Shown: positions 1-34,463 of the stretch, in pieces | Layout of the letters: the number at the start of each line of letters is the position of its first letter | How positions within the stretch are numbered: position 1 is the first letter of the stretch | Notes under the pieces: generated by a model | What the model saw: only the letters and a program-made list of their open reading frames with translations | What the model was told of the DNA's origin: nothing | Databases searched by the model: none | NCBI GenBank assembly: GCA_012728895.1 | Contig: JAAYEG010000058.1 | Span: 1-34,463 of the forward strand | DNA from: Methanospirillum sp. | GTDB lineage: Archaea > Halobacteriota > Methanomicrobia > Methanomicrobiales > Methanospirillaceae | DNA: 34,463 nt | Direction of reading: 5' to 3' | Translations under genes and position numbers: made by a program

Positions 1-177
1 GGCGACGGCTTCTGCGAGGATGTCAACGGCAACGGCCGGGCCGACTTCGCCGACGTCACCCTCTTATTCGGGCAGATGGACTGGATCGGGGCCAACGAGC
101 CGCTCCCGCTCTTCGACCTCAACGGCAGCGGCCGGATCGACTTCCAGGACGTCCTCCTCCTCTTCTACCTGCTCTAG
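1..177 (+). CDS. Surface protein, C-terminal dockerin/EF-hand module (partial)
   Basis: Frame 1 is open from the left edge to TAG at 175-177, giving the last 58 residues of a larger protein. It shows two Ca-binding dockerin-type repeats. The first has the loop DVNGNGRADFADV (residues 7-19) and the second DLNGSGRIDFQDV (residues 40-52). Each is followed by a short hydrophobic helix, and the protein ends in LLLFYLL. Type I dockerins are built of two such F-hand repeats. In methanogens they usually end large secreted proteins with PKD or beta-helix domains, but the body of this protein lies outside the window, so its role is unknown. The stop shares CTAG (174-177) with the convergent permease gene. 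Confidence 0.75.
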   Translation, partial: GDGFCEDVNGNGRADFADVTLLFGQMDWIGANEPLPLFDLNGSGRIDFQDVLLLFYLL

Positions 178-1502
178 CGGTCCCGGCGGCGGCGCCGGCC
201 GCCTTGCACGGCCATGACCACGGCGACGCCCGAGATCGCAAGCCCGGCGAGCAGTACGGCCGGGTCGAGCTGGGACATCAGGCCGAGCGAGGTCGCGATA
301 CCGACGAGCGGAAGGACGGGTACCCCGCGGATCGCGACCGGAACCCGGAACGGCCGCCGCGCTTCGGGCTCGGCCCGCCGCAGCAGCACGACGCTCAGGT
401 TCACGGCGATGAAGGTGACGAAGATGAGGAAGTTCGTCGCGCTCGCGAGGAACTCGATCTCCCCGGGCACGGTCAGGACGGCCGAGACCGCGGCGATGAC
501 GACCACGGCGATCCAGGGGGTCCGGCGGCGGGCGTGGACCCGCCCGAGCACGCGCGGGGCCGCCCCGCTGCGGGCCATTCCGTACAGGATCCGGGACGCG
601 GCCAGGATCTCGATCAGGACCGTGTTCGCCGTAGCGGTCAGGGCCGTCAGCGAGACGAGGACGGCGGCCGCGCCGCCGAACGCGACCCCGATCGCCGCCG
701 CGAACGGGGCATCGGTCGCGCTCGTTCCCTCCCAGCCGAGAAGGGAGATGCACGCGACGGCGACGAGCATGTAGAGCAGGGTCGAGCCGGCGACCGAGAT
801 CAGCAGGGCGAGGGGGATGGTCCGGCCTGGATCCTTCGCTTCCTCGGAGAGCTTCACGAGCTGTTCGAACCCGATGAAGGCGAAGAAGACGAGCGCGGCG
901 GCCTCGAGGAGCCCCCCCGTCCCGGCGGGAGAGAGTTCGAGCAGGTCGACGCCGCCGACGCGGGGCAGGCCCGCGACGATCACGGTCACGAGCCCGCCGA
1001 CCTCGACGAGGGTCAGCAGGACCGCGGCCCCCGCCGTCTCGCGGACGCCGAGGGCGACCAGAAGCGAGAGGATGCCGATCAGGACGACCGCGACCGCGAC
1101 CGGGGGGAGTGGCAGGAACGTCCTGAAGTACGCGGCGAAGCCGAGGGCCACGGCCGATGCCGAGATGAGCGTGGCGGCGATCACGAGCCAGCCGATCGCG
1201 ACCCCGATCCCCTCACCGAGCGCCCGGCCCGCGTAATCGTACTCGGCCCCGGCCGTGGGGAACATGGAGGAGAGCTCGGCGTACGAGAGGCCGCTGACCA
1301 CCGCGACTGCCGCCGCGATCAGGAAGGATGCCCAGACTGCATTCCCGGCGAGGGCTGCCGCGGGCGCGAGCAGGGCGTAGATACCGGCGCCGAGGATGAT
1401 CCCGGTCCCGGCGAGGGAGAGCTGCCAGAGCCCGAGCGCACGCTGGAGGCCCGGAGTTCCGGGTCCCTCCGCCCCGGTGCCGTCGCTCTCGGTGGACTGC
1501 AT
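174..1502 (-). CDS. APC-superfamily amino acid permease
   Basis: This encodes a 442-residue integral membrane transporter of the amino acid-polyamine-organocation family. It begins with the conserved first-helix signature LSLAGTGIILGAGIYALLAP (about residues 28-47), the glycine-rich unwound substrate-binding segment of APC proteins. It continues with about 12 hydrophobic segments, the FFAFIGFEQ motif of helix 6, and a basic RRRRRDR tail expected in the cytoplasm. I chose the ATG at 1502 because it starts the homologous part and lies just after GGGGAGG, although that spacing is short. The reading frame stays open further upstream without family similarity. The substrate cannot be deduced; a cationic or neutral amino acid is plausible. 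No biosynthetic partner lies next to it. The stop overlaps the convergent surface-protein gene by four bases. Confidence 0.88.
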   Translation of the reverse strand: MQSTESDGTGAEGPGTPGLQRALGLWQLSLAGTGIILGAGIYALLAPAAALAGNAVWASFLIAAAVAVVSGLSYAELSSMFPTAGAEYDYAGRALGEGIGVAIGWLVIAATLISASAVALGFAAYFRTFLPLPPVAVAVVLIGILSLLVALGVRETAGAAVLLTLVEVGGLVTVIVAGLPRVGGVDLLELSPAGTGGLLEAAALVFFAFIGFEQLVKLSEEAKDPGRTIPLALLISVAGSTLLYMLVAVACISLLGWEGTSATDAPFAAAIGVAFGGAAAVLVSLTALTATANTVLIEILAASRILYGMARSGAAPRVLGRVHARRRTPWIAVVVIAAVSAVLTVPGEIEFLASATNFLIFVTFIAVNLSVVLLRRAEPEARRPFRVPVAIRGVPVLPLVGIATSLGLMSQLDPAVLLAGLAISGVAVVMAVQGGRRRRRDR

Positions 1503-1907
1503 CAACCTCCCCCCGTTCTGGCCCTGAACCTGGAGATGACGAAGGATACCGGTTGCGCCGGTCGGTTCTCCACCGATCCCAATCCGGCGGTGGAGCGACC
1601 CCGGGGGGGGATCGCCCGGGTAAGCGCCGGGAACCATGTGCCGGGTCCGTTCAGGGGCCCTGCGCATGCAGGACCGGAGGCAACCGCTCCGGGGAGACGG
1701 ACAGCCGGGCCGGGACTCGCCCTTGTTCTCCCGCGCGGCGGAGTCCCGGTCGCGCATCCTCCCGGTTGAATCTGAAGGGCCGACCCCGGGGGCCGCCGAG
1801 AAGCGTTTCGCGCTGGCCGTTCCTCCCTGCGCGGCATTTACCGTCTCTCCAGGCCCGGGACGGATGTGCCGGGCCGTATCAGGCAGTCCCTTTCCCGCTG
1901 TGGAAGG
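1503..1907. other. Intergenic stretch, nothing recognised
   Basis: About 400 bp lie between the permease start and the ftr stop. Open frames exist on both strands but read as GC-driven shadows rich in R, G, P and S with no family similarity. A weak TATA-like GGTATCC near 1540-1546 (minus) could serve the permease. I see no T-rich terminator for ftr here. Confidence 0.5.
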
Positions 1908-2798
1908 TCACTCGAACAGGTCATGCAGGTGAAACAGGAACGGCCCGAGCCTCCCGTCGAAGTTGGACGCACCGATCGCGGACACCCCGCCCGACCCCGC
2001 TGCCGCGAGAACGGCCGCCTTCATGGCTGCCCTGACGGCGGTCTCGTCGAGGCCGTTCACGACGACCTCGTACACGGCCCCCACGCCGTCCGGTACCCGG
2101 GAGTCATCGACGATTCCCCTGAGCGTCGGGCACCAGGCGTGGTTGGTGCTCGCCGGCATGGGGAAGCGGTAATTCCTGCACCCTACCTTCGAGCCGCTCG
2201 CGACGATGCCGCCCGCGAAACTGGTGATCACGCCGGCCATTTCGGCGATCGCGTCGACGGCGGCTTCCGCCCCGGCGAGGGCCGACGGCGCGCCGTCTCC
2301 CATGACGAGGATGTTGCCGCCGGCGATCCCCCCGACGACCCCGAACCGTTCCTCGCCGACGTAGGTGCCCTCCATGACCGGGATCCTCCAGCAGTCCCGG
2401 CCTCCCACCCGACACCGCTCCTCGTAGGCGTCGCCGAAGTAGTGCATGCGCGTGTAGAACCGGTCCGAGACGCCGGGAAACCCGTCGTAGGCGGATGCCG
2501 TGGGCGCGGGCAGGATGCACTGGGCGATCCGGGCGGCGACATTCTCCCGCAGGTTCTTCTTCTCCGAGCAGACCAGGACCGCGACGCCGGGCCGGCCGTC
2601 CGGGGTCTCGCCGGGCACGAGGCGGCGCTCAATGCCGGCCTCGCAGGGACATCCGATCTTCGACGTCGCGAACCCCGCGGCCTCGTTCGCCGCCGCGAGC
2701 GCCCAGCGCTCCGACGCGCCCGTCACGATCACCCGCGCGAGCCAGGTCGGAAACGCCTCGGCGTAGGTATCAAGTATCTCCGTGCCGTCGATCTCCAT
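1908..2798 (-). CDS. ftr: Formylmethanofuran--tetrahydromethanopterin N-formyltransferase
   Basis: Ftr moves the formyl group from formylmethanofuran to N5 of tetrahydromethanopterin (or sarcinapterin). This is the second step of CO2 reduction to methane, in the cytoplasm. The 296-residue product matches the usual length of about 297. It carries hallmark segments along its whole length: DTYAEAFPTWLARVIVT near the N-terminus, TPDGRPGV, the MEGTYVGEE loop, GGIVASGSKVG, and the C-terminal NGLDETAVRAAMKA followed by LGPFLFHLHDLFE. The ATG at 2798 begins with MEIDG, as in other Ftr proteins. It lies 29 bp inside the upstream cyclo-ligase-like gene, so the two are cotranscribed and probably translationally coupled. 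Some methanogens carry a second ftr elsewhere, and whether this is the main copy cannot be judged here. Confidence 0.96.
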   Translation of the reverse strand: MEIDGTEILDTYAEAFPTWLARVIVTGASERWALAAANEAAGFATSKIGCPCEAGIERRLVPGETPDGRPGVAVLVCSEKKNLRENVAARIAQCILPAPTASAYDGFPGVSDRFYTRMHYFGDAYEERCRVGGRDCWRIPVMEGTYVGEERFGVVGGIAGGNILVMGDGAPSALAGAEAAVDAIAEMAGVITSFAGGIVASGSKVGCRNYRFPMPASTNHAWCPTLRGIVDDSRVPDGVGAVYEVVVNGLDETAVRAAMKAAVLAAAGSGGVSAIGASNFDGRLGPFLFHLHDLFE

Positions 2799-3369
2799 CG
2801 CTGCCTCCGCGGGAATACACGACCCCGTCCTCGGTGACGATGCAGTCCATGCGGACATCGTTCTCATCGACCGGCAGTGCGTCGCAATCCTGGAGGGCGA
2901 AGGCGATACCGATCTTCCGAAGGTGCGGATACCGCTCCAGGAACCGGTCGTAATAACCGGCGCCGTAGCCGATCCGTCCGCCCTTCCTATCGAACCCGAG
3001 CATGGGCAGGACGATCGTGTCCACGTCGTCTCCCGATGCGGGGATCTCGCTCCCGATCGGCTCGGGCACACCGAAGGTGCTCGGAACGAGGACCGCGTTG
3101 TCCCGGAGGTACGAGAGCCGTAGGCTGACGTCCTCTTTCACGATGATGGGGACGACCACCGGGTTGCCTCGCTCGAGGAGCCAGGCGATGAGGGGTTCCG
3201 TGTTGACCTCCGTCTCTTTCGAGCTGTACACCATCACCGTCTCGCCGTCCTGGACCAGTTCGGTAAGATGGGCGCAGATCCGGTGGCTCTTCTCGAACCG
3301 CTCGTGGGGCGTCATCACGCTCTTCCGCGCGCGCAGGAGATCCCTGACGAGCCGCTTTCTCTCCCTCAT
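2770..3369 (-). CDS. 5-formyltetrahydrofolate cyclo-ligase family protein
   Basis: The 199-residue product belongs to the 5-FTHF cyclo-ligase (methenyl-THF synthetase) family, which makes methenyl-pterin from 5-formyl-pterin with ATP. Visible features are the N-terminal basic helix RERKRLVRDLLRARKS, the strand VMVYSSKETEVNTEPLI, and the C-terminal signature DRKGGRIGYGAGYYDRFLER, which holds the glycine-rich G-x-G-x-GYYDR substrate/ATP motif. The ATG at 3369 follows a TATA element by about 27 nt, so the mRNA is probably leaderless. The gene is first in a two-gene unit and overlaps ftr by 29 bp. Because Ftr makes 5-formyl-H4MPT, the true substrate could be the methanopterin analogue rather than folate. 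That is inference from the neighbourhood. Confidence 0.88.
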   Translation of the reverse strand: MRERKRLVRDLLRARKSVMTPHERFEKSHRICAHLTELVQDGETVMVYSSKETEVNTEPLIAWLLERGNPVVVPIIVKEDVSLRLSYLRDNAVLVPSTFGVPEPIGSEIPASGDDVDTIVLPMLGFDRKGGRIGYGAGYYDRFLERYPHLRKIGIAFALQDCDALPVDENDVRMDCIVTEDGVVYSRGGSDGDRRHGDT

Positions 3370-3392
3370 GGGCAAGTAGTGCTGCGCGGACG

Positions 3393-3400
3393 TATTTATT
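3393..3400 (-). promoter_or_regulatory. TATA element for the cyclo-ligase/ftr unit
   Basis: On the minus strand this reads AATAAATA in otherwise GC-rich DNA. Its centre is about 27 nt before the ATG at 3369, which places the transcription start at or next to the start codon. Confidence 0.6.
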
Positions 3401-3758
3401 GCTGTGTCCAGGAGGGTACAGCAACTGATCCCGATAGACCCGGATGCCGGCGCTCCTGCCTGTCCATCGTGGTGTTCCGCCAACGTCAGAATGGCGTTCC
3501 ACTCCTCTCCGATGGCGCACCGATCTTCGTCCGGAGGCCCGGTTGCGTAAGGGCTCTCCTCGAAAACCTCCCGCCTGCCGTGCGGTTCCCGGCCTCTCGA
3601 CCGGGCGAAGCGCCCACGGGAGCTCGGGAGGGGCCGGCCGGATTCCCCGGGTTGCTGGCGCGAGCAGCCCTGCCCTCGAGGCTCGTTTTGTGACCATACC
3701 GCGCCCGAACAGAATCTTTATCAATTTCTCCTGCGTTTTTATTATGCACAACGTGCGG
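3401..3758. other. Intergenic stretch before the tRNA; candidate tRNA promoter elements
   Basis: No gene is recognised. AT-rich islands near 3714-3722 (CTTTATCAA) and 3735-3743 (TTTTTATTA) break the GC-rich background just upstream of the tRNA. The first is about 40 nt before the mature 5' end and is the better-placed TATA box for a short leader. Confidence 0.45.
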
Positions 3759-3867
3759 GCTGCGGTGGCCTAGCCGGTTAAGGCGCCAGACTCATAGGGT
3801 TTGATTCGTAACGAGGCGCCGTTCCTGGGACATCTGGAGATCGAGGGTTCGGATCCCTCCCGCAGCA
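3759..3867 (+). tRNA. tRNA-Met (CAU), elongator type, with a 35-nt intron
   Basis: A full cloverleaf can be folded. The acceptor GCTGCGG (3759-3765) pairs with CCGCAGC (3860-3866), with discriminator A3867 and no encoded CCA. The D arm is 3768-3784 (GCCT/AGGC). The anticodon stem CCAGA (3786-3790) pairs with TCTGG (3833-3837). The T arm GAGGG-TTCGGAT-CCCTC spans 3843-3859. The anticodon loop reads CTCATA then A3832, with CAT at 3793-3795. An intron occupies about 3797-3831, after position 37, the canonical archaeal site cut by the splicing endonuclease at a bulge-helix-bulge. CAU can also be tRNA-Ile2 (lysidine/agmatidine-type). The CTCATAA loop and the 37/38 intron fit elongator Met, which often carries an intron in euryarchaea. 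Confidence 0.88.
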
Positions 3868-3921
3868 TTCCATTCTGAGGTCGGATGCCCCGTCAAACAT
3901 AAGAACGGGGACGACACGATT

Positions 3922-4160
3922 TTGAGCGTGCAGAACGCTCCGATTGACCGACGGGTGCCAACGAAGTTCGATCGCAGTTTTCACCACGATCGCCCAGATA
4001 ACGCCGAAAACACCATCCTCGCGCACATCGCCGAGGGCACCATGACGCCCGAGGACGGCCGGCCGATCCGTGCGTTCGTGGGTGAATGGAAGGTCCCAAG
4101 GAACCTCTGGTTGGCGCTTACGAATACCGTTCGCCAGGAATATGTCTGCAGGAGGTCAGT
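3922..4160 (+). pseudogene. Relic of a tyrosine recombinase/integrase N-terminal region
   Basis: The frame starting at 3922 shows a segment ENTILAHIAEGTMTPED followed by IRAFVGE and then VPRNLWLALTNTVRQ. This resembles the N-terminal SAM-like domain of archaeal phage/plasmid integrases, with their pattern of I-L-x-x-I-x-x-G-x-x-x-x-x-D and then I-x-x-F-x-x-E. After about 4160 the similarity ends and the frame becomes low-complexity R/S/T. No catalytic R-H-R-Y part can be found in any frame downstream. Its position 55 bp after a tRNA 3' end, the usual integration site of such elements, supports the call. It is a family-pattern match by eye only, and chance similarity is possible. Confidence 0.35.
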
Positions 4161-4288
4161 GTCGACGGAGTCGCGAAGCGACCGGAGCTGCCGACGAAAC
4201 CTGGATCGAGGCCTCGAGAACCGCACGACCACCGACCAAGGAGCCGGCGACGCCGCGTGATCAGCGACAGGGACGCGGAGGTCTGCTC

Positions 4289-4850
4289 TCATGGGTCCTG
4301 CGTCACCCGCTCCACGTCCACCACGAGGGCGACGTGATGGGACATCGTCTCCCTCCCTGCCCGGGCCAGGACAGTCCCGTATTCGTTCCGTACCTGGCGC
4401 CGAGAACACGGAAGAGGGGGGGAAGAATGCATGATCGATCTGCTTGCCTGCCGTCCATCGAGGGTCCGCCACTCCGAACCGTCCGTCTTCCAGGTGCGCT
4501 CGCCGCGGTGCGCCCGCTCGTATATGGGATCGGGGTGGAGATCGCCGAGGATGACAGATGCGTGCGCTCCCATCTCCCGGGAGACGGACAGGACCCAGTA
4601 TCGGACCTTGCGCTGGAAGGGGGCGGAGAGCTTGGGGGATGCAGATACCGAGGACGTCCCGGTCGCCGGCAGTCACGTTCAGCAGGTTCGAAGGGACCGC
4701 CGGTGGCGATCCCGAGGTCGAGGACGGACTTGCCGCTTTCGATGGACGGGAACACGAGTCCGACTGCCTCTGCAGGGCAGGACCAGCCGGTGGTCCCGGA
4801 TTCGGCGTCGAGCGGTCGGCACTTGTGCCGTTCCGGTCGGTCACGGTGAT
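4289..4850 (-). pseudogene. Frameshifted class I SAM-dependent methyltransferase
   Basis: Three consecutive minus-strand frames together read as one methyltransferase. The first frame (about 4850-4690) has CRPLDAESGTTGW, then GLVFPSIESG and motif I SVLDLGIATGG (about 4696-4728). The second frame (from about 4690) continues with AGDRDVLGICIPQALRPL, where motif II (normally hydrophobic-G-x-D-I-S) is expected. The third frame (up to the TGA at 4289-4291) has a C-terminal part with RNEYGTVLARAGRETMSHH, typical of the end of UbiE/TPMT-like enzymes. Two or more frameshifts separate these pieces, so no functional protein is expected. The substrate is unknown. It lies in the decayed tract behind the tRNA. 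Confidence 0.5.
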
Positions 4851-5662
4851 CCGTCGTTTCAACGGGCAGGGCATGCCGGCACCCGCATCGCGGTACGATC
4901 GTCCTGCTCGAGATCATCTTTGCTCGAACGAGGGACGGGTGCCGGAGACCGAGACGACGGGCGAGATCGTCGTCATGTGGTCCTGGAGAGCCCCGTTGCC
5001 GGTGGACTTGTGTCAGGGCGCGATCAGGATGGGAAACGGGTGACCGTACCCCGCGAATAGTGGTTGAGCGGTGAAGCCGGCGTCCCGTCCCTGGAGAGCG
5101 GCGCCCGGGCTGAGACGTACGCGCCGGCAAACAGGGGAGTCACGCCAGACGGCGGACCCCGGTCAAGGGAGAGACGGCCGATCGAACCGGGCCGCCCAAG
5201 ATCAATTCCTGCGGGAGTGCGCGCGGCCTGGACGTTTTCGGGATCCTGCGTGCGGCGAGGGGGCCGGATCACAGCGTGTGCGTGCTGCACCACGACCGTC
5301 GCACACCCCTCGTGACAGGGCCCTCCTGCCGACCACTCTCCCGTGACACGCGTCCAACTTCTCGTCGCGACGAAGTATTCCGGCCACGATAGTCCGGCTA
5401 CCGCTGACCGCCCTCGGATCGCTCTCGGGGCATGACTCGATCGAGCGGAGTGCCTGGCCGGTTGCCGGCGCATCTCCTCGCACCGTGCCCCTGGCATCCG
5501 GTGTGAACCGCCCGGGTGGCAGCGACGGGGGCCTGGCGATAGCGCGGCTTCTTGAGCGGAGGACGTCTCGATGCCTTGCACCGTGACGGCGGATAGCGAC
5601 CGACCGGTTCGAACCGCTGCCCCCGAAGAACCTCAAACCCGGTCGTCAGGAGAAAAGGTCGT
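4851..5662. other. Stretch without a recognisable gene
   Basis: About 800 bp hold several open frames on both strands, but their translations are R/P/S-rich and match no family I know. Together with the pseudogenes to the left this looks like decayed sequence, possibly remnants of an integrated element. Confidence 0.45.
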
Positions 5663-6520
5663 TCACCGTCCTTCCTGGCGGGAGAGGGCGACCTTGCGGA
5701 CCCCTGTCATCTGCTGGAACGTCGCTCCCTGGGCCACCTGATCCCGTACTACAGGTTCGTCCAGGACGCGCGAGCCGGCGATGATGTGTGCGCCGTGCTC
5801 GAACAACACCGGGGAGAGCGGGGTGCTCGGCCCGAGGATCATCACCAGCGCCCCGGGACGGCAGAGTTCCAGGAGCCCGTCGAGGGAGTGGTTGATCAGC
5901 GCACTCCCGGTGATGGCGACGACATCCGCTCTGGGAATCAGATCGCGTGCGGAATCCTCCGGATAGTCGTCTCCGGAGGGTCTCTGCTCGATCACCCAGA
6001 GATGACCAGCCGTCTTCCGGAGTCGGGGGATGAAGGGGAAATGACCCACCAGCGCGACCCTCTTACCACGTCCCCGCTCCGCCAGCACATCGGCGGCATT
6101 GATGTCAACCGCAATCCCTTCGTCGATCTCCAGGAGTGAATTGATCGCGGCGACACCGATACTGGCCTCGATCGGGTTAGGGGAGAGGGCGTACTCTGCC
6201 AGCTCGAGGGCGCTTTTACGGTGCAGGGATCCCGCTTCACGCACCGGGATCAGCGTATCGTGAGGGGTGCAGGGATTGATGGTCGTGGCAAGGCCGCAGT
6301 ACCGGCTGCAGGCCATCGTCCAGTGCGCACCCACCAGCACGGACCGTGCGGGTGCGTCGTCAGGGAGACTGGCCAGCAGATCTCTGATGATGGTCAGGTC
6401 GAGCCCCCCATACCGCCCCGGCCCCCCTGACCGGGATGGCCGTCTCCACCGATCGGTTCTTCGCTCCTGCGCTTGGCCATCTTCGTCGGAACCTCCAGGG
6501 CAACTCCGGCACCCCTGCAT
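5663..6520 (-). CDS. DUF364/DUF4213 family protein (putative metal-chelation Rossmann-like domain)
   Basis: The conserved body runs from LDLTIIRDLLASLP to the end, about 240 residues, the usual family length. The N-terminal half holds VLVGAHWTMACS and NPIEASIGVAAINSLL. The C-terminal Rossmann-like half holds RVALVGHFPFIPRLR, then RADVVAITGSALIN and LVMILGPSTPLSPVLFEHGA. Members have been suggested to bind heavy metals or cofactors, but no reaction is established. The start is uncertain. ATG at 6520 gives 285 residues but adds about 40 that are low-complexity and look non-coding. Another ATG with a good GGAGG site (near 6483) opens a different frame that ends within the conserved start, so a 5' frameshift or an unusual start is possible. 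Confidence 0.7.
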   Translation of the reverse strand: MQGCRSCPGGSDEDGQAQERRTDRWRRPSRSGGPGRYGGLDLTIIRDLLASLPDDAPARSVLVGAHWTMACSRYCGLATTINPCTPHDTLIPVREAGSLHRKSALELAEYALSPNPIEASIGVAAINSLLEIDEGIAVDINAADVLAERGRGKRVALVGHFPFIPRLRKTAGHLWVIEQRPSGDDYPEDSARDLIPRADVVAITGSALINHSLDGLLELCRPGALVMILGPSTPLSPVLFEHGAHIIAGSRVLDEPVVRDQVAQGATFQQMTGVRKVALSRQEGR

Positions 6521-7583
6521 CGTAAAGAATACTCCATGATCCTGGCGATTCGCCGGGGGCACCCGCCACTGTATCTTCGCCGTGTTCACGGATAAGTCGT
6601 GCGCCCGGCGTGAGTTCTCACAGGCCCGTCGGCCGGGCCCGGGACAGAAGAGACGGGGACCCGTTCCCGTTCTCGATACGTCCCTCCGTTTCACGCCGAC
6701 GGCGCGGGGAGTCCAGGCCCGACCGCGATACCCCGGATACCCGGCACCCGGGTCGAGCGGGAACGGGGTGTAAACGTTGACTCCGGCGGTGCGGTCGAAC
6801 GGCCCTCCTTCACGCCGTCGTCCCTCCTGATCCGGCACCCCGAGCCCGTCGAGGCACCCGGAGCCCGGTTCAGCGTGGATCGGGGAGCAGCCCGGGCGAT
6901 CCACGGCGAAGAGCCGGGTCGGCGACCCCTCGCCGGCAGGGATGACCTGCCGCGGTGCTCCTGCGTCGACGTCCCCCGGGCAATCGCTCCCTCGCCGACC
7001 GTCGCCTCCTGCCCAGTACGGGGCCGGGCGTGTCGTGCGTGCTGCCGACCACACCGCACGCACACCGTTCGAGCGGGGACGCGGAGCGGCAAGGAACCCG
7101 TGATCCCACGATGGATCCCGGTATCCCTGGGACAACCCACACCCGACGAAGCCCGTGCGGGGTGACGGAAGACCGGTCACCGACGACGATGCTCTGAGCA
7201 GGTGGTCTCCGTGCACGAGGGGGCCTCCGCTCACGTCACCCGTGGGGGGGGCTCATCCACGCGCGGGGCAGTTCCCGGGGAACTGGCAGGACTGGCACCG
7301 TCGAGGCCGGACAGGGCCGGTAGCCGGCGGTCGATCGAACGGGTGTCCGGGAGATCGACCGGTGGATCGGGGCCGCTTTCACCACGATCGTCATCGTCGA
7401 CCGGGAGAACGGGGTCCCATCGTGCCGGCAAAGGCGACATGGACCGTGCGAGGGTCCTTGCTGTGCGGGTGCCTCCCGAACTGACCGCCGTGGGCCCCCG
7501 GGGCATGCGAGTGCGCGTCTCCAATTCGGGACCTCGGGGTCCTTGAACAACCATACCTTTTTGTATCGGTTCGATTACAGGTA
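6521..7583. other. About 1 kb with no recognisable gene; kinase promoter at its right end
   Basis: Several open frames exist on both strands, including an upstream extension of the DUF364 frame to 7234, but none shows a family pattern and all have GC-shadow composition. At the right end the sequence ATACCTTTTTG (about 7553-7563) is a TATA candidate roughly 27 nt before the kinase ATG. Confidence 0.45.
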
Positions 7584-9353
7584 ATGCGATTGTCGACCGC
7601 TGCGCCCCAGGGTATCAGGTACTCCGTCACCAGGAATCCGGTGATCGTGATCGACGCCTTCGAACGGCCCGTCCTTATCAGCCCCGACCTCAGGGTAGCG
7701 CTGGGCCTCCGTCCCGAGGACCCGATCCCCGGATCGCTCCGCGAGATCATGGACGATTCCTCTGCCCAGCGCGTCCATTTCGCCCTGCTCAACCGTAACG
7801 CGGGCGACAGCGGGACGCTACCCATCCGGCTCGCATGCAGGGCCGCCGGGTTTCACGACGCAGCGGCGGAGGTGCTCCCGACCACCGGGGGCGGGGCCGT
7901 CCTGGTCGTCTCGCTCCCGCCGGGGCCGTGGTCAACGGAGGACACGTCCCGGTTCCTCGAACAGAGCCGTGACCTGGTCTTCTCCGTTCTCATCCACCCG
8001 GCCGTCACTGTACGGTACGTCAATGCTGCGTTCAGATCCCTGACCGGCCACGAGCCGGAGACCTTCTACAACGAGCCGTTGCGTCTCCTGGAGTCGGTCC
8101 ACCCGGACGATCGGACAGATGTCTGCTCCGCGTTCCAGACTCTCGAGCGCTTCGAGTCCCCTGTTACCTTCCGCTTCCGCCACCTGAACGGCGAGTGGCG
8201 CCGGCTCGAGGTCGTCGCAACCCCCACGATCGACGACGGGGGGCGGGTGGTCGCCGTAGACGGCATCACGAGGGATATCACGGCCCGAGCCCGGACAGAC
8301 GAACAGTTCCACCTGTTCGCCGAACGTTGTCCCGACATGATCTTCCGCGTCGGCCTGCACCCGTCCCTCAGGACCGAGTACGTAAACCCAGCCTGCCGGG
8401 CGGTGACCGGGTGGACGGCAGACGAGCTGAACGCCGACCCGTTGGTCCTGCTCCGTCATGTCCACCCCGACGACCGGACGATCCTCGAGGAATTCTGGGC
8501 TCGGCCTGGAGAGTCCCGCGACGGCCCGCTCCGTTTCAGGATCCTCGACCCTCACGGCAACCCGCGCCTTATCGAGCAGTCCGTCGTCCCGGTGAACGAT
8601 GACTCCAGCAGGCTGATCGCGATCGAGGGCGTCTGCCGCGACATCACCGACCAGCAGGCGGTCGAGGATTCGCTCCGGTGCATGAACCGCCGGATAGGAC
8701 TGCTCTCGTCCATCACCCGCCACGACATCCTGAACCAGCTGACGGTCCTGCAGGGGGCGCTCGAGCTTGCCGATATGGGCGAGAAGGATCCCGAGCTCTC
8801 GTGGTTCCTGGCCAGATCGCGGGAGGCCGCGAACTTGATCCAGCGCCTGGTCGAATTCACGCGGGACTGCCAGGAGGTCGGGCAGGCGGGTCCGGCCTGG
8901 TTGTCGATCGGGGCGACTATCCGGCGAGCGGCATCCTCGTTCGCCGGAGAGGATGTCGAGATCGTCGTCCCGGAGGACGGTGGCGAGATCCTGGCTGAAC
9001 CGCTGATCGAGAAGGTCTTCTTCACACTCATCGATAATGCGCTCCGCCACGGCGACGGGGTCGAGACGATCCGGTTCCGGGTCGAGGGCCTCCCGGACGG
9101 GACGGGCCTGATCGTCTGCCAGGACGACGGCTCGGGTGTGCCGGCGGACCAGAAGGACCGGATATTCGAGCGGGGCATCGGCCGGAACACGGGCCTGGGT
9201 CTCTACCTGGCCCGCGAGATCCTCGGGATCGCCGGGATAAAAATTACGGAGACGGGGGAGATCGGCGAGGGTGCGCGCTTCGAACTCCGTGTACCCGCCT
9301 GCGCATACCGTTCCCCGGACCGCGATCGGCCCCGGATGCACCAGGCGACCTGA
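7584..9353 (+). CDS. PAS-domain sensor histidine kinase (orphan, soluble)
   Basis: The 589-residue protein has a short N-terminal PAS-like region (about 10-115) and two clear PAS/PAC units. PAS1 is about 123-234 (HPDDR at 173-177, ending GITRDITA) and PAS2 about 243-356 (HPDDR at 294-298, ending GVCRDITD). The dimerisation/phosphoacceptor box is SSITRHDILNQL with His380. The ATPase domain has the N box TLIDNALRHGDG (about 480-490), the G1 box DDGSGVP and the G2 box GRNTGLGLYLARE. No transmembrane segment or signal peptide is seen, so it should sense a cytoplasmic signal. This architecture is common in Methanomicrobia. No response regulator is adjacent. The ATG lies about 27 nt after a TATA-like tract, suggesting a leaderless mRNA. 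Confidence 0.93.
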   Translation: MRLSTAAPQGIRYSVTRNPVIVIDAFERPVLISPDLRVALGLRPEDPIPGSLREIMDDSSAQRVHFALLNRNAGDSGTLPIRLACRAAGFHDAAAEVLPTTGGGAVLVVSLPPGPWSTEDTSRFLEQSRDLVFSVLIHPAVTVRYVNAAFRSLTGHEPETFYNEPLRLLESVHPDDRTDVCSAFQTLERFESPVTFRFRHLNGEWRRLEVVATPTIDDGGRVVAVDGITRDITARARTDEQFHLFAERCPDMIFRVGLHPSLRTEYVNPACRAVTGWTADELNADPLVLLRHVHPDDRTILEEFWARPGESRDGPLRFRILDPHGNPRLIEQSVVPVNDDSSRLIAIEGVCRDITDQQAVEDSLRCMNRRIGLLSSITRHDILNQLTVLQGALELADMGEKDPELSWFLARSREAANLIQRLVEFTRDCQEVGQAGPAWLSIGATIRRAASSFAGEDVEIVVPEDGGEILAEPLIEKVFFTLIDNALRHGDGVETIRFRVEGLPDGTGLIVCQDDGSGVPADQKDRIFERGIGRNTGLGLYLAREILGIAGIKITETGEIGEGARFELRVPACAYRSPDRDRPRMHQAT

Positions 9354-9396
9354 ACCCCGGTGGCAGCACCCGTCGGGAGGGCCCCATTCCCCGGCG

Positions 9397-9966
9397 TCAA
9401 CCGGTCTCAGCCTGGTCTGCCGGGCAATAATTGCAGATCGAGAACCAGAGGTCCCCCTCCTTCTCACGGATCGGGCAGAGGAACGCTCCGCGCCGTTCCT
9501 CGACGCGGAACCCCCCGGGGAACGGCGTGCCGACGGGGTGGCCCGGGCGCTCGAGGACGAACATCGAGAACCCGGCCAGGAGGTAGTAGAAGAGACGGTG
9601 TCGGGGAGAATTGAAGTGTGCGTGGCGGTCGGGCAGCTCGTCTCGCTCGAGGCACCCCCGGGGTACCATCGCCCAGAACTCCAGGCATCGCCCCGGGTGC
9701 GTGATCGGAGCCGTCAGCCGCTCGAATGCTCCGGCGCGGTGCATCCGGAGGAGATCGTGGTGGGCCCCGAAGACCTGCGCCACGAAGTACGGCCGGATCG
9801 CCTCCCGGTAGGGCGAGGGGAGGCGATCGACCTCGTTCCTGAGGTGGGCGCCGATCACCTGGAGGTCGATGGGCGGGAACCGGGTCACGGCACCCGCGAT
9901 CGCGGTACCGAGCGCCCCCCTCGTCCTGGCTGCCGCGCACCGTTCGCAGACGGCCACCGGATCCAT
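9397..9966 (-). CDS. DUF2115 family protein
   Basis: This 189-residue protein resembles the DUF2115 family found mainly in methanogens, of unknown function. Recognisable parts are FGAHHDLLRMH, the block ITHPGRCLEFWAMVPRGCLE, the segment around PDRHAHF, and RPGHPVGTPFPGGFRVE. Cysteine pairs flank the protein: C7 and C10 (CERC) at the N-terminus and CNYC near the C-terminus. They could bind a metal; this is inference. I chose the ATG at 9966 because it starts just before the CERC pair; further upstream the frame loses family character. It stands alone and converges on the kinase gene 43 bp away. Confidence 0.75.
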   Translation of the reverse strand: MDPVAVCERCAAARTRGALGTAIAGAVTRFPPIDLQVIGAHLRNEVDRLPSPYREAIRPYFVAQVFGAHHDLLRMHRAGAFERLTAPITHPGRCLEFWAMVPRGCLERDELPDRHAHFNSPRHRLFYYLLAGFSMFVLERPGHPVGTPFPGGFRVEERRGAFLCPIREKEGDLWFSICNYCPADQAETG

Positions 9967-10119
9967 GCAGACATCTCGGCGTGGAACCGGTTGAAGCTGG
10001 CGCCCGTCCCCTGCCGAGCTACACCTCGCACCGGCGCCGCGCCCTCCCCGGGGCGCCGCGTCCCCGGGCGACCGGCACGTTTTTCGGGTCGTCTGGTGTA
10101 CCTGAGGAGGGGAATTCAA

Positions 10120-10353
10120 GTGAGCGTGAAAACGGAAGTGATGACCCAGATAGCGGCCCTCGTGACGGCCGCGTTCGGACTGGTGGCCGCCCTCGCATGG
10201 AACGGAGCGATACAGGCGATCTTCAAGGAAGTATTCGGGACGACCGATACGATCACGGGAAACCTGGTCTACGCGGTCGTCGTGACGATCGTCGCGGTGA
10301 TCGCGACGATGCTGATCGCCCGCTCGGTCGCGACGTCCAAGACCGAGAGCTAG
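10120..10353 (+). CDS. DUF5654 family small membrane protein
   Basis: The 77-residue protein has two predicted transmembrane helices. The first, IAALVTAAFGLVAALAWNGA, ends in the LAWN-x-A-I motif typical of this archaeal family. The second is LVYAVVVTIVAVIATMLIA. The loop between them is rich in T, F and G. The function is unknown. The GTG start at 10120 follows a strong GAGGAGGGG site (about 10104-10112) with good spacing; a downstream ATG at 10141 is less well placed. It is divergent from the DUF2115 gene. A T-rich tract follows the stop. Confidence 0.8.
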   Translation: MSVKTEVMTQIAALVTAAFGLVAALAWNGAIQAIFKEVFGTTDTITGNLVYAVVVTIVAVIATMLIARSVATSKTES

Positions 10354-10366
10354 ACGCGGCCTCTCT

Positions 10367-10380
10367 CCCTTTTTCCTTCC
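10367..10380 (+). terminator. T-rich terminator after DUF5654
   Basis: A pyrimidine tract with TTTTT at 10370-10374 lies about 16 nt after the stop codon, matching the U-rich signals that end archaeal transcripts. No strong hairpin is evident. Confidence 0.45.
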
Positions 10381-10440
10381 CCGCCGGACTCGGACCGGCG
10401 TGTGTGTTCTGCCCCGCCCCGCGGGGTCGGCCGGGGTGCT

Positions 10441-11307
10441 TCAGCTCCCCTGCCTGCTGGCGGACCAGTGGGCGGCGACGAAGAGCCGGACCACCTCGGC
10501 CGCGACGGCAGCGGTCTGGCCGTCGTCGATGGGGCAGACCTCGACGTAGTCGAATCCGGACGCGAGCGGAGCCAGCCGTTCGACCGCTGTCCTGACGTCG
10601 TACGGGGTGAGCCCGAACGGCTCGGGCGTGCCGAGCCCCGGCGTCAGGCAGCAGTCGATCGCGTCAGCATCGATCGAGAGGTAGAGGGATCGGCGCCCGA
10701 TCGCCTCCTCGACCTCGGTGAGGACTGCACCGATACCGGCCCGGCGCACCTCGTCGGCGGAGAAGCAGAGCAAGTCCCCGGCGAACCGGTACTGCTCGCG
10801 GTCCCCCGAGCGGGCGCCGATGATGACGACCTTGTCCGTCGTTTCCTCGCTGACGACCCGGTTCGTGCAGGCGTGGTTGAACCTGGTCCCCCGGTACTCG
10901 CTCCGGAGGTCGAGATGGGCGTCGAGCACGACGTACCACTCCGGGCGGACAGCCGCCGCCGCCCCGATCGTCAGGGTGTGCTCGCCCCCGAGCAGGACCG
11001 GGACCTTGCCGTCGCGGACGATACCACTCACGGCCCCCCGGACCTCTTCGACCATCTCGCCGGGGAGGACGGGCACCTCGAGGTCGCCCAGGTCGCAGAG
11101 AGGGACCTGGTTCATGTCCAGGTCGAACGCCGGGACGTACGGTTCAAAATTGTAGGTGACCTCCCGGATCGCCCGGGGGCCGAAGCGGGTACCGGGACGA
11201 TACGACGTGGTATTGTCGAACGGGACGCCGAGGAGCACGTATCGGGCGTCCTCGTAGCTCGCCAGGGCGTCGGCGAAGCGAAAACTCTGAACCTCGGGCA
11301 TACCCAT
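10441..11307 (-). CDS. speB: Agmatinase/ureohydrolase family protein
   Basis: This 288-residue protein belongs to the Mn-dependent ureohydrolases, which hydrolyse agmatine or related guanidino groups to release urea. The binuclear metal ligands are all present: H110 in GGEH, D129/H131/D133 in DAHLD, and D213/D215 in SIDADAID. The family usually has Pro after the last Asp of that motif, whereas here Cys-Cys follows. The N-terminal GVPFDNTTSYRPGTRFGP is the usual glycine/substrate loop. It lies 65 bp downstream of the aIF5A gene on the same strand. In haloarchaea an agmatinase-like enzyme is needed to finish hypusine from an agmatine-derived intermediate. The pairing here makes that role more likely than free polyamine synthesis alone. 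An internal ATG two codons downstream is an equal start candidate. Confidence 0.92.
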   Translation of the reverse strand: MGMPEVQSFRFADALASYEDARYVLLGVPFDNTTSYRPGTRFGPRAIREVTYNFEPYVPAFDLDMNQVPLCDLGDLEVPVLPGEMVEEVRGAVSGIVRDGKVPVLLGGEHTLTIGAAAAVRPEWYVVLDAHLDLRSEYRGTRFNHACTNRVVSEETTDKVVIIGARSGDREQYRFAGDLLCFSADEVRRAGIGAVLTEVEEAIGRRSLYLSIDADAIDCCLTPGLGTPEPFGLTPYDVRTAVERLAPLASGFDYVEVCPIDDGQTAAVAAEVVRLFVAAHWSASRQGS

Positions 11308-11372
11308 CAGGTGTGCCGCGGCCCATATCGAGCTTTCTCCGTCGTTCCGGCAGCTCAGACTCGCAGGGAGGT

Positions 11373-11750
11373 TCAGTCCAGTTTACGCTTGCCCATGGAC
11401 TCGATGTACATGATCTCCTTGCCCGGCTGGATCTCCCCCTGCTTCTCGGCCGGGATCTCGATCTCGAAGTTGGCGAAGTCCTTCATGTCCATCATCTGGG
11501 CGGTTGTCCCGGCGACCGAGAGGACCTGCGCAGACTTTCGTTCGACGATCGGCACGTAGGTCTTCGCTCCGACAGGCTGCACGATCGAACGCTTGACCCC
11601 GTCGAAGAGGCCCATCACCTCTATCCGGGCCTTCGCCGCGCCGTGCTTGCCGGGTTTCGAGATCGATATCGAGAGGATCTTCGATGGCTCGTCATCGACC
11701 ACGACGTACCGCCCTTCCTTCAGCTTGCCGACTTCCGTCTGCTCTTTCAT
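11373..11750 (-). CDS. eif5A: Translation initiation factor 5A (aIF5A)
   Basis: The 125-residue protein is a full-length archaeal IF5A, which binds the ribosomal E site and helps peptide bond formation at stalling sequences. The N-terminal SH3-like domain carries the modification loop SKPGKHGAAKAR. K35 in GKHG is the lysine converted to (deoxy)hypusine. The C-terminal OB-fold domain runs from about residue 72 to the end. The ATG at 11750 is preceded by AGGTGA and a TATA element about 37 nt upstream. The gene leads a two-gene unit with the agmatinase homologue. Confidence 0.97.
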   Translation of the reverse strand: MKEQTEVGKLKEGRYVVVDDEPSKILSISISKPGKHGAAKARIEVMGLFDGVKRSIVQPVGAKTYVPIVERKSAQVLSVAGTTAQMMDMKDFANFEIEIPAEKQGEIQPGKEIMYIESMGKRKLD

Positions 11751-11780
11751 TCTGTAACACCGTCACCTGCGAAAATGCAG

Positions 11781-11811
11781 TAGTAATTTATCTTGATTGG
11801 GCTACATAAAT
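11781..11811. promoter_or_regulatory. Divergent promoters for aIF5A and FBPase/IMPase
   Basis: Two AT-rich elements lie back to back. On the minus strand ATAAATTACTA (11781-11791) is centred about 37 nt before the aIF5A ATG. On the plus strand CTACATAAAT (11802-11811) would start a transcript near 11835, giving a leader of roughly 65 nt before the FBPase/IMPase ATG. Confidence 0.55.
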
Positions 11812-11898
11812 GACTCGGAGTTGCCACGGGTCCCCGGCGTTTTCAACGGGAGTGTTGCGCCGATTGGAGCCCGGAACGGCGACCTTTCGAGGGGTGTC

Positions 11899-12675
11899 AT
11901 GGAGTTCTGCCAGGCATGCGAGGCGATCGCGGCGGCGGTTGAAGAGGTTGCCCTGCCGCTCGTGAACACGAGGGAGGGCGGGACGTCCGTGGGGATCGGC
12001 GCGGCGCAGTCCGAGACCAAGCTGCTCGATAAGGTGGCCGAGGACGCGGTGATCGAGCTCCTGCGCGAGTTTGGCCTCTGCAGGACGCTCATCTCCGAGG
12101 AGTGCGGACGGATCGAGATCGGTGGGGACGCCGGGACCATCTTCCTGGACCCGATCGACGGCACCTACAACGCGCTCTCCGGTATCCCCTTCTTCGCCCT
12201 CTCGATCGCCTACGCCGAGAACGGCCAGGTGATCCGGGGTTACGTCCGAGATCTCGCGAACCGCGAGACCTTCACTGCCGAGCGGGGACACGGGGCCAGG
12301 CTGAACGGGGCGCCGATCACCTCGTCGAGGACGGACCTGCTCGAGGAATCGGCGATGTCGATCTACGGGCGGAAGTTCGATCCGGCGAACGTGATGGACC
12401 TGGGACGCACCGTCCGCCGGTGGCGCCTGCTCGGAGCCTCTGCCCTGGAGCTCTGCTACGTCGGTGCCGGTCGGCTCGACGGATTCATCGACCTGCGGGG
12501 AACTCTCCGCGTCACCGATGCGGCCGCCGGGATGCTGGTCTGCAGCGAGGCCGGCGGCATCGTGACCGACCGGGACGGCAGCATCCTCCGCTTCCCCGAC
12601 GAGGTCAGGATCGGGCGCTGCCTGGTGGCAACGAACGGCCCCCTCCACCGGAAGGTCGTCGAGTACCTGCGCTGA
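11899..12675 (+). CDS. suhB: Bifunctional fructose-1,6-bisphosphatase/inositol monophosphatase (class IV FBPase)
   Basis: This 258-residue enzyme is a member of the archaeal FBPase/IMPase family that dephosphorylates fructose 1,6-bisphosphate and inositol phosphate with Mg2+. Metal-site motifs are E67-E68 in LISEECG and FLDPIDGTYNAL (residues 82-93). The C-terminal motif, normally W-D-x-A-A-G, reads RVTDAAAGMLVCSEAGG. The ATG at 11899 follows GAGGGGTG with good spacing and starts the conserved N-terminus; an upstream in-frame extension to 11797 runs through the promoter and is unlikely. The NAD kinase gene begins three bases after its stop, so the two are cotranscribed. In some methanogens these two activities are one fused protein. 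Confidence 0.93.
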   Translation: MEFCQACEAIAAAVEEVALPLVNTREGGTSVGIGAAQSETKLLDKVAEDAVIELLREFGLCRTLISEECGRIEIGGDAGTIFLDPIDGTYNALSGIPFFALSIAYAENGQVIRGYVRDLANRETFTAERGHGARLNGAPITSSRTDLLEESAMSIYGRKFDPANVMDLGRTVRRWRLLGASALELCYVGAGRLDGFIDLRGTLRVTDAAAGMLVCSEAGGIVTDRDGSILRFPDEVRIGRCLVATNGPLHRKVVEYLR

Positions 12676-12678
12676 CCC

Positions 12679-13491
12679 ATGAAGGCCCTCTTCCGTTCAC
12701 GTATCGATATGCCGACGGCCCTCGAGATGACGCGGGGGCTCGCCGAAGGGCTCGCCGCCCGCGGCATCGAGGTCGTGTACGATGCCGGCACGGGTGCCGC
12801 GCTCGGTGCTCCCGGCGAGCCGATCGCGTCGACCGACGCGAACGTCGTGGTCTGCGTCGGCGGGGATGGCACGATCCTGCTCGCGGTCCAGGAGATGGGG
12901 CGTCAGCGCCCCCTGATCGGCATCAACTGCGGGGAGGTCGGTTTTCTCGCCGATCTGGAGCCGGGCGACGCCATGACCGCGCTCGCACGGATCGCGGAAG
13001 GTTTCGAGGTCGAGCGGCGGATGCGGATCACGCTCTCGCTCGAAGGAGCCCCGATCGGGACGGCCCTGAACGAGGCCGTGATCATGACCAGCCGTCCGGC
13101 AAAGATGCTCAGGTTCTCGGTGATCTACGACGATCAGCCCTCCGAGCGGTTCCGCGCCGACGGGCTGCTCGTCGCGACCCCCACGGGTTCGACCGCCTAC
13201 GCGATGTCGGCCGGCGGCCCGCTCGTCGACCCGAGGATCGAGGGGTTCCTCCTCGTGCCGCTCGCACCGTACATGCTCTCGTCCCGACCCCACCTCATCT
13301 CGAGCGACCGGACGGTCGAGTTCGCGCTCGAGTCCGCGAAGCCCGCCCACCTGGTGATCGACGGGCAGGTGCAGATCGAACTCGACCCGCACGCCCGGCT
13401 CAGGGTCGAGCGGGCGAGCGATCCCGCGCTCTTCATTGACGTAGGCCGGAACTTCTTCGAGAAGGTCGAGCGCAAGCTCCGGCGGCTCTAG
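12679..13491 (+). CDS. nadK: NAD kinase
   Basis: NAD kinase phosphorylates NAD (some archaeal forms also NADH) to NADP(H). The 270-residue protein has the catalytic GGDGT motif at residues 61-65, [13 protein letters not shown] around 75-87, the NE motif in ALNEAVI (about 132-138), and the conserved [20 protein letters not shown] segment (about 165-184). It then shows the C-terminal beta-sandwich region ending [12 protein letters not shown]. It starts three bases after the FBPase/IMPase stop and has no promoter of its own, so the two proteins should be made together. Confidence 0.96.
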
Positions 13492-13520
13492 CGCCTCCCC
13501 CCGCGGCTCTGGCCCCGACG

Positions 13521-13530
13521 CCTTTATGCC
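13521..13530 (+). promoter_or_regulatory. TATA element for the DUF169 gene
   Basis: CCTTTATGCC is centred about 28 nt before the ATG at 13553, consistent with a leaderless transcript. Confidence 0.45.
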
Positions 13531-13552
13531 GCTCGGCGACGAGGACTCTCTT

Positions 13553-14266
13553 ATGACAGATGCTGCCTGTGACTACGTCGCCCTGTCCTCGATCCTCAAG
13601 ACCTATCTCGGGCTCGAGGGCTCGCCGGTCGCTTTCGGGTTCGCGCACACCAGGGAGGAGATCCCCGCCGGGATGGAGGAGGTCTCCGAATCCTTCCGCC
13701 ACTGCAAGATGGTCTCGATCGCCCGTCACGAGGGGAAGGCCTTCTACGCGACGGTCGGAAAGCACCTCTGCAACGGGGGCGCCTGGGCGCTCGGGCTCAA
13801 GCCGCTCACCGAGTCCCTCAGGACCGGCGACTTTTACTACCGGCTCGGCAAGTTCTCGTCCCGCGCCGCCTGTCGCCGGACCATCGACCGGATCCCGCAC
13901 CTCGTGGAGAACGAGACCTATGCCACGATGTACGCACCGCTCGAAGCGGCCCCGTTCGAACCCGAGATCGTGCTGATCGTGACGAAACCCATCGCGATGC
14001 TCAAGCTAGCCCAGGCCTCGCTCCACCACCTGGGCGGGCGCATCGAGGCGAACTTCGCCGGGATCCAGTCGATCTGCGCGGACTCGACCGCCCAGACCTT
14101 CCTCACAGGCCGGCCCAACTTCTCGCTCGGGTGCGACGGCTCGCGCAAGTTCTCGGGGATCCAGGAGCACGAGATGGTGATGGGCTTCCCCGCCGAGCTT
14201 CTGCCCGAACTCGCAGACGCCGTCGCCTGCGTCACGGAGGCCCCCGGCTCGGTCACGAAGCACTGA
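13553..14266 (+). CDS. DUF169 domain-containing protein
   Basis: The 237-residue protein fits the DUF169 family, common in anaerobic archaea and bacteria and without a settled function. Typical segments are LKTYLGLEGSPVAFGF at the N-terminus, FRHCKMVSIAR, then KHLCNGGAWALGL with a conserved Cys, ETYATMYAPLEAAPFEP, FAGIQSICADSTAQTF and, near the end, FSLGCDGSRKFSGIQEHEM. Several conserved cysteines (in HCK, LCNGG, ICAD and GCDG) suggest metal or cofactor binding, which is inference. The ATG at 13553 is chosen from the TATA distance. No obvious partner gene lies beside it. Confidence 0.85.
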   Translation: MTDAACDYVALSSILKTYLGLEGSPVAFGFAHTREEIPAGMEEVSESFRHCKMVSIARHEGKAFYATVGKHLCNGGAWALGLKPLTESLRTGDFYYRLGKFSSRAACRRTIDRIPHLVENETYATMYAPLEAAPFEPEIVLIVTKPIAMLKLAQASLHHLGGRIEANFAGIQSICADSTAQTFLTGRPNFSLGCDGSRKFSGIQEHEMVMGFPAELLPELADAVACVTEAPGSVTKH

Positions 14267-14377
14267 TCAGAACACACACGACGGGCCGATTACGGGAAGG
14301 GCATCCGCCCGACCAGCGGCTGGGCGTCGTTCCGCGTGCGTCGGCCCCGGGCCCCGCGAGGGTGCGGGACCGGCATC

Positions 14378-15526
14378 CTACTCTTTCTTGCCCCCGAGGA
14401 AGTCCGCGATGTCCGAGAGGATCCCGCTGCTCTTCTTCTCCTCGTTGGGCCGCGCCTTCCCCTCGAGGTCCAGTATCCGGCCGTAGAGCTCGCGCTCCTC
14501 GTCGGAGAGGTGGCGGGGGACGACGAGCCGGACCCGGACCAGCAGGTCGCCGGGGCGTCCTCGCCGCTTCACGCCCTCGCCCGGGATCCGGAGGGCGGTG
14601 TTGTGCTGGATCCCGGCCGGAACCTTGAGGTCGACCGCCCGCCCGTCGATCGTCTTGACCTCGACCGTCGACCCGAGCGCTGCCTGTGCCGGGGAGATCT
14701 CGACCGCGCTCTCGAGGTTGTCGCCCTGACGGGTGAACCCCTTGTGAGGGAGCACCCTGATCTCGATGTACAGGTCCCCGTTCGCCGCCCCGTACTCACC
14801 GGCCTCGCCGTAGCCCTCGACCCGCAGGCGCATGCCGTGCTCGATCCCGGGCGGTATCCGGATTGAGACCTTTCGCTTGACCCGGTGGGTGCCCGCCCCC
14901 GCACAGGTCCGGCATGGTTTCTCCGGCACACGCCCCCGCCCCCCGCACCGGGGACAGGTCGACATCCGCACCATCTGGCCGAAGATCGACTGGGTCGCCT
15001 GGCGGATCTGGCCGGTCCCGCCGCACTGGGAGCACGTGACGACCTTCTTCGTGTCGCTCCCCGTGCCGTCGCACGTCGTGCAGGGCTCGGTGTGCCAGAC
15101 CTCGACATCGCGTTCGGCCCCGGCGACGGCATCCTCAAGCGGGATCTGGAGCCGCATCAGCAGGTCTCCGCCGCGCTGGGGGCCGCGGGCCTGGTACCCC
15201 CGCGCGCCGCCGAAGAACGCGTCGAAGATATCGCCGAACCCGGCGAAATCGGACGAGAAGCCGCCCTCGAACCCCCCGCCGGCGTAGGACCCCTTCGAGG
15301 CGTGGGTGAAGGTCTCGTGGCCCATCCGGTCGTACTGCGCCCGCTTCGCGGGGTCTGAGAGGGTGGCGTAGGCCTCGTTGATCTCCTTGAACCGTTCCTC
15401 GGCCCCCTCCTCCTTGCAGACATCGGGGTGGTACTGCCGCGCGAGGTTTCGGTACGCCTTTCGGATCTCCTTCTCGTCCGCCGTCCGGGGGATCCCCAGG
15501 CGCTCATAGTAGTCTCGTGCGGCCAT
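14378..15526 (-). CDS. dnaJ: Chaperone protein DnaJ
   Basis: The 382-residue type I J-protein delivers unfolded clients to DnaK and stimulates its ATPase. The J domain (1-70) has HPD at 33-35. A Gly/Phe region follows (GGGFEGGFSSDFAGFGDIFDAF). The zinc domain carries four C-x-x-C-x-G-x-G repeats (CTTCDGTG, CSQCGGTG, CPRCGGRG, CRTCAGAG), and the C-terminal client-binding domains run to DFLGGKKE. The ATG at 15526 opens with MAARDYYE, as in other DnaJ proteins. It is 14 bp after the dnaK stop and is the last gene of the chaperone operon. Confidence 0.97.
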   Translation of the reverse strand: MAARDYYERLGIPRTADEKEIRKAYRNLARQYHPDVCKEEGAEERFKEINEAYATLSDPAKRAQYDRMGHETFTHASKGSYAGGGFEGGFSSDFAGFGDIFDAFFGGARGYQARGPQRGGDLLMRLQIPLEDAVAGAERDVEVWHTEPCTTCDGTGSDTKKVVTCSQCGGTGQIRQATQSIFGQMVRMSTCPRCGGRGRVPEKPCRTCAGAGTHRVKRKVSIRIPPGIEHGMRLRVEGYGEAGEYGAANGDLYIEIRVLPHKGFTRQGDNLESAVEISPAQAALGSTVEVKTIDGRAVDLKVPAGIQHNTALRIPGEGVKRRGRPGDLLVRVRLVVPRHLSDEERELYGRILDLEGKARPNEEKKSSGILSDIADFLGGKKE

Positions 15527-15540
15527 CCTGCGAGCGCCCC

Positions 15541-17385
<1,845 letters not shown>

Positions 17386-17390
17386 ATTGT

Positions 17391-17894
17391 TCACTCCGTG
17401 TTCTTGGATACTGCGACCTTTGCGTACCGGATGACCTGGCCGTTCATGCAGTAGCCCCGCGTGATCTCGTCGATCACCGTCCCGTCAGGCTCATCGGACG
17501 GTACCGTCGCGATGGCTTCGTGGAAGGCGGGGTCGAACTGTTGGTTGAGGCAGACGATCGGGGTCACGCCGCGCCGCTCGAGGAGAGCGCCGAAGAGCTT
17601 CCGGATCTGCGAGAGTCCCGTCCGGAGCCCTCCGTCGTTTGCCTGCTCGGCCCTTTCCAGGTTGTCGTAGACCTCGAGCATCTCGCAGATCACCTGCTGG
17701 ACGGCGGCGATGACCCGGTCCGCCTGGTCCCTCGCGGACCGCTTCTTGTAGTTCTCGAAGTCAGCGGCGAGCCGGAGATGCCGTTCGTTCAGCTCCTCGT
17801 AGGCCGACCGGAGCGCGGCGAGGGTCTCTTCCGGGGATTCGGCGGAATCGGACCCGCCCGGGCTCTGTTCTGGTAATTCCTCGTCGGTCGTCAT
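17391..17894 (-). CDS. grpE: Nucleotide exchange factor GrpE
   Basis: GrpE releases ADP from DnaK. The 167-residue protein has an acidic disordered N-terminus, a long coiled-coil helix with the family core [14 protein letters not shown] (about 44-57), and a C-terminal beta domain with the conserved [20 protein letters not shown] and [18 protein letters not shown]. It is the first gene of grpE-dnaK-dnaJ and is transcribed from a strong TATA promoter. Confidence 0.97.
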
Positions 17895-17925
17895 ACGTGG
17901 TCCGAGAATATGTTGTATTGTGGTT

Positions 17926-17939
17926 CTATATAAACTTTG
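17926..17939 (-). promoter_or_regulatory. BRE/TATA promoter of grpE-dnaK-dnaJ
   Basis: The minus strand reads CAAAGTTTATATAG, a near-consensus BRE plus TATA box. It is centred about 36 nt before the grpE ATG, so the leader is about 10 nt. No separate heat-shock operator was recognised. Confidence 0.65.
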
Positions 17940-18049
17940 ACTATCGGGATCACCCCGAGCGGCGGCGGAAAATCTCCAGATGGATGATTAAAGACCGGAA
18001 ATCGCTTTTCTTTGCGATTCGGGGCCAGCCTGCCTCCGGGCAGACCATC

Positions 18050-18059
18050 CTTTTTTATG
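18050..18059 (+). promoter_or_regulatory. TATA element for purH
   Basis: CTTTTTTATG lies about 27 nt before the purH ATG, consistent with a leaderless mRNA. Confidence 0.5.
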
Positions 18060-18081
18060 ACCGGCGCCAAACTGAAGCACC

Positions 18082-19566
18082 ATGTCGACCGCACTCCTCT
18101 CGGTCTGGGACAAGACCGGGCTCGTCGATCTCGCCGGCCAGCTGGTCAGACACGGCTTCCGCATCCTCTCGTCGGGCGGCACCGGAACGGCGCTCAAAGA
18201 GGCCGGGATCCCCTTCACCGAGGTCTCCGCCTATACCGGCGCCCCGGAGATGATGGACGGACGGGTCAAGACCCTCCACCCCCGCATCCATGGAGGCCTG
18301 CTGGGGAGGCGGGGGATCGACGACGCGGTCATGCAGGCGAACGGGATCGAGCCGATCGACCTGCTCGTCGTCAACCTCTATCCGTTCGAGGCGATGCGGG
18401 ACCGGGAGCTCCCGCTCTACGAGCTGATCGAGTTCATCGACGTCGGTGGCCCCGCGATGATCAGGGCCGCTGCGAAGAATTATCGCGACGTCGCCGTGGT
18501 GGTCGACCCCTCCCAGTACGGCCGGGTCCTCGAGGCGCTCGGGCGCGGCGGCTTCTCGGATGGCGATCGACTCGCCCTGGCCCGGACGGCCTTTGCCCGC
18601 ACCGCCGCCTACGACGCGGCGATCAGCAATCACCTCCAGGCACCGGACGGCGGGTTCCCCCCCGTCCTCACCCGGCAGTGGACCGGTGGGCGCCCCCTCC
18701 GCTACGGCGAGAACCCGCACCAGCAGGCCGCCGTCTACGGCGAGGGGGGGATCGCCGGCGCCGTGCCCCTGCAGGGGCGCGAGATGAGCTACAACAACTA
18801 CCTGGACACCCACGCCGCAGTCGGGCTGGTCCGGGAGTTCGAGGAGTGTGCCGCCGTGGTCGTCAAGCACAACAACCCGTGCGGCGCCGCGCTCGGTTCC
18901 GACCCGCTGGAGGCCTACGTCGCGGCCCGCGAGGTCGACCCGCTCTCGGCCTACGGCGGCGTGGTCGCGCTGAACCGCCCGGTCGACGTAGCCCTCGCGG
19001 GGGAGATCGTCTCGACTTTCATCGAGGTGCTCGCCGCTCCTGAGATCTCGGGGGAGGCGCTTGGCATCCTCGCCGCGAAGCCGAACCTCCGCGTGATCCG
19101 AATCGGCACGCCGGTCCCCGGCGACGAGATTCGCACGATCGACGGTGGCGTCATGGTGCAGAGGACGCCGCCGTTCTCGGAGGACTGGGACGTGGTCACG
19201 AAGCGCGCCCCAACGCCCGGCGAGGAGGCAGGACTCCGCTTCGGGCTTCGGGTGGCGGCCCACGCGAAGTCCAACACCGTCGTATTTGCGAACGCGCGGC
19301 AGGTGCTCGGGATCGGGGCCGGGCAGGTGAGCCGGGTCGACGCGGCGAGGATCGCCGTCGAGAAGGCCCGCCTTTCTCTCGTCGGCTCGTCCGTCGCCTC
19401 GGACGGGTTCCTCCCGTTCCCGGACACGCTGGAGCTGGCCTCCGGGGCCGGCGCCACCGCGCTCGCCCAGCCCGGGGGCTCGATCCGCGATGACGAGGTG
19501 ATCGATGCGGCCGACCGGCTCGGCGTGGCGATGGTCTTCACAGGAGTCCGGCACTTCCGGCACTGA
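18082..19566 (+). CDS. purH: Bifunctional AICAR formyltransferase/IMP cyclohydrolase
   Basis: PurH performs the last two steps of de novo IMP synthesis: formylation of AICAR with 10-formyl-THF, then ring closure. The N-terminal MGS-like cyclohydrolase domain (about 1-190) has SVWDKTGL, ILSSGGTGTAL and MDGRVKTLHPRIHGGLL. The AICAR transformylase domain has LRYGENPHQQAA, MSYNNYLD, and the catalytic Lys-His region VVKHNNPCGAA. The protein ends with VRHFRH. At 494 residues it is slightly shorter than bacterial PurH (about 510-530). Many archaea use PurP and PurO instead. How a methanogen supplies the folate-type formyl donor is not evident from this gene. Confidence 0.96.
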   Translation: MSTALLSVWDKTGLVDLAGQLVRHGFRILSSGGTGTALKEAGIPFTEVSAYTGAPEMMDGRVKTLHPRIHGGLLGRRGIDDAVMQANGIEPIDLLVVNLYPFEAMRDRELPLYELIEFIDVGGPAMIRAAAKNYRDVAVVVDPSQYGRVLEALGRGGFSDGDRLALARTAFARTAAYDAAISNHLQAPDGGFPPVLTRQWTGGRPLRYGENPHQQAAVYGEGGIAGAVPLQGREMSYNNYLDTHAAVGLVREFEECAAVVVKHNNPCGAALGSDPLEAYVAAREVDPLSAYGGVVALNRPVDVALAGEIVSTFIEVLAAPEISGEALGILAAKPNLRVIRIGTPVPGDEIRTIDGGVMVQRTPPFSEDWDVVTKRAPTPGEEAGLRFGLRVAAHAKSNTVVFANARQVLGIGAGQVSRVDAARIAVEKARLSLVGSSVASDGFLPFPDTLELASGAGATALAQPGGSIRDDEVIDAADRLGVAMVFTGVRHFRH

Positions 19567-19571
19567 AAAAA
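19566..19571 (-). terminator. T-run terminator for the PNPOx-like gene
   Basis: Read on the minus strand, TTTTTT follows CCCCC about 18 nt after the stop at 19589. It lies immediately against the purH stop codon, so the two convergent genes share a very short end region. Confidence 0.5.
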
Positions 19572-19588
19572 GGGGGACTGCAGGAGAG

Positions 19589-19993
19589 TCAGGCGATACG
19601 GTCGCCTGCACCGGCGCCGGGTGTGCAGGAGTAGACCTCCTCGACCGTCAGGATCAAGAGGGACTTGGCCGGGTAGGTCTCCTTCTTTGCCCGGATCTTT
19701 GCTCGCACCTGCTTGTACTCGGGCCCCTCCGTCCTGACGTCGACCCGGCCCTTGACCTGGAAACACTGCTTCGAATCGGGATCGTAGGCGAAGATCGCCA
19801 TCCTCGGGTTCTCCAGGACGTTCGCGAGCGTCTTCTTCATGTAGTTGTCCCCGATCCAGATCTGGTCGTTCTCCTTGATCTCGACGAACGCGATCGGGAC
19901 GACGTTCGGCGTCCCGTCCCGCCCCGCAGTCGCGACCGAGAAGACCCTGTTCTTCTCGAAGACCGCCTTTACCTCGTCGCTGATGAGCACCAT
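19589..19993 (-). CDS. Pyridoxamine 5'-phosphate oxidase-like (FMN split-barrel) protein
   Basis: The 134-residue protein has the split-barrel pattern of the PNPOx-like superfamily: FSVATAGRDGTPNVVPIAFVE near the N-terminus, then IWIGDNYMKKTLANVLENPRMAIFAY, and a central FQVKGRVDV strand. These proteins bind FMN, F420 or heme. In methanogens such small members are often F420- or FMN-binding reductases of unknown substrate. The cofactor and reaction cannot be fixed from sequence here. It stands alone, convergent with purH and divergent from the DUF4013 gene. Confidence 0.82.
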   Translation of the reverse strand: MVLISDEVKAVFEKNRVFSVATAGRDGTPNVVPIAFVEIKENDQIWIGDNYMKKTLANVLENPRMAIFAYDPDSKQCFQVKGRVDVRTEGPEYKQVRAKIRAKKETYPAKSLLILTVEEVYSCTPGAGAGDRIA

Positions 19994-20129
19994 TGTCTCT
20001 CGTCTCCGCGCCCTCGGGCGCCGTGTCTTTCATGATCGTCGCGGGTAAAATCTTTTTTCCTCGCCGGGGTCCCGCGGGTATCCTTAAATCGGCTCTCCGA
20101 TCATAACTGATATCACGGGGGAGGTATAC

Positions 20130-20897
20130 GTGGATTATGGCTCTCTGCTGGAAAACTCGGGCGGTTTCGTGCTCGCCTCGATGGCGGACGCGCCCCGGCG
20201 GGGGCTCGCGCTGGTCCTGCTCTTCTTCCTCGCCACCTCGTCCTTCTGGGCGCTGCCGTTCGCCATTCCGATCGACGGCCCCGTCCGGTTCGTCTCGGTC
20301 GTCGGCATCGTCGCCGCCTCGTTCGCCTCCTGGCTCGTGCTGTCCGGGTACCTCCATCGCATCCTCCTCCACCCTCGCGCCCCGCCGACGCTCGAGGATT
20401 TCGCAGGGCTTGCGCTCTCCGGGGCACGGCTCTTCGCGGTCGCCATCGCCTACCTTTTCCCGCTCCTCGTTGTCCTGGCCGTCTTCGGAGGGATTGGGGT
20501 CGCCGGGATCCTGGCGAGCGGCCGGTCGCAGGACATGATAGGCCTCCTCTCCTCGATCACGACCCTGGGGCTCGGCGTACTGCTGGCCCTGATCATCTGG
20601 GTCGTGGTGGGGCTTGCCGGCTCGATCGGTCTCGTCCGCAGCGCGCGGGCCGGGGGGTTCCGGGCCGGGTTCGACCTCCCCGCCATCCTCGAGCATATCG
20701 GCCGGATCGGATGGGCCGATTACGTGGTCGCCCTGGTCCTCTTCTGGGGGGTGCTCGGGTGCACCGTCGCGGGTATTGGGCTCCTCTCCGGCCTCCCGGT
20801 GGTCGGCGGGGTCGCGGCAGTCCTGGTCGGACCCGCGTGCCTGCTCTTCTCCGCCAGGTACCTCTCGCTCCTCTTCGACAGCGCCCCCGCTCTCTAG
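20130..20897 (+). CDS. DUF4013 domain membrane protein
   Basis: The 255-residue hydrophobic protein has about six membrane segments, for example LALVLLFFLATSSFWALPF, VSVVGIVAASFASWLVLSG, LFAVAIAYLFPLLVVLAVFG and the C-terminal VVALVLFWGVLGCTVAGIGL. A soluble loop (about 95-120) and a G-F-R-A-G-F-D motif near 180 are typical of DUF4013 proteins from methanogens. The function is unknown. The GTG start at 20130 follows GGGGAGG (20117-20123), with a CCTTAAAT TATA candidate near 20080-20087. Its stop shares CTAG with the convergent flavodoxin gene. Confidence 0.8.
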   Translation: MDYGSLLENSGGFVLASMADAPRRGLALVLLFFLATSSFWALPFAIPIDGPVRFVSVVGIVAASFASWLVLSGYLHRILLHPRAPPTLEDFAGLALSGARLFAVAIAYLFPLLVVLAVFGGIGVAGILASGRSQDMIGLLSSITTLGLGVLLALIIWVVVGLAGSIGLVRSARAGGFRAGFDLPAILEHIGRIGWADYVVALVLFWGVLGCTVAGIGLLSGLPVVGGVAAVLVGPACLLFSARYLSLLFDSAPAL

Positions 20898-21349
20898 GTC
20901 CCGGCCAGGTATCGCGCGAAGACCCGGGCCCGGTCCAGGTCGCGCTCGTCAGGCCGTCCCCGGTTGATCCCACCGATCAGGCCGAAGATCGCGTAGGTGT
21001 CGTGCCCGCACAGACAGAGCTCCCCCGCCACCGGGAGGCCCCGCTCCTCGAGTGTGCGGCGGAGCGAGCGGTGAGAAAACCCGGAGAGGAACGCGACTCC
21101 CGCCGTCGAGAAGACGAAGGCCCGGGCTCCAGGTTCCACCTTCATCCGGGCGGCGTACGCGATGATGTCGGGGTGATGCCGCAAGCGGTAGATCCCGGAC
21201 CCGAGCCCGACCAGGCTGTACCCCCGAAGGTCGGCCTTCCGCCGGTCACGCAGGTGAACCAGGTCAGCGCCGATCGCGTCCGCCATCGCCTCGGCGACGC
21301 GCTTCGTGTTTCCGTGGTGGAGTGACTCGTACACGATCACGGCCCGCAT
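20894..21349 (-). CDS. Flavodoxin family protein
   Basis: The 151-residue protein begins MRAVIVYESLHHGNTKRVAE. That is the flavodoxin first strand and phosphate-binding loop, with S/T-x-H-x-N-T, followed by a Rossmann-like fold with LVGLGSGIY and FVFSTAGVAF. It should bind FMN and act as a one-electron carrier or NAD(P)H:quinone-type reductase. The partner is unknown. The C-terminal segment holds LCLCGHDTYAIFG and NRGRPDERDL, features of the archaeal flavodoxin/menaquinone-dependent protoporphyrinogen oxidase-like group. The ATG at 21349 follows GGTGATC; a GTG three codons upstream (21358) is possible. Confidence 0.88.
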   Translation of the reverse strand: MRAVIVYESLHHGNTKRVAEAMADAIGADLVHLRDRRKADLRGYSLVGLGSGIYRLRHHPDIIAYAARMKVEPGARAFVFSTAGVAFLSGFSHRSLRRTLEERGLPVAGELCLCGHDTYAIFGLIGGINRGRPDERDLDRARVFARYLAGT

Positions 21350-21398
21350 CAGGATCACCAGACAGGTACATCAACCTTCGACACGAAACGCTATCAAG

Positions 21399-22460
21399 AT
21401 GATCGGAGACCCCGGGCAGGACAGCCCCTCGATCGGGATCGTGCTGGTGAACTGGAACGGCTGGCGTGACACGGTCGAGTGCCTGGAGTCCCTGCTCCGG
21501 TGCCCGCACCGCTCCTGGTTCGCGGTCTGCGTCGACAACGGCTCGGCGGACGGTTCGACCGAACGGATCGAGGCGTACTGCGCGGGAGACCTCCCCGCCA
21601 CGTCCCCGTTCTTCGAGTACGACCCCTCCACGAAACCGGTGGCGTTCATGCGCGTATCCGGGCGGGACGCCTTATCACGGGCGCGGACGGGGCTGCCGGT
21701 CCCTGACCGGTCGGTGGTCGTGATCGAGAACGAGGCGAACCTCGGGTTCGCCGAGGCGAACAACCAGGGGACGCGCTTCGCGATGGCGGCACGCTCTCCC
21801 GAGTTCTGCCTCTTCCTGAACAACGACACGGTCGTCGACCCGGACCTTCTCTCCGAGTTTGTGCAGGCAGCCGCGCGCCACCCCGGGACCGGGTTCTTCG
21901 GGCCCAAGACCTACTACTACGACCACGGGGGCCGGCGAGACGTGATCAACTTCGCCGGCGGTTCGCTCGATCTCGTTCGCGGCCGGACCCTGCATATCGG
22001 CCAGAACGAGGTGGACCTGGGCCAGCACGACCGGGAGCGCGAGGTCGACTGGGTGGAGGGCTCCTGCCTGCTCGCGCGATCCCGTCTCCTGGACGAGATC
22101 GGGCTGCTCGACCCGTTCTACTTCGCCTACTTCGAGGAGAACGACCTGATCCTCCGGGGCCGCCGCGCCGGTGCGGGGGCGGTCTACGTCCCCCGGGCAC
22201 GGCTCTGGCACAAGGTCTCGGCCTCGTCCAGGCGCTCCCCGACCAAGCTCTACTACCTGACCCGGAACCGGCTCTGGTTCGTCCGGCGATTCGCCACCAG
22301 GAACGAGCTCGCACGGTTCTACGCCTGGTTCTTCGGGTACCGGCTCTGGTTCCTGCTGGGCGTCTACCTGGTCCGGTACCTCAGCCGGCCCTCCGCCGGG
22401 GCGCTCCTCCGCGGCGCCCGGGACGGGCTCGGGCCGCTGCCCGACCGCCCGGCCACCTGA
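21399..22460 (+). CDS. Family 2 glycosyltransferase (rhamnosyltransferase-like)
   Basis: This 353-residue GT-A fold enzyme begins SIGIVLVNWNGWRDTVECL, then VCVDNGSADGS with the nucleotide-sugar Asp, then FAEANNQGTRFA and LFLNNDTVVDP as the D-x-D-like metal site. The acceptor region DWVEGSCLLARSRLLDEIG is followed by FAYFEENDL, and a hydrophobic stretch near the C-terminus (about 310-330) may contact the membrane. It resembles the WbbL/rhamnosyltransferase group that builds cell-surface glycans or modifies the S-layer. The sugar and acceptor are unknown. It stands alone, divergent from the flavodoxin gene and three bases from the convergent argF stop. Confidence 0.9.
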   Translation: MIGDPGQDSPSIGIVLVNWNGWRDTVECLESLLRCPHRSWFAVCVDNGSADGSTERIEAYCAGDLPATSPFFEYDPSTKPVAFMRVSGRDALSRARTGLPVPDRSVVVIENEANLGFAEANNQGTRFAMAARSPEFCLFLNNDTVVDPDLLSEFVQAAARHPGTGFFGPKTYYYDHGGRRDVINFAGGSLDLVRGRTLHIGQNEVDLGQHDREREVDWVEGSCLLARSRLLDEIGLLDPFYFAYFEENDLILRGRRAGAGAVYVPRARLWHKVSASSRRSPTKLYYLTRNRLWFVRRFATRNELARFYAWFFGYRLWFLLGVYLVRYLSRPSAGALLRGARDGLGPLPDRPAT

Positions 22461-22463
22461 CGC

Positions 22464-23408
22464 TCAACCGAGCAGCATCTGCTGGAACGAGCGTTCGTCG
22501 TACGGGCAGATGAGCTGGGCGAGCACGGCCTTCTGGACATGGAGCCGGTTCTCGGCCTCGTCCCATACCGCCGAGCGGCTCCCGTCCAGCACGCTGTCGG
22601 TGATCTCGTCGCCACGGTGGGCCGGGAGGCAGTGCATCACGATCGCGCCGCTCTTCGCGAGGTCCACGAGCGGGTCGTCGAGTCGGTACCCGGCGAACGC
22701 CTTCCGCCGCTCCGCCTCCTCCCCCTCGTCCCCCATCGAGACCCAGGCGTCGGTGAAGACGACGTCGGCACCCGTAACCGCGTCCTCCGGCGTCGCTGCG
22801 AGCGTGACCCGTCCTCCTGCGGCCCGCGCGCGGTCGAGGACCGCGGGGTCCGGGGCGTACCTGGCGGGGGAGGCGACGCGGACCTCCATCCCCGTCAGGC
22901 CCGAGGAGAGGACCAGGGAGTTGCAGACGTTGTTCCCGTCCCCGACCCAGGCGGCGACGAGCCCGTCGGTGCGGCCGAAACGCTCCCGGATCGTGAAGAT
23001 ATCGGCCAGGATCTGGCAGGGGTGCTCGCGGTCAGAGAGCCCGTTGATCACGGGCATGTCCGCGTGGGCCGCGAACTCCGTGATCGTCTCGTGCCGCCGG
23101 GCCCGGATCATCACGGCCGAGACGTAGCGCGACAGGACGCGCGCCGTGTCCGCGATCGTCTCGCCCCGCCTGAGCTGCAGGCTCTCCTGGTCCAGGAAGA
23201 GCGCGTGCCCGCCGAGCTCGAACATCCCGACCTCGAACGAGACCCGTGTCCGGGTCGAGGGCTTCTCGAAGATCATTGCCAGGCACCGGCCGGCGAGGAG
23301 CGGGAGACCGCACCCCTCGGCCCTCTCTGTCTTGAGCCGTGCCGCATCGGCCATCAGCCGCTCGAGGCTGGGGACCGAGACATCCAGGATGGAGATCAGG
23401 TTCTTCAT
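22464..23408 (-). CDS. argF: Ornithine carbamoyltransferase
   Basis: ArgF makes citrulline from ornithine and carbamoyl phosphate in arginine synthesis. The 314-residue protein carries the carbamoyl-phosphate loop [14 protein letters not shown] (about 51-64), the HPCQ motif in [10 protein letters not shown], the ornithine loop DAWVSMGDE, and the catalytic [10 protein letters not shown]. The ATG at 23408 overlaps the upstream purD stop as ATGA, so translation is probably coupled even though the pathways differ. Confidence 0.96.
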
Positions 23409-24691
23409 CGGATCCTCCTCATGTGCTCGCAGCGCTGCTCGAGCAGGGCCCTCGTCCCGATATCGCGCCGGTGGCGGACCCCTCCCGTCACGCCCGACGC
23501 GGCCCGCTCGGCCACCTCCTCCGCCCCGTCGAGCGAGGAGGCCATCCCGACGAACGCGAGCGTGCGGGAGCGCAGGGTCCAGAGCCTGCCGTCCCGCTCC
23601 TCGACGTTGGCGTAGAAGAGCAGGGCCCCGGACGACGAGCCGATCCCGATCGGGGACGACGGCGCCGGGTTCCCCGGGTAGCCATCGGGCACCAGGTACT
23701 TGCAGACCGTGGTCCGGGCCTCGAAAACGGCGTCTCCAGCACCGAGGGTCCCGTCCGCGCACCGCCAGGCGATCGCCCCGAGGTCGGACGAGAGGAGGGG
23801 GAGGACGTTCATCGCCTCGGGGTCGCCGAACCGGGCGTTGAACTCGATAACCATCGTTCCCGTCGCAGTGTTCATGAACTGGCCGTACAGGACCCCGCGG
23901 TAGGGCACACCCTCGCCGGCCATGGCCCGGACGACCGCTTCCATGATCTCGAAAGCCCGGTCCCGGTCAGCCGGGCTGACGAACGGGAGTCCGTGATCGG
24001 CCATCGAGTACGACCCCATACCGCCCGTGTTCGGCCCGAGGTCCCCCTCGAGGGCACGCTTGTGATCCTGGACGAGGGGCATCGGGACCAGGCGGGAGCC
24101 GTCGACGAAGGCCTGGAGCGTGAACTCCTCGCCCTCGAGCCGTTCCTCGACCACCACCGGCCCGGCGAGCCCCGCGGCGTACGCGGCCGCCGCCTCGCGG
24201 TCGACCTGGTCCCCCATGACCCGGACTCCCTTGCCGCCGGTCAGGCCGGCCGGCTTGATCACGAGCTGGCCGGGGCTTTCCAGGACGTGGCGCGCGGCCT
24301 CCCGGGGGTCATGGAAGAGGGCGTGGGACGGGCACCCGGGGATCCCGTGGCGGACCAGCAGGTCACGGGCCCAGGCCTTGTCGGTCTCGATCCGGGCGGC
24401 CGCCCGGGTCGGGCCGAAGGCTGGGATGCCGATCTCGCCGAGCGCGTCGACCAGCCCCGCCTCAAGCGGGGCCTCGGGCCCGATCACCACGAGGTCGGCG
24501 CCCGTCTTGCGGGCGAACGAGACCACGCGCGGAACCTCGACCTCGGGCGCGATCAGCAGATCGTCGGCCAGCGGCGCGATCCCGGGGTTCTTCGTGGCCA
24601 TGACGGCCGCGAGCCGTGCCGTCCCGTCGCGGGCGAGCGATTCCGCGATCGCGTGTTCCCGCCCTCCGCCCCCCACCAGCAGGTACTTCAT
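23405..24691 (-). CDS. purD: Phosphoribosylamine--glycine ligase (GAR synthetase)
   Basis: PurD joins phosphoribosylamine and glycine with ATP, the second step of purine synthesis. The 428-residue ATP-grasp protein begins [17 protein letters not shown]. It has [13 protein letters not shown], the ATP-binding [16 protein letters not shown] (about 136-151), and [13 protein letters not shown] with the metal/adenine site [13 protein letters not shown]. The ATG at 24691 is supported by the [13 protein letters not shown] start and by a TATA element about 35 nt upstream. It overlaps argF by four bases. Confidence 0.96.
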
Positions 24692-24720
24692 AGGCGCGTC
24701 TACGTGTACAGAGGCGTTCA

Positions 24721-24730
24721 CAAAATAAGC
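24721..24730 (-). promoter_or_regulatory. TATA element for purD-argF
   Basis: The minus strand reads GCTTATTTTG, an AT-rich island in the 54-bp gap between purD and the pyrE stop. It is about 35 nt before the purD ATG, so purD-argF can be transcribed separately from carS-pyrE. Confidence 0.5.
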
Positions 24731-24745
24731 GGTTGCCGGTTCTTT

Positions 24746-25264
24746 TCAGCCGGCCAGCAGCTCCCGCGCCCGGACGAGGGCGTCGAGACGGACGCCTGCG
24801 GCGGCGAGCCGTTCCCCGGCGCCGCCCTCGCGGTCCACGATCGTGACCACGTGCTCGACATGGGCCCCGGCCCGCCGGAGCTCCTCCACGCCGTAGAGGG
24901 CCGAGCCCCCCGAGGTCGTGACGTCCTCGACAAGCAGCACCTCCCGGCCGGACACCTGGCCGATCACCAGGTCGGCGCGTCCGTGGTCCTTCGCGCCACT
25001 CCTGACGATCGCGAACGGCCTTCCGGTCACCAGTGAGACCGCGACGGCGAGCGGGACCCCGCCGACCGCTACACCGGCCACGACCTCGAAACCGGCGGTT
25101 TTCACGACCGCGCGGGCGAGGTCCGCGAGCAGGTCCGGGTCGGTCGAGGCCGTCTTGATGTCGACGTAGTATGGGCTCGTCGCCCCCGAGGCGAGCGTGA
25201 ACGTTCCGAACGTGATGGCGCCGGCAGCGATCAGCCGGTCGGCAATGGGATTCCCTGTCACCAT
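24746..25264 (-). CDS. pyrE: Orotate phosphoribosyltransferase
   Basis: PyrE makes OMP from orotate and PRPP in pyrimidine synthesis. The 172-residue protein has the type I PRTase fold with LASGATSPYYVDIKTA, GVAVGGVPLAVAVSL, the flexible catalytic loop around GAKDHGRADLVIGQ, and the PRPP-binding motif VLLVEDVTTSGGSAL. The ATG at 25264 lies 7 bp inside the end of carS, indicating cotranscription. Confidence 0.95.
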   Translation of the reverse strand: MVTGNPIADRLIAAGAITFGTFTLASGATSPYYVDIKTASTDPDLLADLARAVVKTAGFEVVAGVAVGGVPLAVAVSLVTGRPFAIVRSGAKDHGRADLVIGQVSGREVLLVEDVTTSGGSALYGVEELRRAGAHVEHVVTIVDREGGAGERLAAAGVRLDALVRARELLAG

Positions 25265-25824
25265 GGTTCCTCCTTGATCCCTGCCGCGTACCCGATCAGG
25301 TTCATCCCCCGGTGCAGGAGCGGCGTCAGCACGAGGACGAAGACCAGCACTGAGGGCGTGATGTTCGTCGCGATCCAGCCAGGGTCGACCAGCGCGAGCA
25401 GCGCGAACGCCCCGACGACAAGGTCGTACTGGTCCACGAGGGGCCACGCCTCACCCCGTTCCCTGCCCAGCCGCCGCTTGAAGAACGACTTCACGATGTC
25501 CCCGAGCAGGGCCCCGACCGCGAGCGCGGTCACCGAGAGGGGGGTGTGGGCCGGGAGGGGGACGGCAAGGGCGGTTCCCTGGGCGGCGATCTGGAGGGCG
25601 CCGCATCCGAGCCCGGCGATGATGCCAGCGGCGAACCCTCGCCAGGTCTTGCCGTTGCCGAGCAGCCGGTGACCGTCCCCCAGGACCCGCCCACCGTCGA
25701 TCGGGCGTCCCCCGCCGAAGAGCGCCGCCACAGGGTTCGGGAGCCAGGCCGGGAGCATGATCCAGCAGGCCGCGAGCGCTGCGAGGAGAAGGGCGGCCGG
25801 CGTGAGTCCGTCGACGAGCGTCAC
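25258..25824 (-). CDS. carS: CDP-archaeol synthase
   Basis: CarS activates digeranylgeranylglyceryl phosphate with CTP, the step before polar head groups are added to archaeal membrane lipids. The 188-residue protein has about five membrane helices and the CarS/CdsA-like motif DGHRLLGNGKTWRGF (about 50-64), followed by GALLGDIVKSFFKRRLGRERG and WPLVDQYDLVVGA. The start is GTG at 25824 with AGGAGG about 12 nt upstream. The promoter region is shared with the divergent radical SAM gene, which also acts on archaeal lipids. Confidence 0.93.
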   Translation of the reverse strand: MTLVDGLTPAALLLAALAACWIMLPAWLPNPVAALFGGGRPIDGGRVLGDGHRLLGNGKTWRGFAAGIIAGLGCGALQIAAQGTALAVPLPAHTPLSVTALAVGALLGDIVKSFFKRRLGRERGEAWPLVDQYDLVVGAFALLALVDPGWIATNITPSVLVFVLVLTPLLHRGMNLIGYAAGIKEEPW

Positions 25825-25969
25825 GGGTTCAGCACGCCTCCTGCAGGCATGTAAGCATTAATGTAATGTAAGAGAAACTACTAGAAAACGTCGCCGGCAG
25901 GGCCCAAAGGCCATGTATCTGCCCGATCCCGGGAAGCTGGCCGGCGGTGGCAGCGCAGGGTGGATAGTG

Positions 25970-27478
25970 ATGGTGGACAAGACGACGAAGAGCCTCTGCC
26001 CGTCCTGCGGGCGCGTCCTCGACGCGCGGGTCTTTGACGAGGGCGGGAAGGTCTGGATCGAGCGCGAGTGCCCCGAGCACGGTCGGATCCGTTCGCTCTA
26101 CTGGTCCGACGCGGTGATGTACGACCGTTTCGACGGCTACTCCAGCATTGGCGAGGGGGTCGAGAACCCCCAGCGCGTCGTCCCCGCCGTGAACTGCCCC
26201 CACGAGTGCGGCCTCTGCTCCCAGCACCTCTCGGGGACCCTGCTCGCGAACATCGACGTGACGAACCGGTGCAACCTGAACTGCGACTTCTGTTTCGCGA
26301 ACGCGCGCGCATGCGGATACGTCTACGAGCCGTCCTTCGAACAGATCGTCGGGATGATGAACCTGCTCAGGGCGCAGCGCCCCGTCCCCGTTCCGGCTGT
26401 CCAGTTCTCGGGAGGCGAGCCGACGATGCGGGACGATCTCCCCGAACTGGTCCGGTGCGCCAAGCAGCTCGGCTTCTCGCAGGTGCAGATCGCGACGAAC
26501 GGCGTGCGGATCGCGAGGGAGGAAGGGTACGTCGAGTCGCTGAAAGCGGCCGGGCTCTCCACACTCTACTTCCACTTCGACGGGGTGACCCCCGAGACGA
26601 ACCCGCAGATAGCGATCCACGAGCGCGCGATGGACCGGTGCGCGGCTGCGGGGATGGGCGTCGTGCTTGTCCCGACCATCATCCGGGGCCGGAACGACCA
26701 CGAGGTCGGCGAGCTCATCCGGTACGCGGCGCGGCGGATCAGGGTCGTCCGCGGGGTCAATTTCCAGCCCGTCGCCTTCACCGGCGCCGCGAGCACCGAC
26801 GACGTCGAGAAGGAGCGGTTCACGATCCCGGACCTTGCGACGGCGATCGAGGAACAGACGGGCGGGCTGATCCGGCAGGACGATTTTTACCCCGTCCCCT
26901 GTGTCCTGCCGATCACCCACCTGGTCGAGGCCTACACCGGCAGGCCTGCCGTGGCGTTCACGACCCACCAGCACTGCGGCGCGGCGACCTACGTCTTCGT
27001 CAACGACGGCACGATGGCCCCCGTCAACCGGCTCGTCGACGTCGACCTCTTCCTGGAATCGATCGACCGGATGGCGGACAAGTTCGCCATGGGAGGCTCC
27101 ATCAACAAGTACCGGGCCCTCGTCGAGGGGCTCAACAACCTGCGGCGCGCGATGAAGAGGGACGAGACCGGCAAGTCCTCCGAGGTCTGGCGCCTCATCA
27201 TGCAGGCGCTCGTCTTCCAGAACTTCGATGCGCTTCGCGACTTCCACTGGAACGCGCTCTTCATCGGCACCATGCACTTCATGGACTGCCACAACTACGA
27301 CACGGAGCGGGTCCGCCGCTGCTGCATCCATTACGCGACCCCCGATGGACGCCTGATCCCGTTCTGCACCTACAACTCGGGCCCGGTCTACCGGGAACAG
27401 GTCTGGAGACAGTTCGCGCTCGCGGACCCCGTCCCGGCGGAACCCCCGTCGGGGGCGGCGGAGAGGGACGGGGCCTAG
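25970..27478 (+). CDS. tes: Tetraether lipid synthase-like radical SAM enzyme
   Basis: This 502-residue protein resembles the MJ0619-type radical SAM enzyme shown to join the phytanyl tails of two archaeal lipids into tetraethers (GDGT). An N-terminal rubredoxin-like part has C10-x-x-C13 and C34, then CPHECGLC (76-83). The radical SAM cluster motif is C101-x3-C105-x2-C108 in NRCNLNCDFCF, and QFSGGEPTMRDD is the SAM-binding GGE motif. Further cysteines near the C-terminus (HCGAATY; RRCCIHYATPDGRLIPFC) fit an extra iron-sulfur cluster. The frame is open from ATG 25913, but I prefer the ATG at 25970 because the conserved part starts there (MVDKTTKSLCPSCG). It is divergent from carS and shares CTAG with the convergent dehydrogenase gene. 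Confidence 0.85.
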   Translation: MVDKTTKSLCPSCGRVLDARVFDEGGKVWIERECPEHGRIRSLYWSDAVMYDRFDGYSSIGEGVENPQRVVPAVNCPHECGLCSQHLSGTLLANIDVTNRCNLNCDFCFANARACGYVYEPSFEQIVGMMNLLRAQRPVPVPAVQFSGGEPTMRDDLPELVRCAKQLGFSQVQIATNGVRIAREEGYVESLKAAGLSTLYFHFDGVTPETNPQIAIHERAMDRCAAAGMGVVLVPTIIRGRNDHEVGELIRYAARRIRVVRGVNFQPVAFTGAASTDDVEKERFTIPDLATAIEEQTGGLIRQDDFYPVPCVLPITHLVEAYTGRPAVAFTTHQHCGAATYVFVNDGTMAPVNRLVDVDLFLESIDRMADKFAMGGSINKYRALVEGLNNLRRAMKRDETGKSSEVWRLIMQALVFQNFDALRDFHWNALFIGTMHFMDCHNYDTERVRRCCIHYATPDGRLIPFCTYNSGPVYREQVWRQFALADPVPAEPPSGAAERDGA

Positions 27479-28416
27479 GGAAACCCGAGCTCGATCCCGG
27501 GACCGCACACCTCGAGCGCGACTTTCGCGATGGCGAGGTCCTGGATCGCCAGGCCGGTCGCGTCGAAGACCGTGACCTCGGACGCGGAGCGTCGCCCCTT
27601 CCGCCCCAGCACCACCTCGCCCAGCGTCCCCGCGAGACGGTCAGCCCCGATCTGGCCCCGGGCGATCGGCACGTTCACCTCTCCCGAGTGGACGGCCTGT
27701 TCCCGGTCGTCGACGTAGACCAGGGCACGCTCGAGCAGGGCGGGGTCCAGCTCCTGCTTCCCGGGGGCGTCGGCCCCGATCGCGTTGACGTGGGTGCCGG
27801 CGCGGACCCACTCGTTCCGGACGAGCGGCTCCCGGGACGGGGTCGTCGTGATCAGAAGGTCGCAGTCAGCGGCCCGCGCGAGCGTTCCGGCCCGAACGTC
27901 GAACGACGGGTTCTTCCGGGCGAAGGCCTCCGCCGTCGTCGCGCGCCGGCTCCAGACCCGGACGCGGTCGATCCCGAGCCAGGCGGCGGTCGCATCGAGC
28001 TGGGCCTGGGCCTGGCTGCCGGCGCCGACGAGCCCGACCTCGAGCCCGTCGCGCATCGTGCAGAGATGACGGGCGGCCACCGCCCCCGCCGCCCCCGTCC
28101 GCAGGTCGGTCAGCCTGGTCGCGTTCAGGATCGCGCGCGGCGTCCCCGTCGCCGGGTCGAGGAGGACTGTGAGCGCCATCACGGTCGGGAGGCCGCGCGC
28201 TGGGTTGCCCGGGTGGACGTTCACGACCTTTACGCCAGCGAGGCCGAGGGACGGGATGGAGGCGGGCATGGTCCGAAAGTCACCCCCCGGGAGGGCGACG
28301 TAGGTCTTGGGCGGTTGCACGACCTCGCCGCGCCCGTGCGCAGAAAAGACCTCCTCGATCCTCCTGTTGACGAGGGCGAGGTCGAGGTTCTGCTCGGGGC
28401 AGGAATGATACTGCAT
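27475..28416 (-). CDS. Ornithine cyclodeaminase/alanine dehydrogenase (mu-crystallin) family protein
   Basis: The 313-residue protein has the family layout. An N-terminal catalytic half contains the substrate Lys in QPPKTYVALPGGDFRTMPA, then VKVVNVHPGNPARGLPTVMA and the signature ATRLTDLRTGAAGAVAARHL. The C-terminal NAD-binding Rossmann half has VGLVGAGSQAQAQL. It then has the segment DCDLLITTTPSREPLV and the conserved GTHVNAIGADAPGKQELD. Archaeal members include alanine dehydrogenases, but other reductases of cyclic imines exist, so the substrate is open. Two starts are possible: ATG at 28416, directly behind a perfect hairpin, or TTG at 28449. It lies between the tes gene and mptN on the opposite strand. 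Confidence 0.88.
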   Translation of the reverse strand: MQYHSCPEQNLDLALVNRRIEEVFSAHGRGEVVQPPKTYVALPGGDFRTMPASIPSLGLAGVKVVNVHPGNPARGLPTVMALTVLLDPATGTPRAILNATRLTDLRTGAAGAVAARHLCTMRDGLEVGLVGAGSQAQAQLDATAAWLGIDRVRVWSRRATTAEAFARKNPSFDVRAGTLARAADCDLLITTTPSREPLVRNEWVRAGTHVNAIGADAPGKQELDPALLERALVYVDDREQAVHSGEVNVPIARGQIGADRLAGTLGEVVLGRKGRRSASEVTVFDATGLAIQDLAIAKVALEVCGPGIELGFP

Positions 28417-28436
28417 CGGGAGAGGCGTCTCTCCCG
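28417..28436 (-). promoter_or_regulatory. Perfect 8-bp inverted repeat abutting the start codon
   Basis: CGGGAGAG (28417-28424) and CTCTCCCG (28429-28436) form a perfect stem with a 4-nt loop. In the transcript it ends one base before the ATG at 28416. It could hinder ribosome access or be a protein operator; if the TTG at 28449 is used it would lie inside the coding region instead. Confidence 0.4.
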
Positions 28437-28530
28437 GACCTGTCTTCAACCTGCCTCAGGCCGTTTCGCCCCGGCGCCCAGAAGAATTCATCTTCGCCAA
28501 CGCCGACCATGAAGATCCGGAGCTGGCACC

Positions 28531-29355
28531 GTGATTCACGTCATCCGCAAGCCGACCGACATCCCCGGAGACGACTCGACCTCGCAGGTCTGCGCCGCGC
28601 TCGATCGCCTGGGAGCCGCCTGGGAGGAGCTCGATCTCGACGACCTCGACCCGTTCGATCGCCCCCTCGAAGGGGCGCTTATCTGGGCCTGCGGCCTTCG
28701 GCAGGACGGGCACCAGTTCGAGGTCCTCCAGGCGCTCGCCCTCGTCAACCGGGTCGTGAACAGCCCGGATGCGATCGCGACCTGCGCATCGAAGGTTGCG
28801 ACGACCGCGCTCCTGGTCCGGGCGGGCCTCCCCTCGCCGGCGACGGCCTTTCTCGGGTCGCGCGAACGGGCAGCGGCGTTTATCGCGGCTCGGGGGGGGC
28901 GAGCGGTCTACAAGCCGATCTACGGCTTCGACGGGCACGGGATCCGGCTTATCACGGAGGCGGACGACCTGGAGGAGCCGCCGTACTACCTTCAGGAATA
29001 TGTTCCGAACGACCAGGACTTCCGGGTCTTCGTCATCGACGGCACCGCGGTGGGGGCGATACGGCGGACCTCGCCCCACCTCACCCACAATATCCACCAG
29101 GGGGGGCACGGCGAAGCCGTCCCGGTAACGCCGGGGATGGCAGGACTCGCTGTCAGGGCCGCGAGCGCCGTTGGCGCCGACTACGCGGGAGTCGACCTGC
29201 TCCCGACAGGGGGCGGGTTCACCGTGCTGGAGGTGAACGGCACCCCGAACTGGCACCGGATGTCAGCGCCGATCCCGGACCTTCTCGCCGGTTTCCTGGC
29301 CCGGTGCCACCGGGGCGGGCTGGATCACAGGTCGCCGATGAACTCCTTGAGGTAG
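28531..29355 (+). CDS. mptN: RimK-type alpha-L-glutamate ligase, probably tetrahydromethanopterin:glutamate ligase (MptN)
   Basis: This 274-residue ATP-grasp enzyme should add glutamate to tetrahydromethanopterin to give tetrahydrosarcinapterin. Motifs are DIPGDDSTSQV at the N-terminus, the ATP-binding GGRAVYKPIYGFDGHGIRLI (about 126-145), YYLQEYVP, FRVFVIDGTAVGAIRR, and the Mg-binding FTVLEVNGTPNWHRMS. RimK and CofF have similar motifs. I prefer MptN because the neighbour is a tes homologue, as I recall for MJ0619/MJ0620, where MJ0620 is MptN. The GTG start at 28531 follows CCGGAG with good spacing. Its 3' end overlaps the convergent small gene by 31 bp. Confidence 0.78.
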   Translation: MIHVIRKPTDIPGDDSTSQVCAALDRLGAAWEELDLDDLDPFDRPLEGALIWACGLRQDGHQFEVLQALALVNRVVNSPDAIATCASKVATTALLVRAGLPSPATAFLGSRERAAAFIAARGGRAVYKPIYGFDGHGIRLITEADDLEEPPYYLQEYVPNDQDFRVFVIDGTAVGAIRRTSPHLTHNIHQGGHGEAVPVTPGMAGLAVRAASAVGADYAGVDLLPTGGGFTVLEVNGTPNWHRMSAPIPDLLAGFLARCHRGGLDHRSPMNSLR

Positions 29356-29591
29356 TCGTAGAGGTGCTGCTCGATCGCCTGCGCGGTCTCGTAGTCCGCC
29401 CGGAACGCGAGCAGCTCCCGCACGTCGCCGTCCATGTTGGCGAACCGCATCGGTTGCCGCGACTCGACGAGCGTGGCATTCGGAAAGCGGTCGATGATCT
29501 CCCTGAAGAAGACCTGCGGGACCCCCGGGGGGATCACCACGTCGAAGAGTTCAGGCTCCTGCGTCTCTGTCGTCTCTGGCATTTCTGTCAT
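29325..29591 (-). CDS. Small uncharacterised protein, partner of marker protein 14
   Basis: I do not recognise the family. The 88-residue acidic protein starts with a Glu/Thr-rich tail (MTEMPETTETQEPEL), followed by a compact predicted alpha/beta part: FDVVIPPGVPQVFFREII, then RFANMDGDVRELLAFRADY and a C-terminal amphipathic helix ending LKEFIGDL. The start is well supported: ATG at 29591 with GAGGAG about 7 nt upstream, and the stop of the marker-14 gene overlaps that ribosome-binding site. The two genes are therefore tightly coupled. The last 31 bp are antisense to the end of mptN. Confidence 0.75.
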   Translation of the reverse strand: MTEMPETTETQEPELFDVVIPPGVPQVFFREIIDRFPNATLVESRQPMRFANMDGDVRELLAFRADYETAQAIEQHLYDYLKEFIGDL

Positions 29592-29601
29592 CTCGTTCTC
29601 C

Positions 29602-31104
29602 TCACTTCCCGATAGCGATCCTCTTGGCCATGATACATCGTCCACCGCGCCGCCCGCCGAGCGGGAACTTGGGCTTGCCGAGCGAGAGCATGCACCGCCC
29701 CATCAGCGCCGCACCCCGGGCGAGCCCATCGTCGACGAAGACCAGATGGTCGTTCGCGCCGTCCGGAAAGAGGCACATCTCCTCGAGCCCCGCGAGGATG
29801 TACTCGGGTTTCCGACCCGAGATCGCTGCCCTCCCGGTGAACCCGATCGAGGCGTTCGGCGGGACCATGCCCCGCTCGGCCGAGATCCTGATCATGCGGA
29901 GCGCCATCTCCGTGCAGACACGGTCCACGACCTCGTTGAGCGTCGCGATCCCGTGGACACGGTGGCAGTCCCGCCCGATCTCCTCCAGGGCGGGCACGGA
30001 CGAACCGTTCACCCCTGCGTCGCAGCCGATCAGCACGATCCCCGACGCCTCGGCGACATCGGCGCAGAGCGGTACCCGGCCGAAGCGCGACCGGTCGGAA
30101 GGCACCACGCGGATATCGATCTCCTGGTGACAGCGGTGGACGTACTCCTCCACGACACGCCTGTTCGTTCTGCTGGCGAGCTTGCCGAGAACGGTCCGGT
30201 CCGAGAAGAGGTCGAGCGCGGTCCCGGTCTTCGGCTGGACGAGCCCTGTCCCGCGTACGATCGCATCCGGGATCGCGCCCGCGAGCCCGGCAAAGTTGCC
30301 GATCGTCTTGGCGAAAGGGACATCGTCCGCATCGTCCACGTCCGACGTGATCCGGCCGTCGAGCGTCGTGCCGAAGTCGATCGAGATGCACGGGTTCCGG
30401 AAGTCAACCGGGGTCCATTTCGCTCCCTCCTTGATCCCGGCCATCGCGAGCTCGCCCTCCATCTCGTTCGCGACCATCTCGACCCCCGTGGAGCCGACCG
30501 GGGGCAGGACGCCCGCAACGGCCCCGACAAAGACCACCTTGTCCGCGAACGAGTGGGGCTGGAGCTTCGCAGACAGGTTTCCCTTCGACATCGGGGGCGT
30601 CATCTTCCGGGGAGGGACCCCCGCCTCGAGGCAGCCGTTCGCGAGCGCTATCACGAAGTCGCCGACCTGGTCGGGTGAGTCCATTGCTGCGACCACCCCC
30701 GTAGAGCGGACCACGAAGTCAAGGTCGTCCTGGATCGAGAGCCCCGCCTCACGGTGGCACTGGACCAGGGTGTCCCGGACCAGATCCGTGACGGACTCGC
30801 GGGTCAGCTCGGTCCCGTCGAGTGTCTCTCCGAAGACCTGCTCGCCCGGCTTCGGGGGCCGGACATCCCGGCTCATCGAGACCGTCTTGTTGATGACGTA
30901 GCTCCGTCCGGTCTCCAGGCTCGTTCCGGTCAGGATGCACTTCGTGGTTGTGTTTCCCATCTCGACCGAGGCCACGATGAAGTACGGCTTGGTCCGGTAC
31001 TCGGGGACCTCCATCCCGGCCCCGAGGCGTATGGAGGGGGGCGGAACGCTCTCGACGATATGAGGTTTTGGGCGAAAATAACGGGAAAAAAAGCGGGCGC
31101 TCAT
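29602..31104 (-). CDS. Methanogenesis marker protein 14
   Basis: The 500-residue product matches the methanogen-specific marker 14 family. It has an actin/Hsp70-like ASKHA phosphate loop, VASVEMGNTTTKCILTG (about 44-60), a second glycine-threonine loop CISIDFGTTLDGRI (about 239-252), and VLIGCDAGVNGSS and FVDDGLARGAALMG further on. This resembles activators of corrinoid or radical enzymes (RACo-like), so an ATP-dependent activation role in methanogenesis is plausible but unproven. The ATG at 31104 begins MSARFFSRYF, as family members do, and lies about 32 nt from a TATA box. The small gene downstream is cotranscribed. Confidence 0.9.
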   Translation of the reverse strand: MSARFFSRYFRPKPHIVESVPPPSIRLGAGMEVPEYRTKPYFIVASVEMGNTTTKCILTGTSLETGRSYVINKTVSMSRDVRPPKPGEQVFGETLDGTELTRESVTDLVRDTLVQCHREAGLSIQDDLDFVVRSTGVVAAMDSPDQVGDFVIALANGCLEAGVPPRKMTPPMSKGNLSAKLQPHSFADKVVFVGAVAGVLPPVGSTGVEMVANEMEGELAMAGIKEGAKWTPVDFRNPCISIDFGTTLDGRITSDVDDADDVPFAKTIGNFAGLAGAIPDAIVRGTGLVQPKTGTALDLFSDRTVLGKLASRTNRRVVEEYVHRCHQEIDIRVVPSDRSRFGRVPLCADVAEASGIVLIGCDAGVNGSSVPALEEIGRDCHRVHGIATLNEVVDRVCTEMALRMIRISAERGMVPPNASIGFTGRAAISGRKPEYILAGLEEMCLFPDGANDHLVFVDDGLARGAALMGRCMLSLGKPKFPLGGRRGGRCIMAKRIAIGK

Positions 31105-31130
31105 TGATCTCTCGTTTGCCGCTGTGCGGC

Positions 31131-31140
31131 GATATACCTT
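31131..31140 (-). promoter_or_regulatory. TATA element for the marker-14 operon
   Basis: The minus strand reads AAGGTATATC, centred about 32 nt before the ATG at 31104, giving a very short leader. A small inverted repeat, GCCGC-TGT-GCGGC (31118-31130), sits between it and the start. Confidence 0.55.
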
Positions 31141-31323
31141 TCGTTAGCGGTTCCCGGGGAGGAAACGGGATTTCGAGCGGATAAACCACTCCATCCCGGC
31201 TGATTTCCGTGGATGCCGTTTTCCTGCGCGAAGAGCCCCCCCCGCATTTCCCAACATAGAAATAACGGAAAGGGCAATTACATACAACCGACCGGGGCGG
31301 ACGCCAGGGCGGAGAGGTCACGG

Positions 31324-31551
31324 ATGAGGGAGCGGATCCGGCGGATCAACCTTCAGCGGCAGATGCTGACCCTGATCACCTCGAAACCGGGGTGCACGAT
31401 CCAGGATCTGTTCGAGGCGTATCGCGAGACTCACCGTGCGTGGGAGATCCGGTATCACCTCCAGTGGCTCGTCCGTCAGGGAGTGGTTGCCCTACGCCAG
31501 GGCCCCCGGGCGATCCACTGTTACCCGACCGGGAAGCGACTCGCGACCTAG
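31324..31551 (+). CDS. Small winged-helix DNA-binding protein
   Basis: The 75-residue basic protein reads as a single winged helix. NLQRQMLTLITSKPGCTIQDLF forms helices 1-2, ETHRAWEIRYHLQWLVRQGVV the recognition helix and turn, and VALRQGPRAIHCYPTGKRL the wing. Such one-domain proteins are transcription regulators. The ATG at 31324 is preceded by GGAGAGGTCA and a TTACATAC TATA candidate (31277-31284). It is divergent from the marker-14 operon and converges on the carotenoid operon with a shared CTAG, so it may regulate one of them; that is inference. Confidence 0.75.
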   Translation: MRERIRRINLQRQMLTLITSKPGCTIQDLFEAYRETHRAWEIRYHLQWLVRQGVVALRQGPRAIHCYPTGKRLAT

Positions 31552-32414
31552 AACCCCCCTTTTGCGACAGACACGGCTGTGAAGACAAGCCCCCCGAGCG
31601 CGGTGTTGATAGCCGGGAGTCGCCAGTAGGCCCTATCGATCGGGATCTCCCTGTCGAGCAGGAGCAGTGCGGGAACGACCGGGTAGGCCAGCACGAGGAG
31701 GCTCAGAGGACGGACGTCGCTGGCCAGGATCACGATGAGGGAGAGGCACGACCAGAAGACGAGGCAGAGACAGAGCGAACGCTCCCGGCCCAGGAAGACC
31801 GCCGTCGTCGTGATCCCGGCGGCCCTGTCGCACTCGATGTCGGGCACGGCGGAGAAGAGGTGCATGGCGGCGACGTGAAAGAAGGCCCCGAGGAGGAGCC
31901 AGGCGGGAGGCCAGTTTCCCGAGGCGAGCAGGTACCCGTACACGCCGGGCATCGCGTACAGGACGTTCGAGGCGAAGTCGAGGAACGGGAGGCGCTTGAA
32001 CCTGAGCGGGGGTGCAGAGTAGGAGGCGGAGAGGAAGAGGAAGCCGGCCAGGACGAGAGCGAGGCGGGAGTCCGGCACGGCCGACGCGAGGAGCACCGTG
32101 CAGGCGAGCGAGAACCCGATCAGCAGGACGAGCCTGTCCCTGTCCGGGACCGAGTAGCGGTACTCCCGGCATTCTTTTTTCGGGTTCTGCCGGTCGGTGT
32201 CCTGGTCGAAGAGGTCGTTGACGCCATAGATGAAGAGGTTCGCGGGAAAAAAGAAGTAGAGCAGGGCGGCCATGTACGCCGGCATCAGGAACGCGTGCCA
32301 GTCCGGCATGCCGAGCGCGAACCCGACGACGTACGTCCCGCCCGTGTAGATCCAGAACAGGGGGCGGGAGAGGCGGCACGCGTAGGCGAGGAGCCCCCCG
32401 CGCGCCGGGGTCAT
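31548..32414 (-). CDS. UbiA-family prenyltransferase, lycopene elongase-like
   Basis: The 288-residue membrane protein has about eight hydrophobic segments and the two Asp-rich prenyl-diphosphate sites: NLFIYGVNDLFDQDTDRQNP (about 59-78) and FSAVPDIECDRAAGITTTAV (about 187-206). The NDLFD-x-D-x-D-x-x-NPKK form is like the haloarchaeal/actinobacterial lycopene elongase (LyeJ/CrtEb), which adds C5 units to lycopene to give C45/C50 carotenoids. Other UbiA enzymes, such as DGGGP synthase or heme O synthase, have different contexts. Its ATG overlaps the crtB stop as ATGA, placing it as the third carotenoid gene. The function is an inference from motif and operon. Confidence 0.78.
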   Translation of the reverse strand: MTPARGGLLAYACRLSRPLFWIYTGGTYVVGFALGMPDWHAFLMPAYMAALLYFFFPANLFIYGVNDLFDQDTDRQNPKKECREYRYSVPDRDRLVLLIGFSLACTVLLASAVPDSRLALVLAGFLFLSASYSAPPLRFKRLPFLDFASNVLYAMPGVYGYLLASGNWPPAWLLLGAFFHVAAMHLFSAVPDIECDRAAGITTTAVFLGRERSLCLCLVFWSCLSLIVILASDVRPLSLLVLAYPVVPALLLLDREIPIDRAYWRLPAINTALGGLVFTAVSVAKGGF

Positions 32415-33247
32415 TCCGTGGGACGGACCGTGTTCGCGGCGAGGTGCGAGACGATCCTGGGGACGGAGGGACGGACCTTTCTGTTGAAGATCACGAACGG
32501 GTCGCGCTCGATCTGCCGGGCGGTCCAGCCGTACATGTCGGAGGCGGTCATGATGGGCAACCGCATGCGCCAGGGGATGAACCGGTATCCCCGCTCCCCG
32601 GCGGAATGCCACGAGCGGTACCTGTCGCACTGCGCGTGTATGAACGCGCGGAAGGCCGATGGGTGTCGCCGGAGGAACCCCTCGTCCAGGGAGTCGAGCC
32701 CGAAGCGGTCGAGCTCCTCCCGGGGCATGTAGATCCGCCCCATCCCGGCGTCCTCGGCGATGTCCCTGACGAAGTTGATGTACTGCATCGCCCGACCCAG
32801 ACGGCACGCGGCCGGGTGGCTGGCGTCGTCGAGGCCCATCAGGCGGGACATCATCAGCCCGACCACCTCGGCCGACCCGTGGAGGTAACCCCGCAGGTCG
32901 TTCATGGTCCGGTACTCCCGGACAGAGAGGTCCATCTCCATCGACCGGAGAAAGGCATCCACCCAGGCCTGCTCGAACCCGCACCGCCGCTGGAGGTCGA
33001 CGAACCCGTCGATGACCGGATCGCCGGAGGAGGTCGCCCCGAGGACCGCCCGGTAGTCTCTGACGAAGGCGTGGAACTCCGTCTCGCGCTGCGGCACCGA
33101 ATCGACGAGGTCGTCGGCGGTGCGGACGAACGAGTACAGGGTGAAGACATCCGCCTTCACGGATGGAGGGAAGAAGAGGCTCGAGTAGAAGTAGGTCCGC
33201 GAACCCCGCCTGAAGATCTCGTAGATGGTCTGGTCGATAACGGTCAT
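32411..33247 (-). CDS. crtB: Phytoene/squalene synthase
   Basis: The 278-residue protein condenses two prenyl diphosphates head to head. The first Asp-rich site is TADDLVDS (43-50) and the second QYINFVRDIAEDAGMGRIYM (155-174), with the conserved SRTYFYSS motif (16-23). Since the neighbours are a phytoene desaturase and a lycopene-elongase-like protein, the product is probably phytoene rather than squalene. It is coupled on both sides by ATGA overlaps with crtI and the UbiA gene. Confidence 0.9.
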   Translation of the reverse strand: MTVIDQTIYEIFRRGSRTYFYSSLFFPPSVKADVFTLYSFVRTADDLVDSVPQRETEFHAFVRDYRAVLGATSSGDPVIDGFVDLQRRCGFEQAWVDAFLRSMEMDLSVREYRTMNDLRGYLHGSAEVVGLMMSRLMGLDDASHPAACRLGRAMQYINFVRDIAEDAGMGRIYMPREELDRFGLDSLDEGFLRRHPSAFRAFIHAQCDRYRSWHSAGERGYRFIPWRMRLPIMTASDMYGWTARQIERDPFVIFNRKVRPSVPRIVSHLAANTVRPTE

Positions 33248-34373
33248 CGGCCGGCCCGCTGCTCCTGAATGATCTCCTTCACGACGATCTGAGACGAGAT
33301 CAGGGTCATCGGCACGCCGATCCCGGGGTGCGTGTAGTGGCCCGAGTAGTAGAGGTTCGAGACCTTCCTGCTCCGGTGGGCAGGGCGCCAGAGCGCGGTC
33401 TGGAGGAGCGTGTGCGAGAGGCCGAGCGCCGTCCCCCGGTAGGCGTTGTAACGGTCGGCGAAGTCCTGGAACGCGAAGCAGCGCTCCGAGACGATGGCGT
33501 CGCGGATCGGCTCTTCTATCGTCGCCTCCAGGTGGTCGAGGAGGTGGTCGCGGAGCTGCTGCCGCCGGTCCGGCGTGTCCGGCAGGCCCGGGGCCAGGGG
33601 GACCAGAACGAAGAGAGTCTCTCCACCCGGCGGGGCGGCGGTCGTGTCGGTCTTTGACGGGACGTTGACGTAGTACGAAGGACTCTCCGGCCACGCTGCC
33701 TTCTCCGGGTCGAAGAGGATGTCGAAGCCGCTCTCCCAGTCCTTTTCGAGCAGGAGCGTGTGGTGCGCGAGCCCCTCGACCTTCCGGTTCAGCCCGAGGT
33801 AGAGGACCAACGCTGACGGGGCGAGTATTCGCTTCGACCAGTAGTCCTCGTCGTACGTCCTGTGGGCGTCCTCCAGGAGGGAGAGCTCGGCGTGCGGTAA
33901 TCGGCGTTGATGAGGACGGTGTCGGCGGGGTACACTCCCAACGTCGTCTCGACGGCGACGGCACTGCCGTCCTCGACCCGGATGCGGGTCGCCGGCTCGT
34001 TGAACCGGAACTCGGCCCCGTACCCGGCGGCCAGGGAACGCACGCCCTCCACGACGGCCCGTATACCACCCTCGGGATAGAAGACCCCCATCGTCAGATC
34101 GATATGCGACATGATATGGTAGAGGGCCGGCGTGTTCGAGGGTGCCCTCCCGAGGAACCCTATCGAGTACTGGACGATCTTCTTCGCCTCGTCGCTCTCG
34201 AAATACCGGTCGACGAAGTGGTCCAGGCGCTCGAAGACGTGGAGGAGGCGGGGGCCCTGGAATGGGAGACGGCCTGAGACGAAGTCGAGGACCGACCGGT
34301 ACTCGCGGTACAGCAGGTCGCCGATGGCGAGGTTATAGAGAATAGCGACAAACCCCAGCTCACCTTTATCCAC
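33244..34373 (-). pseudogene. crtI: Phytoene desaturase (CrtI), frameshifted and 5'-truncated
   Basis: Two frames together make the C-terminal two-thirds of a CrtI-type FAD enzyme. The upstream frame has QYSIGFLGRAPSNTPALYHI, then FYPEGGIRAVVEGV and TVLINADYR. The next residues, HAELSLLEDAHRTYDEDYW, continue in another frame. One missing C in the CC run at 33896-33897 (minus strand) explains the shift, since CCC would restore Y-P-H. The downstream frame has VLYLGLNRKVEGLAHHTL and SNLYYSGHYTHPGIGVPM, the CrtI C-terminal flavin motif, and then runs to the stop at 33244. The N-terminal Rossmann FAD motif is missing: family similarity ends near 34367 and a transposase gene starts at 34394. The frameshift could be a sequencing error; the loss of the N-terminus cannot. 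Confidence 0.82.
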
Positions 34374-34393
34374 TCTTCGATCGATCTTTCTGG

Positions 34394-34463
34394 ATGAGCA
34401 CGTTCGGGAACTTTTTTCTCCACCAGGAGTATGCGTCCATCGCCGCCCGTGGTGACCCTCTCA
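34394..34463 (+). mobile_element. IS5-type transposase, N-terminal fragment at the window edge
   Basis: The plus-strand frame from ATG 34394 is open to the right edge and reads MSTFGNFFLHQEYASIAARG followed by DPL. It resembles the opening of archaeal IS5-family transposases (hydrophobic FF-L-x-x-E-Y, then a short helix and GD-x-L). Only 23 residues are visible and the terminal inverted repeat cannot be confirmed. It starts head-to-head about 27 bp from the last recognisable crtI codon, as expected for an insertion inside that gene. Confidence 0.5.

Follow-up and report, generated by a model that had tools for sequence, protein, structure and literature searches.

A predicted C50 carotenoid operon with a disrupted desaturase gene in Methanospirillum sp.

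The window analysed here (34,463 nt, the entire contig C52 of an 80-contig draft genome of Methanospirillum sp.) terminates within a carotenoid gene cluster that, judged from sequence, is probably a methanogen's operon for C50 carotenoids of the bacterioruberin type whose desaturase gene has been put out of action. In this contig, genes for a desaturase (crtI), a phytoene synthase (crtB) and a UbiA-family prenyltransferase (ubiA) follow one another on the minus strand, while a gene for a CruF-like protein and the start of crtI lie at the end of a second contig, C49. The original prediction of a haloarchaeal-type C45/C50 route is supported by trees of UbiA and CrtB and by the adjoining CruF-like gene on C49, and its suspicion that the pathway is present but damaged was borne out by an IS5 insertion and a frameshift in crtI.

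The locus and its interruption

The features of the locus are as follows (window coordinates unless stated otherwise).

29602-31104: methanogenesis marker 14 (599 bits versus a cut-off of 274)
31213-31551, plus strand: small ORF convergent with ubiA, winged-helix-like by eye (phmmer over the loci)
31548-32414, minus strand: ubiA, LyeJ/CrtEb-type (lycopene-elongase) prenyltransferase, 288 aa (PF01040, 92 bits; motif NDLFDQDTDRQNPKK)
32411-33247, minus strand: crtB, phytoene synthase, 278 aa (PF00494, 207 bits; placed by tree and translation)
33244-34337, minus strand: 3' part of crtI, predicted CrtID-type desaturase, pseudogene (best match NF058655; congener alignment)
33896-33897, minus strand: frameshift in crtI from the loss of one base, seen against three congeners (column 831, the only gap in the nucleotide alignment)
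34334-34337: TATA, one copy of a 4-bp target duplication (second copy at the IS edge on C49)
34338-34463, plus strand: end of an IS5-family element within crtI, running off the contig end (multi-copy; IS5/DDE_Tnp_1 matches)
Contig C49, 200-593, minus strand: 5' part of crtI, with its start codon at C49:593

The consecutive order of the three genes and the ATGA overlaps at both of their junctions (33247-33244 for crtI/crtB and 32414-32411 for crtB/ubiA) were confirmed, as was the lycopene-elongase form of the Asp-rich motif in UbiA, which reads NDLFDQDTDRQNPKK as originally described. By contrast, the GTG at 34373, where the feature had been taken to end, is not a start codon, and everything beyond 34337 is insertion sequence. 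The match of crtB to PF00494 had an E-value of 3e-61 in a genome-wide profile search, and the gene order is repeated in some 30 related genomes, which together argue that the crt gene set is not a product of chance. The small ORF at 31213-31551 overlaps the ubiA stop codon, and its position is kept in four congeneric genomes (G213, G214, G216 and G218). A search of NCBIfam gave no match for this ORF, which could be a candidate small regulator.

The upstream half of the locus lies outside the window and was found through a genome-wide Pfam search, which turned up the N-terminal fragment of an amine oxidase where C49 ends. Read in the direction of the crt genes, C49 carries genes for mevalonate kinase, isopentenyl phosphate kinase, IDI-2, RNase J, GGPP synthase and glutamyl-tRNA synthetase (gltX), all six named by eye; gltX is followed by the CruF-like protein (246 aa) and then by the first 131 codons of crtI. 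Since GGPP synthase, gltX, cruF, crtI, crtB and ubiA form a single run in the congeners G216 and G218, C49 and C52 are two parts of a single locus. In order of transcription, the unit is cruF-crtI-crtB-lyeJ, with crtI recently inactivated.

The two contigs meet in a mobile element. The genome contains the last 123 nt of C52 seven times at near full length, and three of these copies, the window's own included, are identical; the 199 nt at the end of C49 match six places. A continuous IS copy of ~1.13 kb on C39 matches both contig ends. Two ORF pieces of this copy resemble transposases of the IS5 family (NF033581, 61 and 29 bits versus a cut-off of 140) and of DDE_Tnp_1 (23.2 versus a cut-off of 23). 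The element's termini are imperfect inverted repeats (GAGGATAGC/GAGAATAGC) with TATA at both sides, so that the insertion reads GAACTC-TATA-[GAGGATAGC ... GCTATTCTC]-TATA-ACCTCG, a 4-bp duplication; the transposase is encoded on the plus strand, opposite to crtI. When the IS and one TATA are removed, crtI aligns over ~1484 nt with the genes of three congeners with a single gap of one base. Apart from the break, the gene contains no stop codons, and its pN/pS versus the congeners is 0.22-0.27, which together make the loss of crtI look recent.

Contigs C49, C51, C52, C56, C60, C12 and C78 all end inside copies of one IS5-like element, which thus contributes to the fragmentation of the assembly and could also disrupt genes elsewhere. 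A further UbiA-family gene (G000:C64:66115-66745; L005, L006) is split between two frames, suggesting that single-base errors may exist in the assembly.

It is conceivable, but improbable, that the break in crtI is a mixed-strain or assembly artefact and that the organism's crtI is intact: this would fit a draft of 80 contigs in which the locus is divided over two, and a single-base gap is a common type of error, the UbiA gene on C64 being frame-split likewise. Against this, both contig ends enter one multi-copy IS, the 4-bp duplicates at its two edges match, and the reconstructed empty site is in frame. The call of an IS insertion is, moreover, independent of single-base accuracy, whereas an error in sequencing could account for the missing base. 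An insertion into crtI therefore remains the preferred explanation of the break.

Identity of the encoded proteins

UbiA scored 324 bits for NF009516 (cut-off 205). In a tree of 72 proteins it fell within a 53-member LyeJ/CrtEb clade (support 99/96), which it shares with haloarchaeal LyeJ-type proteins whose genes adjoin crtI and cruF, and with a CrtEb-like protein from an Arthrobacter crtB/crtI cluster; several long branches leave the deep joins of this tree unsure, though the clade of the window's protein is independent of them. Outside the clade lie the DGGGPS-like paralogues, one of which is encoded on C75 of this genome. Members of the clade carry the motif YG(V/I/F)ND..D...D..N, mostly followed by PKK, versus NRP.RP or NAPDRP in the DGGGPS-like group. 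Tree and motifs thus place the protein with LyeJ/CrtEb and speak against a DGGGP synthase, a menaquinone enzyme or other UbiA classes. Methanogen UbiA proteins form their own clade separate from haloarchaeal LyeJ, and their exact product could therefore differ.

CrtB was the sole member of the SQS_PSY family found in a Pfam search of the genome. Its tree places it on the phytoene-synthase side of a branch with 99/92 support, together with haloarchaeal, Pantoea, Thermus and Arthrobacter sequences and a CrtM, with the squalene-pathway proteins HpnC and HpnD on the opposite side, which speaks against a squalene synthase. That the locus is no carotenoid operon at all, with UbiA acting as a DGGGP synthase or quinone enzyme and CrtB as a squalene synthase, is accordingly very hard to credit. 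In NCBIfam, CrtB does score highest against HpnD, yet at 140 bits the match falls short of the cut-off of 279, and the trees, the motifs and the separate DGGGPS-like paralogue on C75 all speak for carotenoid enzymes, as does the position of the order's SQS_PSY protein, which sits in the crt cluster at every locus examined.

The broken CrtI of the window could be scored in pieces only, and every piece matched best to NF058655 (bifunctional phytoene/3,4-desaturase, CrtID); the intact CrtI proteins of two relatives scored 664 and 673 versus its cut-off of 640. In Haloarcula japonica, CrtI-type enzymes perform both desaturations (PMC11946383), so that no separate CrtD would be required. Other matches to the amine-oxidase family in the genome (on C4, C57 and C60) were considered as a second CrtI/CrtD and set aside as not CrtI-like by eye.

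The CruF-like protein matched Pfam Caroten_synth with 141 bits and fell under the equivalog cut-offs (TIGR03460, 127.6 versus 154.7; NF041333, 90.8 versus 300). The CruF proteins of the relatives tested were also under the cut-offs (113-128 for TIGR03460). The exact CruF reaction is consequently less certain, both here and in these relatives.

Distribution of the cluster

Phytoene synthase was found in 35 of the 232 genomes of the order; all 35 also encode a CruF-family protein, and 34 of them UbiA. The crt genes of these carriers are nearly always adjacent and mostly intact. At 33 of the 34 loci from other genomes, cruF, crtI, crtB and ubiA occur together (with cruF truncated in G214), in one of two arrangements, with cruF either first or last. 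The crtI gene is a single open frame at 32 of the 34 loci; that of G213 is fragmented by many frameshifts. Named carriers include Methanoculleus sediminis and Methanocalculus chunghsingensis, both with an intact cluster, as well as Methanogenium marinum and a Methanofollis MAG. The ubiA of Methanogenium marinum DSM 15558 is frameshifted, lying in two frames (L087, 7908-8725; L177, 7998-8833), which may reflect a broken elongase or a sequence error. In G049 (L095, 8097-9196), the start of cruF adjoins the end of ubiA with neither crtI nor crtB present, as if a deletion had taken out the middle of the cluster.

The truncated cruF of G214 is a second copy, and it lies beside a photolyase-like ORF upstream of the crt cluster (L066, 2032-3390 and 4473-4880). 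G214 was considered as another case of cruF damage, but since it has a full cruF on C27 it was not counted as a loss. Among the loci, a photolyase of this kind beside the cluster was seen in G214 only. Across the order, DNA photolyases occur in 16 of the 35 carriers and in 61 of the 197 other genomes (p = 0.12), giving no support for a link between the cluster and light protection.

Outside the order, crtI-crtB-ubiA was found in the methanogens Methanosalsum, Methanolobus, Methanobacteriaceae, Methanofastidiosum (with crtI in three frames) and Methanomassiliicoccales, as well as in records of Caldarchaeum, Borrarchaeum, Woesearchaeota, Patescibacteria and Pyrobaculum, and at least part of the set in Bathyarchaeota, Heimdallarchaeota and nanohaloarchaeal records; many of these records are MAGs, and individual taxon assignments may be wrong. 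The initial view of carotenoids as no typical methanogen trait thus needs qualifying as to rarity, given 35 of the 232 genomes of the order and carriers in several other orders. That the cluster is patchily distributed and in places broken suggests that it was lost repeatedly, with transfer as the alternative.

The predicted pathway and its relation to known systems

From family membership and by analogy with the Haloarcula pathway, the following order of steps can be proposed. GGPP would be supplied by the GGPP synthase encoded upstream, and CrtB would join two GGPP into phytoene. CrtI, a predicted bifunctional enzyme of CrtID type, would convert phytoene to lycopene and later desaturate at the 3,4 positions; the LyeJ-type UbiA would extend both ends by C5 prenyl units, giving C45 and then C50; and the CruF-like hydratase would add water in the last step to bacterioruberin. 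In this genome, with the IS in crtI and the missing base, the chain would halt at colourless phytoene. The substrates and the identity of the product, like a role in the membrane or as an antioxidant and the loss of pigment, are what we infer from these assignments. Because the hydroxyl groups would derive from water via hydratases, oxygen would in principle not be needed.

A different carotenoid is a less probable outcome, though one to be taken seriously: UbiA might add a single C5 unit only (C45) or yield a flavuxanthin-like C50 product, with the CruF-like protein acting on another substrate. The separation of the methanogen UbiA clade from haloarchaeal LyeJ and the sub-cut-off CruF scores are compatible with this, as are the many archaea outside the order in which crtI-crtB-ubiA occurs without cruF in the stretch examined. 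On the other hand, the intact CrtI relatives exceed the cut-off for bifunctional CrtID, and cruF is present alongside the cluster in every one of the carrier genomes of the order. A bacterioruberin-type pathway is thus the reading we favour.

The same carotenoid genes are found together in haloarchaea, in which they serve to make red C50 pigments. The bacterioruberin genes of Haloarcula japonica are c0507 (CrtI/CrtD), c0506 (LyeJ) and c0505 (CruF) (PMC11946383). Like the methanogen, this species has adjacent genes, with a LyeJ-type UbiA, a CruF-like hydratase and a phytoene synthase, and its CrtI is of the bifunctional type that is predicted for the methanogen. In the methanogen the genes are ordered differently, crtB lying between crtI and ubiA; its proteins fall in clades of their own, its CruF is under the cut-off, its crtI is broken and its product is a predicted one. 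An actinobacterial C50 cluster (on an Arthrobacter plasmid, L180) shares CrtB, CrtI and a CrtEb-like UbiA in one cluster, but its UbiA is much more distant and the set includes no cruF within the stretch examined. Bacterioruberin genes beyond haloarchaea have also been reported, from genomes only, for Lake Baikal Patescibacteria (lyeJ, crtD and cruF; PMC9948471); those are bacterial and mostly unlinked, whereas the methanogen set is a conserved archaeal cluster.

For methanogens themselves, Klassen 2010 included CrtB and CrtI in carotenoid trees, in the lineage of haloarchaea and C50 Actinobacteria, in passages that name no lycopene elongase, CruF or C50 product for them (PMC2889829). A 2022 review gives methanogen carotenoids as 'unknown' (PMC9410494), a 2019 review describes carotenoid studies as limited to haloarchaea and a few Sulfolobales (PMC6770870), and a Methanothrix study did not find the complete bacterioruberin set (PMC9128505). 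Neither a C50 gene set nor a C50 product turned up for methanogens in the open-licence literature, and the locus represents an already known kind of pathway in organisms for which that literature yielded no description.

More broadly, we regard it as an even chance that many strictly anaerobic archaea, in several methanogen orders and in further lineages, make acyclic C50 carotenoids via an oxygen-independent bacterioruberin pathway, such that the haloarchaeal version would be one branch of a widespread and repeatedly lost archaeal trait, lost here by transposon. Since cultured methanogens carry the conserved set of four genes, whether they make pigments can be tested directly. If methanogens do make such pigments, C50 carotenoids would become candidates for regulating the membranes of strict anaerobes, carotenoid biomarkers could come from a wider range of organisms, and the result would bear on the origin of the haloarchaeal pigment pathway.
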